NCBI GenBank assembly: GCA_003569705.1 | Contig: BGOU01000001.1 | Coordinates: 1 to 64,000, forward strand | Direction: 5' to 3' | Source of the DNA: Nitrosarchaeum sp. | GTDB taxonomy: Archaea; Thermoproteota; Nitrososphaeria; Nitrososphaerales; Nitrosopumilaceae | Length of the DNA: 64,000 bases | Shown: positions 1-64,000 of the stretch, piece by piece | How positions within the stretch are numbered: position 1 is the first letter of the stretch | Layout of the letters: each line of letters starts with the position of its first letter | Translations under genes and position numbers: made by a program | The notes under the pieces: model-generated | Databases searched by the model: none | What the model was told of the DNA's origin: nothing | What the model saw: the letters and a program-made list of their open reading frames with translations, nothing else

Positions 1-2
1 AC

Positions 3-1463
<1,461 letters not shown>

Positions 1464-1762
1464 ACGGGCGGCGCGCCAACCCACTGCACGGATATCCGGC
1501 AACCCGCAAACGCTTGGCGATCCGCCGCCAAATCTTGAGGCAGGCGTCCTCAGGATAGGCCTCGTAGGCAATCGGAAAATCACTGTGCGTGCGGAATTGC
1601 CTTAATATGAAGCGACTGGGAGCAAAGAATGGGCAGGCAGGCTTGGTGCGGGATTAAGCGCCGGCTTTTGCCATAAAATATGTACAGCATACTGTTAAAA
1701 TGTGACACGAGATACCATTTGTGCTATAGTTCACTAATCAAATCGCGGAGAATACAGAATAT
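1464..1762. other. Intergenic stretch pyrG to Rieske gene
   Basis: No coding frame with recognisable protein similarity is present. The right third becomes AT-richer and carries the sigma70-like promoter listed separately. Confidence 0.6.
1702..1730 (+). promoter_or_regulatory. sigma70-like promoter of the Rieske/cytochrome b operon
   Basis: GTGACA at 1702-1707 and TATAGT at 1725-1730 are separated by 17 bases, the ideal bacterial spacing, 33 bases before the Rieske start codon. This supports a bacterial origin for this end of the window, because the genes after 3400 have archaeal TATA-type upstream boxes. Confidence 0.5.
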
Positions 1763-2426
1763 ATGACCGCTCAGGCACTTCAGGCTCCGGTAGTTGCGCC
1801 GCTCTCACGCCGCGAGTTCTTTGTATTACATTTGGGGCGCATCCATGACGCTGTTCATGGCGCAAATGGGCGGGGCAATTCTGTGGTTCGCTTTCCCGCG
1901 CTTCAAAGAAGGCGAGTTTGGCGGCATCATTACCGTGCCCGTTACCGATATTCCGGCTGTAGACTCTGGACCCAAAGACCTGCCGGACGCCCGCGTGTGG
2001 CTGGTGAACTTGGGTGGCGGGCGCGTGGGTGACCCGCGCCAGCCAGTGGACTATCCGGTGCAGACGGGTGTAAAGGCGCTCTATAAGATTTGTGTGCATC
2101 TGGGCTGCCTTTACAAATGGGCGCCTGCAAATGACCGCTTTGAATGCCCATGCCATGGTTCCAAATATCTGACGAGCGGTTCGCGCGTGGACGGCCCGGC
2201 GCGCCGCAACTTGGACACCTTCCCGATCGAGTTTGTGGATGCGGACGGCAAAGTGCTCGCGTCATCGGCGCCCACCGGCGCGGCTGGCGTGGACGAGAAC
2301 GCCGCACTGGAAGTACCGAAAGGGGCTGTGGCGCTGCGCATCAACACTGCCTTCCGGGTACAGGGCGCAAGCAACACGCAGCCCGGCGGCGGTTATAAAA
2401 TATTTTGTAACCTGCAAAGGAATTAA
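1763..2426 (+). CDS. Rieske 2Fe-2S protein of a cytochrome bc complex, one frameshift (bacterial)
   Basis: Electron-transfer subunit of a cytochrome bc-type quinol oxidoreductase, anchored by one N-terminal membrane helix. The cluster-binding boxes CVHLGC and CPCHGS are both present, each giving one Cys and one His ligand. The start ATG at 1763 (MTAQALQAP) reads to SRREFF. The frame must then shift by one near 1823, where TTCTTTG should probably be TTCTTG, giving [15 protein letters not shown] and the rest of the protein. The cytochrome b gene follows 8 bases downstream, which fits one operon. About 220 residues after repair, normal for the family. Confidence 0.9.
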
Positions 2427-2434
2427 CAATCACC

Positions 2435-3403
2435 ATGGCCTTGTTCAAGCTTCACGTCCCCATTCTCGATGACATCAAAACCAAGGGCTGGCGCAGTGCG
2501 CTGGTAGCCACGGTAGACCAGACGGTTGAGCGCATTACTGCCGGCATCAACATCGGCGAGATTCGCTCCATCTTGCGCGGCGAGGCGCCCAGGCGCCCCA
2601 ACCCGCGCGTCAAGCCGCACGCAGACGGGTTTTGGATGCACATGCGCCCCACCTTCTTTCACGAGCAGGTGATGTCGCTCTACCCAACCTTCCGGCTGGG
2701 CTGGTTGACGACTTACATGCTGGTGTTTGAAACCATCACCGGGCTGTTCCTGATGTTGTGGTACACGCCTTCACCGGACATTGCCTACACCAACATGCTC
2801 AGCCTGCTGAGCAATGTGCCGTTTGGCCTGTTCATGCGCGATCTGCACCGGCTCGGGGCGGAGTTGATGGTGATGCTGGTTCTTCTCCACATGCTGCGCA
2901 CATTTGTAACCGGCAGCTACAAGAAGCCGCGCCAGTTCACCTGGTTTACCGGTGGCGTGCTGCTGTTGCTTACCTTGTTTCTTTCCTTCTCCGGCTACTT
3001 GCTGCCGTGGGATCAGCTTGCCTTGTGGGCCGTAACCATTGGCGCCTCCATGGCCGAAGCCACCCCGGTGGTGGGCCGTGAAGTGAACCTGCTGGTGCGG
3101 GGCGGTGCAGACATTGGCGCAAACGGCTTGCTGCGCTTTTACCTGTTGCATGTTTTTGCACTGCCATTGATTGCATTCATTTTTGTTGGCGTGCATTACT
3201 ACAAGGTCATCATCCACGGCCACTCGCTGCCGCCGGGTGCGGAGAAGGTGGGCGAAGACACGGCGCGCAAGGTGCCGATGGAGCGCCGCCTGTACTTTTT
3301 GCCGGATGTGATGACGCGCGAGCTCTTCTGGACCGTGGGCTGGCTGGCGCTGATGGTATTCATGGTGACGTGGGCGGCTGGCATGCCCCGCTGGAGCCGC
3401 ACG
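2435..3403 (+). CDS. Cytochrome b, N-terminal part, truncated at the chimeric junction (bacterial)
   Basis: Di-heme membrane subunit of the bc/b6f-type complex. The haem ligand pairs are visible as H-x13-H (in [18 protein letters not shown]) and H-x14-H (in [18 protein letters not shown]), and the conserved PWDQ follows helix C. The 14-residue spacing of the second pair resembles the b6 type. A frame change near 3385 is needed to read on into PLEPHA. The archaeal sequence begins directly after that, so the C-terminal helices are missing. An N-terminal cytosolic extension of about 70 residues precedes the first helix. The host phylum cannot be fixed by eye; Chloroflexota-like is a guess. Confidence 0.88.
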
Positions 3404-3412
3404 AAATGCTGC
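3390..3412. other. Bacterial/archaeal junction (probable assembly chimera)
   Basis: Left of about 3400 the plus strand reads PLEPHA of bacterial cytochrome b. From about 3404 rightward the minus strand reads [14 protein letters not shown] of an archaeal HEAT-repeat protein. Both proteins are cut in mid-domain at the same point, and base composition changes sharply. No inverted repeat, integrase, tRNA or target duplication is visible. Confidence 0.85.
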
Positions 3413-3630
3413 CTCGTGTCTTACAAGTTCATTTTTATCATTTTTTAAAACTTGGGCAACGTGTGGAACTTTATCCTCACCGCCAAATCAACTAAAATAC
3501 AAGTGGCGCGAGTTCTCACTACAAAATCCGGATGAGTTAAAAGTTTTACAAAATATGCAGTGTCTTGTTTTTCATATTTTGCCTCCATTTCTGCAAAAAG
3601 ATCTAATCTATCTTGAGTTACTGCCTGCAT
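3404..3630 (-). CDS. HEAT-repeat protein, N-terminal fragment, one frameshift
   Basis: Reading leftward from ATG 3630 the protein starts [18 protein letters not shown] and contains HEAT-like helices ([18 protein letters not shown]). A one-base loss near 3480 shifts the frame; in the next frame it continues [18 protein letters not shown] and LVRHEAAF, then is cut by the junction. The RHEAAF segment resembles the HE motif of HEAT-type proteins of the deoxyhypusine hydroxylase/PBS-lyase kind, but too little remains to assign an activity. It diverges from the redoxin gene at 3732. Confidence 0.65.
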
Positions 3631-3731
3631 TTTGTTTTCAAGTTTTTATATCCTATATTAGGTTACCCGAAATATTTACAATATTTTGCATATGCGTTAT
3701 CTATTTAATAGAAAAAAATCATTACGATACA

Positions 3732-4393
3732 ATGAGTGCAATAATAGGACAAAAAGCGCCAAATTTTGCAGTATCTGATTGGGTTCAAGGAGCCCCAACA
3801 AACTTTGATCAGGAAAAAGATCACATTGTTTTGGTTGAAGTATTTCAGGTAAACTGTCCGGGTTGTTTTATGCATGCACTTCCTGAAGCAATTAGCATCT
3901 ACAACAAATACAAAGATGATGGGGTAAGGGTGATAGGAATTGCCACAGCGTTTGAGGATTATGACAAGAACACTTTGGATAATCTCAAGATGTTGGCTGA
4001 AACTGGCGAGGTAATTGGCGAAACACAAAGTGCACTATCAATGTACGGACAATTACAAAAAGACAACAAACTATCATATAAAATTCCATTTCCTCTTGCG
4101 ATGGATAAATTAACTAAAACAGATGGAAAATAAGCGAAGACAAAGTAATGCAATTTATTAATGGACAAATTCCAGAATTTGATTCCCAACCAGAAGAGTA
4201 TAGGAAGCAAATCATTCAAAGAGTCAAAGATTACATGAAAACAAAAGAGTATTCAGCAGAGACATTTGAAAAATTTGAACTGCGAGGAACACCATCCATG
4301 ATACTAGTAGATAGAAAAGGAATCCTAAGGGATGTCTCTTTTGGACAGTCAGGCAATGTAGAAGCAATGATTCAAAAATTGCTAAGCGAGTAA
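3732..4393 (+). CDS. Thioredoxin-fold redoxin (AhpC/TlpA-like), one frameshift
   Basis: Soluble thiol-disulfide redoxin. MSAIIGQKAPNFAVSDWV is the usual start of the AhpC/TSA-redoxin fold, and the active site is C42-P-G-C45 in VNCPGCFMHALPE. The cis-Pro region appears late as LRGTPSMILVDRKG. The frame breaks near 4130, where GGAAAATAAGC probably lost one A: with GGA AAA ATA AGC the protein runs on as ISEDKVMQFINGQIPEF. Full length after repair is about 220 residues. An in-frame upstream extension to 3555 is hydrophobic and AT-rich with no family similarity, so ATG 3732 is preferred. Confidence 0.82.
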
Positions 4394-4402
4394 GAAATTC
4401 AA

Positions 4403-4651
4403 CTATTTATTTTTTACAGACTTTTTCTCTTTAGGTAAAGGTGTTTTATGTATAATTTTTACAGATTTGTTTTCAAGTAGGTCTATTGCTTTTTGATTCG
4501 ATAACGTCCATGCTTTAAACATCTGTCTAAAGACATCATTGAGCTGTTTGTTCTCAGAATGACCAATCTGCAACTTGTAAGATTCCCAGGCAACAATAAT
4601 GGATTTGTTGCTTTTCTTAAGAAATGCTAATGCCTCTTTTTCTCCCAACAA
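4403..4651 (-). CDS. Conserved-looking hypothetical protein, 82 aa
   Basis: Not recognised. The sequence is charged, mostly helical-looking and ends in a lysine-rich tail (PLPKEKKSVKNK). The only start codons are TTG at 4651 and 4648. It is convergent with the redoxin gene. No transmembrane or metal-binding motif is visible. Confidence 0.55.
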   Translation of the reverse strand: MLGEKEALAFLKKSNKSIIVAWESYKLQIGHSENKQLNDVFRQMFKAWTLSNQKAIDLLENKSVKIIHKTPLPKEKKSVKNK

Positions 4652-4829
4652 ATTATGGTGTTAAAACACTAGTATTTTAGGAAATACATAATTAGAAAAA
4701 AACAACCATTACAGATAATATTACAACAATACAAAATCCAACAATTAACGCAACTTTACTATTATCCACAAGTATTTGATAAACAAACAAAATAAAAGTA
4801 AATCTCAATTTAAAAATCAGAATCTAAAT

Positions 4830-4925
4830 TCATTTGTTTACGAGAATTTTGTGACAGATACAAAAACAGTTAACGTGTTTCAGATTATTGGCATGTCTAT
4901 ATGCACAATCATCATTATGATCCAT
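4830..4925 (-). CDS. His/Cys-rich microprotein, 31 aa
   Basis: ATG 4923-4925 to TGA 4830-4832. The peptide begins MDHNDDCAYRHANN and continues with HVNCFCICHK, giving four Cys and four His in 31 residues. This suggests metal binding, which is inference only. Support for a real gene comes from the shared promoter box at 4949-4961, 23 bases before the ATG, the spacing seen at neighbouring genes. A competing 61-residue frame on the other strand (4776-4961) has no such support. Confidence 0.35.
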   Translation of the reverse strand: MDHNDDCAYRHANNLKHVNCFCICHKILVNK

Positions 4926-4948
4926 GAGAAAAGAATAGTAAATTTTAA

Positions 4949-4961
4949 CTTAAGTTTTTAG
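4949..4961 (-). promoter_or_regulatory. Shared promoter box, copy 1
   Basis: Minus-strand CTAAAAACTTAAG, 23 bases upstream of the ATG at 4925. Matches the consensus CTAAAYNCTTAWG seen before several minus-strand genes in this region, except for A in place of the Y. Confidence 0.45.
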
Positions 4962-4964
4962 GTA

Positions 4965-5066
4965 TCAGTATCCCCAGAATGGAGTGCTAAATAGCGCCTC
5001 CATTATTCCATAAAATACCACAAGTCCAATAATAATAGCAATAACACCTTTGGTGGAATTTTTCAT
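4965..5066 (-). CDS. Single-span membrane microprotein, 33 aa
   Basis: ATG 5064-5066 to TGA 4965-4967. The peptide starts MKNSTKGVIAIIIGLVVFYG and ends MEALFSTPFWGY, a basic N-terminus followed by one hydrophobic helix. It has its own promoter box 27 bases upstream. The function is unknown; small single-helix proteins often sit beside larger membrane complexes. Confidence 0.55.
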   Translation of the reverse strand: MKNSTKGVIAIIIGLVVFYGIMEALFSTPFWGY

Positions 5067-5093
5067 GTACAAGTAAACAAGAAATTATACAAA

Positions 5094-5106
5094 CATAAGG
5101 GTTTAG
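5094..5106 (-). promoter_or_regulatory. Shared promoter box, copy 2
   Basis: Minus-strand CTAAACCCTTATG, 27 bases upstream of the ATG at 5066. Confidence 0.5.
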
Positions 5107-5126
5107 AAATAAATCGAATTTAGAAT

Positions 5127-5219
5127 CTAATCTTTTTTGTCTTTTGAGTCTTCGGTTTTTGCCTTTTCTCTGACAGTTTTCATGATACAGAATTTACGCA
5201 GAGTATTCATTAATCCCAT
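5127..5219 (-). CDS. Basic/charged microprotein, 30 aa
   Basis: ATG 5217-5219 to TAG 5127-5129. The peptide begins MGLMNTLRKFCIMKTVREKA and ends in alternating Lys and Asp. The stop codon lies inside a TAGATTCTA dyad that also ends two neighbouring genes, and a promoter box lies 24 bases upstream. Function unknown. Confidence 0.45.
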   Translation of the reverse strand: MGLMNTLRKFCIMKTVREKAKTEDSKDKKD

Positions 5220-5243
5220 GGATTGTAATCGATAATTTATCAA

Positions 5244-5256
5244 CATAAGTGTTTAG
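5244..5256 (-). promoter_or_regulatory. Shared promoter box, copy 3
   Basis: Minus-strand CTAAACACTTATG, 24 bases upstream of the ATG at 5219. Confidence 0.5.
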
Positions 5257-5266
5257 AAATAAGCAC

Positions 5267-5368
5267 AACGAGAAAAGGTTGGAAAACCATAACGAATTTC
5301 ACTTCGCAATAACATGACTGTTTTCCTTTGCCTGTCAGTCTACGACGCAGATATGACAGTTTCTCGTT
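5267..5368 (+). ncRNA. Candidate structured RNA, multi-hairpin, function unknown
   Basis: A perfect 9-bp closing stem joins AACGAGAAA (5267-5275) to TTTCTCGTT (5360-5368). Inside lie GGTT-GGAA-AACC (5277-5288, a GNRA tetraloop on this strand), CGAA/TTCG (5293-5306), an alternative GACTG/CAGTC (5316-5340), and CTGTCA/TGACAG (5332-5359) stacked directly against the closing stem. The segment is richer in G and C than its flanks and has no plausible ORF. The strand is suggested by the GNRA loop; a TTTAAATA at 5391-5398 would instead favour minus-strand transcription. No known family recognised. Confidence 0.4.
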
Positions 5369-5433
5369 ATACCATATACGTCAAAATGATATTTAAATTT
5401 GATCTTGGTTTGAGATATTAGAATTCAAGATGC

Positions 5434-5446
5434 ATTGCAGTGCAAT
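5434..5446. promoter_or_regulatory. Short perfect palindrome, possible operator
   Basis: ATTGCA-G-TGCAAT, 37 bases before the start of the 48-residue ORF at 5484. The position fits a repressor or activator site. No regulator is identified. Confidence 0.3.
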
Positions 5447-5483
5447 CCTACTGCTTAAGATCAAATCATATCATTAATGATTC

Positions 5484-5630
5484 ATGGAAACAGCTAAAAC
5501 ATCCAAATTCAAGTGGGGTGAAATCTCTGAGCTTAATTCAGGTCATACTCCTAACGAATGGGGAATGGTACAAAAGGCAAAACCAAAACAAACCAGAATT
5601 ATCGCATACGATGTTTTATGGAATAAATAA
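5484..5630 (+). CDS. Small hypothetical protein, 48 aa
   Basis: Starts METAKTSKFKWGEISEL and ends RIIAYDVLWNK. It is hydrophilic with balanced charge and looks more protein-like than the overlapping 67-residue frame at 5440-5643. No motif is recognised. The palindrome at 5434-5446 lies just upstream. Confidence 0.4.
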   Translation: METAKTSKFKWGEISELNSGHTPNEWGMVQKAKPKQTRIIAYDVLWNK

Positions 5631-5661
5631 AATCAATTTCTAAATTTTAAAACTGAGATTT

Positions 5662-6032
5662 TCAAGAAAGCAAACTGTCTGGAAAATATCGTGATCTCCA
5701 ATACATTAGTTTGTTGAAAATTTCAAGATAGTCTTTTGCTTTTGTCGTTACATGTACATGTGCATAAAATTTCTCAAAACCCTCAAAGACCAGAGTGCAC
5801 TCTTTTTGAATAATGGTATGGTTATTCCCACTTTGGTGATATTTTTGAATTCATAATTATCAATTAGAATAGAGTCATCTTTGATTACTAGATGCTTTTT
5901 TTCTTTATTATTTAGACGCTCATCTACTTGCTTAATTATCAAATCACTCCATTTTGGAGTATCAAGTGGCCAGTGATGCGCGTGTACTTTTTCTGCAAAG
6001 AATTTGATTTCAATAAAATCAGTATCGGACAA
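5662..6032 (-). CDS. Hypothetical protein, about 122 aa, one frameshift
   Basis: Starts at TTG 6032 (MSDTDFIEIKFFAEKVHAHH) behind a shared promoter box. The first frame stops at 5748. From about 5815 the neighbouring frame continues as LVFEGFEKFYAHVHVTTKAK and ends RSRYFPDSLLS at TGA 5662, which looks like genuine protein. A one-base indel near 5815-5825 is therefore inferred. No domain recognised. Confidence 0.5.
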
Positions 6033-6056
6033 TAATTTTGTCAGATATCATTTCAA

Positions 6057-6069
6057 CTTAAGCATTTAG
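6057..6069 (-). promoter_or_regulatory. Shared promoter box, copy 4
   Basis: Minus-strand CTAAATGCTTAAG, 24 bases upstream of the TTG start at 6032. Confidence 0.5.
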
Positions 6070-6091
6070 TAAAAATAAAAAACAAATTATT

Positions 6092-6589
6092 CTACCACAA
6101 TTTACCTTGTTTTTTTAATGCTAATTTTGCAGCACCTGAGACAGTATCTAATGTGTGTGAGTCATAATTTGCACCTGTAAAATCAGTGGATGTAAGAATG
6201 GCACCATCAAAGTTTGCATGTCTAAGATTTACACCACTTAGATTGGCATCACTCAAGTCAGCACTTCTCAAATCGGCATAAAACAAATCAGCCCCACTAA
6301 TGTTTGCACCTCGAAGATCCGCACCATACAGTTCTGCATCCCATAGTTTGGCATCAAAGAGATTGATACCCCTCATATCAGCGCCTCTTAATTTGACATA
6401 AAACAAAATTGCACCACTCAAATCAGCCCCACTCAAATCAGTACCACTTAGATCAGCATTGTGAATGTCCCTGTTTTTAAGATCAACACCGCTCATACTG
6501 GAATTTGATAAATTTCTTCCAATCAAATCCTCATAATCAAAATTTACGTTTGAGAAATTTCGTTTTCTAAAAACATCAGACGAGTTCAT
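6092..6589 (-). CDS. Pentapeptide-repeat protein
   Basis: About twenty consecutive A(D/N)LXX-type five-residue repeats run from roughly residue 35 to 145 (ADLSGTDLSGADLSGAILF and similar), which fold as a right-handed beta-helix. The 30-residue N-terminal leader is polar and has no signal peptide, so the protein is probably cytosolic. Some family members mimic DNA and protect gyrase, but nothing here points to that role. A GTACAAAGTAC palindrome immediately precedes the start codon. Confidence 0.9.
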   Translation of the reverse strand: MNSSDVFRKRNFSNVNFDYEDLIGRNLSNSSMSGVDLKNRDIHNADLSGTDLSGADLSGAILFYVKLRGADMRGINLFDAKLWDAELYGADLRGANISGADLFYADLRSADLSDANLSGVNLRHANFDGAILTSTDFTGANYDSHTLDTVSGAAKLALKKQGKLW

Positions 6590-6590
6590 T

Positions 6591-6601
6591 GTACAAAGTA
6601 C
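6591..6601. promoter_or_regulatory. Palindrome in the leader of the pentapeptide-repeat gene
   Basis: GTAC-AAA-GTAC one base upstream of the ATG at 6589, with a further GTAC at 6610-6613 in the minus-strand upstream direction. Possible operator overlapping the transcription start. Confidence 0.3.
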
Positions 6602-6732
6602 ACAAAATAGTACATTTGAATTTAGATAATAAAGTGGCTAGAATTTAATCTAGTTTGTTCCATTGTATACCAATAATTAATTCTAGAGATTTACAGATAT
6701 GCTTAAATTTCAGAATTCCCTTATAGTTACCA

Positions 6733-6806
6733 GAACAAGTTCACCTCTACCCCCTGAGTAAAAAATGCTCTAAAGGAACCCACACGGGATTTTGTATGGC
6801 TTGTTC
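6733..6806. other. Possible RNA or DNA stem structure, strand unknown
   Basis: GAACAAG (6733-6739) pairs with CTTGTTC (6800-6806) and encloses a CCC-ACAC-GGG hairpin (6779-6788). It lies in a 280-base gap without a credible ORF and is less AT-rich than its surroundings. Weak evidence. Confidence 0.25.
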
Positions 6807-6869
6807 ACTTTTTAATTTTCAAGATTGTCAGTTAAAAATTGTATTAACTTGAAGATCTAGGAATAGAAT

Positions 6870-7427
6870 TTAGCATCCATTATTTTGTGCCCATGTATCA
6901 TTAGAAAACTCACTCTTTGAACAAAATTCTAAAGATAAATATCCGTTGCCTGATTTTATTAATTCTTCATTTAGATTTTTTCCATTACAATAAATCACAC
7001 CGATGATTCTTCCATAGCTCCCTTCTGTTTGACCATCATCTTCATCAATTAATGCAGTTGAACCAACTGGACATAGACTGTCAATGAAATCTTTAGATTC
7101 AATCCCCCCACTATCTTTCAATTCAGGAGCAGATACGAGTGCAAACCTTATGGATTGACCGTCAACTTTTATCGTGTCGCCATCAATTACCTGAGTTACA
7201 ATTCCAGTAATACATTTGGCATTTCCTGAGCAATTTTGTGTTAAAGATTTTGAAGATGATGGTGTCTCAGTTGCAATAAAATCTGATTCTTGTGCTTGAT
7301 GTTTTATAGTATAATCTTCCAACGCGATTTGAGCTTGATAAGTTACAATTTGTTGCAATCCCATTAAAACTCCTAAAACGGTAACAGCACAAATAACTAT
7401 AATTACAACAATTACCACAAATTTCAA
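6870..7427 (-). CDS. Membrane-anchored or secreted SNase-fold nuclease homologue
   Basis: Staphylococcal-nuclease (thermonuclease) fold behind an N-terminal hydrophobic helix (residues 4-27) and a Ser/Thr-rich linker, so the domain is probably extracytoplasmic. By alignment with SNase, VIDGDTIKV supplies D84 (D21 equivalent), R94 matches R35, E102 matches E43 and R140 matches R87. The position of the Ca-binding Asp40 is Ser99 (LVSAPE instead of LVDTPE). Several Cys suggest disulfides. Start is TTG 7427 with the shared promoter box 23 bases upstream. Confidence 0.82.
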   Translation of the reverse strand: MKFVVIVVIIVICAVTVLGVLMGLQQIVTYQAQIALEDYTIKHQAQESDFIATETPSSSKSLTQNCSGNAKCITGIVTQVIDGDTIKVDGQSIRFALVSAPELKDSGGIESKDFIDSLCPVGSTALIDEDDGQTEGSYGRIIGVIYCNGKNLNEELIKSGNGYLSLEFCSKSEFSNDTWAQNNGC

Positions 7428-7450
7428 TAATTTTCTAATTATTCTAATAA

Positions 7451-7463
7451 ATTAAGGATTTAG
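7451..7463 (-). promoter_or_regulatory. Shared promoter box, copy 5
   Basis: Minus-strand CTAAATCCTTAAT, 23 bases upstream of the TTG start at 7427. Confidence 0.5.
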
Positions 7464-7576
7464 GAAGAGCGTAGAATCTAATCCACTGTAAAGTTAATTC
7501 ACAGAGACTACCACCATTTCGTGGAATAAAATATGCGCAGATAAGCGTGAAAATTAAATTTTATTACAATTCCATA

Positions 7577-7601
7577 ATTTAGCTAATCTAACCTTATCTG
7601 A
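7577..7601 (+). repeat. Direct repeat, left copy
   Basis: 25 bases beginning ATTTAGCTAATCTAACC, identical to 8479-8502 except for one extra C. It sits just downstream of the winged-helix gene and, with the right copy, brackets the RelE-like/winged-helix pair. Confidence 0.7.
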
Positions 7602-7633
7602 TGGTAAAGGCCAATCTAGTACTAATGTTATTT

Positions 7634-8014
7634 CTATAAAGGAACCGCATTCTCAAATGCTTTGTTTAACTTTTTATTTCCTTCTGAATCAATCCATGTT
7701 AAAGAATGGTCTTCATTGACGACTATCTTATTTTCAGATACCAATCTAGCGAGAACAGTATTTAGTGCAGTTGGTTTCATACTTCCTTTCAATTCACGTA
7801 AGAGGTGAGTCCTTGAATCAAATTCTATACGTTTTTTGAAAAGATTCTCAACTTTTAGTATACTGAGTAATTTTGGATTGTTCTTTTTTGCAAGTTCCTG
7901 TACAAGACTGTCAAGTTGATCTCTGCGTTTTTTTATCAAAATTTTTAGAAATTCATCACTTTTTGTTTTTGGTATTGATGATCTTTTCTTTTGTACGCTG
8001 ATTGTATCTGGCAT
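7634..8014 (-). CDS. Winged-helix DNA-binding protein, candidate antitoxin/autoregulator
   Basis: 126 residues: a basic N-terminal region (QKKRSSIPKTK), a helical middle and a C-terminal winged helix in which MKPTALNTVLARLVSEN looks like helix-turn-helix and KIVVNEDHSLTWID like the wing. An 8+8 bp inverted repeat lies 10-28 bases before its ATG, where it would block the promoter, as expected for autoregulation. The gene follows the RelE-like gene by 49 bases on the same strand. The antitoxin role is inferred from this pairing. Confidence 0.6.
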   Translation of the reverse strand: MPDTISVQKKRSSIPKTKSDEFLKILIKKRRDQLDSLVQELAKKNNPKLLSILKVENLFKKRIEFDSRTHLLRELKGSMKPTALNTVLARLVSENKIVVNEDHSLTWIDSEGNKKLNKAFENAVPL

Positions 8015-8024
8015 ATATTATAGC

Positions 8025-8042
8025 ATATACTTACAAGTATAT
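8025..8042. promoter_or_regulatory. Inverted-repeat operator between the RelE-like and winged-helix genes
   Basis: ATATACTT-AC-AAGTATAT, arms of 8 perfect base pairs. A further half-site TATACTT lies at 8056-8062, 31 bases from the first. It overlaps the expected TATA position of the gene starting at 8014. Confidence 0.55.
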
Positions 8043-8063
8043 AGCATTGACGTACTATACTTG

Positions 8064-8414
8064 TCAGTGTGATTTCTTTTTAAAATATCCAAATAGCTTG
8101 TTGTATTCATCATGACTCAATAGTTCCAAAAATAGAGCCTCTTTCCCATCTAATGCTCTTCTTACAGTATACATTAAGCGATAACCATCAGGCATGTCAA
8201 AATGATATAATGCCTGAAGATTGTATTTTTGTATGTAAGATTTAGGAATGGTATCTTTTTTGTGATTTGCACCTAATGGATTGTCAGAGTTTTCTAATTG
8301 TTGTTTAACGTTATCTATTGCTTCTAGCATTGCCTTATTTTTTGGTGGATTAATTTTTAATTTATCATATAACGGTAAAAAATCACTAGGATGTGCTAAT
8401 ACTTTCAACATCAT
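8064..8414 (-). CDS. RelE/ParE-superfamily-like protein, candidate toxin
   Basis: 116 residues. The core reads DGYRLMYTVRR followed by EALFLELLSHDEYNKLFGY, the typical last beta-strands of RelE/YoeB-type mRNA interferases, and the N-terminus VLAHPSDFLPLYDKL resembles their first strand and helix. Catalytic residues vary in this family and cannot be assigned by eye. The partner is the winged-helix gene downstream, the reverse of the usual antitoxin-first order, though toxin-first pairs are known. Confidence 0.6.
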   Translation of the reverse strand: MMLKVLAHPSDFLPLYDKLKINPPKNKAMLEAIDNVKQQLENSDNPLGANHKKDTIPKSYIQKYNLQALYHFDMPDGYRLMYTVRRALDGKEALFLELLSHDEYNKLFGYFKKKSH

Positions 8415-8478
8415 ATTATAATTTGAAATCTATTTTAATGAATCAGTGATCGGTTATCGTTTTTAATTTAATGTTAAG

Positions 8479-8502
8479 ATTTAGCTAATCTAACTTATCT
8501 GA
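8479..8502 (+). repeat. Direct repeat, right copy
   Basis: 24 bases beginning ATTTAGCTAATCTAACT, matching 7577-7601 with one missing C. It lies between the RelE-like gene and a degenerate gene end. Confidence 0.7.
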
Positions 8503-8509
8503 AGAAAAT

Positions 8510-8599
8510 CTAGAATCGTTTTCTAATTGTATGAATTACAATTCCAGGAGCTACAAAATACATTCCAACATTCAATAGAATTAGACTGATTCCATATCA
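8510..8599 (-). pseudogene. Remnant of the C-terminal membrane segment of a CFI-box-CTERM protein
   Basis: Reading leftward, 28 residues (YGISLILLNVGMYFVAPGIV and so on, ending TIRKRF and TAG) match the last 28 residues of the protein at 10459-11286 at 25 positions, and the DNA is also nearly identical. An in-frame TGA at 8597-8599 replaces the GGA that precedes TAT in the intact gene, and upstream similarity fades within a few bases. This is the surviving 3' end of a second gene copy or a gene-conversion fragment. Confidence 0.8.
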
Positions 8600-8633
8600 C
8601 AGAAACTAGACTACCATTTTTGAATAATAGACA

Positions 8634-9104
8634 TCAATGCTTGATTTCTACACCATACTTAGCTGCTACATCAGCAAATTTTTTCATCTTATCTACAGAC
8701 ATTGACGGTGGCTGTATTGTAGGATCTGAAACTTCATCACCTACTTCAATGAACAAATTTTCCAATCCCGCTGGTGCTAAAACAACAAGGACTTTTGCTA
8801 ATTGATTAGTTTTATTTGTAAAACTATGAGTTACATGTGGAGGAATATTAACAAAAGTTCCAGATTTTGCAATTATTTCTTTTCCATCTACAGTAAATGA
8901 TAATTCACCTTCCAAAACATAGAATCCCTCGTGTTCACGAGTTTGAATATGTGGTACTGGACCACCATTAGGAAACACTTTGATTTCAACAATACTGTAT
9001 GTGCCACCAGTGTCATTTTTTGATACCAAAATACTGTTAATATCCCCAGCAATTGCTATGTGTTTACCACCATTATGTTCTGTGATTTTTATTTTATCGG
9101 TCAT
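8634..9104 (-). CDS. Cupin-domain protein
   Basis: Single cupin barrel. Motif 1 is visible as GPVPHIQTREHEGFYVLEGE, offering two His and a Glu as metal ligands, and motif 2 as VNIPPHVTHSF. The substrate cannot be told; dioxygenase-like and sensor roles are both possible. The C-terminal 35 residues are helical. No signal peptide. It has its own promoter box. Confidence 0.85.
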   Translation of the reverse strand: MTDKIKITEHNGGKHIAIAGDINSILVSKNDTGGTYSIVEIKVFPNGGPVPHIQTREHEGFYVLEGELSFTVDGKEIIAKSGTFVNIPPHVTHSFTNKTNQLAKVLVVLAPAGLENLFIEVGDEVSDPTIQPPSMSVDKMKKFADVAAKYGVEIKH

Positions 9105-9131
9105 TGTTTATTTTCTAAATTATTCTGTTCA

Positions 9132-9144
9132 ATTAAGGATTTAG
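9132..9144 (-). promoter_or_regulatory. Shared promoter box, copy 6
   Basis: Minus-strand CTAAATCCTTAAT, 27 bases upstream of the ATG at 9104; identical to copy 5. Confidence 0.5.
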
Positions 9145-9160
9145 GAAAAGAGTTTAGAAT

Positions 9161-9400
9161 CTACTCTTTGTGCTTTTCATTATCTTTTAGCGTCTTATCT
9201 AGAGGTACAGTAATTGTTCTATCTGATCCTTTACAATAATTTTTTCCTTTGAAATGCTTGTGGATTTTGACTTTAGCCATCATAACACTATCTATTCCAT
9301 AGTTTCCATGATGATCTGTAATTTCTTGACTAACAATATGACAAGTTTCAGAAACATTACACCATTTACACATAATTTTTATTTTTTTCTCATTAGTCAT
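9161..9400 (-). CDS. Small Cys/His protein, probable zinc binder, 79 aa
   Basis: Not recognised as a named family. CKWC near the N-terminus, then a single Cys, several His (HIVSQEITDHHGNYG) and a late Cys could form a zinc site. The tail is lysine- and glutamate-rich. The stop TAG is part of a TAGATTCTA dyad and the gene has its own promoter box. Confidence 0.55.
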   Translation of the reverse strand: MTNEKKIKIMCKWCNVSETCHIVSQEITDHHGNYGIDSVMMAKVKIHKHFKGKNYCKGSDRTITVPLDKTLKDNEKHKE

Positions 9401-9423
9401 GATTTTTCTGTAAGAATTTTAAA

Positions 9424-9436
9424 CTTAAGGATTTAG
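9424..9436 (-). promoter_or_regulatory. Shared promoter box, copy 7
   Basis: Minus-strand CTAAATCCTTAAG, 23 bases upstream of the ATG at 9400. Confidence 0.5.
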
Positions 9437-9455
9437 TCATTAAAAGATATAGAAT

Positions 9456-9956
9456 CTAATTCAAATCTTCTTTTATCTTATCAAATTCTTCTTTAGTGAT
9501 TTCTCCTTTGGCATACCTTTCTTTTAGAATATCAAGGGGGGAATCTTTTTTTGTATCTGCAGATATCTGCGGAGATATTCCAAAATATGCAATAACATGC
9601 GGACGCCACATGTACCATAATACAAAGCCATCAAGCATTATGTTCAATATTGAAAATGGATTTCCTACAATCGATACTAGACCTATCATCAAGCCAATTA
9701 TTGAAAGTACAATAACAGTAATTCTTCCCCAAGGTTTGCCAGAAAACAATGCACCTGCAATTATAAATTCAATTGCTGCAAGTATTCCAAAGATTATCAA
9801 AAATATACTGCCTAACGCTGCAGGGAACATACCCATGTAACCCATATTGCCACTCACACCAAGCATTGCAGCCCCCATTGTAGCTAGAATCAATGATGCT
9901 GCTCCACCAATCAGGTGTAAAATTCCAAGAATTGTAATGCCAGTAGGTCGACTCAT
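9456..9956 (-). CDS. Four-helix membrane protein with C-terminal SHOCT domain
   Basis: Four hydrophobic segments span about residues 8-30, 44-70, 77-98 and 100-118. The last 30 residues (LDILKERYAKGEITKEEFDK) are a clear SHOCT oligomerization helix pair, predicted to be cytosolic. Proteins of this layout are common in archaea and bacteria and have no known enzymatic role. Confidence 0.8.
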   Translation of the reverse strand: MSRPTGITILGILHLIGGAASLILATMGAAMLGVSGNMGYMGMFPAALGSIFLIIFGILAAIEFIIAGALFSGKPWGRITVIVLSIIGLMIGLVSIVGNPFSILNIMLDGFVLWYMWRPHVIAYFGISPQISADTKKDSPLDILKERYAKGEITKEEFDKIKEDLN

Positions 9957-10182
9957 ATTTTATGAGTTAATTACCAATAGATAAAAATCCTCTTAAAATT
10001 TACAAATCCATTTAACATATTATGAAATTGGATGATTTGGAAATAGATCTTAGAATCTAATTAATCTAAAACAAACCAGAAAGTAAATACATTTTAAGAT
10101 ATTTCGTTAAGTTATCGTCCTTTTCGAGTAAATCCAGGTATGACTTTAAAGGTAGACGCAGAAGATGTTTGAAATCTTTTGC

Positions 10183-10419
10183 TTATTTTTTCTTTTTTGA
10201 TTCAGTATTTGTATTCTCTTCAATTTTGAAAATCTTTTCTACATATGGCTTGACTTTTGTGTCATCAGTGTAAATGATGTTTGTTGGAGAAGTGTTTCTC
10301 GCTGTTTTTTTCTTTTTTGATTTTTCAGTATCTGCAGGGGTTTTTTGTGTCCATTTGACACCACTTGTGCCTAACAAAGAAGATTGTTCAAGTAGATAAT
10401 CACCCAATGATTTTCCCAT
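10183..10419 (-). CDS. Lysine-rich small protein, 78 aa
   Basis: Not recognised. MGKSLGDYLLEQSSLLGT at the N-terminus may form one amphipathic helix. The rest is low-complexity with KSKKKK and ESKKKK runs, so it could bind nucleic acid, which is inference from charge only. A diverged promoter box starts 23 bases upstream of the ATG. Confidence 0.5.
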   Translation of the reverse strand: MGKSLGDYLLEQSSLLGTSGVKWTQKTPADTEKSKKKKTARNTSPTNIIYTDDTKVKPYVEKIFKIEENTNTESKKKK

Positions 10420-10442
10420 GGCTTTTCCATTACAACTGTGAA

Positions 10443-10455
10443 CTTAAGCGTATTG
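10443..10455 (-). promoter_or_regulatory. Shared promoter box, diverged copy 8
   Basis: The CTTAAG core is kept, 23 bases before the ATG at 10419, but the CTAAA half has decayed. Confidence 0.35.
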
Positions 10456-10458
10456 AGT

Positions 10459-11286
10459 TTAGAATTTCTTTCTAATTGTACGGATTACAATTCCAGGAGC
10501 TACAAAATACATTCCTACATTTAGCATAATCAGACTAATTCCATATCCCAGTACTGAAACTTCTGAATCCATATCCACATAGTTTAGTATTGATAACGAA
10601 CTAATCATCGGAGTTAACGTTATCTTTACTATTTCCTTGAATACGGGATTTTCTCTTTCCCAGTCTGCGATAGTTGGACTAAATGAGTAATAGAAATCAT
10701 TGAATGAACTCATAAATGATTTTCCGGATTCTGTATGTAGTAGAGAGTTATCACGTAGTTCTCTTAATTGTTGCACTTGTGGAGCCAACTCAGAACCATA
10801 TGTTGCAGTTGCAATTAGACATCCACCTCCCTTGTCAGGCATTTCAGTTGGCAATTTATTTTCAGTTGGTATTGATGTTTTATTCACCATATGCAAATAG
10901 TCAGTTCCAATAATTGCTAACGTGTTATTACCAGAGCCTGTAAAATTTAATGTAATAAATGAAATATTGTCATTGACCTTTATTGTTGGTGAATATTCTT
11001 CTCCATTAAGATAAAAAGTAAGATTTCCACTCAAAAGATTTTGCGGCAGGTAAACTTCACCTAAATTATTTTCAAGACCGCTAGAGATGTAAAGTGTTAA
11101 GCGTTTTTGTTCTGCATCAAAGTTAAAATCCTGTATGTCAAAGTTTGCAACAGTTTCAACTTCAAAGACATATCCATCGGTCTTTACATCTAATCTATTT
11201 ACAAGTCCAGTTTTATCAGAAAGTGCGCCAAATGCAGGTGTAACTACTAAAAGTAAAAGAAATGAAATGAATAATTTTGATTTCAA
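10459..11286 (-). CDS. Secreted, membrane-anchored CFI-box-CTERM protein
   Basis: TTG 11286 gives MKSKLFISFLLLLVVTPAFG, a clean signal peptide; longer in-frame starts run into rpl15e and lack one. A beta-rich domain (residues about 25-150) is followed by GGGCLIATATYGSELAPQVQ, the CFI-box motif, then a helical region and a C-terminal membrane helix (GYGISLIMLNVGMYFVAPG) with a basic end (RTIRKKF). This sorting-tail layout suggests anchoring or processing on the outer face of the membrane. The start codon lies one base after the rpl15e stop, so the two are probably co-transcribed. A degenerate copy of its 3' end lies at 8510-8599. Confidence 0.8.
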   Translation of the reverse strand: MKSKLFISFLLLLVVTPAFGALSDKTGLVNRLDVKTDGYVFEVETVANFDIQDFNFDAEQKRLTLYISSGLENNLGEVYLPQNLLSGNLTFYLNGEEYSPTIKVNDNISFITLNFTGSGNNTLAIIGTDYLHMVNKTSIPTENKLPTEMPDKGGGCLIATATYGSELAPQVQQLRELRDNSLLHTESGKSFMSSFNDFYYSFSPTIADWERENPVFKEIVKITLTPMISSLSILNYVDMDSEVSVLGYGISLIMLNVGMYFVAPGIVIRTIRKKF

Positions 11287-11287
11287 T

Positions 11288-11743
11288 TTATGCAGTTTGT
11301 GGCAATCTTTGTCGTAATTCTTTGTCTTGTGCAATTCGTGGATGCATTGGATCTGCCAAAATAATTTCAAACCAGTAATTCATACCATCTTTGTAGACAA
11401 AGTATGAACCCAAAAGTTTCATGTTAGGATATCTTTCTAGTACTCTTCTTACTGCAACTGTTTTCATGTCATCATCTGCCTTGATTCTGGTAACACCCAG
11501 ATGTTTTGGTCTTCTACCAGCAACTGGTCTTTGTTTTCGCATACCACCAGTACCGACTCTCATTCTAACAACAACAATGCCTTGTTTTGCCTTGTAGCCT
11601 AATCTTCGGGCTCTCTGCAAACGACTAGGTCTATCTATTCTAATAATGGCATTTTCCTTACGCCATTCTACTACTCTATCTCGGATTTCAAAAGTATTTT
11701 CTTTTAATAGTCTGATCCAAGTTTTATCCTGTATAGTAGGCAT
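11288..11743 (-). CDS. rpl15e: 50S ribosomal protein L15e
   Basis: Large-subunit protein found in archaea and eukaryotes. Diagnostic segments are RARRLGYKAKQGIVVVRMRV, GGMRKQRPVAGRRPKHLGV, RRVLERYPNMKLLGSYFV and WFEIILADPMHPRI. At 151 residues it is shorter than euryarchaeal versions. It leads a two-gene unit with the CFI-box protein gene. Confidence 0.93.
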   Translation of the reverse strand: MPTIQDKTWIRLLKENTFEIRDRVVEWRKENAIIRIDRPSRLQRARRLGYKAKQGIVVVRMRVGTGGMRKQRPVAGRRPKHLGVTRIKADDDMKTVAVRRVLERYPNMKLLGSYFVYKDGMNYWFEIILADPMHPRIAQDKELRQRLPQTA

Positions 11744-11800
11744 GATGATTTTAATAAAATCCCCTTTAATAACTTAAATCGTCAAATCAACCCAAGCACC

Positions 11801-11860
11801 GCTAAAGAATCAAAATGTTCCTTGAGTGGAGCTTTAGCACACACTCAAAGGAGTATCTCC
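11801..11860. other. Overlapping stem structures, candidate RNA switch or leader
   Basis: GCTAAAG (11801-11807) pairs with CTTTAGC (11832-11838). TCCTTGAGTG (11819-11828) pairs with CACTCAAAGGA (11842-11852, one bulged A). The arms interleave, so the stems form either a pseudoknot or two mutually exclusive hairpins. GGAG-TAT-CTCC (11850-11860) competes with the second stem. It lies between divergent genes, 58 bases upstream of rpl15e on one strand and 87 upstream of the secreted-protein gene on the other. Confidence 0.4.
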
Positions 11861-11946
11861 GCAGAAAACTCGATAATCAAAATCATGTCCAATCATTAAA
11901 AAGCATTACTGAGCATAGATTTGAGATTTTTATTAAGTAATCAAAA

Positions 11947-12591
11947 GTGATGAGTATGAAAACCAGACAGTATTTGCTCATCGCAGTACTCGTAATTTTT
12001 GGCGCCATATCATTACCAAGTGTTTATGCCGCACCGACTGTGGAAATTTTAATGGAAAAGACCACTTTTACATATTGTGAGAAATTATTTTACACCATAC
12101 AAATTTCAGAAATTACAGGAGAGCCCGCAGTTATACACATCAGGGACCAAGCAGGTAAATCAAGCAGTGCAATCCCAATTCCAGTATCCAAATTACAAAA
12201 TCCAATTCCTTCAATGATTCCTTTTGAGGCAGAAATTTTTCCAGTAGGCAAATATTTCATAGATGTTGAATATGCCGGTGCAAAAGACAGTGCTGAATTT
12301 GATTTAATTGATTCAGGAAATATCTGCATTCCTATAACGATAAAACAAGTTGCATACAGTTGGATTAATGACAAAATGTCAGACGGATTTTTCATAGATG
12401 CGATAAATAAATTTGTAGATAAAAATATCATCAGCATACCAGATAAAATAAACGAAAAAAATCTTGAAAACATACACATTCCAAAATGGGTAAAAAATAT
12501 AGTTGGATGGTGGCTTGAAGAGAAAATTTCAGATAATGAATTCTCTCATGCAATTCAATATTTAATCAATAAAGAAATAATCATAATTTAA
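11947..12591 (+). CDS. Secreted protein with two W-V-K/W-W type repeats
   Basis: Signal peptide at residues 1-28 (RQYLLIAVLVIFGAISLPSV then YAA). A beta-sandwich-like domain follows (about 30-130). The C-terminus has two copies of a short helical module: SWINDKMSDGFFIDAINKFV and IPKWVKNIVGWWLEEKISDN. The same module opens the metalloprotease at 51827. In thaumarchaea it recurs in surface proteins, from general knowledge; its ligand is unknown. It is followed 2 bases later by another exported protein gene. Confidence 0.7.
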   Translation: MMSMKTRQYLLIAVLVIFGAISLPSVYAAPTVEILMEKTTFTYCEKLFYTIQISEITGEPAVIHIRDQAGKSSSAIPIPVSKLQNPIPSMIPFEAEIFPVGKYFIDVEYAGAKDSAEFDLIDSGNICIPITIKQVAYSWINDKMSDGFFIDAINKFVDKNIISIPDKINEKNLENIHIPKWVKNIVGWWLEEKISDNEFSHAIQYLINKEIIII

Positions 12592-12593
12592 AG

Positions 12594-13106
12594 ATGAACA
12601 AATATTCAAAGATAACACTAGTTGCAGTAATTGCAATAATTATTCCATTTGCGTATTCTATTTTGAATATCTATGCGGCAGAGCAACTACAATTTAGATG
12701 GAGTGAGCAAAGCAGGTTCAATTATTTCGAATTATCAAATAATGGAGACGTCAAATTTTGCAATACCTTACCATATTGGACAAGTTTTAAAAAATTTGAG
12801 ATAACCACGTTTTATGATTTGGAAAACAAAGGAACATTTACCATCCAACCACTTGTGATAAACCCGTTATCAGGCGCTGTTCAAAACGGAGTTTTTCATT
12901 CTGAAGGACTCAATGAGGCACAGTATTTGTTTATGCAGTTAGATTACGAATTCAACGGAGGGGAAATCAGACTTGATCCAAACAAAATGTACATAGTTGT
13001 AAGTATCGATACACCAATCATAGGAGTCATTCCATATTCCACAACTATGCAATATTCAGGATTTGATTTTAACAAGATTATGAATGGCGAAAATTTTAAT
13101 TGCTAA
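12594..13106 (+). CDS. Exported hypothetical protein, 170 aa
   Basis: An N-terminal signal or anchor helix (residues 6-28) is followed by a predicted beta-rich extracellular domain with two Cys (one near residue 57, one at the C-terminus). Not recognised. The 2-base gap to the upstream secreted-protein gene suggests a shared transcript and possibly a joint surface role. Confidence 0.65.
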   Translation: MNKYSKITLVAVIAIIIPFAYSILNIYAAEQLQFRWSEQSRFNYFELSNNGDVKFCNTLPYWTSFKKFEITTFYDLENKGTFTIQPLVINPLSGAVQNGVFHSEGLNEAQYLFMQLDYEFNGGEIRLDPNKMYIVVSIDTPIIGVIPYSTTMQYSGFDFNKIMNGENFNC

Positions 13107-13111
13107 TAAAA

Positions 13112-14035
13112 TTAATTTCCACTCTTACCAGCTTTTGACATTATAGCCAGTACAAGTCCAATAATACCTGCAATGATAAATCCGGCAATCAGTGAAACAA
13201 CTAGTTGAGTTCCCAATCCTCTAGCAGGAGCTTCAGGAACTGGCTCAGCTACACATATGCCATCAGTTAGAACAGTACCAGGTCCACATCTTTCATCCAA
13301 ACTACATACACCGTCTTTGAGAATTGTTCCAGCACCACATTCAGTTTTTGGTTGTTCAGTTGGTGTTTTAGTTGGTTTTTCTTCAACTAAACATTCACCC
13401 AAGTAATCCAGATTAATTTCTGCGGCATTTAATTGACATTTGTTGCCATAAGTTTTACCATCAACACCACATACAGGAGCATATTCTAGCGTACAAGCAA
13501 CTGGTTTGTCTGCAACTGGAACGGGTTCTTCAACTGGTGTTGGTTCTTCAACTGGTACTTCAACTGGTGCTGGTTCTGATTGACCGAATTGAGTGCCAAT
13601 AATTTCAACTGTTTCAGTTCCAGTAGGTAATGTAATACTTAGAGTTCTGCTTTGATCAGTGGTTTTAATTTCAGAGTATGTTGGCTCATCACCGTCTGCT
13701 AAAACAATAAAGTCATCATCAGTTCCATCAGTCATAGCATCAAAAAAGCTTCTTTCAAGTGTAATCTCCAAAGTTCCAGGCGAGCCAGAAACACTCACGT
13801 TGAGTAGTAGTGAGAAAAAGTCAAGATCAGAATCTATTCCAGAAACAGTTACTCCAGTACCGGTGTAATCAACATCATGAGAGGTGCCAGATACATCTAC
13901 AGGAATAGTCTCTGCGTAAACAAAGGCTGAAGAAATTATTGCAACAATGATTAATCCAAGTGAAATTTTTACTAGTGAAGATATACTAGGTATATTTTTC
14001 CCTAGATTCTGTGTGTTCATATTTTGATTCTGCAC
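13112..14035 (-). CDS. Surface protein with Kazal-type inhibitor domain and C-terminal anchor
   Basis: Signal helix at residues 22-42, a beta-rich domain to about residue 150, a Pro/Val/Glu linker, then a Kazal domain with the spacing C-x6-PVCGVDGKTYGNKC-x13-GEC. Two six-residue-loop Cys repeats follow (CGAGTILKDGVC, CGPGTVLTDGIC), and a C-terminal membrane helix ends in a Lys-rich tail. Kazal domains block serine proteases in animals and bacteria; activity here is inferred. Convergent with the gene ending at 13106. Confidence 0.82.
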   Translation of the reverse strand: MQNQNMNTQNLGKNIPSISSLVKISLGLIIVAIISSAFVYAETIPVDVSGTSHDVDYTGTGVTVSGIDSDLDFFSLLLNVSVSGSPGTLEITLERSFFDAMTDGTDDDFIVLADGDEPTYSEIKTTDQSRTLSITLPTGTETVEIIGTQFGQSEPAPVEVPVEEPTPVEEPVPVADKPVACTLEYAPVCGVDGKTYGNKCQLNAAEINLDYLGECLVEEKPTKTPTEQPKTECGAGTILKDGVCSLDERCGPGTVLTDGICVAEPVPEAPARGLGTQLVVSLIAGFIIAGIIGLVLAIMSKAGKSGN

Positions 14036-14137
14036 AAAGATTTACCTCCAAATGCGTCTTAAAAAGAATGAGACGAGATTTAATCACGCAACAGTCAAGC
14101 TTTTTTAGTTATTTTTAAAGTTCATACAGGAAATAAT

Positions 14138-15070
14138 CTAGATTACGCCTCGGAGTATCTGAATAATCTTTTCTCCGATTATGTTGGCAGCCAAAGATTG
14201 AGCCTCCTTTGTTTGGGCTCCAATGTGTGGAGTGAGAATGACATTATCTAGTTCTGCCAATTTGTTTCCTATTGCAGGCTCTTTCTCAAAAACATCCAAT
14301 GCTGCACCACCCAAATTACCGCTTTTTATTGCCTCATACAGGGCATCCTCATCGATTACTCCGCCCCTTGAAGTGTTGATAATTTTTGCAGTCTTTTTCA
14401 TAGTGGATAATTTTTGAGCATTAATCAAATGATATGTAGAATCCAACAGTGGAACATGAAGTGAAATGTAATCAGAGCTTTGCAACAGTGTATCTAAATC
14501 AGCTTTCATCAATCCAACTTCCTTTGCAAATTCTTCATCAATTGGAACTACATCATAACCAATGATATTCATGTTAAGTGCTCTTGCAAGTCGTCCCAAT
14601 CTTTTTCCAATATTTCCCAATCCAACTATTCCAAGATATTTTCCTCTAAGTTCTGTCCCTTTCAATTCATTTTTCAGCCATTGTCCATTTCGAATTGCTC
14701 TATCACCTCTTGTAGTTTGTCGTGCCAAAGATAACATGAATCCTAAAACGAGTTCAGCTACGGCATTCATTGCACCTTCTGCAGCATTAATTACGCGAAT
14801 GTTTTTTTCTTTAGCTGCCACTTGATCAACATTATCCAGTCCAACTCCAACGCGGGCAATAATTTTACACTTGTCAGCTTTTTCAATCATCTCTTTTGTA
14901 AGAGTGGTTCTGCTTCTAACAATTACAATATTGAAATTAGAAATTTTTTCTTTGATTTGATCAGGAGTGATTTTTGGTTCGTATGAAACTTTCAAACCAT
15001 TATCTTCTAATATTTTATTTAAAACAGGATCTACTTCATCACATATCAAAACAGAATCATCAAATCCCAT
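14138..15070 (-). CDS. serA: D-3-phosphoglycerate dehydrogenase, short form
   Basis: Catalyses the first step of serine synthesis, 3-phosphoglycerate to 3-phosphohydroxypyruvate with NAD. The Rossmann motif is GIVGLGNIGKRLGRLAR near residue 145. The family signature LHVPLLDSTYHLINAQKL, the catalytic Arg in NTSRGGVID, the Glu in LDVFEKEP and the His in TPHIGAQT are all present. At 310 residues it has no ACT domain, so serine feedback as in the bacterial long form is not expected. Confidence 0.92.
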   Translation of the reverse strand: MGFDDSVLICDEVDPVLNKILEDNGLKVSYEPKITPDQIKEKISNFNIVIVRSRTTLTKEMIEKADKCKIIARVGVGLDNVDQVAAKEKNIRVINAAEGAMNAVAELVLGFMLSLARQTTRGDRAIRNGQWLKNELKGTELRGKYLGIVGLGNIGKRLGRLARALNMNIIGYDVVPIDEEFAKEVGLMKADLDTLLQSSDYISLHVPLLDSTYHLINAQKLSTMKKTAKIINTSRGGVIDEDALYEAIKSGNLGGAALDVFEKEPAIGNKLAELDNVILTPHIGAQTKEAQSLAANIIGEKIIQILRGVI

Positions 15071-15142
15071 GGAATAAAGAAAAAATCTATAGAATATAAT
15101 TCATTAAAAACAGAAAAATAGAAAAATAAAGAGTGTTACTAC

Positions 15143-16555
15143 CTAAGGTATTGGTGGTAGTGTTGGTACAATATCCCATAAGGGTAATGCACCATTTGCT
15201 ATTTTCTCAGAAGCAACTTCATCAGTGTACAGACCATGAACATTGAGTGCTGGGTGTGCAATACTGTTCATTCCCATTGGTGGGACAGCGTTGCTTGGGT
15301 TGCCCAATACGTAAGCATATGATGCGACCGGTGCTGGAATAACTCCTGCATCGACCAATCTTGGGTTCAATCCAAATGGATCACCTGCTACAAATACTGT
15401 AGCGGCACCAGTGTAAATTGCTGCATAGTCGTGATTAACTGCTGCATATGCACCTGGTTCATCAAATACCAAATCAACTATCATTCCTTGTGAGCCACCT
15501 AGCAACCATGTTTCAGTTGCGCCGGATTGTACTCTGTTACCTTGTGTAACTCTGTCCAAGATTTCTCCAACAATGTGGAAGAATACTGGTTCGTTACCTT
15601 GGTTTTCAATAAAGAGTCTCACATGTTGACCATTCTCAACGAACAAAGGTTGTGATTGATATTGTTTTAGCTCTAGTCCATTCCATGGTTGTGCAACAAA
15701 GATGTTCTTGTTTACATCGCCTTTAACGAGTAAGTTGTGAACCATGTTTGGTACATAACCGAATTGCATTCCGTTAACAACTGTTGCAGTGTTATGATGT
15801 TGGAACATTGCTCCTGCATCATAGTTGCCTTCAGGTGTAAGGTACAATTGGTTGTATTGGAGTGTGAACTCTAATGCGTCCGCATCGTAGATCTGTCTGT
15901 CTAAAGATACTTTGCCGTTGTTAACTGCTGTTTTCTCTACCGCTAGTTTCTTGTATCCATTGACTGGGTCAACGATTGCAATTCCGTACATGCCGGAAAG
16001 AACGTGTTGATCCATACCAATTAGGTGGACACCGGAACAATGGTATTTGAAAATACCAGCTGATTCAGCAATGTAGCAATAAGTTTTAGATTCACCAGGA
16101 TTGATGGATTCAAAACTTCCTGCAGACATTTGTGATGCATGCATATCGTTACCGTGACCGGTAACTTCAGCTTCTGGAATTGTTAGTGTCATTTTTACGA
16201 CATCACCTTGAGTAACTCTTAGTGTTGGTCCTGGGACTTGTCCACTAAAGGTCATTGCATTGTATGTCTTGCCTCCCATAATTGGAAGTGTAACACTTTC
16301 TCCAGTAACATTAAACTCGACGACTTTTCGTCCAGTCTCTGCTAATGCGCCACAATCAGTTACTGCGAATGCCTCTGGCATTACAAGCTGTAAACCGCCC
16401 ATCTGGTGGATTTGTTCAATTACATTGGCATCCATTTTTGAGACGTCAAGTGATTGTCCATTCATTTGGGTTTGTGTGTATGTGCTTCCGAATAGCGTTG
16501 CTCCAATTACAGCTACTGCTGCAACTGTAAAGAGCATACTGATACGCTTATTCAT
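15143..16555 (-). CDS. nirK: Copper nitrite reductase-type multicopper oxidase of ammonia-oxidizing archaea
   Basis: Two-domain cupredoxin enzyme, exported by an N-terminal signal (residues 1-23). Aligned with classical NirK, HGNDMH gives H134 (type 1), D137 (catalytic) and H139 (type 2). HCSGVHLIGMDQHVLSGM gives H172 (type 2), C173, H184 and M189 (type 1). The C-terminal domain has FFHIVGEI and NHDYAAIYTGA. AOA NirK is highly expressed and reduces nitrite to NO; its exact role in ammonia oxidation is debated. The gene is divergent from fumarase. Confidence 0.93.
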   Translation of the reverse strand: MNKRISMLFTVAAVAVIGATLFGSTYTQTQMNGQSLDVSKMDANVIEQIHQMGGLQLVMPEAFAVTDCGALAETGRKVVEFNVTGESVTLPIMGGKTYNAMTFSGQVPGPTLRVTQGDVVKMTLTIPEAEVTGHGNDMHASQMSAGSFESINPGESKTYCYIAESAGIFKYHCSGVHLIGMDQHVLSGMYGIAIVDPVNGYKKLAVEKTAVNNGKVSLDRQIYDADALEFTLQYNQLYLTPEGNYDAGAMFQHHNTATVVNGMQFGYVPNMVHNLLVKGDVNKNIFVAQPWNGLELKQYQSQPLFVENGQHVRLFIENQGNEPVFFHIVGEILDRVTQGNRVQSGATETWLLGGSQGMIVDLVFDEPGAYAAVNHDYAAIYTGAATVFVAGDPFGLNPRLVDAGVIPAPVASYAYVLGNPSNAVPPMGMNSIAHPALNVHGLYTDEVASEKIANGALPLWDIVPTLPPIP

Positions 16556-16667
16556 TATGCAACGTGATTGGCGAATCCTATATAATAATTCCCATTAATG
16601 GCAGATATGAATTTAGAAAAAACACCAGAAAAAGAATGAATAATGGGGAATTAAAGACTAGAGTGAT

Positions 16668-18029
16668 TTGAAATTTAGACTAGATGAAGATTCTTTGGGA
16701 AAAGTCGAAATCCCATCTGATGCATATTATGGAGCATTCACAGGAAGGGCGATTAAACAGTATCACGTAACGGGTAACAAAGCACATACTAATTTGATAA
16801 AGTCATTTGTCATGATCAAAAGATCTGCAGCAATAGCAAATATGAAGACAAATGCAATAGATGCAAAACGTGGAAAGGCAATAGTTGCAGCATGCGATAA
16901 AATACTATCCGGGAAACATGTTGATCAATTTGTAATAGATATGATCAACTCGGGTGCAGGAACTGCATTTAACATGAATTCAAACGAGGTCATTGCAAAT
17001 GTGGCACTAGAGATATTGCACAAACAAAAGGGTCAGTACCAACATCTGCATCCAAATGATCATGTAAACATGTCACAGTCAAGTAACGATACATATCCAA
17101 CTGCAATGCATGTTGCAATTCTGATAAATCTTAGAGATGTAGTTCCTGCAATAGACATATTAATAAAATCATTAACAAAAAAGGCAAAAGAATTTTCCTC
17201 ATTTAAAAAAATTGGAAGAACACATTTGATGGATGCACTGCCAGTAACACTTGGAAGTGAATTTGCAGCTTATGCCACATCCATTACAAAAGCACGAAAC
17301 GCAATTGTTTTAGCTCAAAAGGAATTACAAAGTGTTGCATTGGGTGGAACCGCAGTAGGTACTGGTGCAAACACACCAAAAGGATACAGAAAAATTGCAA
17401 TAGCAGAACTAGCAAAAATTTCAAAAGTATCACTGACACCAGAAAAAGACATGCAGTATTCATTACAAAGTAAATTTGCAGTTGCAAATCTTTCAGGGGC
17501 ATTACGTAATTTGGCACTTGAAATTGGCAAACTTGCAAACGACATCAGATTGATGGCATCAGGTCCAATTGCAGGATTGGCAGAACTTGGAATACCTGCA
17601 GTTCATGCAGGCTCATCTATCATGCCAGGTAAAGTAAATCCATCATTGGCAGAATGCATGAACATGATTTGTTTTAACATTATTGGAAATGACACTGCAG
17701 TATCTTGTGCGGCTCAGAGTGGGCAGTTTGAACTAAATGTAATGTTGCCAGGCATGCTAAAGTGTATGTTAGAATCTACAGATATGCTGAAAAATTTCGT
17801 ACCAATATTTTCTGCAAATCTAATAGACGGATTAACTGCAAACAAGGAAAAACTTCGAAAGGACATAGAGAATAGTCCAGTAATCGTAACACTCCTTACA
17901 CCAAAAATTGGCTATCTAAAATCCGCAGAATTATTCAAAGAATCCCTAAAGACTGGAAAAACCATTAGAGAGTTGGTAACATCAAAGAAATTGATGACCA
18001 ATAAAGAAATTGATACATTGTTTGGATAA
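16668..18029 (+). CDS. fumC: Class II fumarase/aspartase-family lyase, probably fumarate hydratase
   Basis: Soluble tetrameric lyase that interconverts fumarate and malate. The family signature GSSIMPGKVNP is intact, as are SSNDTYPTAMH and GRTHLMDALPVTLG; the Gly after GSSIMP is typical of fumarase rather than aspartase. It would serve the oxidative/reductive C4 part of the 3HP/4HB cycle. The start is TTG 16668. The methylthiotransferase gene follows after 3 bases, so the pair is likely one transcript. Confidence 0.88.
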   Translation: MKFRLDEDSLGKVEIPSDAYYGAFTGRAIKQYHVTGNKAHTNLIKSFVMIKRSAAIANMKTNAIDAKRGKAIVAACDKILSGKHVDQFVIDMINSGAGTAFNMNSNEVIANVALEILHKQKGQYQHLHPNDHVNMSQSSNDTYPTAMHVAILINLRDVVPAIDILIKSLTKKAKEFSSFKKIGRTHLMDALPVTLGSEFAAYATSITKARNAIVLAQKELQSVALGGTAVGTGANTPKGYRKIAIAELAKISKVSLTPEKDMQYSLQSKFAVANLSGALRNLALEIGKLANDIRLMASGPIAGLAELGIPAVHAGSSIMPGKVNPSLAECMNMICFNIIGNDTAVSCAAQSGQFELNVMLPGMLKCMLESTDMLKNFVPIFSANLIDGLTANKEKLRKDIENSPVIVTLLTPKIGYLKSAELFKESLKTGKTIRELVTSKKLMTNKEIDTLFG

Positions 18030-18032
18030 ATC

Positions 18033-19301
18033 ATGGCAAAGATTTTCGTAGAAGCATACGGATGTTCTGCTAGTTTTGCAGATTCAGAGATGATTTCAGG
18101 ACTAATTTTAAACGGAGGACATACTCTTGTCGAAAATTCTTCAGAATCTGATCTGAATATTGTTGTAACATGCTCTGTCAAAGATTCAACGGCAAACAAA
18201 ATGATGCATAGAATCAGGTCATTAAAGTCAAAACCGTTGGTTGTTGCAGGTTGTCTTCCAAAAGCTGAAAAGAGCACAGTAGAGAAAATTACAGAGAAAG
18301 CCAGTTTGCTAGGACCAAACTCATTGGGAAAGACATTGCAGGTAATAGATTCCACATTAAGGGGAATAAGATATGTGGCACTGGAAGATTCAGATTTATC
18401 AAAAGTAGGACTGCCAAAAGTAAGATTGAATCCAGTTGTAGGAATTGTAGAGATAGCTAGTGGATGTATGAGTGAATGCACTTTTTGTCAGACGAAATTA
18501 GCAAAAGGGGATCTTACAAGTTACAGAATAGGAGACATTGTCAGACAAGTTGAAACTGAAATTAGCGAGGGATGTAAAGAAATTTGGCTGACATCTACAG
18601 ATAATGGGTGTTATGGTTTTGATATCAATACAGATTTACCAACTTTAGTAAAAGCAGTGTCTGAAATTCCACAAGATTTCATGATACGAGTTGGCATGAT
18701 GAATCCAATGTACATGCCAAGAATAAAAGAAGAATTAATAAAATCTTATGACAGTGACAAAGTCTACAAATTTCTCCACATACCAGTGCAAAGTGGCAGT
18801 GACAAAATCCTACATGATATGAAAAGAGGACATACGGTAAAAACAGTTAGAGAAGTCATAGAAAAAGCCAAAGAGCGATTCACAGACTTTACAATTTCAA
18901 CGGATGTCATAGTGGGCTTTCCATCAGAAACCGAAGAAGATTTTGAAAAAACAGTTGATCTCATAAATGAAATACGTCCAGACATGGTGAATCTCTCAAA
19001 ATACAGTGCAAGGCCAGGTACAGAAGCTGCAGAATGGGACCAAATAGAGGCATCAGAAGTAAAAAAGAGAAGCAAAGTCATCTTTGATATTATAAACAAA
19101 ATATCATTAGAAAATAATCAAAAATGGATTGGGTGGAAGGGCAAAGTTTTGTTTGATGAGGAAACAAATGAAGGCATCAAAGGAAGAAATTTTGCATACA
19201 AACCTGTAGTTGTAAAAGAAGAGATCAAGATCGGTCAAACACACATAGTCGAAATTTTAGATGCAACCACGCGTAGCATCCTCGGAAAGATCGCAAGCTA
19301 A
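18033..19301 (+). CDS. tRNA N6-threonylcarbamoyladenosine methylthiotransferase (archaeal/CDKAL1 type)
   Basis: Radical-SAM methylthiotransferase that adds a methylthio group to t6A37 in tRNA. The N-terminal domain carries the second cluster (C11, C47, C74), and the radical-SAM motif CMSECTFC gives C145, C149 and C152. HIPVQSGSDKILHDMKRGH and STDVIVGFPSETEEDFE are family hallmarks. A C-terminal TRAM-like beta domain ends the protein. Confidence 0.9.
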   Translation: MAKIFVEAYGCSASFADSEMISGLILNGGHTLVENSSESDLNIVVTCSVKDSTANKMMHRIRSLKSKPLVVAGCLPKAEKSTVEKITEKASLLGPNSLGKTLQVIDSTLRGIRYVALEDSDLSKVGLPKVRLNPVVGIVEIASGCMSECTFCQTKLAKGDLTSYRIGDIVRQVETEISEGCKEIWLTSTDNGCYGFDINTDLPTLVKAVSEIPQDFMIRVGMMNPMYMPRIKEELIKSYDSDKVYKFLHIPVQSGSDKILHDMKRGHTVKTVREVIEKAKERFTDFTISTDVIVGFPSETEEDFEKTVDLINEIRPDMVNLSKYSARPGTEAAEWDQIEASEVKKRSKVIFDIINKISLENNQKWIGWKGKVLFDEETNEGIKGRNFAYKPVVVKEEIKIGQTHIVEILDATTRSILGKIAS

Positions 19302-19374
19302 ATTTTTTAGATCGGAGATTTGATTAAAATAACGTAAGAAGGTTTTTTATCCAAATTAGAGAATATTATTTGAA

Positions 19375-20325
19375 ATGACTTTTCAAGTAAAAGAACCGAT
19401 CTTAGTTATTGGTTTAGGCGGGGCAGGCTCAAAATTAGCAATGCAAGCCAAAGATGCCCTAAATTCAGATTGTCTACTAATTAGCAATGATCAAAAAGAC
19501 CTTTCATCAGGCTGTAATTCAATCAAGGTCTCAACTGATTCAATTATCAATCCATCAGTTCAGTTAATCAGAGGCGCTACATACAAAGTTGCAGATCAGA
19601 TAAAGTCAAAAATTTCAAATTATTCTACAATTATACTCATGACAAATTTGGCAGGAAAAACAGGCTCTGCAATATCACCAGTAGTTTCAGAAATTTGCAA
19701 AGAATCAGACAAGGGATTAGTTTCATTTGCCATAATGCCATTCAAATATGAAAAAGACAGAATCTTCAATTCAGGTATTTCACTAAAAAGAGTAACAGCT
19801 AATTCAGAATGCACTATTGTTTTGGATAATGATTCACTTTTAGAAAGTAATCCAAACTTGAGCCCAAACACATGTTATGAGATTGCAAATAATGCCATAA
19901 TGCACATAGTTGATTCCCTATGTTCTTCAGAAATTCCAAATCAAACAAATATTCTAACTACAAGCAAAGACGGACAAAACCTGGAAGAGTCATTAAGAGA
20001 TTCACTCAAAATGCTCTATGAAAATGCACCACCAAATGCAGTAAAACGCTCAATGCTGTATGTTGTTGGAGGAAACAATATTCCAGTTGGAGTTCTCAAT
20101 TCAATTACAAATCTAACTCGCGGAATACTAAGTGAAAGCATTTCTCAAGTAGATTTGACATCATCTTCTAAAGAATCCAAAATAGTAATGTTATCTTCAA
20201 TTCAAGGAATGACAAAATTTGAAAGATATGATCCACTTGGAATCATCCCACAAGAAAACACATTGGATTGGTCACAGCCAGATTGTAGTATCGACTATAA
20301 ACTGGATCTATACCAATTAGAATAA
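19375..20325 (+). CDS. Divergent FtsZ/tubulin-family protein without the GTPase glycine loop
   Basis: The N-terminal nucleotide-binding start (VIGLGGAGSKLA, residues 11-22) is FtsZ-like. The tubulin signature GGGTG(S/T)G is replaced by LAGKTGSA (92-99), and the T7 catalytic region is not obvious. Length is 316 residues. Ammonia-oxidizing archaea are known to divide with Cdv proteins and to keep such degenerate FtsZ homologues, so a role other than ring formation is likely. It is convergent with rpl31e; the gap is AT-rich with T runs suitable for termination. Confidence 0.82.
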   Translation: MTFQVKEPILVIGLGGAGSKLAMQAKDALNSDCLLISNDQKDLSSGCNSIKVSTDSIINPSVQLIRGATYKVADQIKSKISNYSTIILMTNLAGKTGSAISPVVSEICKESDKGLVSFAIMPFKYEKDRIFNSGISLKRVTANSECTIVLDNDSLLESNPNLSPNTCYEIANNAIMHIVDSLCSSEIPNQTNILTTSKDGQNLEESLRDSLKMLYENAPPNAVKRSMLYVVGGNNIPVGVLNSITNLTRGILSESISQVDLTSSSKESKIVMLSSIQGMTKFERYDPLGIIPQENTLDWSQPDCSIDYKLDLYQLE

Positions 20326-20363
20326 AATAATTTATAATAATTTTTTATCTAGAATAAAATTTT

Positions 20364-20933
20364 CTATTTAGATTTTTTTGCTACTACTTTAGCCGGTGCG
20401 TCTTTCTTTACTGTTGTAGCTGGTGTGTCTTTCTTTACTGTTTTAGCTGGTGTGTCTTTCTTTACTTCTTTGGCTGGTGTATCTTTTACTTTAGCTGGTA
20501 CATCTTTTACTTCTACTGGTGCATCTGGCGTTACATCCTTGACAGGTGTATCTTTCTTTGAATCTTTAGAGGATTTACCTTTCTTTGCATCTTTAGATGA
20601 CTTGCCTTTCTTTGAATCTTTAGAGGATTTACCTTTCTTTGCATCTTTATCAGATACATCTGTAGATTCTTTTTCATCAGAATATGCAGAAACTAAAACA
20701 TAACCTTCATCAGTTTTACTCATTCTGACTCTAATTTTTCTTGGAGGACTACGAACTCCTTTTGACCAAATTTGATGAGCAACATCTTCTTCAATTCGAA
20801 TATCTGCTGTTTTCATATGATGGCGTGCAAATTCCCTAATCATGTTAATGGCTCGTGGTGCACGATGTGTATCTACGGAAAGTAAAACTTTGCCCAAATT
20901 GATAGTGTATACTCTTTCTAATTCTTGAGACAA
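20364..20933 (-). CDS. rpl31e: 50S ribosomal protein L31e with long repetitive C-terminal extension
   Basis: Residues 1-85 are L31e (ERVYTINLGKVLLSVDTHRA, AINMIREFARHH, QIWSKGVRSPPRKIRVR). The remaining 100 or so residues are low-complexity: four units like DAKKGKSSK, then Pro/Thr/Lys units like KKDTPAK. Most archaeal L31e proteins end near residue 90. The start is TTG 20933, directly after the rpl39e stop. Confidence 0.92.
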   Translation of the reverse strand: MSQELERVYTINLGKVLLSVDTHRAPRAINMIREFARHHMKTADIRIEEDVAHQIWSKGVRSPPRKIRVRMSKTDEGYVLVSAYSDEKESTDVSDKDAKKGKSSKDSKKGKSSKDAKKGKSSKDSKKDTPVKDVTPDAPVEVKDVPAKVKDTPAKEVKKDTPAKTVKKDTPATTVKKDAPAKVVAKKSK

Positions 20934-21092
20934 CTATCCAACCTCCACATCAGTTGATCTCCAAGCTCTACGTTTTGGATTTGATCTAACTGTTCGCTTT
21001 GTTCTTAGAATAATCCAAGCTGGTACAGGTGCTGTCTGTCTTGTCTTTTTTAACAGACGAATTTTTCTTGGAGAGGACTTGCGAGCAGCCAT
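20934..21092 (-). CDS. rpl39e: 50S ribosomal protein L39e
   Basis: 52 residues, beginning MAARKSSPRKIRLLKKTRQT with APVPAWIILRTKRTVRSNPK and RRAWR, the typical L39e core that lines the exit tunnel. Its TAG abuts the TTG start of rpl31e, the conserved archaeal L39e-L31e order. Confidence 0.92.
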   Translation of the reverse strand: MAARKSSPRKIRLLKKTRQTAPVPAWIILRTKRTVRSNPKRRAWRSTDVEVG

Positions 21093-21128
21093 AATTTTCA
21101 GGCACGAAGAGCTCTTTTTAAATGAATC

Positions 21129-21677
21129 TCAGGAATTTAGGCGATTTACTATTTGTTTTAGAATTCGTGCAGACGCACCCCAAATAATTTTATTTTGATA
21201 TTCAAATGTATACATTTCTTGAATTCTGTTGTGAGTTGGATTTTGATCATCTGCCATTGTTTTCAAAAAAGATTTGAGAGGAATGTGAAGTATATTTTCC
21301 ACTTCAGAGTTTGCCGAAAGCGATGTAATTTTATCAACTATTGAAACAAATGGCAAAATTATAAAACCTGAATTAAGAGTTACAACTGGCGCCAGTTGTC
21401 CTATTACTTGGTTTTTTGAAATTCTCAAACCTATCTCTTCTCGAGTCTCACGTAATGCAGTTTCTAAAAGATCAGAATCATCCGGATCAAATTTCCCACC
21501 TGGAAATGAAATTTCTCCAGCATGAAATTTTAGATGTTTTGGTTTTTCAGTCATTACAACAATTGGCTCTTTACCATAAATCACAACAAGTATTGATGCA
21601 AGATTATTTGTTCCATAATGTTCCAAGACAGGATCGATTTTACTTGAAAGCAAAGATCGTAGTAATTCCAAGTCCAC
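21129..21677 (-). CDS. Nudix hydrolase, CoA pyrophosphatase type
   Basis: The Nudix box is complete (GGKFDPDDSDLLETALRETR then EEIGL). Just before it, LKFHAGEISFPGG matches the extra motif that marks CoA-diphosphatase members such as bacterial NudL, which cut CoA into 4'-phosphopantetheine and 3',5'-ADP. 182 residues, soluble. The physiological substrate in archaea is inferred from the motif. Confidence 0.85.
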   Translation of the reverse strand: MDLELLRSLLSSKIDPVLEHYGTNNLASILVVIYGKEPIVVMTEKPKHLKFHAGEISFPGGKFDPDDSDLLETALRETREEIGLRISKNQVIGQLAPVVTLNSGFIILPFVSIVDKITSLSANSEVENILHIPLKSFLKTMADDQNPTHNRIQEMYTFEYQNKIIWGASARILKQIVNRLNS

Positions 21678-21751
21678 TATGATTATAGCGATTATCTATT
21701 TTATTGAGTTTGTGTTTAAAGGTTTTAACCAAGTTAAATTTGAGATTCTTT

Positions 21752-22504
21752 ATGGCCGTCATATATGAAATAAATCCACCAAAGATTCCAGAAGGTGTAG
21801 AATTATCAAATGACGAAATAAATTCACTGTTATCAAACCTGCTACAAAGAGTTTCAGATATCAGCAATCTGTGTGACGGCATTCATGTAACAGATTCTGT
21901 TTTGGGAACTAGACGAGTTTCAGCGTTAACCGCAGGAAAATTACTAAAGGCAAACCATCCTAATTTGCAAATTACAATCAGTATGCGCGTAAGAGACAAA
22001 GATATGGATTTGATCAAACAAATAGTGCAAGAATCAATAGAATTCAGATTAGACGGAATTCTCGTCCTTAAAGGTGATCCATCAAAAGAAAACCCAACTG
22101 ATTCAGGTTTGATTCCAAGTCAGGTAGTCAAGCAACTAAACGAGTTAGGGTATGGGGAGAGGATGAATTTTTTCCTATCATTACTTAGTGATCCCAACTT
22201 TGAGAAAATTCAAAAAAAGATTGCTGCTGCACCCAAGGGGTTTATGACACAGGTAATTCATTCAGCAGAACAGGTACAAAGAATTTCAGACAAACTAAGA
22301 CCAAGTGGATTTAGAATCATTCCATGTATTTTGTTACCTACCGAAAAAAATGAGGGTTCTGCAAAGTTTTTGGAACTAGATTGGTCAGGTTACAAAGAAA
22401 ACCCGGCTAATTTTATCAAAGAAATTCACAGCATTGCAGGAGATGTACTAATCACATCGCCTAATGATTTTACATTTGCAAAAGAGACATTGAAAAAAAT
22501 CTAA
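21752..22504 (+). CDS. MetF-like methylenetetrahydrofolate reductase-type protein
   Basis: A TIM-barrel of the MTHFR superfamily. Recognisable segments are YEINPPKIPEG, DGIHVTDS, LQITISMRVRDKDM, GILVLKGDPSKE and FMTQVIHSAEQV. At 250 residues it is short for MetF (about 290) and the FAD loop is reduced. Its stop overlaps the stop of the B12-binding MetH part on the other strand by three bases, so the genes are convergent. It likely feeds methyl-tetrahydropterin to the MetH pair. Start ATG 21752 is chosen because family similarity begins there. Confidence 0.78.
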   Translation: MAVIYEINPPKIPEGVELSNDEINSLLSNLLQRVSDISNLCDGIHVTDSVLGTRRVSALTAGKLLKANHPNLQITISMRVRDKDMDLIKQIVQESIEFRLDGILVLKGDPSKENPTDSGLIPSQVVKQLNELGYGERMNFFLSLLSDPNFEKIQKKIAAAPKGFMTQVIHSAEQVQRISDKLRPSGFRIIPCILLPTEKNEGSAKFLELDWSGYKENPANFIKEIHSIAGDVLITSPNDFTFAKETLKKI

Positions 22505-25002
22505 AGTACAAAATACTGTGACTCCGGATGATGCACTACAATTGCCGCAGTTGATTGTTCTGGAATAATTTGTCCAGATTCAGTTAACGTCATTCCAGAT
22601 TTTTCTGGGTGTAGTAGCTTCCAAACTTGTTCATGTTGTAAGACGTCAGGACAGCTTGGGAAACCCCAACTGTATCGCAGTCCCCCTTTTGCTCCTAGTT
22701 TTAATTCAGATTTTATTTTACGATTTATCCATTCTGCTAATGCCTCAGCTACCTCAACTGCCAAACCATGCAAATAGTATGCATCAGCATACTTGTCTTC
22801 TTTATTCCATTGCTCTATAATATCTGAAACTTTGTTTCCAACTGTAACTGCTTGAAATGCAACAATGTCATCTTCTCCAAAATAATCAGTAAGACAGAGA
22901 TGACTAGATTTTGAAGAACGTGGGAAGTCAAACTCGACACTTTCACCGTTTGGATTATCGACTTTTAGTTTTCCGTCTTTATTGTGACATTTAAAAAAAC
23001 CATACACGATTTCGGATTCAAATAATTTTTCTCGAATTATTCGAATTTTCCATTCATTTAGTAATGTTTCATGGTCTGCTTCAGATTCAGCACCTGCTTT
23101 TCCACGTAGACCCCAAGATAACTTGAAGAGCGATTTTTTGTCAATCAGTTCCCAAACTTCACCCATTTTGATTTGATCAGATTTCAATCTAATTGGCTCT
23201 CCAACTATCAAAGGAGTTGGCGGAACCACAGGTTTGATATCACTTTTTGGAAGATTCAAAGTGTCAATTACTACAGTAGACTTGTCTTTCCAATTTTCAA
23301 GTTTCTCTTTCCATTGTGCTAAAAATTTGGGCTTTTCATTTGAAACCAGTGTATCCATTGTTTTCAGACCTTCAAACATTGTATTACAATAAAACACTCC
23401 AGATTCGTAGATGCCACCTTCTTTTGCAATTCTGTTGATGTAATTGGTGTTGATTGCAGCACCGCCACATAAAATTGGAATATTCATGTTGTTTTTTCTT
23501 GCATGTTCTACAAAATGCTGCATTTGCTTTGATGTAGATACCAAAAGTGCAGATAACCCCAGAGCATCAGGTTTTACCTCATCTATTTTTTCCAAGAATT
23601 TTTGCAGAGGCACTTGCTTTCCCAAATCATAAACAGTGTAACCATTATTTTGAAAGATAGTTTTTACCAAATTCTTTCCAATGTCATGAACATCACCATA
23701 GACGGTTCCAAGTACAAGTTTTCCTTTAGACGTGCCTTCTTCTCGGACTAGATATTTCTCTAATTCTCCTACTGCTGCTTTCATGCATTCAGCAGATTTA
23801 AGAACAAATGGCAGAATCAATTCCCCTGAACCAAATTTATCGCCAACCTCCTTCATTGCAGGAAGTAAATCCTCATTTAGAGTTCTAATTGCACCATCAT
23901 GAGTAATTTCAGGAGAAGCATTCAGAGAAAGAATTCCATCATTATCTTCAATGAGTTCATTTTTACCAATCTTATCTGCAATAGCTGAAACAACATCATT
24001 TTGAATTCCATCTTTTAGTCTGTTGAGAATTCTAAAGTATGCACGTTTTCCAGGAGGCCATGTCGGATCTACATCCATTTTTTTCATAGTTTCATTGCCT
24101 TGCGTGCCTGCCTTTTCAAAATAAATAATTAATTCAGATAGCGCATTTGGATGAGTATTAAATATTAAATCCTCAGCTAGTTTTTTCTCTGTTACATCAA
24201 TTTCCCCATAAGGAATTATTTCTTTTGAATTTACAATAGCTGTATCCAGTCCAGATTTTACCGCATGGTACAAAAATACCGAATTGATAACTTTTCTTGC
24301 ATATGGAACCAGTCCAAAACTGATATTACTTAATCCCAAAGTTGTAAATGAATTTGGAAATTTTTCTTTGACAAGTCGGATACCGTCAAGGGTATTTTTT
24401 CCTGCATCTAAAAACTCATCTTCTCCAGTAGCAAGTGTAAATGTGAGAACATCAAAAATAAATTGTTCAATTTTTAATCCATATTTTTTTCCGGTTTCAT
24501 AAAGTAATTCTGCAGTCTCAACTTTTTCTTGAGGAGTTTTTGCCATACCTTTTGGTCCAATGCATAATGCAATTGCAGGCAACCCGTACTTTGCCATTAT
24601 TGGTGCAAGTCTTTCAAATCTACTTCCATCCCCCTCCAGATTAATTGAATTAATTATTGGTCTTCCGGGAATTTGCTCAACAGCTGCCTCTATCACATCA
24701 GGGTCTGTAGAATCAATTACAAGTGGAGCATCAATTTCCATACTTAATTTTTTAACAAGATTTAGCATGAATTGACGTTCATCAGCTCGTTCAGTAGTGG
24801 CAACACAAATATCAAGACAGTGTGCACCGTCTTCAACCTGGATTCTTGCTAAATCAACTAATCCATCATAATCATCATTTAGTACAAGCTGTTTTGCTTT
24901 TCTGGAACCTTGTGTGTTGATTCTCTCTCCAATGATTAGAGGTGGTGGCAGTTGCTTCAAATCAACTGCTTTTAGTGCAGAGCTAACTCTAGGAATAGTC
25001 AA
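22501..25002 (-). CDS. metH: Methionine synthase, pterin-, cobalamin- and activation-domain subunit
   Basis: Domains in order: pterin-binding barrel (GERINTQGSRKAKQ, DICVATTERADE, VIDSTDPDVIEAA; about 20-290), cobalamin cap and B12-binding domain with the lower-ligand motif GTVYGDVHDIGKNLV (about 340-560), and the AdoMet activation domain with RYSWGFPSCPDVLQHEQVW (about 610-833). The N-terminal homocysteine-binding domain of standard MetH is missing and is encoded by the next gene upstream. TTG 25002 is the start. Confidence 0.9.
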   Translation of the reverse strand: MTIPRVSSALKAVDLKQLPPPLIIGERINTQGSRKAKQLVLNDDYDGLVDLARIQVEDGAHCLDICVATTERADERQFMLNLVKKLSMEIDAPLVIDSTDPDVIEAAVEQIPGRPIINSINLEGDGSRFERLAPIMAKYGLPAIALCIGPKGMAKTPQEKVETAELLYETGKKYGLKIEQFIFDVLTFTLATGEDEFLDAGKNTLDGIRLVKEKFPNSFTTLGLSNISFGLVPYARKVINSVFLYHAVKSGLDTAIVNSKEIIPYGEIDVTEKKLAEDLIFNTHPNALSELIIYFEKAGTQGNETMKKMDVDPTWPPGKRAYFRILNRLKDGIQNDVVSAIADKIGKNELIEDNDGILSLNASPEITHDGAIRTLNEDLLPAMKEVGDKFGSGELILPFVLKSAECMKAAVGELEKYLVREEGTSKGKLVLGTVYGDVHDIGKNLVKTIFQNNGYTVYDLGKQVPLQKFLEKIDEVKPDALGLSALLVSTSKQMQHFVEHARKNNMNIPILCGGAAINTNYINRIAKEGGIYESGVFYCNTMFEGLKTMDTLVSNEKPKFLAQWKEKLENWKDKSTVVIDTLNLPKSDIKPVVPPTPLIVGEPIRLKSDQIKMGEVWELIDKKSLFKLSWGLRGKAGAESEADHETLLNEWKIRIIREKLFESEIVYGFFKCHNKDGKLKVDNPNGESVEFDFPRSSKSSHLCLTDYFGEDDIVAFQAVTVGNKVSDIIEQWNKEDKYADAYYLHGLAVEVAEALAEWINRKIKSELKLGAKGGLRYSWGFPSCPDVLQHEQVWKLLHPEKSGMTLTESGQIIPEQSTAAIVVHHPESQYFVL

Positions 25003-25034
25003 TGTGATAAATTCTCCTCAGTTTTTCTAAATAC

Positions 25035-25997
25035 TTAACCCTTGATAGAATAAGCTTTTTCGTCAATTACTTTTCTTAGTACAGCAATATGCTCAGGATT
25101 TGTTCCACAACAGCCGCCAATTATTCGAACTTTTTTGTACTGTTTAAGAAAATCACCTAGCGCTTCACCCATTTTTTCAGGAGTCATCTTGTATACTGCT
25201 TGTCCACCCTGATTTTCAGGCATACCTGCATTAGGAACTACCAACAAATTATGCTCATTTTGATCATCAAGCCATCTAATACTAGGAGTCATCTCAATTG
25301 GACCTGTAGAGCAATTCAAACCAAAAACATCAATTCCCATATCAGATACAGTGGTGTATGCAGCTTGAATGTTTGTTCCAAGTAACATTTTTCCATATTG
25401 GTCCAAAGTTGTATTTGCAATGATTGGAACTTTTTTTCCAGTTTTTTTCATCGCATCATGACATGCTTCAATAGCAAGTTTTACCTCCAAGATATCCTGA
25501 CTTGTTTCAATTAAAAGTGCATCAACTCCGCCAAGAATCAAACCTTCAGCTTGTAATTCAAATGCCTCTTTGATTTCATCTAGTGGTTTTTGTCCCAAGT
25601 CTGGATCATTTGAGCTTGGAAGATAACCTGAGGGTCCCATTGAACCAATGACATATCGAGGTTTGTCAGCATATTCTGAACAAACCTCAACTGCCAATTG
25701 TGATATTTTTTTGTTAAAATCTACTGTCTGATTGCCAAAACCGTATTCATCTAGTTTTATTTTGTTTGAACCAAAGGAGTTAGTTTCTATACAGTCAGAA
25801 CCTGCATCCAAATAATTTCGATGAATTTGTTTGATCCATTCTGGATGAGTCAAAACTAAACCATCATTAAATCCGTCTTGATTATTTGGGAAATCTTCAG
25901 GTGCAGGATTATGTTTTTGAATCTCAGTTCCCATTGCCCCATCAAAAAGCAAAATTCTGTTTTGTAATGCAGTGAGAAATGGCTCTTTTTGTACCAA
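25035..25997 (-). CDS. Methionine synthase, homocysteine-binding subunit
   Basis: Homocysteine S-methyltransferase barrel. LLFDGAMGTEIQ starts the fold, TNSFGSN holds the first zinc-ligand region, and GGCCGTNPEHI supplies the paired zinc cysteines. It lies 32 bases upstream of the B12-binding part on the same strand, so the two gene products together equal one bacterial MetH. Start is TTG 25997. Confidence 0.9.
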   Translation of the reverse strand: MVQKEPFLTALQNRILLFDGAMGTEIQKHNPAPEDFPNNQDGFNDGLVLTHPEWIKQIHRNYLDAGSDCIETNSFGSNKIKLDEYGFGNQTVDFNKKISQLAVEVCSEYADKPRYVIGSMGPSGYLPSSNDPDLGQKPLDEIKEAFELQAEGLILGGVDALLIETSQDILEVKLAIEACHDAMKKTGKKVPIIANTTLDQYGKMLLGTNIQAAYTTVSDMGIDVFGLNCSTGPIEMTPSIRWLDDQNEHNLLVVPNAGMPENQGGQAVYKMTPEKMGEALGDFLKQYKKVRIIGGCCGTNPEHIAVLRKVIDEKAYSIKG

Positions 25998-26111
25998 TTT
26001 ATTTTTAGAATGTATCTATACAGTTTAACTCTTTTGAGAAAAATCATCCACACAATCAGGTGAATTGGCACTTATGTTGAAATTAGGTAGAGATGTAAAT
26101 TCCATATATTT

Positions 26112-27212
26112 ATGCAAAAAATAAAATTAAACAATCTAGTTCGTAGCGCTACCTTTTTTCAACATGCTGGAATTTCCATTGTCTTTGTGTTCTTGCCAAT
26201 AATGGCAATGGGTGTAACAAATTCTGTTTTTGAAATTGGTCTAATAATTGCATCATTTAGTGTTGCAGAAATTTTATCTCAAATTTACTTTGGACGGCAT
26301 GCAGATAAGAAAGGAACCAGGCTGAAATTCATCAGAATAGGCTTCATTGGATGCGCCATAGCTTTTGGATTACACTATTTTGCAGACGATGTAGGATTGT
26401 TATTTTTAGCCAGAATTGGTGCTGGAGTTGCAAGTGGAATAATGGTTCCTTCCATGATTGCCTATACCTATGAAGCAAATCATGAAAAAAAGCGGGCAAT
26501 AACTGTAATTTCATTTCATGCGTTGGGATGGTTGGCAGGAACTGCTGCTGCAGGTATTGTCAATGACATCAAACTAACTTTTCTAATCAGTGGAGTTTTC
26601 TTTTTTATCGGATTGTTATTTACAATAAAGATGCCAAACACATTACAAGAAAAAGAACTGACACCCGGAACTACAAAAAATATAATTGTAAAAAACAAAT
26701 TTCTATTCATATCACTTCTCTTACGACATATTGGTGCAGCATCAGTATGGACAATTTTTCCAATAATGCTAATGGAGAAATTAAATGCAGAACTTTATCA
26801 AATTTCAATTGTCTATGTGGCAAACACGTTAGCTGCTTTTGTTTTGATGAATTTGATGGCAAGCAAAATTAAAATCTCAAATGTAACAAAATTCAAAATT
26901 GGAATTGGCGCTACCACATTTGTCTTTGTCGGGTTATCTTTGATAACTGAATGGTGGATGGCAATGCCATTTATGGCACTTGTGGGTGCTACTTGGGCTT
27001 TTTTGTACATTGGTGGAAGCTTTCACTTGATGGAAAACAACCCACGTTCAACATCAACTGGAATTTTCGGTTCAACTATCTCAATTGGATCTGTTGTAGG
27101 ACCCATAATTGCTGGTACGATTGCTTTTGCATTTAATTATGTATCTGTGATGTATTTTGCAATTGCAATAATTATGGTCGCATTTGTAGTGTCACTAAAA
27201 ATAAAAAATTAA
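26112..27212 (+). CDS. Major facilitator superfamily transporter
   Basis: Twelve hydrophobic spans in 366 residues. The loop between helices 2 and 3 has the MFS motif A variant GRHADKKGTRLKF. A central cytosolic linker (TLQEKELTPGTTKN) divides two six-helix halves. The substrate cannot be predicted. It stands alone between metH and the ABC operon. Confidence 0.85.
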   Translation: MQKIKLNNLVRSATFFQHAGISIVFVFLPIMAMGVTNSVFEIGLIIASFSVAEILSQIYFGRHADKKGTRLKFIRIGFIGCAIAFGLHYFADDVGLLFLARIGAGVASGIMVPSMIAYTYEANHEKKRAITVISFHALGWLAGTAAAGIVNDIKLTFLISGVFFFIGLLFTIKMPNTLQEKELTPGTTKNIIVKNKFLFISLLLRHIGAASVWTIFPIMLMEKLNAELYQISIVYVANTLAAFVLMNLMASKIKISNVTKFKIGIGATTFVFVGLSLITEWWMAMPFMALVGATWAFLYIGGSFHLMENNPRSTSTGIFGSTISIGSVVGPIIAGTIAFAFNYVSVMYFAIAIIMVAFVVSLKIKN

Positions 27213-27217
27213 AAGAC

Positions 27218-27985
27218 TTAGCGCAGTCCCCATCTAGACATGACTTTATTTTCAATTCTCTTGAAAATTATTCCATCAATTGCAATACCCACCATCATGA
27301 TCACCAGCATTATCGCAAACACTTGAGAGATATCATTTAGTTGTCGTCCTACGTTGAGTAAAAATCCCAATCCTAGAAATGAAAATAGCAATTCAGCCCC
27401 TATCACTCCCCTCCATGCAAAAGCCCAACCTTGTTTGAAACCAGAAATCAAATACGGAAATGCTGCAGGAATTAAGACGTATATGCTCAATTGAGTTCCT
27501 TTTGCGCCCATATTTCTTGCAGCCTCGATATAATGCGGATTGATATTTTTGACTCCAGTATAGGTAGCAATTGTCACTGCAAACATTGAACCAATTGCAG
27601 TGACAAAGATAATTCCACCATCAGTTAATCCAAACCAAAGTATTGCAAGCGGTACCCAAGCAACAGAAGGGATTGATTGCAATCCTAAAACCAATGAACC
27701 TATTGTCTGATTTACAATCTCTACTCTTGCCATAAAAATTCCAAGCAACATTCCACCAATTATTGCAATTGTCAATCCAATTATCAATCTCAAAAGACTG
27801 GTTGCTATTCCAAAGAACAGACTTCCATCAGATGCAGTATACACTAGATCTTCAGCCACATCATAAGGAGAAGGAAAAAGATTGTTGGGCCAAACATTAG
27901 TCATCGAGACAATCTGCCAAACAGCTACAAGTGCTACATAAAAGATAATTTGTTTTGCCAGAGTATTTTTTTTCATAAATATCAC
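27218..27985 (-). CDS. ABC transporter permease, nitrate/sulfonate/taurine type
   Basis: Six membrane helices and the EAA loop (EAARNMGAKGTQLSIYVLIP), as in SsuC/TauC/NrtB. The GTG start at 27985 shares its G with the TAG of the ATPase gene; ATG 27976 is an alternative. Last gene of a three-gene operon read leftward. Confidence 0.88.
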   Translation of the reverse strand: MIFMKKNTLAKQIIFYVALVAVWQIVSMTNVWPNNLFPSPYDVAEDLVYTASDGSLFFGIATSLLRLIIGLTIAIIGGMLLGIFMARVEIVNQTIGSLVLGLQSIPSVAWVPLAILWFGLTDGGIIFVTAIGSMFAVTIATYTGVKNINPHYIEAARNMGAKGTQLSIYVLIPAAFPYLISGFKQGWAFAWRGVIGAELLFSFLGLGFLLNVGRQLNDISQVFAIMLVIMMVGIAIDGIIFKRIENKVMSRWGLR

Positions 27986-28743
27986 TAGTTTTTCTTTACC
28001 TCAGGTCGTAATTCAGATAAAATTTCTTGTTGGAGTGGGAAAAGATTTTGATCCTCTACGAGTCGTGGTCGTTTATAATCTACATTTATTATTTTTTTAA
28101 TCACAGAAGGTCTATTGCTAAATACTGCAACTTTGGTTCCAAGTACTGTAGCTTCTGTAACATTATGAGTTACAAATAGAATTGTTTTTTTGGTTTTTTC
28201 CCAAATCAATTGCATTTCAACTAGCAACAGATCTCTTGTTTGTGCATCAAGTGCTGCAAATGGCTCATCCATTAACAACACATCAGGATCCATGACAAGT
28301 GCTCTAGCTATCGCTACTCTTTGCTTCATGCCAGTTGAAAGTTGATACGTGTAGGAATCAGCAAATTTTGTCAATTGCATCATGTCCAGATATCGTTTTG
28401 ATATCTGTGCTCGCTCGTCTTTTGGAATTCCCGCCATCTTCAAGCCAAACTCTACATTATCTTGTACTTTCAACCAGGGAAATAATGCACCCTCCTGAAA
28501 TACCATAATTCTTTCAGGACCCGTAGTTGTAACGGGTTTTCCATCAAAGAGAATTTCGCCCTCATCTGGAGTTTCCAAACCTGCAACAATTCGTAAAAAA
28601 GTAGATTTACCACATCCAGATGGTCCCACTAAGCAGACAAACTCACCATCTTCAATCTGCAGATTTACACCACCCAATGCCTTGAGACGGTGACTGTCGT
28701 GTTTGAAATACTTTACAATATTTTTAGCCTCAAGTTTTGTCAT
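27985..28743 (-). CDS. ABC transporter ATPase, nitrate/sulfonate/taurine type
   Basis: Walker A GPSGCGKST, signature LSTGMKQRVAIARAL (Gly-to-Thr variant of LSGGMxQR), Walker B VLLMDEPFAALD and switch His in FVTHNVTEA. Typical SsuB/TauB/NrtD length. It overlaps the binding-protein gene by 14 bases. Confidence 0.9.
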   Translation of the reverse strand: MTKLEAKNIVKYFKHDSHRLKALGGVNLQIEDGEFVCLVGPSGCGKSTFLRIVAGLETPDEGEILFDGKPVTTTGPERIMVFQEGALFPWLKVQDNVEFGLKMAGIPKDERAQISKRYLDMMQLTKFADSYTYQLSTGMKQRVAIARALVMDPDVLLMDEPFAALDAQTRDLLLVEMQLIWEKTKKTILFVTHNVTEATVLGTKVAVFSNRPSVIKKIINVDYKRPRLVEDQNLFPLQQEILSELRPEVKKN

Positions 28744-29770
28744 TTACTAAAACCTCCCGTAATTGTGAATTTGAATTTTTGTCAAAGAAAATCCCATCTA
28801 AACTATATCCATGTCGTCCTAAATAACCAAGAGAGTCTGCTCTTTTAGCAAACGTGTGAATAGAGCTAACAATAGGATCAGATGTAAATTTTAAATTAGA
28901 TAATGATTCATCAACCAAGCCATCAGAGAGAGATTTACCAGTTTCTTTTTTCATAAATTCAATGAAAGTTATTCTAGTCTGTTCCGGATTAGAATTTATC
29001 CAGTCTATTGTTTGCTGATTTGCTTTTAGCCATTTGTTTATCAAATCAGGATTCTGATTCACATATTCTTCTCTAGCAATTAATAGTACTGATGCAAATC
29101 TACCCTCAGGCCAAAGTTCTTCTTCATGAAATAATCTTTTGCCATCTAATTGTTGCACCAATATTGTAGCAGTGGGTTCAGGAACCCATGCAGCATCAAT
29201 GTCACCTTTTGCAAACAATGTGTAAATATCAGAATTTGATATATTCAAGACAGTAACAGACCCGCCTTTTTCAGCCGGTTTTAATCCGTTCTCAGAAAGA
29301 TAACTTCTCAATGAAATATCTTGTGTGTTTCCTATTTGTGGTGCTGCAATTCTTTTTCCTCCAAAATCAGCAACAGAGTTAATTTTAGAATTTGGATGAA
29401 CAATAAAACTAGCACCACCGCTTGCAACACCAGATAAAATTTTTACATTGTGATCTTCAGATTTTAAAAATCCGTTAATTGCAGGTCCAGGGCCAACATA
29501 TGCAATATCAATTGAGCCGGCAAAAAGAGACTCTATCACCTGAGGTCCAGCATCAAACAATATGGATTCAATTGAAGTATTGTTTCCAATTTGATTTTCA
29601 AATATTCCATTTTCCATCCCAATAATTGGTACTGCGTGGTTTATGTTGGGAAAATATGCCACCCTGATCTTATTTTCATGCGTAGTTTCAGTATAACTTT
29701 CCATAATTACAGCAATAGAGATCAAAGTGACACCAATAATTGCGGCAAAAATTACCGATCGCGTTTTCAT
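28730..29770 (-). CDS. ABC transporter substrate-binding protein, SsuA/TauA/NrtA type
   Basis: N-terminal membrane anchor (residues 5-24), then a type-II periplasmic-binding fold: RVAYFPNINHAVPIIGMENG, DIAYVGPGPAINGF, GGKRIAAPQIGNTQDISLR and DIDAAWVPEPTA. The ligand may be an aliphatic sulfonate, taurine, nitrate or a similar anion; nothing in the sequence decides. For an ammonia oxidizer, uptake of organic sulfur or nitrogen would be useful (inference). Confidence 0.88.
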   Translation of the reverse strand: MKTRSVIFAAIIGVTLISIAVIMESYTETTHENKIRVAYFPNINHAVPIIGMENGIFENQIGNNTSIESILFDAGPQVIESLFAGSIDIAYVGPGPAINGFLKSEDHNVKILSGVASGGASFIVHPNSKINSVADFGGKRIAAPQIGNTQDISLRSYLSENGLKPAEKGGSVTVLNISNSDIYTLFAKGDIDAAWVPEPTATILVQQLDGKRLFHEEELWPEGRFASVLLIAREEYVNQNPDLINKWLKANQQTIDWINSNPEQTRITFIEFMKKETGKSLSDGLVDESLSNLKFTSDPIVSSIHTFAKRADSLGYLGRHGYSLDGIFFDKNSNSQLREVLVNDKT

Positions 29771-29906
29771 AAAACAGCGTTATATTCGGCGGTTAAATAA
29801 TCATCGAATTTTAGCTCAAGCTAGTTAGAGAAAATTTCAAATTTACTTTTGATTTTCAGCGTATCACAAAAGATAAATTCCAAAATACGACGGGAAAATG
29901 TGTTTT

Positions 29907-31106
29907 ATGACTGAAAGAGGAATTCTTGCATTTTCCGGAGGACTAGATACATCAGTCGTAATAAAATATCTTCAAGAAGAATACAACATGGATGTCATAA
30001 CAGTAACTGTAGATGTAGGTCAGGGCGATGATCAGAAAAAAATTGAAGCTAAAGCAAAAAAACTCGGAGTAATAAAACATTACAATATAGATGCAAGAAA
30101 AGAATTTGTTGAAAATTTTATTTTTCCATCAATTAAGGCAAATGCACTTTATCAAAAAAAATATTGTCTAGCAACTGCATTAGCTAGACCACTAATTGCA
30201 GAAAAAGTTTTAGAAATTGCAAAAAAAGAAAAAGTAACAGCACTAGCTCATGGATGTTCAGGTAAAGGAAATGATCAAGTGAGATTTGACATTACATTAC
30301 GTTCTGGTTCTGATTTACCAATCATTGCACCAATTCGAGACAAAAATTTAGACAGAGAGACAGAGTTAAAGTTTGCAAAGAAACACGGAATAGAAATTGA
30401 TTCAGTAGCAAAAAGATTCAGCATTGATCAAAATTTGTGGGGACGCGCAATTGAAGGCGGAGTGTTAGAAGATCCATACAATGAACCACCTGAAGATGCA
30501 TTCATTTGGGTAAAAACAAAAAATTTACCAGACAAGCCAACATACATGGAAATTAAATTTGAAAAAGGAATACCAGTTGCAATTGATGGAAAAGTTATGG
30601 AACCTATAAAATTAATCGAGTACGTAAACAAAAAAGCAGGAGACGCAGGAGTTGGAATTGTTGATCACATTGAAGACAGAGTTGTAGGAATAAAATCTCG
30701 CGAAGTTTACGAAACTCCAGGTGCCACATGCCTTATTGAAGCTCATGCTGATTTAGAAAAAATGGTTCACACAAAACATGAAAATAAATTCAAATCAATC
30801 ATTGATGACGAGTGGGCATATCTTGCATATTCAGGATTATGGCAAGATCCACTAAAACAAGATCTTGATGCATTTATTCAAAGATCACAAAGACCAGTAT
30901 CAGGAACTGTAAAACTAAAGCTCTTCAAAGGAAGCATTCGTGTTGTGGGAAGAAAATCAGAATATTCACTGTATAGTCACAAGATCGCCACTTATGGTGC
31001 AGAATCAACTTTTGATCAAAGATTGGCAAAAGGATTTGTAGAATTGTGGGGAATTCAATCAACAGAAGCTATTAAATTACAAAAGAAAATGTCAACAAAA
31101 ACATGA
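29907..31106 (+). CDS. argG: Argininosuccinate synthase
   Basis: Ligates citrulline and aspartate with ATP. The N-type ATP pyrophosphatase loop is AFSGGLDTS. KKYCLATALARPLIA, GKGNDQVRFD and APIRD(K)NLDRETE match the family. ATG 29907 (MTERGIL) is preferred over ATG 29898. The stop TGA overlaps the ATG of lysW at 31103, so argG leads the arginine/lysine cluster. Confidence 0.94.
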   Translation: MTERGILAFSGGLDTSVVIKYLQEEYNMDVITVTVDVGQGDDQKKIEAKAKKLGVIKHYNIDARKEFVENFIFPSIKANALYQKKYCLATALARPLIAEKVLEIAKKEKVTALAHGCSGKGNDQVRFDITLRSGSDLPIIAPIRDKNLDRETELKFAKKHGIEIDSVAKRFSIDQNLWGRAIEGGVLEDPYNEPPEDAFIWVKTKNLPDKPTYMEIKFEKGIPVAIDGKVMEPIKLIEYVNKKAGDAGVGIVDHIEDRVVGIKSREVYETPGATCLIEAHADLEKMVHTKHENKFKSIIDDEWAYLAYSGLWQDPLKQDLDAFIQRSQRPVSGTVKLKLFKGSIRVVGRKSEYSLYSHKIATYGAESTFDQRLAKGFVELWGIQSTEAIKLQKKMSTKT

Positions 31107-31270
31107 ACTGTCAAGAATGTGACGCAACTCTTAACATCCCAGACGATGCCTCTGTTGGAGAAATCATCTCCTGTCCTGATTGTGGCGCCGACTTTGAGAT
31201 CGCAAAAAAAAATGGATCTACTGTTGAGCTAAAACAAGCAGAAAGTGTAGGCGAAGACTGGGGAGAGTAA
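31103..31270 (+). CDS. lysW: Amino-group carrier protein LysW (copy 1, arginine side)
   Basis: 55-residue carrier that masks the amino group of glutamate or 2-aminoadipate during arginine or lysine synthesis. Zinc ligands are C3, C6, C24 and C27. The acidic C-terminus ends EDWGE, whose final Glu side chain forms the link to the substrate. It overlaps argG (ATGA) and the ligase gene (TAATG), so translation is coupled. Confidence 0.93.
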   Translation: MNCQECDATLNIPDDASVGEIISCPDCGADFEIAKKNGSTVELKQAESVGEDWGE

Positions 31271-32127
31271 TGTCAAAAATTTGTATCGTGTTTGACCGCA
31301 TAAGAACTGAAGAAAAGATGCTTGAGAAAGAGGCATCAGATCTAGGCCACAATGCAGTAATGCTAGATGCCAAAACTACCCAAGTCAATACAGATAGTAA
31401 AAGAAATGATTTTGATTTTGGAGATGTTGTTTTAGAAAGATGTGTCAGTTATTTTAGAGGGCTCCATTTTACTGCCAGTCTTGAATTTATGGATGTACCA
31501 GTACTCAACAAATTTCAAGTTGCAAATCAATGCGGAAATAAAATGTTCATGACTCTACTTTTGAAAAAATACAACGTCCCTACACCAAAAACATATTTTT
31601 CATTTTCAAGTGAAAGTGCATCAGAAAATATAGAAAGAGTCGGATATCCACTCGTAATCAAACCAATCATAGGAAGTTGGGGCAGAGGAGTAATGCAACT
31701 AAAAGACAAAGATACTGCCGATGCATTATTTGAGATTAGAGATATCACAGACAGCCCACATGACAGAATTTTCTATCTTCAAGAATTGATAAAAAGACCA
31801 CCAAGGGACATTCGAGTTATTACAATTGGCGATGAGCCAATAGCTGCCATGTATAGAAAATCATCAGGCGGTTTTAAAACAAACATAGCATTGGGGGCAG
31901 ATCCAGAGTTATGTGAGATCACAAAAGAGATCGAAGATATATCTACAAAAGCATCAAAAGCCATGGGTGGCGGAATTTTAGGGATTGACATAATGGAAGA
32001 TGAAAAGCGAGGATTGGTAGTGCATGAGGTTAACAATACTGTAGAGTTTAAGGGGCTGTCAAGAGTTTCACGACGAAATATTCCAAAAGAAATGATAGAA
32101 TTTGCTTTAAACTATGTTAGGAAATAA
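31270..32127 (+). CDS. LysX/ArgX-family carrier ligase, probably glutamate-specific ArgX
   Basis: ATP-grasp (RimK-like) enzyme that couples an amino acid to the C-terminal Glu of LysW. ATP-grasp segments include YPLVIKPIIGSWGRGVMQL, LQELIKRPPRDIRVITIG and VVHEVNNTVEFKG. Position directly between argG/lysW and the argC/argB homologues favours the glutamate (ornithine) branch, while the paralogue at 37057 sits with homocitrate synthase. Dual specificity cannot be excluded. Confidence 0.85.
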   Translation: MSKICIVFDRIRTEEKMLEKEASDLGHNAVMLDAKTTQVNTDSKRNDFDFGDVVLERCVSYFRGLHFTASLEFMDVPVLNKFQVANQCGNKMFMTLLLKKYNVPTPKTYFSFSSESASENIERVGYPLVIKPIIGSWGRGVMQLKDKDTADALFEIRDITDSPHDRIFYLQELIKRPPRDIRVITIGDEPIAAMYRKSSGGFKTNIALGADPELCEITKEIEDISTKASKAMGGGILGIDIMEDEKRGLVVHEVNNTVEFKGLSRVSRRNIPKEMIEFALNYVRK

Positions 32128-32142
32128 ATTATAGTTCCTTAC

Positions 32143-32148
32143 GGGAGG
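32143..32148 (+). promoter_or_regulatory. Strong Shine-Dalgarno site of the argC/lysY gene
   Basis: GGGAGG, 6 bases before ATG 32155. It follows the first gap of more than 20 bases in the operon and confirms the start. Confidence 0.6.
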
Positions 32149-32154
32149 ATTATC

Positions 32155-33201
32155 ATGAAAGTCGGTGTTGTAGGAGCATCAGGTTATGTTGGAGGAGAAA
32201 CACTTCGCCTTCTAGTAAATCATCCAGATGTAGAGATCGCAATGGTCACCTCACGACAACATGTGGGAGAGTATCTCCATAGAATTCAACCCAGTTTGAA
32301 AGGATTTACCGATCTAACTTTTTCAGAATTAGATTATGACAAAATGACAGACAAGTGTGACATTGTATTTACCGCAGTTCCACATGGAACCGCAACTGAA
32401 ATTGTAAAAGCATTGTACGACAGAGGTCTAAAAGTTATAGATTTGAGTGCAGATTACAGATTGCACAATCCTGCAGATTATGATAAATGGTATGGATGGG
32501 AACATCCACATCCAGATTATTTACCAAAATCAGTATTTGGTGTTCCAGAGTTACACAGAGAACAAATCAAAAAAGCACAACTAGTTTCTTGCCCAGGATG
32601 TATGGCAGTAACTTCCATGTTAGCACTTGCACCACTTATTCGAAATGATCTAATTGATTTAGAACACATCATTGTAGATTCTAAAATTGGTTCATCCGGT
32701 GCAGGTTCTGGTTCAGGAACTGCTCATGCAATGAGGGCAGGTGTTATCAGACCATACAAGCCAGCAAAACACAGACACACTGGAGAAATAGAACAAGAGC
32801 TAAGCGAAATTGCAGGAAAGAAAATTCATGTTTCAATGAGTCCACATGCAGTGGATATAGTTCGTGGAATTTTATGTACGAATCACACATTTATGAAAAA
32901 AGATATTGAGGAAAAAGAATTATGGAGAATATATCGCGAAGCTTATGGTCAAGAAAAATTCATTAGATTAATTCGAGACAAAAAAGGATTGTATAAATTC
33001 CCAGATCCAAAATTCGTAGTCGGTTCAAACTTTTGTGATATAGGTTTTGACATAGATGAAGAAAACCACAGATTGATTGCTCTTTCAGCATCTGATAATC
33101 TAATGAAAGGTGCAGCTGGTTCTGCCATACAAAACATGAATGTCATGTGTGGTTTTGATGAAATGGATGGCTTGAGATACACACCACTTACTCCAGTATA
33201 G
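32155..33201 (+). CDS. lysY: LysW-linked semialdehyde dehydrogenase (LysY/ArgC)
   Basis: Reduces the LysW-bound acyl phosphate to the semialdehyde with NADPH. GVVGASGYVGGETLRLL is the nucleotide motif, SCPGCMAVTSM holds the catalytic Cys, and GSGTAHAMRAGV and MSPHAVDIVRG follow. Only one copy is present, so it probably serves both the glutamate and the aminoadipate branch. Confidence 0.92.
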   Translation: MKVGVVGASGYVGGETLRLLVNHPDVEIAMVTSRQHVGEYLHRIQPSLKGFTDLTFSELDYDKMTDKCDIVFTAVPHGTATEIVKALYDRGLKVIDLSADYRLHNPADYDKWYGWEHPHPDYLPKSVFGVPELHREQIKKAQLVSCPGCMAVTSMLALAPLIRNDLIDLEHIIVDSKIGSSGAGSGSGTAHAMRAGVIRPYKPAKHRHTGEIEQELSEIAGKKIHVSMSPHAVDIVRGILCTNHTFMKKDIEEKELWRIYREAYGQEKFIRLIRDKKGLYKFPDPKFVVGSNFCDIGFDIDEENHRLIALSASDNLMKGAAGSAIQNMNVMCGFDEMDGLRYTPLTPV

Positions 33202-33203
33202 AA

Positions 33204-34007
33204 ATGATCACAATCAAAATCGGTGGGAGTGTAGTAGATAATTTACATCCATCAACTATTTCAGATATTAAAAAAGTTGCAGAGACAGAAGGAATCATTA
33301 TAGTTCATGGCGGAGGAAAAGAAGTTACAAAAGTTTGTGAACAACTTGGAAAAGAAGCAAAATTTGTAACATCGCCTAGCGGAATAAAGAGCAGATACAC
33401 AGACAAAGAAACAGTAGAAATTTTTACAATGGTAATGTCTGGAAGAATAAACAAAACAATTGTTCAAATGCTTCAAAAAAATGGAATCAATGCAATTGGA
33501 CTTTCAGGTGTTGATGCCAAGGTAATTCAAGCAGAAAGGAAAAAAACACTATTAATCATTAATGAAAAAGGTCGAAAACAGGCAATTGATGGAGGCTACA
33601 CAGGCAAAATTACCAAAGTCAATTCAGATTTCATCAAATCGCTGTTAAAACAAGGTTTGACACCTGTGATTTCACCGATTGCAATTAGCGAAGAATCAGA
33701 TTTTCTCAATGTTGATGGAGACAGAGCAGCAGCATATGTAGCAGGAAGCACAGGATCAGACAAAGTATTATTCATAACAAATGTAGACGGACTTTTGATG
33801 GATGACAAACTTGTAACTAAATTAACATTAGCAGAAGCAAAGGAGATCAGACCAAAGATAGGTCCAGGTATGGAAAAGAAAATTCTTGCAGCTACTGAAG
33901 CCCTAGATATGGGAGTAAAAGAGGCACTCATTGCAAATGGTCAAAGAGAAAATCCTATATCATCGGCAATTGCACACGATAACTGTACGGTGATTCAACA
34001 TGACTGA
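33204..34007 (+). CDS. lysZ: LysW-linked amino acid kinase (LysZ/ArgB)
   Basis: Amino-acid-kinase fold. IKIGGSVVDN opens it, IIVHGGGKEVTKVCEQLGKE binds substrate, and FLNVDGDRAAAYVAG and ITNVDGLLMDDK form the ATP site. It phosphorylates the side-chain carboxylate of LysW-bound glutamate or aminoadipate. It overlaps the next gene by 8 bases. Confidence 0.92.
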   Translation: MITIKIGGSVVDNLHPSTISDIKKVAETEGIIIVHGGGKEVTKVCEQLGKEAKFVTSPSGIKSRYTDKETVEIFTMVMSGRINKTIVQMLQKNGINAIGLSGVDAKVIQAERKKTLLIINEKGRKQAIDGGYTGKITKVNSDFIKSLLKQGLTPVISPIAISEESDFLNVDGDRAAAYVAGSTGSDKVLFITNVDGLLMDDKLVTKLTLAEAKEIRPKIGPGMEKKILAATEALDMGVKEALIANGQRENPISSAIAHDNCTVIQHD

Positions 34008-35175
34008 AGATGACTTTATGGGAGCTCTGTATCAGAGATTTCCAGTTACAATTGAAAAAGGAGTGGGAGCTCATGTGTGGGATGTCAATGGTAAAGAGTA
34101 CATTGACTGTATGGGAGGATATGGTGTAGCAATCGTCGGACATCAAAACAAAAGAGTTGTCAAAGCAATCAAAGAACAGGTAGACAAAATAATTACAGTA
34201 CACAGTTCATTGTACAATAAAACAAGAGAAGAATTTCTAAAAACACTAATCAGTCTTGCACCAAAAGGACTCACTCAAGTTCATCTAAACAATAGCGGTG
34301 CAGAAGCAATAGAAGCTGCAATAAAATTTGCAAGAAAGTTCACCGGCAAAAAAGGAATGGTTGCAATGAAAGGATCCTATCATGGAAAAACACTTGGTGC
34401 TCTCACGTTAACATTTAATCCAAAATATAAAAAAGCATTCGAACCATTAGTTGAAAAAGTTTCTTTTGCATCATTTGGAGATATTGAATCTCTTCGTTCT
34501 ACAATTGATGAAGATACTGCATTTGTTATTTTAGAACCAATTCAAGGTGAAAGTGGAATCATTGTTGCACCAGATGGATTTTTGCAAGAAGTAAGAAAGC
34601 TTTGCGATGAAAAAGGAATTCTTTTGATTTTTGACGAAATACAAGCAGGATTAGGTAGAACAGGACGACTATGGGCGTGTGATCATTGGAATACTGCACC
34701 AGACATCCTATGTCTTGCAAAAGGAATTGCAGGTGGAGTTCCAATGGGTGCAACTTTAGTAAGACCAGATATTCTTGCTTCAATGAGTAAGGGAGAACAT
34801 TCTTCAACATTCGGAGGAAACCCTCTTTCATGTGCTGCAGGAATTGCAACGCTACACGCACTTACCCAAGACGGTCTGATTGAAAATTCTGAAAAAATGG
34901 GAAAGATATTCAGAGAAGGTTTGGAAAAACTAAAAGAAAAACACACCATAATTAGAGAAATCAGAGGAAAGGGATTGATGATAGGAGTAGAATTGAAATT
35001 TGAGGTAAAAGATGTCCTGATGAACCTTATGAAAGAAGGAGTTCTAATGCTGTACTCAGGCAGAAATATTCTAAGAATTTTACCACCACTAGTAATAACT
35101 AAAGAAGACATAACGAAAGTTTTAGAAACCCTAGATGTAGTACTCACTAAAGAGGAGCAGAAAAACAATGTATAA
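34000..35175 (+). CDS. lysJ: LysW-linked aminotransferase (LysJ/ArgD)
   Basis: PLP class-III aminotransferase. DCMGGYGVAIVGH, NSGAEAIEAAIKFAR, the FDEIQAGLGRTG segment and LAKGIAGGVPMGA with the PLP-binding Lys identify it. It makes LysW-bound lysine or ornithine. It overlaps both neighbours by 8 bases (lysZ and the Lrp-type gene). Confidence 0.92.
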   Translation: MTEDDFMGALYQRFPVTIEKGVGAHVWDVNGKEYIDCMGGYGVAIVGHQNKRVVKAIKEQVDKIITVHSSLYNKTREEFLKTLISLAPKGLTQVHLNNSGAEAIEAAIKFARKFTGKKGMVAMKGSYHGKTLGALTLTFNPKYKKAFEPLVEKVSFASFGDIESLRSTIDEDTAFVILEPIQGESGIIVAPDGFLQEVRKLCDEKGILLIFDEIQAGLGRTGRLWACDHWNTAPDILCLAKGIAGGVPMGATLVRPDILASMSKGEHSSTFGGNPLSCAAGIATLHALTQDGLIENSEKMGKIFREGLEKLKEKHTIIREIRGKGLMIGVELKFEVKDVLMNLMKEGVLMLYSGRNILRILPPLVITKEDITKVLETLDVVLTKEEQKNNV

Positions 35176-35587
35176 AGACAAAATAGACGAAAAAATAATA
35201 AATTATCTCAAAGAAGATTCCAGAGAATCTTTTGTAGATATTGGAAAGAAACTAAAACTATCAGAATCAGCAGTTAGAAGAAGAGTAAAAAATCTTGTAG
35301 ACAGTCAGACCATCAAAAGATTCACTGTTGAGATTGGAGAAGAAAACGCTACCAGTGCCATTGTCTTGATATCCGTAGATTCTGCAACAGACACTGCAAA
35401 AGTTTCAGAAAAACTAGCAAAATTAGAAGGAGTCAAAACAGTTTATGAAATTACAGGTCAGTATGATATCACTACAATAATTAGTGCAACAAACATTGCT
35501 GAAATAAATAACAGCATAGATGCATTAAGAAAAATTCCAGGTGTGATTGATACCAACACAGTAATTATTTTAAGAAAAGTAGCATAA
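35168..35587 (+). CDS. lysM: Lrp/AsnC-family regulator (LysM-like)
   Basis: N-terminal helix-turn-helix (ESFVDIGKKLKLSESAVRRR, about 20-40) and a C-terminal RAM/ACT-like effector domain (VYEITGQYDITTIISATNIA). Last gene of the first operon half and overlapping lysJ, like Sulfolobus LysM, which controls lysine genes. The control target is inferred from position. Confidence 0.85.
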   Translation: MYKDKIDEKIINYLKEDSRESFVDIGKKLKLSESAVRRRVKNLVDSQTIKRFTVEIGEENATSAIVLISVDSATDTAKVSEKLAKLEGVKTVYEITGQYDITTIISATNIAEINNSIDALRKIPGVIDTNTVIILRKVA

Positions 35588-35664
35588 AACGACTTTCGGT
35601 TTATAATTTCCATACTTGACTAAATTAGGATCATCACAAGTAATTTTCAGCGAAGTTAGTACGA

Positions 35665-35676
35665 ATATATTTATAT
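35665..35676 (+). promoter_or_regulatory. TATA box of the homocitrate synthase operon
   Basis: ATATATTTATAT in the 98-base gap after the Lrp-type gene. Transcription starting about 26 bases downstream would begin after the first ATG (35686), which makes the second ATG at 35704 a serious alternative start. Confidence 0.5.
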
Positions 35677-35685
35677 TCTCAATTT

Positions 35686-36870
35686 ATGTCAACGTTTTCT
35701 GTAATGAAAGATCCGAATTACTATGCAGACATTTACAACGCATATGATAAAAATCCAAAGAAAATCAGAGTACTAGACAGCACTCTAAGAGAAGGAGAAC
35801 AGCATCCAGGAGTTTCATTTACAAACAAACAGAGAATACAGATTGCATGGATGTTAGATTATTTCGGAGTAGATCAAATTGAAATTTCACCAGTAGTTTC
35901 CAAAGATCATAAAGAAGCAACTAAAACAATTATCAAACAAGGACTAAAAGCAGACATTGTATCTCATGGAAGAGCTCTCAAAGAAGACATCGACATCTCA
36001 TTAAGCTGCGATGCAAAATGGTGTGCAGCATATCTTGGAATTTCAGATATTCATCTAAAAGACAAGCTGCGAATTACAAGAGAAGAAGCAATGGAGAGAT
36101 CAGTTGAAACAGTAGAATATGCAAAATCACACGGACTAAAAATTAGATTTACAGTTGAGGACGGAAGTAGAGCAGATCCAGAATTTTTGCTGCAGATATG
36201 CAAGGCAATTGAAGAGGCAGGTGTAGATAGAATAAGTTTGCCTGATACTGTTGGAATTATGCGTCCAATAGGCATGTATAATTTTGTTAAAAAAGTAAGA
36301 GAGGCAATAGATGTTCCACTAGATGCACATGTTCACAATGACATTGGATTTGCAGTAGCTAATGCATTTTCTGCATGTGATGCAGGAGTAGATCAGATAC
36401 ATACAACAATTGACGGAATAGGAGAAAGGACAGGTATCCCACCTCTTGCAGAAGTTGCAGTAGCACTAACGTATCTTTACAAATCACCAAATGATTTCAG
36501 ATTAGATATGCTGCTAGACTTGTCAAGACTAATTGAAAATTACACTTCGATTAAACCATATGATTCAAAACCACTTGTTGGCTCTTCTGCATACAAACAC
36601 AAAGCAGGAACACATCTTGCAGCAATATTAAAAAATCCTGCAGCATATGAGCCAATCCCACCAAGAGCAGTGGGAAATACAAGAAGAATTGTCTTTGGTG
36701 AATTGGCAGGAAAAACGGGTGCCGCATACTTGATGTCAATTTTGGGGCTTCAAAAAGACGATGAGGGTGCCAAAGCAGTAGCAGCAGGTCTAAAAGAACT
36801 TAGAATGGGGGATTTAATTGAGATTCCACTAGAAGATAGGCTTGAAAAAAAGATAATTAATGATAAATAG
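35686..36870 (+). CDS. Homocitrate synthase (or related LeuA-family acyltransferase)
   Basis: Condenses acetyl-CoA with 2-oxoglutarate to start the aminoadipate route. DSTLREGEQHPGVSFT is the metal- and substrate-binding start, DAHVHNDIGFAVANAFSACD the HxHND signature, and SSAYKHKAGTHLAAIL a C-terminal segment. Its place before lysW2, lysX and lysK favours homocitrate over isopropylmalate or citramalate synthase. ATG 35704 may be the true start. Confidence 0.87.
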   Translation: MSTFSVMKDPNYYADIYNAYDKNPKKIRVLDSTLREGEQHPGVSFTNKQRIQIAWMLDYFGVDQIEISPVVSKDHKEATKTIIKQGLKADIVSHGRALKEDIDISLSCDAKWCAAYLGISDIHLKDKLRITREEAMERSVETVEYAKSHGLKIRFTVEDGSRADPEFLLQICKAIEEAGVDRISLPDTVGIMRPIGMYNFVKKVREAIDVPLDAHVHNDIGFAVANAFSACDAGVDQIHTTIDGIGERTGIPPLAEVAVALTYLYKSPNDFRLDMLLDLSRLIENYTSIKPYDSKPLVGSSAYKHKAGTHLAAILKNPAAYEPIPPRAVGNTRRIVFGELAGKTGAAYLMSILGLQKDDEGAKAVAAGLKELRMGDLIEIPLEDRLEKKIINDK

Positions 36871-36892
36871 AGAGGAAATGTGAGAAGAAAAC

Positions 36893-37060
36893 ATGTCAAA
36901 ATGTGAAGAATGTGATGCAGATATTTCCATTCCAAATGATGCAGTGGAAGGAGAAATTGTAACATGTCCGGAATGTGGCGCAAGTTTTGAATTAGCAAAA
37001 GGCTCAAACGGTTTCCAATTAAAGCCTGCCCAATCGGTTGGCGAGGATTGGGGACAGTGA
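36893..37060 (+). CDS. lysW: Amino-group carrier protein LysW (copy 2, lysine side), C-terminal Gln
   Basis: 55 residues with zinc ligands C4, C7, C25 and C28 and a LysW-like acidic tail. The last residues read EDWGQ (GGA CAG TGA) where characterised carriers end EDWGE. The side chain of the final Glu is the attachment point in known LysW, so an amide there should block the usual ligation unless it is deamidated or another carboxylate is used. A one-base sequence error (CAG for GAG) is possible. It overlaps the ligase start by 4 bases. Confidence 0.9.
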   Translation: MSKCEECDADISIPNDAVEGEIVTCPECGASFELAKGSNGFQLKPAQSVGEDWGQ

Positions 37061-37905
37061 GTCCTGACATTACAATTCTTTATGATACCATCCGTTGGGA
37101 AGAAAAAGCTCTGTTAGAAGCTGGCAAAAAAAAGAACATCAACATACAGATGGTTGACTGTAAGAATTTAGCAATAGATTTAGATAAAAAACCAGAAGAT
37201 TACGGACCAGTTATTCAAAGGTGTGTAAGCTATTATCGAAATCTACATTCAACTGCAGCACTTGAAGGGATGGGTGTAAATGTAATTAATTGTCTAAATA
37301 CAGGAATTTTTGCAGGAAATAAATTATTTACACATATGTTACTAAAAAAATACGGAGTTCCAACACCATATGCAGCTGTTGCATTTTCAAAAGATGCAGT
37401 AATAGAACATCTAGAAACACACGGGTATCCAAAAGTGATCAAACCAACAGTTGGCAGTTGGGGCAGATTGATTTCAAAATTAAATGATAAAGATTCAGCG
37501 GAGGGAATTATTGAAAGCAGAGAGGCAATGTACCCAATATATCAAGTTCATTATTTAGAAGAATTTGTCAACAGACCACCAAGGGATATTAGAGCAATAA
37601 TGGTTGGAGATAAAATAGTTGCAGCAATTTACAGAACTTCAGGAAATGGAAATTGGAAAACGAACATGGCACTGGGTGGAACAGCAGAAGAATGTAAAGT
37701 AACACCAGAGATGGAAGAGATGTGCATCAAGGCAAAAAATGCAGTTCAAGGAGACATTGTAGGAGTAGATTTGATGGAGAGTAATGAACGTGGACTAGTA
37801 GTTCACGAGGTTAACAATACAACTGAATATAAAAATACGGTAAGAGTGTGTGGAGTAGACATACCTTCCTTAATGATTGATTACGTAATGAAAAAGAACA
37901 AGTGA
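37057..37905 (+). CDS. lysX: LysX-family carrier ligase, probably 2-aminoadipate-specific
   Basis: RimK-like ATP-grasp paralogue of the protein at 31270. YPKVIKPTVGSWGRLISKL, LEEFVNRPPRDIRAIMVG and VVHEVNNTTEYKN align along the length. The two proteins differ just after the NNT motif (EYKN here, EFKG there), a region near the substrate site. GTG 37057 overlaps the lysW2 stop and is preferred over TTG 37048. Confidence 0.87.
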   Translation: MSPDITILYDTIRWEEKALLEAGKKKNINIQMVDCKNLAIDLDKKPEDYGPVIQRCVSYYRNLHSTAALEGMGVNVINCLNTGIFAGNKLFTHMLLKKYGVPTPYAAVAFSKDAVIEHLETHGYPKVIKPTVGSWGRLISKLNDKDSAEGIIESREAMYPIYQVHYLEEFVNRPPRDIRAIMVGDKIVAAIYRTSGNGNWKTNMALGGTAEECKVTPEMEEMCIKAKNAVQGDIVGVDLMESNERGLVVHEVNNTTEYKNTVRVCGVDIPSLMIDYVMKKNK

Positions 37906-37908
37906 GAA

Positions 37909-39036
37909 TTGGAAACAACATTTACAGTCACACCAAGATTTGCAGTGAAGATGCTTGAAAAGGCACTTCGATTGTACACGCCCTCACTCAGTGAAAAAAC
38001 AATGGCTGAATTTCTTGCAGACAAATGTGATGATTTGGGATTTGAAGATATTCACATAGATGAGGTAGGCAACATTATTGCAAAAAAAGGTACAGGTTCA
38101 CCAAAAATATTACTTTGTGGACACATGGATGTCGTACCTGGAAAAGTCAAAGTTAGAAAAGAAGGAGATTCACTTTACGGTCGCGGTGCATCAGATGCAA
38201 AGGCCCCATTAATGGCAATGTTGTTTGCAGCAGCTTCAGTTCAAAACAATAACGGCACCATAATTTTTGTCGGCACAGTAGATGAGGAGGGAAATGCCAC
38301 CGGAGTAAAAAATCTAGTCAAGAACCACATTGATGTAGATTATGCAGTATTTGGAGAACCAAGTGGAATAAAACAAGTAACAATTGCTTACAAAGGGAGA
38401 TTGGCAATTAATCTCAAAGTAAGTGTGGTAGATAGTGCACATGCAAGTGCACCTTGGCTTTCAAAAAATGCCATTGAGGAAACAATGATCTTTTCAAAAG
38501 AGCTCAAAGAAGGTTTAGAGTCAGGTCAGGAGACAAAAAGTAAAGGAATGCTACTAACTGCAACACTAACTGAGATTAACGGAGGAACAAGCCACAATGT
38601 CACACCAAAAGAATGCGTTTCAACTTTTGATATTAGAATTCCTGTAGATACAAATTGCAAAATAGTAGAACAGAAAATTTCAGGACTAGTAAATGAAATA
38701 TCTCAAAGAAGAAAAGTTGAGGCATACTATTCAATTATAGATGAGACAGAACCTTTTGAAGCACCACATGATTCTGCCATAGTCAGAGCATTCACTTTGG
38801 GAGTTATGGATGTAGAACATACAAGACCAACTTTAATTAGAAAAACTGGAACTGGAGACATGAATGTAATAGGAAATCAATGGAAGATTCCCGTAGTTAC
38901 ATATGGGCCAGGCGATCCCCATCAAGCTCACACAATAGATGAAAGGGTATCAATTGATGAATACCTAAGGGGAATTGAAATTTTAAAGAGAATGATACAC
39001 CATTTAAAAAGACTACACGATAAAAATATGCAGTAA
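37909..39036 (+). CDS. lysK: LysW-lysine/ornithine hydrolase (LysK)
   Basis: M20-family zinc peptidase that releases lysine or ornithine from LysW. Metal-site segments are LCGHMDVVPG, GRGASDAKAPLMAM, GTVDEEGNATGV and FGEPSG. TTG 37909 follows the lysX stop by 3 bases. The only such hydrolase in the cluster, so it may serve both branches. Its TAA overlaps the dphB ATG. Confidence 0.9.
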   Translation: METTFTVTPRFAVKMLEKALRLYTPSLSEKTMAEFLADKCDDLGFEDIHIDEVGNIIAKKGTGSPKILLCGHMDVVPGKVKVRKEGDSLYGRGASDAKAPLMAMLFAAASVQNNNGTIIFVGTVDEEGNATGVKNLVKNHIDVDYAVFGEPSGIKQVTIAYKGRLAINLKVSVVDSAHASAPWLSKNAIEETMIFSKELKEGLESGQETKSKGMLLTATLTEINGGTSHNVTPKECVSTFDIRIPVDTNCKIVEQKISGLVNEISQRRKVEAYYSIIDETEPFEAPHDSAIVRAFTLGVMDVEHTRPTLIRKTGTGDMNVIGNQWKIPVVTYGPGDPHQAHTIDERVSIDEYLRGIEILKRMIHHLKRLHDKNMQ

Positions 39037-40073
39037 TGCTTTGGTTTGTAGGCTTGGGAATTTCAGGTTCAAAATCGATTCCCGTTGAAGCTCTAGAAGT
39101 TTTATCAAAAGCAGATATTGTATACCTTGAGCAATTTACCAGCCCAATTGGAAAATCAGACATGTTAAAAATCAAAAAAATGACCAATGGAGAATTCAAG
39201 CAGGGTAAAAGATGGCTAGTTGAAGATGGCAATGAAATTTTAAAATATGCAAAAACAAAAAAAGTCGTCTTACTATCTTATGGAGATCCATACATTGCCA
39301 CTACACATATTGAATTAAGAACCAGAGCCATACAAGAAAAAATAAAGACATATTCGATACATGCATCATCATCTCTAACTTCAATGATAGGAGAGTGCGG
39401 TCTCCATTTTTACAAAGTTGGAAGAATTGCAACAATAATGAGTGAGATGAAATCTCTGACAACTCCATACTATGTAATTTACAAAAACATCATAGAAGGA
39501 AATCACACCGTATTACTATTAGAATATAATCAAGACAAAGATTACTTTATGGATCCAAAAGATGCATTAATTGGATTAATAGAAACTGAAAAAGGACAAA
39601 AAAGAAATGTAATTGATTTATCAACGCATGTAATAGTTGCATCGCGTGTAGGATTCAAAGATCAATCAATCATATCAGGAAAAATTTCTAGTCTGAAGAA
39701 AATAGATTTTGGCAAACCGCCACATACAATAATCATCACAGGAAGACTTCACTTTACTGAATCAGATGCATTAAAAATACTCGGAAGATGCATAGATGAG
39801 CCACAAGACAATTCAGAAAAAACAAAAAAGATTTCAATTCAAATGATGAAAAAATATGTTCCAATGGTAAGAGATGCGTTAGAAGAGATAACACCGTACT
39901 ACAAAGATCAAAAAGAATTCAAAGTCATACTTGAAAATGCCGAATTATACATTCAAGACGCAGAAAAATTTCTAGAAGATGGTCAGGATGAAGTTGCAGT
40001 TTTGAGTATAGGTTATGCAGACGGCTTGGTAGATGCACTAAGATTAGCAAAAGGCCTTGAGCCAAAAATGTAA
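39036..40073 (+). CDS. dphB: Diphthine synthase
   Basis: SAM-dependent methyltransferase of diphthamide synthesis on elongation factor 2. LWFVGLGISGSKSIPVEALE, ADIVYLEQFTSP, LLSYGDPYIATTHIELRTRA and SSSLTSMIGECGLHFYKVGR are characteristic of Dph5/CobA-fold enzymes. At 345 residues it is longer than the usual 260-270; the extra C-terminal 80 residues are helical and unassigned. It overlaps lysK by TAATG. Confidence 0.9.
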   Translation: MLWFVGLGISGSKSIPVEALEVLSKADIVYLEQFTSPIGKSDMLKIKKMTNGEFKQGKRWLVEDGNEILKYAKTKKVVLLSYGDPYIATTHIELRTRAIQEKIKTYSIHASSSLTSMIGECGLHFYKVGRIATIMSEMKSLTTPYYVIYKNIIEGNHTVLLLEYNQDKDYFMDPKDALIGLIETEKGQKRNVIDLSTHVIVASRVGFKDQSIISGKISSLKKIDFGKPPHTIIITGRLHFTESDALKILGRCIDEPQDNSEKTKKISIQMMKKYVPMVRDALEEITPYYKDQKEFKVILENAELYIQDAEKFLEDGQDEVAVLSIGYADGLVDALRLAKGLEPKM

Positions 40074-40118
40074 CATATTATCGATGAATTAAAGAGAGAG
40101 TAATTTTAGAAAATAATA

Positions 40119-40736
40119 TTGGAATTAGTGGAAAAGTCAATCTTAACTGAAATGTACCTAGCCGGAATAAACGGCAAATCATCCATAGTCAATCTTAAAA
40201 CAAAAAAAGGATTCACAGAAAATATTATCAATTCAAAAATAGACGAACTTGTAAAAAACAAGCTGGTAAAAGAAGATAGAACCACATTAACTGAACTTGG
40301 CAGGTCGTCACTTCGAGTTGTTTTAGCAGGGGGTGTCTTTGACATAATTCATCCAGGACACATTCACACACTTAATGCGGCAAAAGCACTTGGAGATGTG
40401 TTGATAGTGGTTGTAGCCACTGACAGTACTGCAGTAAAGATGAAAAAAAGACAGCCACTGCACAGTAAAGAGCAGAGACAGGAACTAGTCAACTCACTAG
40501 TAATGGTAGACCTTTGCTTAATAGGACAAGAAGATGATATTTTCAAGACAGTCAATCTTGTAAAACCGCAAATAATCGCATTAGGATATGATCAGGTACA
40601 TCAGGAAAAATTCATCATAGACGGATGTAAAAAAATTGAACTTGATGCAACTGTTGCAAGATTGCAATCACCAATTCCAGAAAGTTCTAGCTCTAAAATA
40701 GAAAAAGAGTATGGTGAATCTATTCACGGCATTTAG
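40119..40736 (+). CDS. ribL: FAD synthetase RibL-like nucleotidyltransferase with N-terminal winged helix
   Basis: A nucleotidyltransferase domain starts at about residue 67: LAGGVFDIIHPGHIHTLNAA contains the HxGH site, followed by KMKKRQPLHSKEQRQELV and IIALGYDQ, as in archaeal RibL, which makes FAD from FMN. The first 60 residues form a winged-helix-like segment absent from many RibL proteins. It is convergent with the riboflavin kinase gene, which fits a flavin role. Start TTG 40119. Confidence 0.82.
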   Translation: MELVEKSILTEMYLAGINGKSSIVNLKTKKGFTENIINSKIDELVKNKLVKEDRTTLTELGRSSLRVVLAGGVFDIIHPGHIHTLNAAKALGDVLIVVVATDSTAVKMKKRQPLHSKEQRQELVNSLVMVDLCLIGQEDDIFKTVNLVKPQIIALGYDQVHQEKFIIDGCKKIELDATVARLQSPIPESSSSKIEKEYGESIHGI

Positions 40737-40758
40737 GGTTGTACACAATATAAGAAAA

Positions 40759-41442
40759 CTACGACTGGATTGGAATTGTTATCGTAACTTGAGAACCGTT
40801 TTTTAATTTTCCTGATTTTTTAATACATAGTTCAGAGATTAATTCAATTATAGAATGATCATGATGAGTTCTCTCAAGGATTATCAATTCACAATCAATT
40901 GATTTGTTGATTTTTGCATGAAAGCATTTTACCCATCCATATGTCCTTTTTCCATCTGAAAAACTCTCAATTGTAATTCCACCTAGACTTTCAAATTGTT
41001 TAATCGCTTCTTGGTGTATTTTTTTATCCAGTCTTACATTAAGGGTTCCAGGAAATGGAACGTATCCAATTTTGGATTTGAATTGTTTTGTGTACCCTTT
41101 TAGAGACATGTAATATGCGCCTTCACCCATACCTGAGATCAAAGTTCCTTTCAGTTCAATATGAGATGGGGATGAATCAAGACTTTTTTGAAGTGTTGCA
41201 GATAATTTTACCATTTCAGAAAAACCTTTTGGTGTAATTTTTACAGATGTGTTTCTTCCACTAATTATTCTCTCAATGAATTGATTGTTTTCTAATTCAA
41301 GTAGGTGTTTGGATGCGGCTTGCTGTGATTTTTTTATACTCTTACCTAAGGAATCAGTAGTGACAGGGACAAAATTATGTTTTGCACCTTTAGAAAGAAG
41401 ATAAGTTAGAGTTAAGATGTGCTGAATTTTTAGTTCAGTCAT
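40759..41442 (-). CDS. rbkR: CTP-dependent riboflavin kinase with N-terminal DNA-binding domain (RbkR)
   Basis: Residues 1-85 are a winged helix (SLGKSIKKSQQAASKHLLEL). The C-terminal kinase domain shows GTLISGMGEGAYYMSLKGY, GYVPFPGTLNVRL and CELIILERTHHD, typical of archaeal CTP-using riboflavin kinase. Such fusions are known to act both as enzyme and as regulator of riboflavin genes. It lies 5 bases after dnaG on the same strand. Confidence 0.9.
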   Translation of the reverse strand: MTELKIQHILTLTYLLSKGAKHNFVPVTTDSLGKSIKKSQQAASKHLLELENNQFIERIISGRNTSVKITPKGFSEMVKLSATLQKSLDSSPSHIELKGTLISGMGEGAYYMSLKGYTKQFKSKIGYVPFPGTLNVRLDKKIHQEAIKQFESLGGITIESFSDGKRTYGWVKCFHAKINKSIDCELIILERTHHDHSIIELISELCIKKSGKLKNGSQVTITIPIQS

Positions 41443-41447
41443 AAATC

Positions 41448-42593
41448 CTATGCTACGCCTAGGTCACCGAATGTTTTTAGATTTAATCCATCAGAGTTTG
41501 ATAACTTTGCAACTCGATGTCCAACAACATGTTCAATTCCAGCGTTTTTGGCAGCTTCTAAAAGTCTCTGAGTGATAATACCATCCAATAGAAGATATTT
41601 GATTCCAGACTGTGTTGAGAGTTTGCTAACTACTTCGCTGATTGGAACTTTGAAAATTTCTTTTTCATTTTCATCTAATGCCATAGCCTCTAGTGTTTCA
41701 TTGAGATTTGGAAAAACTCGGGATGCTATTGCGGCAACTGGTTTATCGTCTGCACTTTTGAGAATTGGTGCAGGTTTTCCATGTTTAATTTCATCAGCTA
41801 TTGGTCTTAGAATTTCATCAATTCTTTGCGGAGTTAACTCTTCAACTTCTACTCCTGTGTCTGCTCTTAATTCATAATCAAGATTTACAAGAGATTTGAG
41901 TTCTTTTAGAATGAATCCACCTGCTCTATCACCGTCAATAAATGCAACTACGGTATTTTTTGAAGCACATAGTTCTTTGATTGATTCATCAATTTTTGCA
42001 CCTTCAATTGCAATTGCATTATCATAGCCAGCTCTGAGAAGATTAATGACATCAGCTCTGCCTTCGACTAGAATTATCCAAGTGGCATCAAATAAACCGG
42101 AACTGCATGTGAGTTTGGATGGACCGTATGTAGATAATATTTTAGAATCACCTTCATGAACAGTTTTTAGCATACTTTCACCTTCGCTGACTGTTTTTGT
42201 AGCCCAACGTTGTTTGATTTCTTTAGCACGTCTTACAATGTCATCTTTTTTTGCAGCCCTTACATCATCAATTGCTTCTAATTTGAAAACACAATCAAAT
42301 GGACCAACTTTATCAATACTCTCAATTCCAGCTGCAATTAATGCACAAGTATCAATATCAGTACTCATTGGAATAAGAGCATCACCGTTTGTAGTATTTG
42401 AAGTAGATTTTGTATTTACTTCGATACGACCAACTTTGGAGACTCGTTGTAGTTCGTTCAGATTCATCTCTGGGCCTAACAGTCCTTCGGTTTGACCGAA
42501 GATAGCCCCGATTATATCTGCTCGTTCAACAAGTCCGTCAACTTCAAAGGAAAGTTTAACATGATATTTGACAATTCCTGATTTATTAGACAT
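41448..42593 (-). CDS. dnaG: Archaeal DnaG-like primase
   Basis: The Toprim core is visible: catalytic Glu in IILVEGRADVINLLRAG and DxD in VVAFIDGDRAGG. The N-terminal KYHVKLSFEVDGLVERADII and GPEMNLNELQ are typical of archaeal DnaG, which also associates with the exosome for RNA degradation. 381 residues, normal length. Probably co-transcribed with rbkR. Confidence 0.93.
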   Translation of the reverse strand: MSNKSGIVKYHVKLSFEVDGLVERADIIGAIFGQTEGLLGPEMNLNELQRVSKVGRIEVNTKSTSNTTNGDALIPMSTDIDTCALIAAGIESIDKVGPFDCVFKLEAIDDVRAAKKDDIVRRAKEIKQRWATKTVSEGESMLKTVHEGDSKILSTYGPSKLTCSSGLFDATWIILVEGRADVINLLRAGYDNAIAIEGAKIDESIKELCASKNTVVAFIDGDRAGGFILKELKSLVNLDYELRADTGVEVEELTPQRIDEILRPIADEIKHGKPAPILKSADDKPVAAIASRVFPNLNETLEAMALDENEKEIFKVPISEVVSKLSTQSGIKYLLLDGIITQRLLEAAKNAGIEHVVGHRVAKLSNSDGLNLKTFGDLGVA

Positions 42594-42746
42594 ACTTTCT
42601 TCATCTCCTTAATTATCATAATCTTGGTTTTGATTCTCGATATATGAGGGTATCGCAAGAATTTTCAATAAAGCCATAAGATCATACAAAAATTATGCTA
42701 AATTATAGTTTACACTAGATAATCTAAAAATGAAAAATAATGTTGT

Positions 42747-43097
42747 TTATTCAGTGCTAAATGAACTACCACATGAACAGGATTTTGTAACGTTTGGATT
42801 ATTAATTTTAAATCCAGATCCCATCAGGCTTTCAATATAGTCTACGTTTGCACCTTTTAGATGATCAACACTGTAGCTGTCTACAAGTAGCTTGATACCA
42901 GTTTCTTCCATGACCAAGTCATCTTCTTCTGGTGCTTTTTCAAAGCCCATTCCATAAGATAACCCAGAACAACCGCCACCTTGAACATAAACTCTAAGGT
43001 ATTGAGGACTGTCGGCTTCTTCTTTCATGAATTCTTTGATTTTTTCAGCTGCTTTTGGTGTAACAGTGATCATTTTCTGTGTTTGTTCAGACGCCAT
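42747..43097 (-). CDS. A-type iron-sulfur carrier (IscA/ErpA family)
   Basis: HesB/IscA fold with the three conserved Cys: C43 in GGCSGLSYGM and C107 and C109 in KSCSCGSSF. Delivers or holds Fe-S clusters. 116 residues. Single gene with its own upstream gap of 86 bases. Confidence 0.92.
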   Translation of the reverse strand: MASEQTQKMITVTPKAAEKIKEFMKEEADSPQYLRVYVQGGGCSGLSYGMGFEKAPEEDDLVMEETGIKLLVDSYSVDHLKGANVDYIESLMGSGFKINNPNVTKSCSCGSSFSTE

Positions 43098-43183
43098 AGT
43101 AATACAAATTACGATTTAAATTATAATAAGCTTTTCATACCAAACCCACTAGTAATTCAAGAAAATAAGAAATTAGGGATAGC

Positions 43184-43969
<786 letters not shown>

Positions 43970-43980
43970 TTAAAGGTTAT

Positions 43981-46098
43981 CTATTTTTGTGAGAATTTTC
44001 CCCATTGAGATAATGCAGATGCAGCTGCAACCCAAGTTCGAAGGTCACTGTAAACTGGAATATTATTTGCCTCAATCAATTTTGTCATTTTTTCAGTATA
44101 TGGACCGCCATTACCTCCAGCAAGAATTGGTTTCTGTTTTTTATTTGATAGTTCAGTTAGATATTCAACTATTGTTTCTTCAAGTGGATCATCTTGGAAA
44201 ACAAACCATGGCATAGCAATGTCGATATTCTTTTCGTCAAGAAATTGCTGAATGACAAATTTATAATCATCTGCATTTGCACCGCCGCCTACATCTGCTG
44301 GATTACCATTATGAATTGGAACAGTTGGTGGGAAACGTTCCTTCATTTTTTTGAGTAGTTCTGGCGACAACTTTCCAATAGTAAGACCTGATCTTTCTAA
44401 TTGATCAATTCCACCAATCATTGGACCAGCACCATTACTTGTCATAGCAACACGATTTCCCTTTGCAGGAGGTTGCCATGCTAGTGCCTTTAAGACTCCA
44501 ACTAGTTCTTGATAACTATCAACTGAAATAATTCCTGCTTGTTTGAATGCACCCATGATGATTGCATTTGAACCACCAAGAGAACCCGTATGCGATGCAG
44601 CTTGTTTTGCACCTGCTTCAGTTCTTCCACTCTTCCAAATTATGATTGGTTTATTTTTTTCTCTCATTACACGTTTAGCAGTATTGATGAATTTTCTACC
44701 ATCACCAAATCCTTCAACGTATAATCCAATTACTTTAGTTTGAGGATCATTTGCAGCATACCATATCATATCTGCTTCATCTACGTCAGAACGATTACCA
44801 AAACTAATCATCTTAGATAAGCCAAACACGTCAGCACTTTCTAACATACTAATTCCCATGGTTCCACTTTGTGAGAAAAATGCAACATTTCCTAATTTTG
44901 AACGTACCATTCTTTCTTGTCCTTGGAATGCACAGTCAAGACGATTTGCAGCATTAAACATTCCAATACAGTTAGGACCAATTACACGAATTTTGTGTTT
45001 TATAGATAATTCTTTTACTTTAGATTCCATTGCAGCTCTGTCACCACCAAGCTCTTTTCCTCCACCTGAAACGATTACAACATTATGAATTCCTTTATTG
45101 GCGCAAGTCTCCATGATTGGTCCACAGTCTGCAAGATCAATACAAACAACAACCAAGTCAACTTTTTCGGTAATTGCATCTAATGATGGATAGCATTTAA
45201 TTCCAAGAATTGACTCTTGCTTAGGATTAATTGGATATACTTTACCTTTGTAATCTTGTTTTCCAAGTGCAACTAATACGGAATTACCAATCTTTCCAGG
45301 TGTTGCAGATGCCCCTACTAGGGCAACAGATTCTGGAGTAAAGAAGGACTCCATTGATTCAATGTTTGGCTTAGCTTTTGAGATAGAATTCTTTTTGATT
45401 TCTTTATCTAGAATAATTTTTGCATCTACTACAAAGTGGGATTTTGGATAAACAACTACTGGATTAAAGTCAACACTGTTGATGTAATCTGCATTTTCCA
45501 CGCCTAGTTTTCCAATTTGTACAAGCATCTTTGCAACCATGTTTGTATCAATTGGTTCACTTCCTCTGAATCCTTTGAGAAGTGCTGAGCCTTTTAGTTC
45601 ATTAAGCATTGATTTTGCATCTGAAGGTGTAATAGGTAGCATTCTGAATGCAACATCTTTCATAACTTCAGTCATAATTCCACCTAGTCCAACCATAATT
45701 ACTGGACCAAACTGTGGATCGTTTTGAATACCAACAATTAGTTCAACACCTTTTGGAACCATCTTTTCAAGAAGAATTCCTTTTACTTCAACTCCTTTCT
45801 TTTTAGAAAGTCTGCCATACATGTCTTTGAATGTCTTTTTGACATCATTGACATTATCTAGTCCAACTTTAACACCACCAACATCAGTTTTGTGTAAAAT
45901 TTGTGGTGATACAACTTTCATTACGAGTGGAAATCCAATCTTTTTTGCTTGTTTGACTGCTTCTTCCGCAGAAGTAACGAGTGCAAAAGGTGGAACTTTA
46001 ATACCATAAGTTTTGAGGATTGATTTTGATAATTCTTCTGTGATAACTTTATGACTGGTTTGCATTGTGTCTTCAAAAACTTTTTTCACAGAGTTCAT
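43981..46098 (-). CDS. ADP-forming acyl-CoA synthetase, probably 3-hydroxypropionyl-CoA synthetase
   Basis: Fused ATP-grasp and succinyl-CoA-synthetase-like domains. ATP-grasp comes first ([20 protein letters not shown], about 10-225), then the CoA-binding domain ([19 protein letters not shown], about 250-385) and the ligase domain with the phospho-His loop in [16 protein letters not shown]-forming synthetases make the thaumarchaeal 3HP/4HB cycle energy-efficient. Position 35 bases upstream of the hydratase gene matches the known gene pair. Confidence 0.88.
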
Positions 46099-46140
46099 AG
46101 TTAGATCGATGAAATAGAAACTCTGTATATTAAACTTTGG

Positions 46141-46824
46141 TCAAAGATGAAATAATAATTTGAAATTATTGTAAAAATTATTCATATTGTTTTTGACAAT
46201 TGAAATATTTTCATCAATATCAGAACGAATTTTTTGGGGATCGATGTATGGTATTTGTTCTAGTTTTTCCCGAGTCTTATCAAGCCAAAGATTAACCATT
46301 TCAGCATTTACTTCTAGGTGAAATTGTAACCCAATTGCACTATTAATTTGAAATGCCTGATTTTGATAATTTTCAGAGTGCACCAATCTTACTGCCCCTT
46401 CAGGCAAATCAAACGTGTCACCGTGCCAATGAAATACAGTAAAAGGGTTTGTAAACCCAGAAAACAATTTAGAATCAGTATCAATTTTCAAATCATGGTA
46501 AAATCCAATTTCTTTTTTTGGACCACGGTATACTTTTCCTCCAAAAGTTTTTGCAATCAATTGCGAGCCTAAACAAATTCCAAGTACAGGAATATCGTCA
46601 TCTACTGTTTTTTTAATCAGTTTTTGTTCTGCCTGCAAATAAGGCAAATCCTCATTAGCACTTTCAGGAGCACCTAAAATTACTAGAAGCGAATATTTTT
46701 TTTCCGGAAGTTTCTCATGTTTTGCATTAACTGAATGAATGGTAAATCCGTCATTGGCTAAAAGTTCACCCAGGTAGCCAGATCCTTCTGTTCTTGTGTT
46801 TTGTACAACTAAAACTTCAGACAC
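46141..46824 (-). CDS. Class I glutamine amidotransferase-like protein
   Basis: GATase1 fold like GMP synthase small domains: nucleophile C84 in LGICLGSQLIA, substrate loop FHWHGDTFDLP, and His/Glu in GLQFHLEVN. No synthetase partner is adjacent, so it may be a stand-alone hydrolase or transferase of the family. Confidence 0.8.
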   Translation of the reverse strand: MSEVLVVQNTRTEGSGYLGELLANDGFTIHSVNAKHEKLPEKKYSLLVILGAPESANEDLPYLQAEQKLIKKTVDDDIPVLGICLGSQLIAKTFGGKVYRGPKKEIGFYHDLKIDTDSKLFSGFTNPFTVFHWHGDTFDLPEGAVRLVHSENYQNQAFQINSAIGLQFHLEVNAEMVNLWLDKTREKLEQIPYIDPQKIRSDIDENISIVKNNMNNFYNNFKLLFHL

Positions 46825-46873
46825 GAATAATTTTTAGCAAAAGCGATTAATATGTTAAAGCAAGCATCACATT

Positions 46874-47251
46874 GTGCTTGTAACAGAGCAAGAGATTCAA
46901 GAGATAAGAAATTTTGTATTTCAGCTAAATTTAATGAAAGACAGTATTGTGGTAGTAGAAGGAAAAAGAGATGCAGCAGCATTAAAAAAATTAGGATTTT
47001 CAGGTCAAATAATTGAATTTCATAAATGTGGTGGAATTGTAAATTTTGCAGATTCTGTTGCAAAATATGAGAAACTAATCATTCTTTTTGACAGAGATAG
47101 AAAGGGAAGATACTTAACAGAAAAAACAATTCAACTTTTACAGCGTAGAACAAAAATCGATCTTTCTTTTAAAAGAAAACTCACAGTGATAACCAGAGGA
47201 AAAATAAGATTTGTAGAACAGCTAGTTTGTTATGAATCGTATCTAGTCTAA
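46874..47251 (+). CDS. Small Toprim-domain protein
   Basis: A nearly pure Toprim fold in 125 residues: Glu in SIVVVEGKRDAAALKKLGF and DxD in LIILFDRDRKG. Small Toprim proteins occur in archaea with roles in RNA or DNA processing that are mostly unknown. The GTG start at 46874 is the only reasonable one. The gene overlaps the gdhA stop on the opposite strand. Confidence 0.75.
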   Translation: MLVTEQEIQEIRNFVFQLNLMKDSIVVVEGKRDAAALKKLGFSGQIIEFHKCGGIVNFADSVAKYEKLIILFDRDRKGRYLTEKTIQLLQRRTKIDLSFKRKLTVITRGKIRFVEQLVCYESYLV

Positions 47252-48522
47252 GGCCAGATACCTTTTTGGTTAAAGGCCTCTACAACTCTACCGACTGCCA
47301 AAGCCATAGTAGCTCGTCTCATGTCGATTTTGTGTTTATTGGCTAGTGCATATGCATCTTTGAAACCTTTTGTAATGTTGCCTTCCATCTTTTTTGCAAC
47401 TTCATCAAAAGTCCAATAGTAACCCATGTTGTTTTGTACCCATTCCAAATATGAGATGCAGACACCACCGGAATTTGCCAGTATATCTGGAATTACTAGA
47501 ATTTTCTTTTGGTAAATTATAGGATCTGCCTCAGGTAATGTTGGACCGTTTGCAGCTTCGGCAATTATTCTACATTTGAGATTCTTTGCAATCTTTGCAT
47601 CAATTTGATTCTCTAGTGCTCCTGGAACCAAAATATCACATTTTGTTGTTAGTAATTCCTCGGTGGAGATTTTCTTACTTCCAGGGAAACCAACTACTGA
47701 TTTTGTCTTTTGTTTAAATTCAATTAACTTACTAACTTTGGCTCCATTTGGAATTGATATAGAACCTTTAGAGTCACTTACAGCAATAACTTTGGCACCC
47801 AATTTTTCTAAATATTCACCAGTAAATGTAGATGCATTTCCAAATCCCTGTAAAACAACTTTGGCACCTTTTAGATTTAGTTTCAAAGCTTTTGCTGCTT
47901 CTCTTACACAATATGATACACCTAATCCAGTAGCAACATCTCTTGCCAGAGAGCCGCCCATTGAAATTGGTTTTCCAGTGATTACACCAGGTGAGTAAAC
48001 ATTTCCATTTAGTTTGCTAAAGGTATCCATGATTTGGGTCATTTCTCTACCAGTTGTGTAAACATCTGGTGCTGGGATATCTTTGCCAGGTCCAATAATT
48101 TCAAATATTTTATATGCAAATCCTCTGGTGAGTCTTTCCATTTCAGCGTCACTTAGTTTTTCGGTCTTTGCGTTGACATAGATTCCTCCCTTACCGCCTC
48201 CCAATGGAATATCAACAACTGCACACTTCCATGTCATCCAAGAAGATAATGCCATGACTTCGCGTTCCATGTATTCAACTCCACCTTCAGGGTTAAAGTA
48301 TCGGATTCCACCTTTGTATGGTCCTCTATCATTATTGTGTTGACTTCTAAAACCGGTAAACATTCTGATTTGTCCATTATCCATTTTAACTGGAATTTTT
48401 ACTCTCAAAACTTTGTTTGGTGTTGCTAGATATTCACGTAGACCTTTGTCCTTAATTCCAAGAACATCACATGCGTCATTGACTTGTTTTGTTGCATTTG
48501 CAAAAGGATCTAACTTTACCAA
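47248..48522 (-). CDS. gdhA: Glutamate dehydrogenase
   Basis: Interconverts 2-oxoglutarate plus ammonium and glutamate. PYKGGIRYFNPEG, the catalytic-Lys region DIPLGGGKGGIYV, VVLQGFGNASTFTGEYLEKL (dinucleotide site) and AEAANGPTLPEAD are canonical. 424 residues, normal for the hexameric enzyme. In an ammonia oxidizer it is the likely entry of ammonium into amino acids. TTG 48522 start. Confidence 0.94.
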   Translation of the reverse strand: MVKLDPFANATKQVNDACDVLGIKDKGLREYLATPNKVLRVKIPVKMDNGQIRMFTGFRSQHNNDRGPYKGGIRYFNPEGGVEYMEREVMALSSWMTWKCAVVDIPLGGGKGGIYVNAKTEKLSDAEMERLTRGFAYKIFEIIGPGKDIPAPDVYTTGREMTQIMDTFSKLNGNVYSPGVITGKPISMGGSLARDVATGLGVSYCVREAAKALKLNLKGAKVVLQGFGNASTFTGEYLEKLGAKVIAVSDSKGSISIPNGAKVSKLIEFKQKTKSVVGFPGSKKISTEELLTTKCDILVPGALENQIDAKIAKNLKCRIIAEAANGPTLPEADPIIYQKKILVIPDILANSGGVCISYLEWVQNNMGYYWTFDEVAKKMEGNITKGFKDAYALANKHKIDMRRATMALAVGRVVEAFNQKGIWP

Positions 48523-48593
48523 GATGATCGAATTTGAAATATCATATTATATTAAGTTTATTTTAAAATATTAGATCGCTCATCACACATTGA

Positions 48594-48974
48594 TTAAAGA
48601 TAGACCTTTTTTTGATTCATTTTTTGATCTAGTTTATCAATTGCCAGATCAAGTGCGCCAATGTTAACTTCTAAAAATGTAGATATGTAAAACATTGCAC
48701 CGTACTTTTCACCAGTTTTGAGGATCATGTTGTTTTTCTCCAGTACTTTCATGTGATGTTGAATCGCCTTGTAATCTAATTGAAGTTCCTGTGCTAATTG
48801 GTATGTGTTGTACGATCGTTCAAGTAATAACATGATTACTCGCAATCTTGTAAAACCACCTCTTGTATTGGTAAACAAATAGAACAGTAATTTACTGGTC
48901 TGTTTGTCGGGTTTTCTTTGTTCTGATTTGGATCTCAAAATTTCCTTGAATTCGAGGAGTTGGGCTCTAGTCAT
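48594..48974 (-). CDS. Winged-helix transcriptional regulator (ArsR-like)
   Basis: 126 residues with a central winged helix: LRVIMLLLERSYNTYQLAQ, then the recognition helix YKAIQHHMKVLEKNN and the wing MILKTGEKYGAMFYIS. A basic N-terminal helix and an acidic amphipathic C-terminal helix probably dimerize. The target is unknown; it is divergent from psmA and could act there. Confidence 0.75.
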   Translation of the reverse strand: MTRAQLLEFKEILRSKSEQRKPDKQTSKLLFYLFTNTRGGFTRLRVIMLLLERSYNTYQLAQELQLDYKAIQHHMKVLEKNNMILKTGEKYGAMFYISTFLEVNIGALDLAIDKLDQKMNQKKVYL

Positions 48975-49099
48975 TTATTTTCCTTGCACATTGTGGGTGG
49001 AATTTGCTTAAAACACTATTTCCAGATCTTACCCATATCTATTACAAAACAATGAAGGACAATTACCCTTAAATTGACTGAGGAGGGACTCGTCATATT

Positions 49100-49825
49100 A
49101 TGATGGCATCACGCGGTTACGATATGACCCCTACAATGTATTCGCCTGATGGAAGAATTTACCAAGTCGAATATGCTATTGAGACAGTAAAAAGAGGTAC
49201 ACTTGCCATAGGAATTCGTAGTAAGGAAGGAGTCATCATGGCAGTTGAGGAAAAGCCACGTGCACTGCAAACATCAAATGTAACACAGAAAATTTTTCAA
49301 GTGGATTACCATATTGGAGTAGCAGCTGCAGGATACATTCCAGATGCTCGTGTTCAAGTAGATAATGCCAGATTTTTTTCACAGGGAAATAGAATGACTT
49401 ATGATGAATCAGTAGAGGTTGCAACTGTTGCCAAGCATTTAGCAGATCAGTCCCATCAATTTACGCAGTATTCAGGAGTACGTCCTAATGGAGTTGCTTT
49501 GATAATTGCAGGAGTTGATCAAAAGGGAGAATCAATCTATGTCACAGATCCTAGTGGAACTTATGTACAGTATGCAGCAATTGCAATAGGTGCAGGTTCT
49601 GATGAAGTAAATGCATTTTTGGAAAAACATTACAATTCGAATATGAGTTTGAGTGATGCAGCATCACTTGCCATTGCATCAATTAATCTAAAAGCAGAAC
49701 AAAAAGAAGGATTGAATCACATTAAAATGGCCAAAGTCACTACAGAGAAAAAAACATTTGAAAAAGTGTCAGAATCAGATTTACAAAATTATGCTAAAAA
49801 TGCATCTAAATTTACAGCATCTTAA
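49100..49825 (+). CDS. psmA: Proteasome subunit alpha
   Basis: Outer-ring subunit of the 20S proteasome. YDMTPTMYSPDGRIYQVEYA is the family-specific start, with the N-terminal gate residues. GPxxQ-like substitutes and IGAGSDEVNAFLEKHY follow. It lacks the N-terminal catalytic Thr, as expected for alpha. A purine-rich GAGGAGG lies 14 bases before the first ATG. ATG 49103 is an equal candidate start. Confidence 0.94.
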   Translation: MMASRGYDMTPTMYSPDGRIYQVEYAIETVKRGTLAIGIRSKEGVIMAVEEKPRALQTSNVTQKIFQVDYHIGVAAAGYIPDARVQVDNARFFSQGNRMTYDESVEVATVAKHLADQSHQFTQYSGVRPNGVALIIAGVDQKGESIYVTDPSGTYVQYAAIAIGAGSDEVNAFLEKHYNSNMSLSDAASLAIASINLKAEQKEGLNHIKMAKVTTEKKTFEKVSESDLQNYAKNASKFTAS

Positions 49826-49877
49826 GTTGAAATTTAGATTTGAAAACTATTCAAACTAGTCTAGAAAGACGATAAGT

Positions 49878-50567
49878 ATGGGATTAGGAAGTTACTGGGG
49901 AGAAGTCATAGAAGTACTTCGTGAAATTATACCAGTTTATGACAAAGTAAATTCATACATCTCACTGGGTAAGGATGTAGAGCACAGGAATAGAGGAATA
50001 AAAGGCAGAGTATTTCCAGGAGATAAAATTCTTGATGCAGGATCCGGTTTTGGAAACATGTCTAAAACTGCCTTAAAGTTATGTGATGGAAAAATTTCAA
50101 TTACACTTTATGATCCCCTTGTGCCAATGTTAAAAAACACAGGAACTTATTTTGAAAAAACACCGGATTTGATAAATGGTGTTTTTGAACACATTCCATT
50201 TAAGGATGAAGAATTCGATGCAGTTTTGTGCGGATATTCCCTTAGAGATGCCATTAATTTGAGAATTGCGATTTCAGAGATTCACAGAGTATTAAAAAAT
50301 AATGGTAGATTTGTGATTGTTGATTTAGGAAAACCTGATGAGGCAATAATCAGATTAGGAGTATCGTTTTACCTCAGATTTATTCTTCCAATACTGGCAT
50401 TAATTGCAGCAGGAAAACTGGGTTTGAAATTTGGTACTCTATATGGTACATACAAAAGATGGCCACAAAATAAAAAGTTGGAAAAATTATTACTGGAGAA
50501 ATTTTCCAAAGTAGAGTTTGAGAAAGATCTTATGGGCGGAGCAATAATGGTTGCCGCATACAAATGA
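49878..50567 (+). CDS. UbiE/MenG-like SAM methyltransferase
   Basis: Class I methyltransferase. The SAM-binding motif is KILDAGSGFGNMSKTAL, with DAVLCGYSLRDAINL and IHRVLKNNGRFVIVDLGKPD as in quinone-methylating enzymes. A hydrophobic segment at about 160-185 could contact membrane-bound quinone. A role in menaquinone-like synthesis is plausible but not proven. Its TGA overlaps the next ATG. Confidence 0.8.
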   Translation: MGLGSYWGEVIEVLREIIPVYDKVNSYISLGKDVEHRNRGIKGRVFPGDKILDAGSGFGNMSKTALKLCDGKISITLYDPLVPMLKNTGTYFEKTPDLINGVFEHIPFKDEEFDAVLCGYSLRDAINLRIAISEIHRVLKNNGRFVIVDLGKPDEAIIRLGVSFYLRFILPILALIAAGKLGLKFGTLYGTYKRWPQNKKLEKLLLEKFSKVEFEKDLMGGAIMVAAYK

Positions 50568-51720
50568 ACAAAGTACTGGTACTTGTAAACATCACCGGTT
50601 TAATCATAGGTGTCTCTTACGGACTACACGGTCCAATATTACCAATATTTGCAAAAAACATAATCGGGGCAACATATTCTGAACTTGGTTTTATCGGACT
50701 AGCGAATTTTATTCCCTACATGTTTATTCCAATATTTGTAGGGATTCTCCTTGACAAATTCAATAAAGGATACCTTCTAGCAATAGGTGCGGCAATCAAT
50801 TCAACATCGATCTATCTTCTTTCAATAGCACAATCAGTCCCAGAGATAATGGGGTTTAGAATAATGACTGGAATAGCTCATGCATTTTTCTGGCCACCAT
50901 GCCAAGCCATTATTGCCAATGAAAGTAACGAACAAACCAGAGTAGAAACATCTCGTGGTTTACAATGTTTTTTGTAATGGGATTTATGATTGGCCCATTA
51001 TTAGGAACAGTATTTCTTGAAGGTCTAGATGTCACATATAGAATTCTATTTCAAATAGCTTCGTTCATTTTGGCAAGTACCATAATTTTTGCTCTTGTGA
51101 TTTCCAGAAAAAGTATCACAAACCATCATGAAAGATTCTCACTTTCATCAATTAAGGAGATGAAAAAATTTCCAGAGGTCATAATATTGTTAATTTTTTG
51201 TACCTCATCTTTTGGGATAATTTTATCAATTTATCCTGCGTTCTTAAATGACAGCGGAATGTCAGATACTGATATTTTGTTGTTGTATTTCGCTTTTGGA
51301 ATTTCAAGGGTAATATCACTTGCATTAATAGGTAAATTCTCAAGAAAGACTAGTCAAACATTGATTGTAGCTATTATAGCCATTTCAGTGGGATTGGCAA
51401 TCTCAGCAGTTTCAGATTCAATTATCATGTTTGCAATAGCATTGGTGTTTATGGGATTTGGGTTTAGCATATTTTTCCCCTTGACTCTTGAAATAATTTT
51501 GAGTAAAACAAGTAAAGGGATGTCAGGAAAAATAATAGGGGCATACGAAACGGTTTTTGGTATCGGTTGGGCAATAGGACCAACTCTTGGAGGACCTATA
51601 GCACAATCATTTGGCAATCAATCACCTTATCTTGTATTTTTTATCATAGGAATTGCAGTTACAGTTTTGGCTATCAAATACAGAAAAAAATTAGAACCAA
51701 AAAGAATACAAAATTCCTAA
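50564..51720 (+). CDS. Major facilitator superfamily transporter, one frameshift
   Basis: MFS protein of about 385 residues. The first part (LIIGVSYGLHGPILPIFAK to TSRGLQ) stops at 50977. The second part starts in the next frame at 50965 with MFFVMGFMIGPLLGTVFLE. Restoring one A (CAA ATG TTT TTT) near 50961 joins them in mid-helix exactly as the family requires. An indel error is more likely than decay, because both halves are well conserved. Confidence 0.82.
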
Positions 51721-51800
51721 TGTGTAATTCAAAAACATCTAGTTGCAAAAAACGTGGAGACAAGGCATCCATAAAATCACACAATAATTCTTTTAACTGA
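51720..51800 (+). CDS. Possible coupled microprotein, 26 aa
   Basis: Starts MCNSKTSSCKKRGDKA. The ATG overlaps the MFS stop as TAATG, which is the only support besides its polar, basic composition. Confidence 0.25.
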   Translation: MCNSKTSSCKKRGDKASIKSHNNSFN

Positions 51801-51826
51801 TTAAAATTTTCCAATAATTGGCAGAT

Positions 51827-54760
51827 ATGCTCATGCGTGTAATGATTTTAGCAATTGCAAGTTTGGTAATTGTGTTTGCAGGCATTATTTCAGCAAGTGC
51901 TGAAGAGATAACGATTCCAGAATGGGTAAAAACAACCCTAGTAATGTGGTCAAAAGGAGAAATATCAGATCAAGAATTTGTTACTGCCATAGACTATCTA
52001 AAGGACAAAGGCATTGTAAAATTATCATCAGTTAACGACGAGGAAGTTCAAAGACAGATAGCATACCTAAAGGCGAAAAATGAAGTAATAAAAAAGGAAG
52101 TAGAAGATCTTCGTAAAACAAACGAAGAGTATAGAATTTCATTAAAAAGTCAAGAGATCAATAAAGGAAGCACCACAACATCAACATCAAGTCTATTACG
52201 TGAGTATGATGCGCTTCAAAAAGAAGTAAAAACACTAAGAGAGACCAACAGACAATTCGGAAATCAAATCAGTTCATATATGAACAATAACAAAATTACA
52301 AATGACAAAGTTTCTGGAAACACAAACGATGAAAATAAAATACTTCAAATTGAATCAGATTATGTAAAAAAATTGAATGAACTAGAACAAGAAACCCAAG
52401 ATGATAAAAACAAAATCGACGAACTGCAAAGCAAGACATTGGAGTATGAACAAGATATCAAGTTATTGAAAATAGAAAATGAAAATAAAAATAATACATT
52501 AAAATCACTCAAAAGTGAAAATCAAGCAAATAAAGATGACATAAATCAATTAACCAAGGGAAACAAATCTTTTGACAGTCTAACTACAAACATTCGCACA
52601 GAAAATTTGGAGCAGAAAAAGAAAATTGTGGAATATGAAAATACAATAAAAACATTTGACTCTAATTTTGATGTTTTAAATAAAAAACAGTCAAACATGA
52701 AAGAGGAAATTGCAGCACTTAAAGAAGAAAATTCAAAATATCAAAATGCAATAAATAGCATGGAAGGATTAAATCAAGAACAGAAAAACATACTGATTAC
52801 AAGCGCAAAAGACCTAGAAGAGACAAAAAAGAACCTTAGTACGCTTGATCAAAAAATTAAAAATTATGAAAGTTCCATCCTTTCTTTAGAAGCAAAAAAC
52901 AAAGAGTACCAAGGTAAAATCACTCAAACTGAGGCTGAAAAGTCAGAATACAAGGAAAAAATCAACCAACTTGAAGCAAAAAATTCGGAGCAACGAAAAA
53001 CAATCGTTAATCTGACAAAGGATTTTCACGAATCAGATAAAGTTGCAACATCTGTAAATTCAGAATTAAATGCCTACAAAAACATCATAGATACACTAGA
53101 AAGTGAAAACAAACAATACAAATCAAAAATTACCGAATTAGAAGACAAGAATAATAAAAAAGATTCATCAATGGCTTCATTAAATAAAGATCATAGTGTT
53201 ATAAATGATTTAGTGAAAAGCCTAAATTCCAAAATTACCACATATGAAAATACCATCAAAGTTTTAGAAAACAAAGAAGAAAGTAAACAAAGTTCAGCTA
53301 CAGAGGCACAAATGCAAATTGACAAATCAAATAAAAATGCAGATACACTGAAATCCAAGATCGTAGATTATGAAAAACAAATAAAGAATTTACAATCTGA
53401 AAATAAAGACAGTAAAAACTCACTAAAATCAGTTAGCAATGAAATGAGTGAAAACTATAACCTCATCAAAAAGTTAAATCAAGAAAAAGATGATTATGAA
53501 AAAAGACTAGAAGTATTAAAGAAAGAAAATAAAATTCTCAGCAACCAATCTCAACGGGTAGGAAGTCAAAATACGGACAAAGAATCAAGCATAACTAAAA
53601 TTTCATCAGAAAACGAAGAGTTGAAAAAACAAATTGGTTCACTTCAATTAGAGATAAAACAAAAACGCCAAGAAGTTGATTCCTTAAAAAATATACAACA
53701 GGGAAAAGAATCCGTTAAAACATATGTGATTCAGCCCCCAGTACCCATATCACAATATGATAATAATGGAGAATTAGACGAGGTAAAAAAACAGAGTGAC
53801 AGATACCTAGTAGAAGTAAATTATCTCAAGGCAAAAAACATAGTCATTGATGAGGAAATAGAGACGCTAAGGGGAGAAAATGAAGAATACAGAATATTGA
53901 TCAACTTACTAAAGAAAGGAGAAAATTCACAGACAGGAGTTGCAAGTACAAATCATGATAATATTAGTCCTAAAAAATGGGGAGGGGTAGTTATGCACGA
54001 AACAGTGGATGATGTAAAACAAATTCCCAAGGATTGGATTAATAAAATCGATTCAACCAAAAAATATTCAATTTATGTTGAATCAGTACCAAAATGGTCT
54101 TCAGATGTAAGTGGAGAAGTAAGCAGTGCACTGAAATTCTGGAAAGATAAAGCAGGGGTTAATTTTGATCAGGTAAATACACCAGATGCAGACACTGTAA
54201 TTATCAGCTGGAAAAAAACACTACAAAGTAATTACGACGGATACACAACAAATAGAAAACAAGTAGACGTATCACTTGGAAGTTATGGTTGTGATAAGAA
54301 TTGGAGAGCATATGATTCTAAATCAGTTAGAGATATTTTGATTCATGAAATAGGACACGTCTTGGGTCTTGAACATTCTTCAGACAAAAGTAACATAATG
54401 TATCCAATGATTTACAGTGGAAAGTTTGCACCTGTTGATACAACAATCACCATAAATACAAAAGAGTCTGCGTTTATCAAAACCTGTTCTTTTAGTGCTG
54501 AGCCCGCCTACAAATATACAGTAAAAGCAAAAAATACAACTAAAAAGTTTGATTTATTTTTTGTCCCATCAGATGCAGAGAAACAAACCTTTGATGCAGG
54601 TAAACAGTTTGACTATTATTCAAACATTAATTGTATTGGATTAAGCAAATCAGCACAAAGTGGAACATGTGAAAATGTAGTAGATACTGGTGGATTACTA
54701 ATAGTAAATTCTGAAAATAATGAAAAGATCACCATCAGCGTACATATCGAAGAAAAATAG
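51827..54760 (+). CDS. Secreted giant coiled-coil protein with C-terminal matrixin-type metalloprotease
   Basis: Signal peptide at about residues 1-26 (MLMRVMILAIASLVIVFAGI), then a W-V-K/W module (IPEWVKTTLVMWSKGEISDQ). About 650 residues of heptad-rich, Lys/Glu/Asn/Ser coiled coil follow (about 60-710). The C-terminal domain has the metzincin site HEIGHVLGLEH (H840, E841, H844, H850) with the Met-turn in NIMYPMIYSG, followed by a beta domain with Cys. The length suggests a rod that places a protease far from the cell. ATG 51827 gives a better signal peptide than TTG 51818. TatA follows 43 bases later. Confidence 0.85.
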   Translation: MLMRVMILAIASLVIVFAGIISASAEEITIPEWVKTTLVMWSKGEISDQEFVTAIDYLKDKGIVKLSSVNDEEVQRQIAYLKAKNEVIKKEVEDLRKTNEEYRISLKSQEINKGSTTTSTSSLLREYDALQKEVKTLRETNRQFGNQISSYMNNNKITNDKVSGNTNDENKILQIESDYVKKLNELEQETQDDKNKIDELQSKTLEYEQDIKLLKIENENKNNTLKSLKSENQANKDDINQLTKGNKSFDSLTTNIRTENLEQKKKIVEYENTIKTFDSNFDVLNKKQSNMKEEIAALKEENSKYQNAINSMEGLNQEQKNILITSAKDLEETKKNLSTLDQKIKNYESSILSLEAKNKEYQGKITQTEAEKSEYKEKINQLEAKNSEQRKTIVNLTKDFHESDKVATSVNSELNAYKNIIDTLESENKQYKSKITELEDKNNKKDSSMASLNKDHSVINDLVKSLNSKITTYENTIKVLENKEESKQSSATEAQMQIDKSNKNADTLKSKIVDYEKQIKNLQSENKDSKNSLKSVSNEMSENYNLIKKLNQEKDDYEKRLEVLKKENKILSNQSQRVGSQNTDKESSITKISSENEELKKQIGSLQLEIKQKRQEVDSLKNIQQGKESVKTYVIQPPVPISQYDNNGELDEVKKQSDRYLVEVNYLKAKNIVIDEEIETLRGENEEYRILINLLKKGENSQTGVASTNHDNISPKKWGGVVMHETVDDVKQIPKDWINKIDSTKKYSIYVESVPKWSSDVSGEVSSALKFWKDKAGVNFDQVNTPDADTVIISWKKTLQSNYDGYTTNRKQVDVSLGSYGCDKNWRAYDSKSVRDILIHEIGHVLGLEHSSDKSNIMYPMIYSGKFAPVDTTITINTKESAFIKTCSFSAEPAYKYTVKAKNTTKKFDLFFVPSDAEKQTFDAGKQFDYYSNINCIGLSKSAQSGTCENVVDTGGLLIVNSENNEKITISVHIEEK

Positions 54761-54803
54761 CCTCAAACATTACGTTTAATTTCAAATAAAGTCATTTTAC
54801 ACT

Positions 54804-55151
54804 ATGCTCAATTATTCATTGGACATATTAGGCAGCGAATGGATAATCATAGTTTTGGTTGCATTAGCATTACTTTTGGGAACTAATCAGCTTCCTAGTA
54901 CTGCAAAGAAATTAGGAAAAATTGTAAATGAATTCAACAGAGCAAAAAATGAGGTTCAGAATCAGATGAAAGACATTTCAAATACCAATCTAGACATATC
55001 TGGACCTGTAGAAACTGAGAGACAAAAACTGGAGATGATTGCAAAATCACTAGGAGTGAATGTTGCAGAAAAATCCGATGACGAACTTAGGAAAATAATT
55101 TCCGGGAAGATGGGGCAAAAAAATACAGACGAGTCAGAAAACAAGGCCTAG
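54804..55151 (+). CDS. tatA: Twin-arginine translocase subunit TatA/E
   Basis: One N-terminal membrane helix (GSEWIIIVLVALALLLGTNQ), the hinge LPSTAKKLGKIVNEF and an amphipathic helix, then a polar tail: classic TatA. Forms the protein-conducting assembly of the Tat system. Convergent with the DNA methyltransferase gene, 3 bases apart. Confidence 0.9.
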   Translation: MLNYSLDILGSEWIIIVLVALALLLGTNQLPSTAKKLGKIVNEFNRAKNEVQNQMKDISNTNLDISGPVETERQKLEMIAKSLGVNVAEKSDDELRKIISGKMGQKNTDESENKA

Positions 55152-55154
55152 AAA

Positions 55155-55931
55155 TTATTCAGATTTTTTAATTCTGTAGAGATTTTTATCTAGTCTTTTT
55201 TTTGCAAATTTGTAATAATCAGGTACGATTTCAAATCCCAAATATTTTCTATTCATAGACTTGCTCACCACAGCTACTTGCCCAGACCCTAGGAAAGGAT
55301 CTAAAACAACATCCTGTTTTTCACTAGAATAGTGTAGCAATTTCTCAATTAATTCAGCAGGTAGTTTTGTAGGAGTTTTTTCATCGCCAGTCCAGTATTC
55401 ACGTTTAATTTCCCAGACATCCTCTTTATCTTTATAATGTAAGCTACGTCCTTCATTTGTTTTAGAATTTTTTTCAAATCTGGAGAATGGGAAAAATTTT
55501 CGTTGTTTATCATTTTTACAAACATAAAGACAGTGATAGTGCGAAGTAACAAATTTTCTTTTTGTTACAACGCCAAATTGGTATTTCCATATTATGTGAT
55601 TAATGGTAATAAATCCAGCATCATCTAATGCTTTTAGAATATCTTTGAGATTATTCCAACCTGAAAAAACATACATGCTTCCCGAGTCTTTAAGAGTACG
55701 AAATGCTTCTTTCATCCAATCTAGTGTAAAATCATAGTAATCCACAGCCTTGATTTCATTGTACCCTTGTATCACTCGAGAAGAAATTCGATTATAATTT
55801 GCCTTTGTAGCCTTGAAGTTAATTGCAAATGGGGGGTCAGTGATAATCAAATCAATTTTATTTTTTGGGATTAACTTCATACCGTCTATGCAATTCATGT
55901 TGTAAATTTTGTTAATTTCGATTTTTTTCAT
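55155..55931 (-). CDS. DNA methyltransferase (N6-adenine or N4-cytosine, beta class)
   Basis: Catalytic motif IV IITDPPFAIN is N-terminal and the SAM motif DPFLGSGQVAVVSK is C-terminal, the beta-class order. DPPF rather than DPPY or SPPY leaves the target base open. ATG 55931 (MKKIEINKIYNMNC) is chosen because the enzyme fold starts there and the longer frame to 56003 would leave only 16 bases for two divergent promoters. No endonuclease gene is next to it, so it is either solitary or works with the divergent helicase. Confidence 0.85.
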   Translation of the reverse strand: MKKIEINKIYNMNCIDGMKLIPKNKIDLIITDPPFAINFKATKANYNRISSRVIQGYNEIKAVDYYDFTLDWMKEAFRTLKDSGSMYVFSGWNNLKDILKALDDAGFITINHIIWKYQFGVVTKRKFVTSHYHCLYVCKNDKQRKFFPFSRFEKNSKTNEGRSLHYKDKEDVWEIKREYWTGDEKTPTKLPAELIEKLLHYSSEKQDVVLDPFLGSGQVAVVSKSMNRKYLGFEIVPDYYKFAKKRLDKNLYRIKKSE

Positions 55932-56019
55932 TTTTAAAATTAATCCTGTTCCCTCGTTTAATAATGTCGTGAAATAGTGTTTTTTGTTAAAATCAACAGT
56001 CAACCAATAAATCTACAAT

Positions 56020-58554
56020 ATGTTCAAACAAGTAAGAACTCAATTGAAATTTTCATGTCCAAAATGTAAAGCTAAATTAGAAATACAAAAAACATTCAAC
56101 AAAAAAATACACATATCCTGTGATAATTGCGGTATTGAGGATCTACTTGAATTTTCAAAAAATATCGACGAGGTATTTTTAGAATTTCTTTCAAGATTTG
56201 ATGAGGGATTAGTTACAAAAAAAGGAGTTTCAAAAGGCCTAAAAGACGAGGGAATAATCAGGGATGAAAAAGAGATCAAAGAGATGATTGGAAAAAATAA
56301 TCCAGATGAAATCACAGAATCGATTCTCTTCTCAAAAAAAGACTATATTTCACAATACAAAGTTCTGAAAAATCCAGACCCCAGAATGGGCAACGATGTG
56401 GAAGATTTAGGATTAGATGAGTCAATAAGTGATTACCTGAAAGATATTGGAATTAAACAATTTTACAAATTTCAGGAAGAGGCAATTGAAGAGGTGTCAT
56501 TTGGAGAAAACGTGATAATTGAAGCACCTACAGCATCTGGTAAAACAGAAGCATTTTTGATTCCAGTGATTCAAAAGATCAAAAAAGAATCCAGTACAAA
56601 AGGTGTCTTTGCAGTATTTGTTTATCCAACCAAAGCTCTTTCACGGGACCAGCACCCAAAAATCCTAAAGTTTGCAGAAAAAATTGGAATAGACGTACAA
56701 GTCTTTGACGGAGATACAAATCAGGTAGAGCGAAGAGAGATTGTAGAAAATCCGCCACACATATTGATTACAAATTTTGATGTTTTACATTACCATCTTT
56801 GGCACCAAACAAAATTTTCATCACTGCTTTCAACGATGAAAGTTTTGGTCGTAGATGAGGCACATGTGTATTCAGGAATTTTTGGGTCCAATGTTCATTA
56901 TATAATAAAAAGATTGAAGCGAATTTGCAGCAACAAAATACAATTTGTTGCAGCATCTGCAACTCTAGAAGATGCCAAAAACTTTTGTGAGCAATTATTT
57001 GGAGTAAAGATGAAGATAGTTTACGGTTCTGGCAAAAAAGGACAGACAGATTTTGTAATGTTATTCCCGTCACTTAGAACTCAACGTGCATTAATGGTTG
57101 ATTTGACAAAGAAGATGACTGAAAAAAATCACAAAACAATGGTGTTTAACAATTCGCATCTTAACTCGGAGCTTTTAGCAATACAGGCAAGAAAACAAAA
57201 AGTCAACATCAAAGTTCACAGAGCAGGCCTAATGGCAAATTATAGAAAGTCAGTAGAGCAGGAATTCAAAGATGATAGACTGCAGGCTATATCATGTACT
57301 CCTACGCTTGAGCTTGGAATAGATGTTGGAAATGTAGATTGTGTGATTTCATCTACCATTCCGGTAAATAGATTAATTCAAAGAATTGGCAGGGCAGCAA
57401 GAAAAGGACAGCGAGGATATGCATTTTTGGCACTTGGAAATGATCCTATTTCACAATACTACAAGAATCATCCTGAAGATTATTTTGAAGATGTTGAAAA
57501 AACATACATTGATCCAAAAAATCCATTTGTAGAAGAATTTCAAGTATTGGCAATGGCTTGCGATAAACCAATTTCCAAACACGAGTTAAAAGAACATGAG
57601 GAAGTAATAGAACAGCACCTAAAGAAAGGAACTTTATCACTTTACGATAACAGAATAATACCAAATTTTGAGAAAATTGCTTCTTTGCTAAATGATTACA
57701 GCATAAGAGGAATTGGAAAATCAGTAGATATTTTCCTAAATGAAAAAAAAGTTGGAGACAGGGTTCTTCCGATTGCTTTGGAAGAACTTCACAAAGATGC
57801 AATTTATTTTCTTGCAGGAATCAGATACAGAGTAAAAGAATTTGGATATCCTCAAAGAAATTTTGCAAAACTGGAGAGAATTTCCAAAGACTATCCATAT
57901 TACACTAAAGCATTAACAGAAGAATGGCCAACAATTGAAACAGTTTTTGAGAAAAGAAAAGTATACGGAATAGAAGTTGCATTTTGTAAACTACACATAC
58001 AAAAAAAAGTCTATGGTTATGTAAACATCGAATTAGGCCAAGAGATTACACAGGGACAAAAAGTTTTACTTGATACTCCTTTAGAATACGACTTTATTAC
58101 AAAGGGAATTGTATTTCATGCACCAAGACCAATCAAAGAAATCAAAAAATCTGAAGATGAAGATTACACAGAAGCAAGTGGATATCATGCCACAGAACAT
58201 GTGGTAATTGAAGGTAGCAACATGATAACAGGAGGAGTATCTCAAGATTTAGGAGGAGTATCTTTGGGAACTTCAGGCTTAATTTTCATCTATGACGGTG
58301 CAATTGGAGGAAATGGAGCCAGTAAAGCACTATTTGACAGATTTGAGAGTGCACTTGAGCGAAGCATGAGCATAGTAAAAGAATGTCCATGTCAAAATGA
58401 AGCAGGTTGTCCACGTTGTACATTCTCATATAGATGTGGAAACAACAATGAATTCTTACACAAATACTCTGCATTGGAAATTCTGCAAAAAATTAACGAC
58501 GGTGAAGAAACGGAACTAGTAGAACCCACTGAAGGCGACAGACCACTAGTGTAA
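56020..58554 (+). CDS. SF2 helicase of the MrfA/Hrq1 type with DUF1998-like Cys cluster
   Basis: N-terminal zinc ribbon (CPKCKAKLE and CDNCGIEDLL), then helicase motifs: Walker A APTASGKTEAF, Ia VYPTKALSRDQ, II VDEAHVYSGIFG, III AASATLEDA, and V/VI CTPTLELGIDVGNV and QRIGRAARKGQRG. The C-terminus has the four-Cys cluster CPCQNEAGCPRCTFSYRCG of the MrfA/YprA family. Such 3'-5' helicases repair DNA crosslinks and adducts. 844 residues. Confidence 0.88.
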   Translation: MFKQVRTQLKFSCPKCKAKLEIQKTFNKKIHISCDNCGIEDLLEFSKNIDEVFLEFLSRFDEGLVTKKGVSKGLKDEGIIRDEKEIKEMIGKNNPDEITESILFSKKDYISQYKVLKNPDPRMGNDVEDLGLDESISDYLKDIGIKQFYKFQEEAIEEVSFGENVIIEAPTASGKTEAFLIPVIQKIKKESSTKGVFAVFVYPTKALSRDQHPKILKFAEKIGIDVQVFDGDTNQVERREIVENPPHILITNFDVLHYHLWHQTKFSSLLSTMKVLVVDEAHVYSGIFGSNVHYIIKRLKRICSNKIQFVAASATLEDAKNFCEQLFGVKMKIVYGSGKKGQTDFVMLFPSLRTQRALMVDLTKKMTEKNHKTMVFNNSHLNSELLAIQARKQKVNIKVHRAGLMANYRKSVEQEFKDDRLQAISCTPTLELGIDVGNVDCVISSTIPVNRLIQRIGRAARKGQRGYAFLALGNDPISQYYKNHPEDYFEDVEKTYIDPKNPFVEEFQVLAMACDKPISKHELKEHEEVIEQHLKKGTLSLYDNRIIPNFEKIASLLNDYSIRGIGKSVDIFLNEKKVGDRVLPIALEELHKDAIYFLAGIRYRVKEFGYPQRNFAKLERISKDYPYYTKALTEEWPTIETVFEKRKVYGIEVAFCKLHIQKKVYGYVNIELGQEITQGQKVLLDTPLEYDFITKGIVFHAPRPIKEIKKSEDEDYTEASGYHATEHVVIEGSNMITGGVSQDLGGVSLGTSGLIFIYDGAIGGNGASKALFDRFESALERSMSIVKECPCQNEAGCPRCTFSYRCGNNNEFLHKYSALEILQKINDGEETELVEPTEGDRPLV

Positions 58555-58594
58555 AATCAAAATGGGATAAATATAACAAATTTCTATCAATCAT

Positions 58595-59419
58595 ATGGAA
58601 AAAATTGCAATTGTAACAGGAAGTTCTTCAGGAATAGGATATGAAACTGCGCTGGCACTTGCAAGAGATGGGTTTTACACATTTGCCACAGTTAGAAACC
58701 TCAAAAAAGCAGATAAAATATCACAAGTTGCAAAAAAAGAGAATTTGAATATAGAAATTATCGAATTAGATGTAGATGATGAAAAATCAATTAGTGCCGC
58801 TGTTGAAAAAATTCTTGCAAAAAAACAACACATTGATGTTTTGGTAAATAGTGCAGGTTGGGGTTTGTTTGGCAGTGTTGAGGATGTATCGATGAAAGAT
58901 TTCAGAGCACAGTTTGAAACTAATTTCTTTGGAATAATCAGCATTATTCAAAAAGTTGCACCAATCATGAGAAAACAAGGTGCAGGTGTAATTGTAAATG
59001 TCAGCTCAGTTGCCGGAAGAATTGGTTTTCCAGGATCACCTGCATATATTAGCTCAAAATTTGCATTAGAAGGATTATCTGAATCAATAAGATATGAGTT
59101 AGGACAGTTTGGAGTAAAAATCATCATTATTGAGCCAGGAGTTATCAAGACAAACTTTTTCTCATCTATGAAGATTGCAGAGCCAAAACCAGATTCTCCA
59201 TACAAAGAGATTACTGAAAAAGTAATCATGGGAATAAAGATGATGGCAGAATTGGGGACACCTCCATCAGAAGTGGCCACTACAATTGTGAATGCAGTTA
59301 AAGAAGAAAATCCAAGGCCAAGATACATCGTAGGAAATGATGCACAGATGTTTTTAGAAGCAAAAAAGACAAAAACAGATACAGAGTTTGAAAATTATCT
59401 CAAAAAAGAACTATTTTGA
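58595..59419 (+). CDS. Short-chain dehydrogenase/reductase
   Basis: Classical SDR: nucleotide motif VTGSSSGIGYETALAL, VNSAGWGLFG (NAG motif variant), catalytic Ser in NVSSVAGRIGF, and YISSK with Tyr and Lys. NADP preference is suggested by the Arg/Lys just after the second strand (TVRNLKKA). Substrate unknown. Confidence 0.87.
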   Translation: MEKIAIVTGSSSGIGYETALALARDGFYTFATVRNLKKADKISQVAKKENLNIEIIELDVDDEKSISAAVEKILAKKQHIDVLVNSAGWGLFGSVEDVSMKDFRAQFETNFFGIISIIQKVAPIMRKQGAGVIVNVSSVAGRIGFPGSPAYISSKFALEGLSESIRYELGQFGVKIIIIEPGVIKTNFFSSMKIAEPKPDSPYKEITEKVIMGIKMMAELGTPPSEVATTIVNAVKEENPRPRYIVGNDAQMFLEAKKTKTDTEFENYLKKELF

Positions 59420-59501
59420 AGTTAAAAATAGTAACTACGTTAAATTGATATACACAGAGAATAGAGTTTTTGTCAAAGTCCGCAATTTTAGATGATGAAA
59501 A

Positions 59502-61169
59502 ATGAAATGGAAAACACTACAACATAATGGAATCTTATTTCCACCTGCTTACGAAGCACATGGGATTAAGGTAAAGATCAAAGGAGAGAGTATAGAGATT
59601 GATCTGAATCAGGAGGAGATGATATACCAATGGGCAAAAAAGAAAGACACAGTATATGCTCAAGACAAAGTTTTTCAGAAAAATTTTACAGGCGATTTTG
59701 CCAAAACACTACCATCAAAATTTAAGAATATTTTATATCAAGACATTGATTTTTCACATGCTTACAAAATAGTAGACAAAGAAAAAGATCTTAGAGAGAT
59801 GATGACAAAAGAGGAGAAAAAAGCATTGGCTGTTAAACGAAAGGAATTACGCGAAAAACTGGTACAAAAATACGGCATAGCAATAATGGATGGGAAAGAA
59901 GTTGATGTTGCAAATTACATGGCAGAACCTCCAGGAATTTTCATTGGAAGAGGAGAACACCCACTTAGAGGAAGATGGAAACCTCGTGTCACGGCAAAAG
60001 ATGTCACATTAAATCTAGGCAAAGAGGCAAAAGTTCCAGAAGGAGCATGGGGCAAAATTGTTCATGATAATGATTCAATGTGGTTGGCTGGTTGGACAGA
60101 TTACCTTACTGAAAAAAGAAAATATGTTTGGCTTGCAGACACTGCAGGATTAAAACAAGATAGAGACAAAGAAAAATACGAAAAAGCAGTCAAGCTATCA
60201 AAAGAGATTGGGAAAATAAAAGATCAGATAGTAAAAGATATGAAAAACAAGGATCCAAAAATTAGTAGAATTTCAACTGTATGTTATTTGATTTACAGAA
60301 CTGCAATGAGAGTGGGAGATGAAAAAGATCCTGATGAGGCAGATACAGTTGGTGCAACCACATTAAGAAAAGAACACATCAACATTACAGATAATGCAAT
60401 AGAGTTTGATTTCTTGGGAAAAGACAGTGTAAGATGGAAAGAGACAGTCAAAGCAGAAGGCAATGACAAACAATTCCAAGAAAATCTCAAGAAATTAATC
60501 CAAAATAAAAAACCAAAAGATGAGATTTTTGAGGACATCACATCAAGACATGTAAATGCATATTATTCTAGTATAGTAAATGGATTAACTGCCAAAGTTT
60601 TCAGAACTTATCTTGCAACTACAGTAGTGAAAAATTATCTCAAAGAACATGACAATATGAAAGGAAAAACACCAAATGAGAAATTATATCATGCAAAATT
60701 AGCAAATTTGGAAGCAGCAATAATGTGCAATCACAAAAGAACCATACCAAAAACCTTTGAAGATGCACTTGAAAATAAAAGAGAGACGCTTAAAAATATC
60801 AACAAAGAGCAACCATGGAAAAAAACTCTGGACGCATTAAAAAAAGCAGAGTCACTAGAAGATAAAATGGATGCACAAAAAAAGAACAAAGCAAAAAAAA
60901 TTAAAACACTCAATGACCAAATAAAAAAGCAAAAAGAAAAACACAAAGAAAGAATCGAGAAATTACAGTTACAAATTGACTTGTCTGAAAAAACCAAAGA
61001 TTACAACATTGGAACATCATTGCGAAATTACATAGATCCACGTATTTTCAAAGCATGGACCAATGAAGTGGGTGTAGAATGGGAGAAACTATACACTACT
61101 GCATTACAGAAAAAATTCCTTTGGGTACAGAATGAAAAAGTCAGATGGTCAGAATTAGCAAAAGATTAA
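59502..61169 (+). CDS. top1B: DNA topoisomerase IB (eukaryote-type)
   Basis: Relaxes supercoils through a 3'-phosphotyrosine. The N-terminal clamp has WKTLQHNGILFPPAYEAHG, GIFIGRGEHPLRGRWKPRV and AYKIVDKEKDLREM. The catalytic region has TAMRVGDEKDPDEADTVGAT and the active tyrosine Y510 in IGTSLRNYIDPRIFKAW. A Lys-rich coiled linker (about 450-495) precedes it, as in eukaryotes. Among archaea this enzyme is a thaumarchaeal hallmark. 555 residues. Confidence 0.95.
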   Translation: MKWKTLQHNGILFPPAYEAHGIKVKIKGESIEIDLNQEEMIYQWAKKKDTVYAQDKVFQKNFTGDFAKTLPSKFKNILYQDIDFSHAYKIVDKEKDLREMMTKEEKKALAVKRKELREKLVQKYGIAIMDGKEVDVANYMAEPPGIFIGRGEHPLRGRWKPRVTAKDVTLNLGKEAKVPEGAWGKIVHDNDSMWLAGWTDYLTEKRKYVWLADTAGLKQDRDKEKYEKAVKLSKEIGKIKDQIVKDMKNKDPKISRISTVCYLIYRTAMRVGDEKDPDEADTVGATTLRKEHINITDNAIEFDFLGKDSVRWKETVKAEGNDKQFQENLKKLIQNKKPKDEIFEDITSRHVNAYYSSIVNGLTAKVFRTYLATTVVKNYLKEHDNMKGKTPNEKLYHAKLANLEAAIMCNHKRTIPKTFEDALENKRETLKNINKEQPWKKTLDALKKAESLEDKMDAQKKNKAKKIKTLNDQIKKQKEKHKERIEKLQLQIDLSEKTKDYNIGTSLRNYIDPRIFKAWTNEVGVEWEKLYTTALQKKFLWVQNEKVRWSELAKD

Positions 61170-61249
61170 GAATTCATTTAAAAATGATCAGAATCATCCA
61201 AATCGACATACGTAGCATTTAATTTCTCAAATTATCTGGAATACATTAT

Positions 61250-61364
61250 GCCGGGGTAGCTCAGCCTGGTTAGAGTGCCAGTTAATTGGTAAACTCTACC
61301 GGTTCTTCCAAAAAAGGCAATACTCATAATCTGGAGGTCGTGGGTTCGAAACCCATCCCCGGCA
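61250..61364 (+). tRNA. tRNA-Met(CAU), elongator, with a 40-nt intron
   Basis: Acceptor GCCGGGG/CCCCGGC, D-arm GCTC/GAGT, anticodon loop CTCATAA with CAT at 61325-61327, variable AGGTC, T-arm GTGGG-TTCGAAA-CCCAT, discriminator A at 61364, CCA not encoded. Joining 61250-61281 to 61322-61364 gives a complete elongator tRNA-Met of 75 bases with anticodon stem CCAGA/TCTGG. The acceptor lacks the A1-U72 mark of archaeal initiators. Confidence 0.93.
61282..61321 (+). other. tRNA-Met intron at non-canonical position 30/31
   Basis: Only this cut restores pairing of the anticodon stem (A31 with U39). In the precursor, GAGT pairs with ACTC, GCC with GGC (3-base bulge AAT), and TTGG with CCAA, which gives a relaxed bulge-helix-bulge for the archaeal splicing endonuclease. 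The canonical site is 37/38. Confidence 0.82.
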
Positions 61365-61449
61365 CACATAATCCAGTTTAAAGAAACTAACAGAATACTA
61401 TTTTGAGCAATCCATACCAAATAATTTTTCAAAAATTTAATGTATCAAA

Positions 61450-61635
61450 CTAATTTCCAATACACCATACACATGAAGAAAAATTCAGACCTTTTGCATT
61501 TTCCAATGTATCTGGAGTAAAGTATTGCCTGTCTGTTAATTTCATCTCTACAATCTTACATTCTTTTTTCATGTTGGCTAAATGATGTACAAGATGAGTT
61601 TGTTTGTCACCTAAAAAACCAGCCATACTAATCAT
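61450..61635 (-). CDS. Small protein with C-terminal CxxC, 61 aa
   Basis: Begins MISMAGFLGDKQTHLVHHLA and ends FSSCVWCIGN. The His pair (LVHHLA) and CVWC could bind metal (inference). The ATG at 61635 overlaps the TGA of the zinc-finger microprotein gene as ATGA, favouring this start over ATG 61626. Third gene of a coupled mini-operon. Confidence 0.55.
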   Translation of the reverse strand: MISMAGFLGDKQTHLVHHLANMKKECKIVEMKLTDRQYFTPDTLENAKGLNFSSCVWCIGN

Positions 61636-61736
61636 TCAGTTTTTTTCAAATGTATCTTTTCATGAACAAGTACCTTCTCAAAAGTATCCATCCATCCTTC
61701 CCATTGAAAAGTGCAATCCTTGCAATTATACTTCAT
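61632..61736 (-). CDS. C2H2 zinc-finger microprotein, 34 aa
   Basis: The peptide reads MKYNCKDCTFQWEGWMDTFE and then KVLVHEKIHLKKTE: C-x2-C, 15 residues, H-x3-H, the pattern of a single zinc finger with a basic tail. It lies between two other small genes, 1 base after the stop of the first and overlapping the start of the third. Single-finger microproteins occur in archaea; partners are unknown. Confidence 0.6.
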   Translation of the reverse strand: MKYNCKDCTFQWEGWMDTFEKVLVHEKIHLKKTE

Positions 61737-61737
61737 G

Positions 61738-61848
61738 TTATTTTTCTTCCTGTTCAAGTTTCTTTATTTCAGATTCCTTGAATGCGTTTACATCATCAGA
61801 TGTCTTTTTTTGATTTCGTTGCAATTTTGCAAATAGTTTTTTTAACAT
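61738..61848 (-). CDS. Charged helical microprotein, 36 aa
   Basis: MLKKLFAKLQRNQKKTSDDV then NAFKESEIKKLEQEEK: basic first half, acidic second half, probably one or two helices. A TATA-like box is centred 24-25 bases upstream of the ATG at 61848. First gene of the mini-operon. Confidence 0.5.
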   Translation of the reverse strand: MLKKLFAKLQRNQKKTSDDVNAFKESEIKKLEQEEK

Positions 61849-61868
61849 ACCCAAATAGGCGATCACTA

Positions 61869-61877
61869 GAATATAAG
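61869..61877 (-). promoter_or_regulatory. TATA box of the microprotein operon
   Basis: CTTATATTC on the minus strand, about 25 bases before the ATG at 61848, consistent with a leaderless transcript. Confidence 0.5.
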
Positions 61878-61905
61878 CCAAGAATTTTCATCATTCAAAT
61901 TTTCA

Positions 61906-61967
61906 AACGTAGCTGAGTAGTTAATTCAGTCCTTCCCGACAGATATGCAAACTCACACCACTACGTT
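61906..61967. other. Possible structured RNA, strand unknown
   Basis: AACGTAG (61906-61912) pairs with CTACGTT (61961-61967) and encloses a CTGA/TCAG hairpin (61913-61929). No ORF is present here. Weak evidence, since a 7-bp pairing in 60 bases can arise by chance. Confidence 0.25.
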
Positions 61968-62030
61968 ACTTGTATTATCTCAACGCTGCTTATAGAGATT
62001 GTATATTTTACCTAACAGTATTTGCCACAT

Positions 62031-62902
62031 TCACTTTTTTGCAATTATCAAATCTACTTTATAGTTTAAAGTTGAGCGTGGATTTAGTTTTAGATTCCAG
62101 GTCAGATAAGAGGGCTTTTTTGTCTTTATAGATATAGTAAAGCCCAACTCTTCCAAACTTGTTCTCAATGTTAATTCATCAAGTGGGTTTTTGACTGAAT
62201 TTTTGCCTCTATCAAAATCATAAGGATCAGATATTACAAAGTGACCTTGGGAATTTGTTGAGAAATATATTTTAGTAAATCTTTGGGCTCTACTAATTCT
62301 AAAACATTTAATGCTAAAATCAGATCAAATTTTGTTTTACCAAAAATGTCAGACATCAAATCAGCTACAAAATAATCCAAATTGTCTTTTTGTGTTTTTT
62401 TTGCAACACTAATTGCACTAAATGATCTATCAATTCCAAATACGGTTTGATTGGAATTTGCAAGAAAACTAGTCATAATTCCAATGGAGCACCCATATTC
62501 CAAAACAAGTTTTGATTTTGGCATAATATCTAACTCATTTTTAATTATAGAATAAAATTTAGATTTTTGACTATTTTGGTAGATTCTACTCCATCTTTCT
62601 TCAAGTGTTGTTCTATCATCAGTATTTCGTTTAGAAATAGACAGTGAATGTTTAAGAAATTTTTTCATTTTATCATGAGATACGAAATTAAATAATTTTC
62701 CTCCCAGCATCATACGTTCAGAAATATATTTTGAAAAATCATCCCAGATGATTGGAATTTTTTTAATTATTGGAAAACATAAGGTGCACTTTTTGCATTC
62801 CAAAATTCCTTCATCGATCTCTGTTTCTTTTTTAAATACATCAAGTTCTAATTTAGAGCCACATCTAACACATCTTAGGAAATTTAGACTGAATTCATGC
62901 AT
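62031..62902 (-). CDS. SAM methyltransferase with N-terminal Trm112-like zinc ribbon, one frameshift
   Basis: Starts MHEFSLNFLRCVRCGSKLEL, with a second pair in ECKKCTLCFPIIKKIPIIW, forming a four-Cys Trm112-type ribbon. The SAM motif VLEYGCSIGIMTSFLA and acidic strand VFGIDRSFSAISVA follow. The frame ends early at 62234. One added A near 62243 (CCCAAAGGT) continues it as GHFVISDPYDFDRG to IIAKK at TGA 62031. Full length after repair is about 290 residues. Confidence 0.72.
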
Positions 62903-62999
62903 TTTTGTATATCAAACTAATCAATTTGGAACTAATAATTTCTTTTAGATCTTGGAGAGGAATAATGTTAAATGTAGTATTTTGACGATTTTATGCGAA

Positions 63000-64000
63000 T
63001 TGGGAGAATTTGAAGAATTTGCAGAGGCATTGTTTGGACAATTATCTGTAGAAATCAGTGAGGAAAAAGAGATTGCCAAACTAGCAGACAGGGCAAAAGA
63101 CGATCTTTCATTTAAAGTGGAATTTGAAGAATTAGAAAAAATAGCTCAAAAAATATTTCCAACACTAAAGAAAAAAGTTGAGGAATTTTTAGGAGTCAAA
63201 ATCGCAGATGATTTGAAGATAGAGTTTCCTGATCTGATAAAATTGAAAAAATTAAAAGGCGAAAAAGTATTTTCAGATGAAAAATCAAAAGAGTATGTAA
63301 GAGAATTATTTAATGCAGTTGCAAATGAAGATCAAAAGAAAATTGCAGAATTAATGAAAAAAGATACTGCAAAATACCTGGTATATTCGACATACGCCAT
63401 CCAGTATATCTCAAAAATTTCAACTACATATGGAGATTATTTAGATTCTGTAATTTACCTAAACAAGTTTGTACTTTCTAGATACCCTCAAATCATTTTG
63501 CACAAACAAGGGGAACCATACGAATCAAGATTTGCAAATGTCAATTCAGGGTATTTGGGAGCAGTGAAGATGACTGTATTGGAAGAACAAATCCATTCAG
63601 CCCAAGAAAAATTACAGCAATTAAACAAAAATGCAGCAACGCAGGTCAATTTGATTAACGAAGAACTAGCAACAATCATCCTACAATTAGATAGTAAAAC
63701 AGTAAATTATCTTTCAGAATATTTACAACTGCAAGCTGTTCCAGATGATTTTCCATTTGCAAAAAAAGCAAATTTGTTTTTCTTTTTAAATCCAGATCAT
63801 TTCTTAATTGAACAGATTGGTCCGGATGTGATGACTTTCACACATGTGGAAATTGATCCTAAAATTTCAGATGCAATTCCCCAACTATTAGATATTTACA
63901 AAAAATGGCTAAACCCAATTCAACAACATCATGTAGCTTTTACAATAATGGAGGGAATGGCAGGCTTTGCCATAGAAAACATACTAAAAGATGACGAAGA
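63000..64000 (+). CDS. Large hypothetical protein, truncated at the window end
   Basis: Open from TTG 63000 (MGEFEEFAEALFGQLSVEIS) to the right edge, 333 codons without a stop. Acidic, mainly helical, soluble-looking; contains KSKEYVRELFNAVANEDQKK, DYLDSVIYLNKFVLSRYP and, late, MEGMAGFAIENILKDD. No signal peptide or known motif seen. A TTG at 62982 is an alternative start. Confidence 0.7.
   Translation, partial: MGEFEEFAEALFGQLSVEISEEKEIAKLADRAKDDLSFKVEFEELEKIAQKIFPTLKKKVEEFLGVKIADDLKIEFPDLIKLKKLKGEKVFSDEKSKEYVRELFNAVANEDQKKIAELMKKDTAKYLVYSTYAIQYISKISTTYGDYLDSVIYLNKFVLSRYPQIILHKQGEPYESRFANVNSGYLGAVKMTVLEEQIHSAQEKLQQLNKNAATQVNLINEELATIILQLDSKTVNYLSEYLQLQAVPDDFPFAKKANLFFFLNPDHFLIEQIGPDVMTFTHVEIDPKISDAIPQLLDIYKKWLNPIQQHHVAFTIMEGMAGFAIENILKDDE

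Follow-up and report, generated by a model that had tools for sequence, protein, structure and literature searches.

The window analyzed here, the whole stretch of 64,000 nucleotides from Nitrosarchaeum sp., carries on its + strand an arginine/lysine operon that extends from argG through LysK (29898–39036). The arginine-side genes are argG (29898–31106, +), the amino-group carrier LysW1 (31103–31270, +), whose translation ends in EDWGE, and the arginine-side ligase LysX1/ArgX (31270–32127, +; TIGR02144). Downstream lie three enzymes common to both branches, namely the LysY/ArgC reductase (32155–33201, +; one copy per operon), the LysZ kinase (33204–34007, +; above the cut-off of NF010662, [LysW]-aminoadipate/[LysW]-glutamate kinase) and the LysJ/ArgD aminotransferase (34000–35175, +; above the cut-off of TIGR00707), followed by an Lrp-type regulator (35168–35587, +). 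A homocitrate synthase-like enzyme (35686–36870, +), which scores 374 bits against TIGR02146, below the cut-off of 413.55, is encoded directly upstream of the second, lysine-side carrier LysW2 (36893–37060, +). LysW2 is adjoined by the ATP-grasp ligase LysX2 (37057–37905, +), which has a GTG start and a GSWGR motif, and the operon ends with LysK (37909–39036, +), an M20 [LysW]-lysine/ornithine hydrolase whose closest solved structure is 5xoy and which is considered below as a candidate deamidase. Two carrier/ligase pairs are served by one set of LysY, LysZ, LysJ, and LysK; the genome holds two copies of LysW and a single copy of LysK. A free-standing class-I glutamine amidotransferase-like protein is also encoded in the window (46141–46824, −), ~9 kb from LysW2.

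The two ligases differ at the specificity motif, which reads NCLNTG in LysX2 (CLNTG at its core) and NKFQVA in LysX1 (NKFQV). Asn-Thr at this motif is a feature of the LysX of Sulfolobus (PMC10433800), and by this sequence signature LysX2 is of the aminoadipate type; because Asn-Thr is present in LysX2 and absent from LysX1, its partner carrier is assigned to the aminoadipate side.

The terminal glutamine of LysW2

LysW2 is a protein of 55 aa (MSKCEECDADISIPNDAVEGEIVTCPECGASFELAKGSNGFQLKPAQSVGEDWGQ) with LysW homologues of solved structure (3vpb, 3wwl, 5k2m). It scores 89 bits against the LysW/ArgW profile NF041070, above the curated cut-off of 75; against the older profile TIGR01206 it falls below the cut-off (34.2 vs. 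53.2), as LysW1 does too. Its four zinc-ligand Cys residues, arranged as CEEC and CPEC, are invariant in the LysW alignment. The C-terminus is EDWGQ: a CAG codon for Gln (37055–37057, +), read where the substrate-bearing Glu is expected, is followed by the stop codon TGA (37058–37060). The translations of 36893–37060 and 31103–31270 bear out the original prediction that the lysine-side carrier ends in EDWGQ and the arginine-side carrier in EDWGE, with the correction that the Gln codon, placed at 37056–37058, lies one base upstream of that position.

The primary translation product of LysW2 has Gln in place of the C-terminal substrate-bearing Glu, so we class it as a variant with a terminal Gln and the function of a LysW. 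It resembles the LysW/ArgW carriers of Thermus, Sulfolobus, Thermococcus, and haloarchaea in size, zinc-ribbon Cys residues and EDWG motif, and in its placement in an operon with LysX, LysY, LysZ, LysJ, and LysK; it differs from these known carriers in the encoded Gln, hence in having no loading γ-carboxylate in the primary product. To our knowledge, all characterized LysW carriers have a substrate-bearing Glu at this position, and a literature search for the string EDWGQ found no paper.

The GTG start codon of LysX2 (37057–37059) overlaps the end of LysW2, but the C that makes the terminal codon one for Gln rather than Glu is not fixed by this overlap. An overlapping start that forces Gln was rejected on two grounds: natural Glu variants retain the overlap (GAGTGA), and Gln copies stopped by TAA have no such overlap.

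Gln- and Glu-ended carriers among archaea

Of 13 genomes searched in the same genus, 12 contain the EDWGQ-stop pattern, as do 199 of 300 in the class as a whole. Among ammonia-oxidizing archaea it is nearly universal, and at the loci read it always forms the final residues of a LysW. The same Gln codon is seen across three families, and the named records among the matches listed include Nitrosopumilus, Nitrosopelagicus, Nitrosotenuis, Nitrosotalea, and Cenarchaeum as well as Nitrososphaera, Nitrosocosmicus, Nitrosopolaris, and Nitrosocaldus. A sequencing or assembly error at the Gln codon of the window, for which nothing speaks except that CAG and GAG differ by one base, can be set aside with near certainty, since CAG recurs in those 12 same-genus genomes and in three families; nor do lysine-locus homologues uniformly end in Glu, the outcome that the original prediction had named as contrary to it. 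Matches in Chloroflexi and Streptacidiphilus contigs were discarded as chance, the codon after CAR being TGG and the proteins unrelated. The terminal Gln of LysW2 is a genuine variant, both recurrent and ancient.

Most Nitrosopumilaceae have Gln at the end of the lysine copy and Glu at the end of the arginine copy, so that the proposal of a consistent Gln in the copy beside homocitrate synthase holds for most of this family; it does not hold for four genomes of genus g14 (G147, G148, G161, G169), which have Glu at the lysine locus, or for the Nitrososphaeraceae genus g30, in which the polarity is reversed, the arginine-side carrier ending in Gln and the lysine-side carrier in Glu. The reversal in g30 also rules out that Gln is bound to the lysine substrate, and the split between paralogues in Nitrosopumilaceae may reflect history rather than function.

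Other genomes have only Gln-ended carriers. Nitrososphaera (g28) has two LysW, both Gln-ended, and Nitrosocosmicus (g24, a genus identified through the match of its LysW sequence to named records) has a single LysW, Gln-ended in each of 14 genomes; the two complete Nitrosocosmicus genomes read contain argG, both ligases, LysY, LysZ, LysJ, homocitrate synthase, and LysK. At the Nitrosocosmicus loci (L161, L162) LysW1 has been lost and LysX1 lies directly after argG. With this loss the one remaining carrier has to work with both ligases. When the whole phylum was scanned, EDWGQ also turned up in other classes, including families f30, f35, f53, and f56, where each genome has one detectable LysW (two in f56), and this distribution excludes Gln as a trait of ammonia oxidizers only. 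The terminal residue varies within these families: genera g84 and g134 of f35 are Gln-ended and g109 is Glu-ended, genus g78 of f30 is Gln-ended and g105 is mixed, and in genus g121 of f53 one species has Glu and one has Gln. The f35 and f30 archaea with a sole Gln carrier retain the full pathway.

These genomes bear on the suggestion that LysW2-Gln no longer carries and acts as a regulator or scaffold, lysine being built on LysW1-Glu. A Glu-ended LysW1 is indeed present in the window, but we consider such a role very improbable: the Gln-ended LysW is the only one in Nitrosocosmicus, both carriers of Nitrososphaera end in Gln, f35, f30, and f53 include genomes whose single LysW is Gln-ended, and LysW2 itself retains EDWG and all zinc Cys residues beside an intact LysX2. 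Outside the window's own genome, a loss of carrier function is contradicted by the genomes in which all LysW are Gln-ended yet all pathway enzymes are kept.

Three further arrangements were seen. The carriers of f31 and f43 (L367, L369, L370) end in EDYGE, with Tyr for Trp and the terminal Glu kept. In G005 (genus g3, Cenarchaeum group), G+C-rich repeats replace LysW2 between homocitrate synthase and LysX2 (L329, ~2602–2815), and the sole remaining carrier is the Glu-ended LysW1. In G006, probably Cenarchaeum symbiosum, the Glu-ended LysW1 (L328, 7887–8045) has no other pathway gene within 16 kb and lies ~1.37 Mb (record coordinates) away from the LysW2-LysX2-LysK cluster.

Glu/Gln switching and the partner ligase

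Among 107 distinct LysW, gathered by protein search with no selection on the C-terminus and with Bacteria and Euryarchaeota outside the survey, the last residue is Glu in 54 and Gln in 53, and nothing else. A tree of 264 LysX partners requires the terminal residue to have switched between Glu and Gln at least 16 times, both ways and in arginine-side as well as lysine-side carriers; these counts are minima on a FastTree ligase phylogeny whose tip states come from assembled genomes, many of them metagenomic, and the direction of a switch hinges on midpoint rooting. Ten independent switch pairs fall on well-supported branches of this tree, and none of 787 LysX residue traits tracked the switch (the best reached ~4.1 vs. 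0.5 of 10 pairs). The EDWGE-recognizing motif GSWGR is present in 240 of 241 ligases, whichever the partner carrier. Within Nitrosopumilaceae, two Glu/Gln changes compare with three C/G changes at the neighboring silent base, a rate that is not clearly lower, so that selection for Gln itself gains no clear support from this comparison. The restriction to Glu and Gln, together with the unchanged ligase, is as expected if both residues yield the same mature protein, the amide being hydrolyzed.

Alternatively, LysX2 could charge LysW2-Gln with no prior deamidation. It might activate the side-chain amide, in an ATP-dependent transamidation that releases ammonia, or it might attach the substrate to the α-carboxylate, the latter being the use of the C-terminal carboxylate that had been suggested from the window. 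For PupQ in Dop, the amide oxygen has been suggested to attack ATP (PMC8599861), and the C-terminal carboxylate is available in the Glu and Gln forms alike. If the α-carboxylate were used, however, residues beyond Glu and Gln would be expected, and none occurs among the 107 LysW; LysX is unchanged across at least 16 switches, the common downstream enzymes would face two geometries, and the E54A variant of haloarchaeal ArgW is inactive (PMC10433800). Direct loading is therefore judged unlikely, its α-carboxylate form included. Were it to occur, it would involve an ATP-grasp ligase chemistry not known for LysX, acting on a glutamine amide or on a C-terminal carboxylate.

A proposed Gln proform and its deamidation

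In Thermus and archaea the substrate amino group joins the γ-carboxylate of the terminal Glu, and in a haloarchaeon the change of Glu54 of ArgW to Ala (E54A) results in arginine auxotrophy (PMC10433800); together these observations indicate that a side-chain carboxylate is needed, and Gln has none. Nitrososphaera viennensis grows in pure culture on ammonium, bicarbonate, pyruvate, and vitamins, without amino acids (PMC4129164), and we infer that the complete g28 genome G303 (2,527,938 bases; G+C 53–54% at its two loci) is probably of this species. Because lineages with only Gln carriers retain the pathway and N. viennensis grows without amino acids, the Gln carrier must be usable. Most ammonia-oxidizing archaea appear to make lysine and arginine on a carrier for which the gene does not specify the essential residue. 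These archaea are very abundant in the sea and in soil.

Deamidation fits best among the three readings of a Gln carrier that the original prediction had offered, and LysW2 probably works as a Glu carrier following deamidation by some route. LysW2, as the α-aminoadipate carrier of the lysine branch, would be translated as a Gln-terminated proform, and before LysX2 loads it, its terminal Gln would be hydrolyzed at the side-chain amide to give Glu. If so, a primary pathway includes a hidden activation step. Current pathway models and annotation take Gln-ended LysW as ready-made carriers.

LysK would be the likeliest and most economical catalyst of this hydrolysis. Enzymes of the LysK family split the amide between the γ-carbonyl of the last residue of LysW and lysine or ornithine, and LysW-Gln, written as LysW-γ-Glu-NH2, would present LysK with its usual substrate, but with ammonia, rather than lysine or ornithine, as the group to be released. 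Deamidation would take place once per carrier molecule, the carrier then being recycled as Glu, so that even a slow LysK activity would suffice; and as every complete LysW pathway needs LysK, no additional gene would be required. Such an activity would also account for the fact that unrelated lineages have switched repeatedly and reversibly between Glu and Gln. Almost all of the LysK of the window aligns to 5xoy, and the M20 positions for metal and catalysis are retained; the M20 columns HxD, ASDAK, EE, GEPS, and the C-terminal His are at least 98% conserved in 117 LysK relatives drawn from Gln, Glu, and mixed loci. LysK and the [LysW]-lysine hydrolase 5xoy thus have the same M20 residues, whereas deamidation of LysW-Gln is a proposal made here, of which no report was found. 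We give about an even chance to LysK being the deamidating enzyme. Our best explanation of the locus as a whole, that LysW2 is a working aminoadipate carrier made as a Gln proform, with the amide hydrolyzed before loading and most likely by LysK, is one for which we find belief and doubt equally balanced. Points that weigh against it include the leaving group for which LysK evolved, a large amino acid, and the mostly differing states of the paralogues in Nitrosopumilaceae (LysW2 Gln, LysW1 Glu), which a free equivalence of Glu and Gln leaves unexplained.

The conversion of LysW-Gln to LysW-Glu might also be due to another protein deamidase, or to slow spontaneous deamidation, with no part played by LysK. 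Every sequence fact that favors deamidation is consistent with this, and dedicated protein glutamine deamidases exist, of which Dop is an example (PMC8599861). No deamidase is present, however, among the recognized genes of the operons read, and repeated switching in unrelated lineages would require the enzyme everywhere; the Pup-ligase/Dop family PF03136, the sole deamidase family searched, was found in none of 32 Gln-bearing genomes and was detected in the Corynebacterium glutamicum control, which speaks against a Dop homologue as the LysW deamidase in those genomes. We regard a route independent of LysK as possible but rather doubtful.

The closest parallel to hydrolysis of the LysW-Gln amide by LysK comes from Pup-Gln of Mycobacterium and other actinobacteria. 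Pup and LysW are alike in being a small carrier or tag, in loading through the γ-carboxylate, and in ending in Gln or Glu according to species, Pup being encoded with Gln in some species only (PMC8599861). A single enzyme, Dop, deamidates PupQ and also cuts the Pup isopeptide bond (PMC8599861), a pairing of activities whose counterpart for LysW is hypothetical, and LysW2 has the C-terminal Gln that Pup/Dop-type activation calls for. If deamidation is true, LysW would join Pup as a second, unrelated example of processing that equalizes encoded Glu and Gln. The two systems differ in the enzyme, the candidate LysW deamidase being a metal-dependent M20 hydrolase and Dop a relative of glutamine synthetase, and in the cargo, which is a metabolite for LysW and a protein for Pup.
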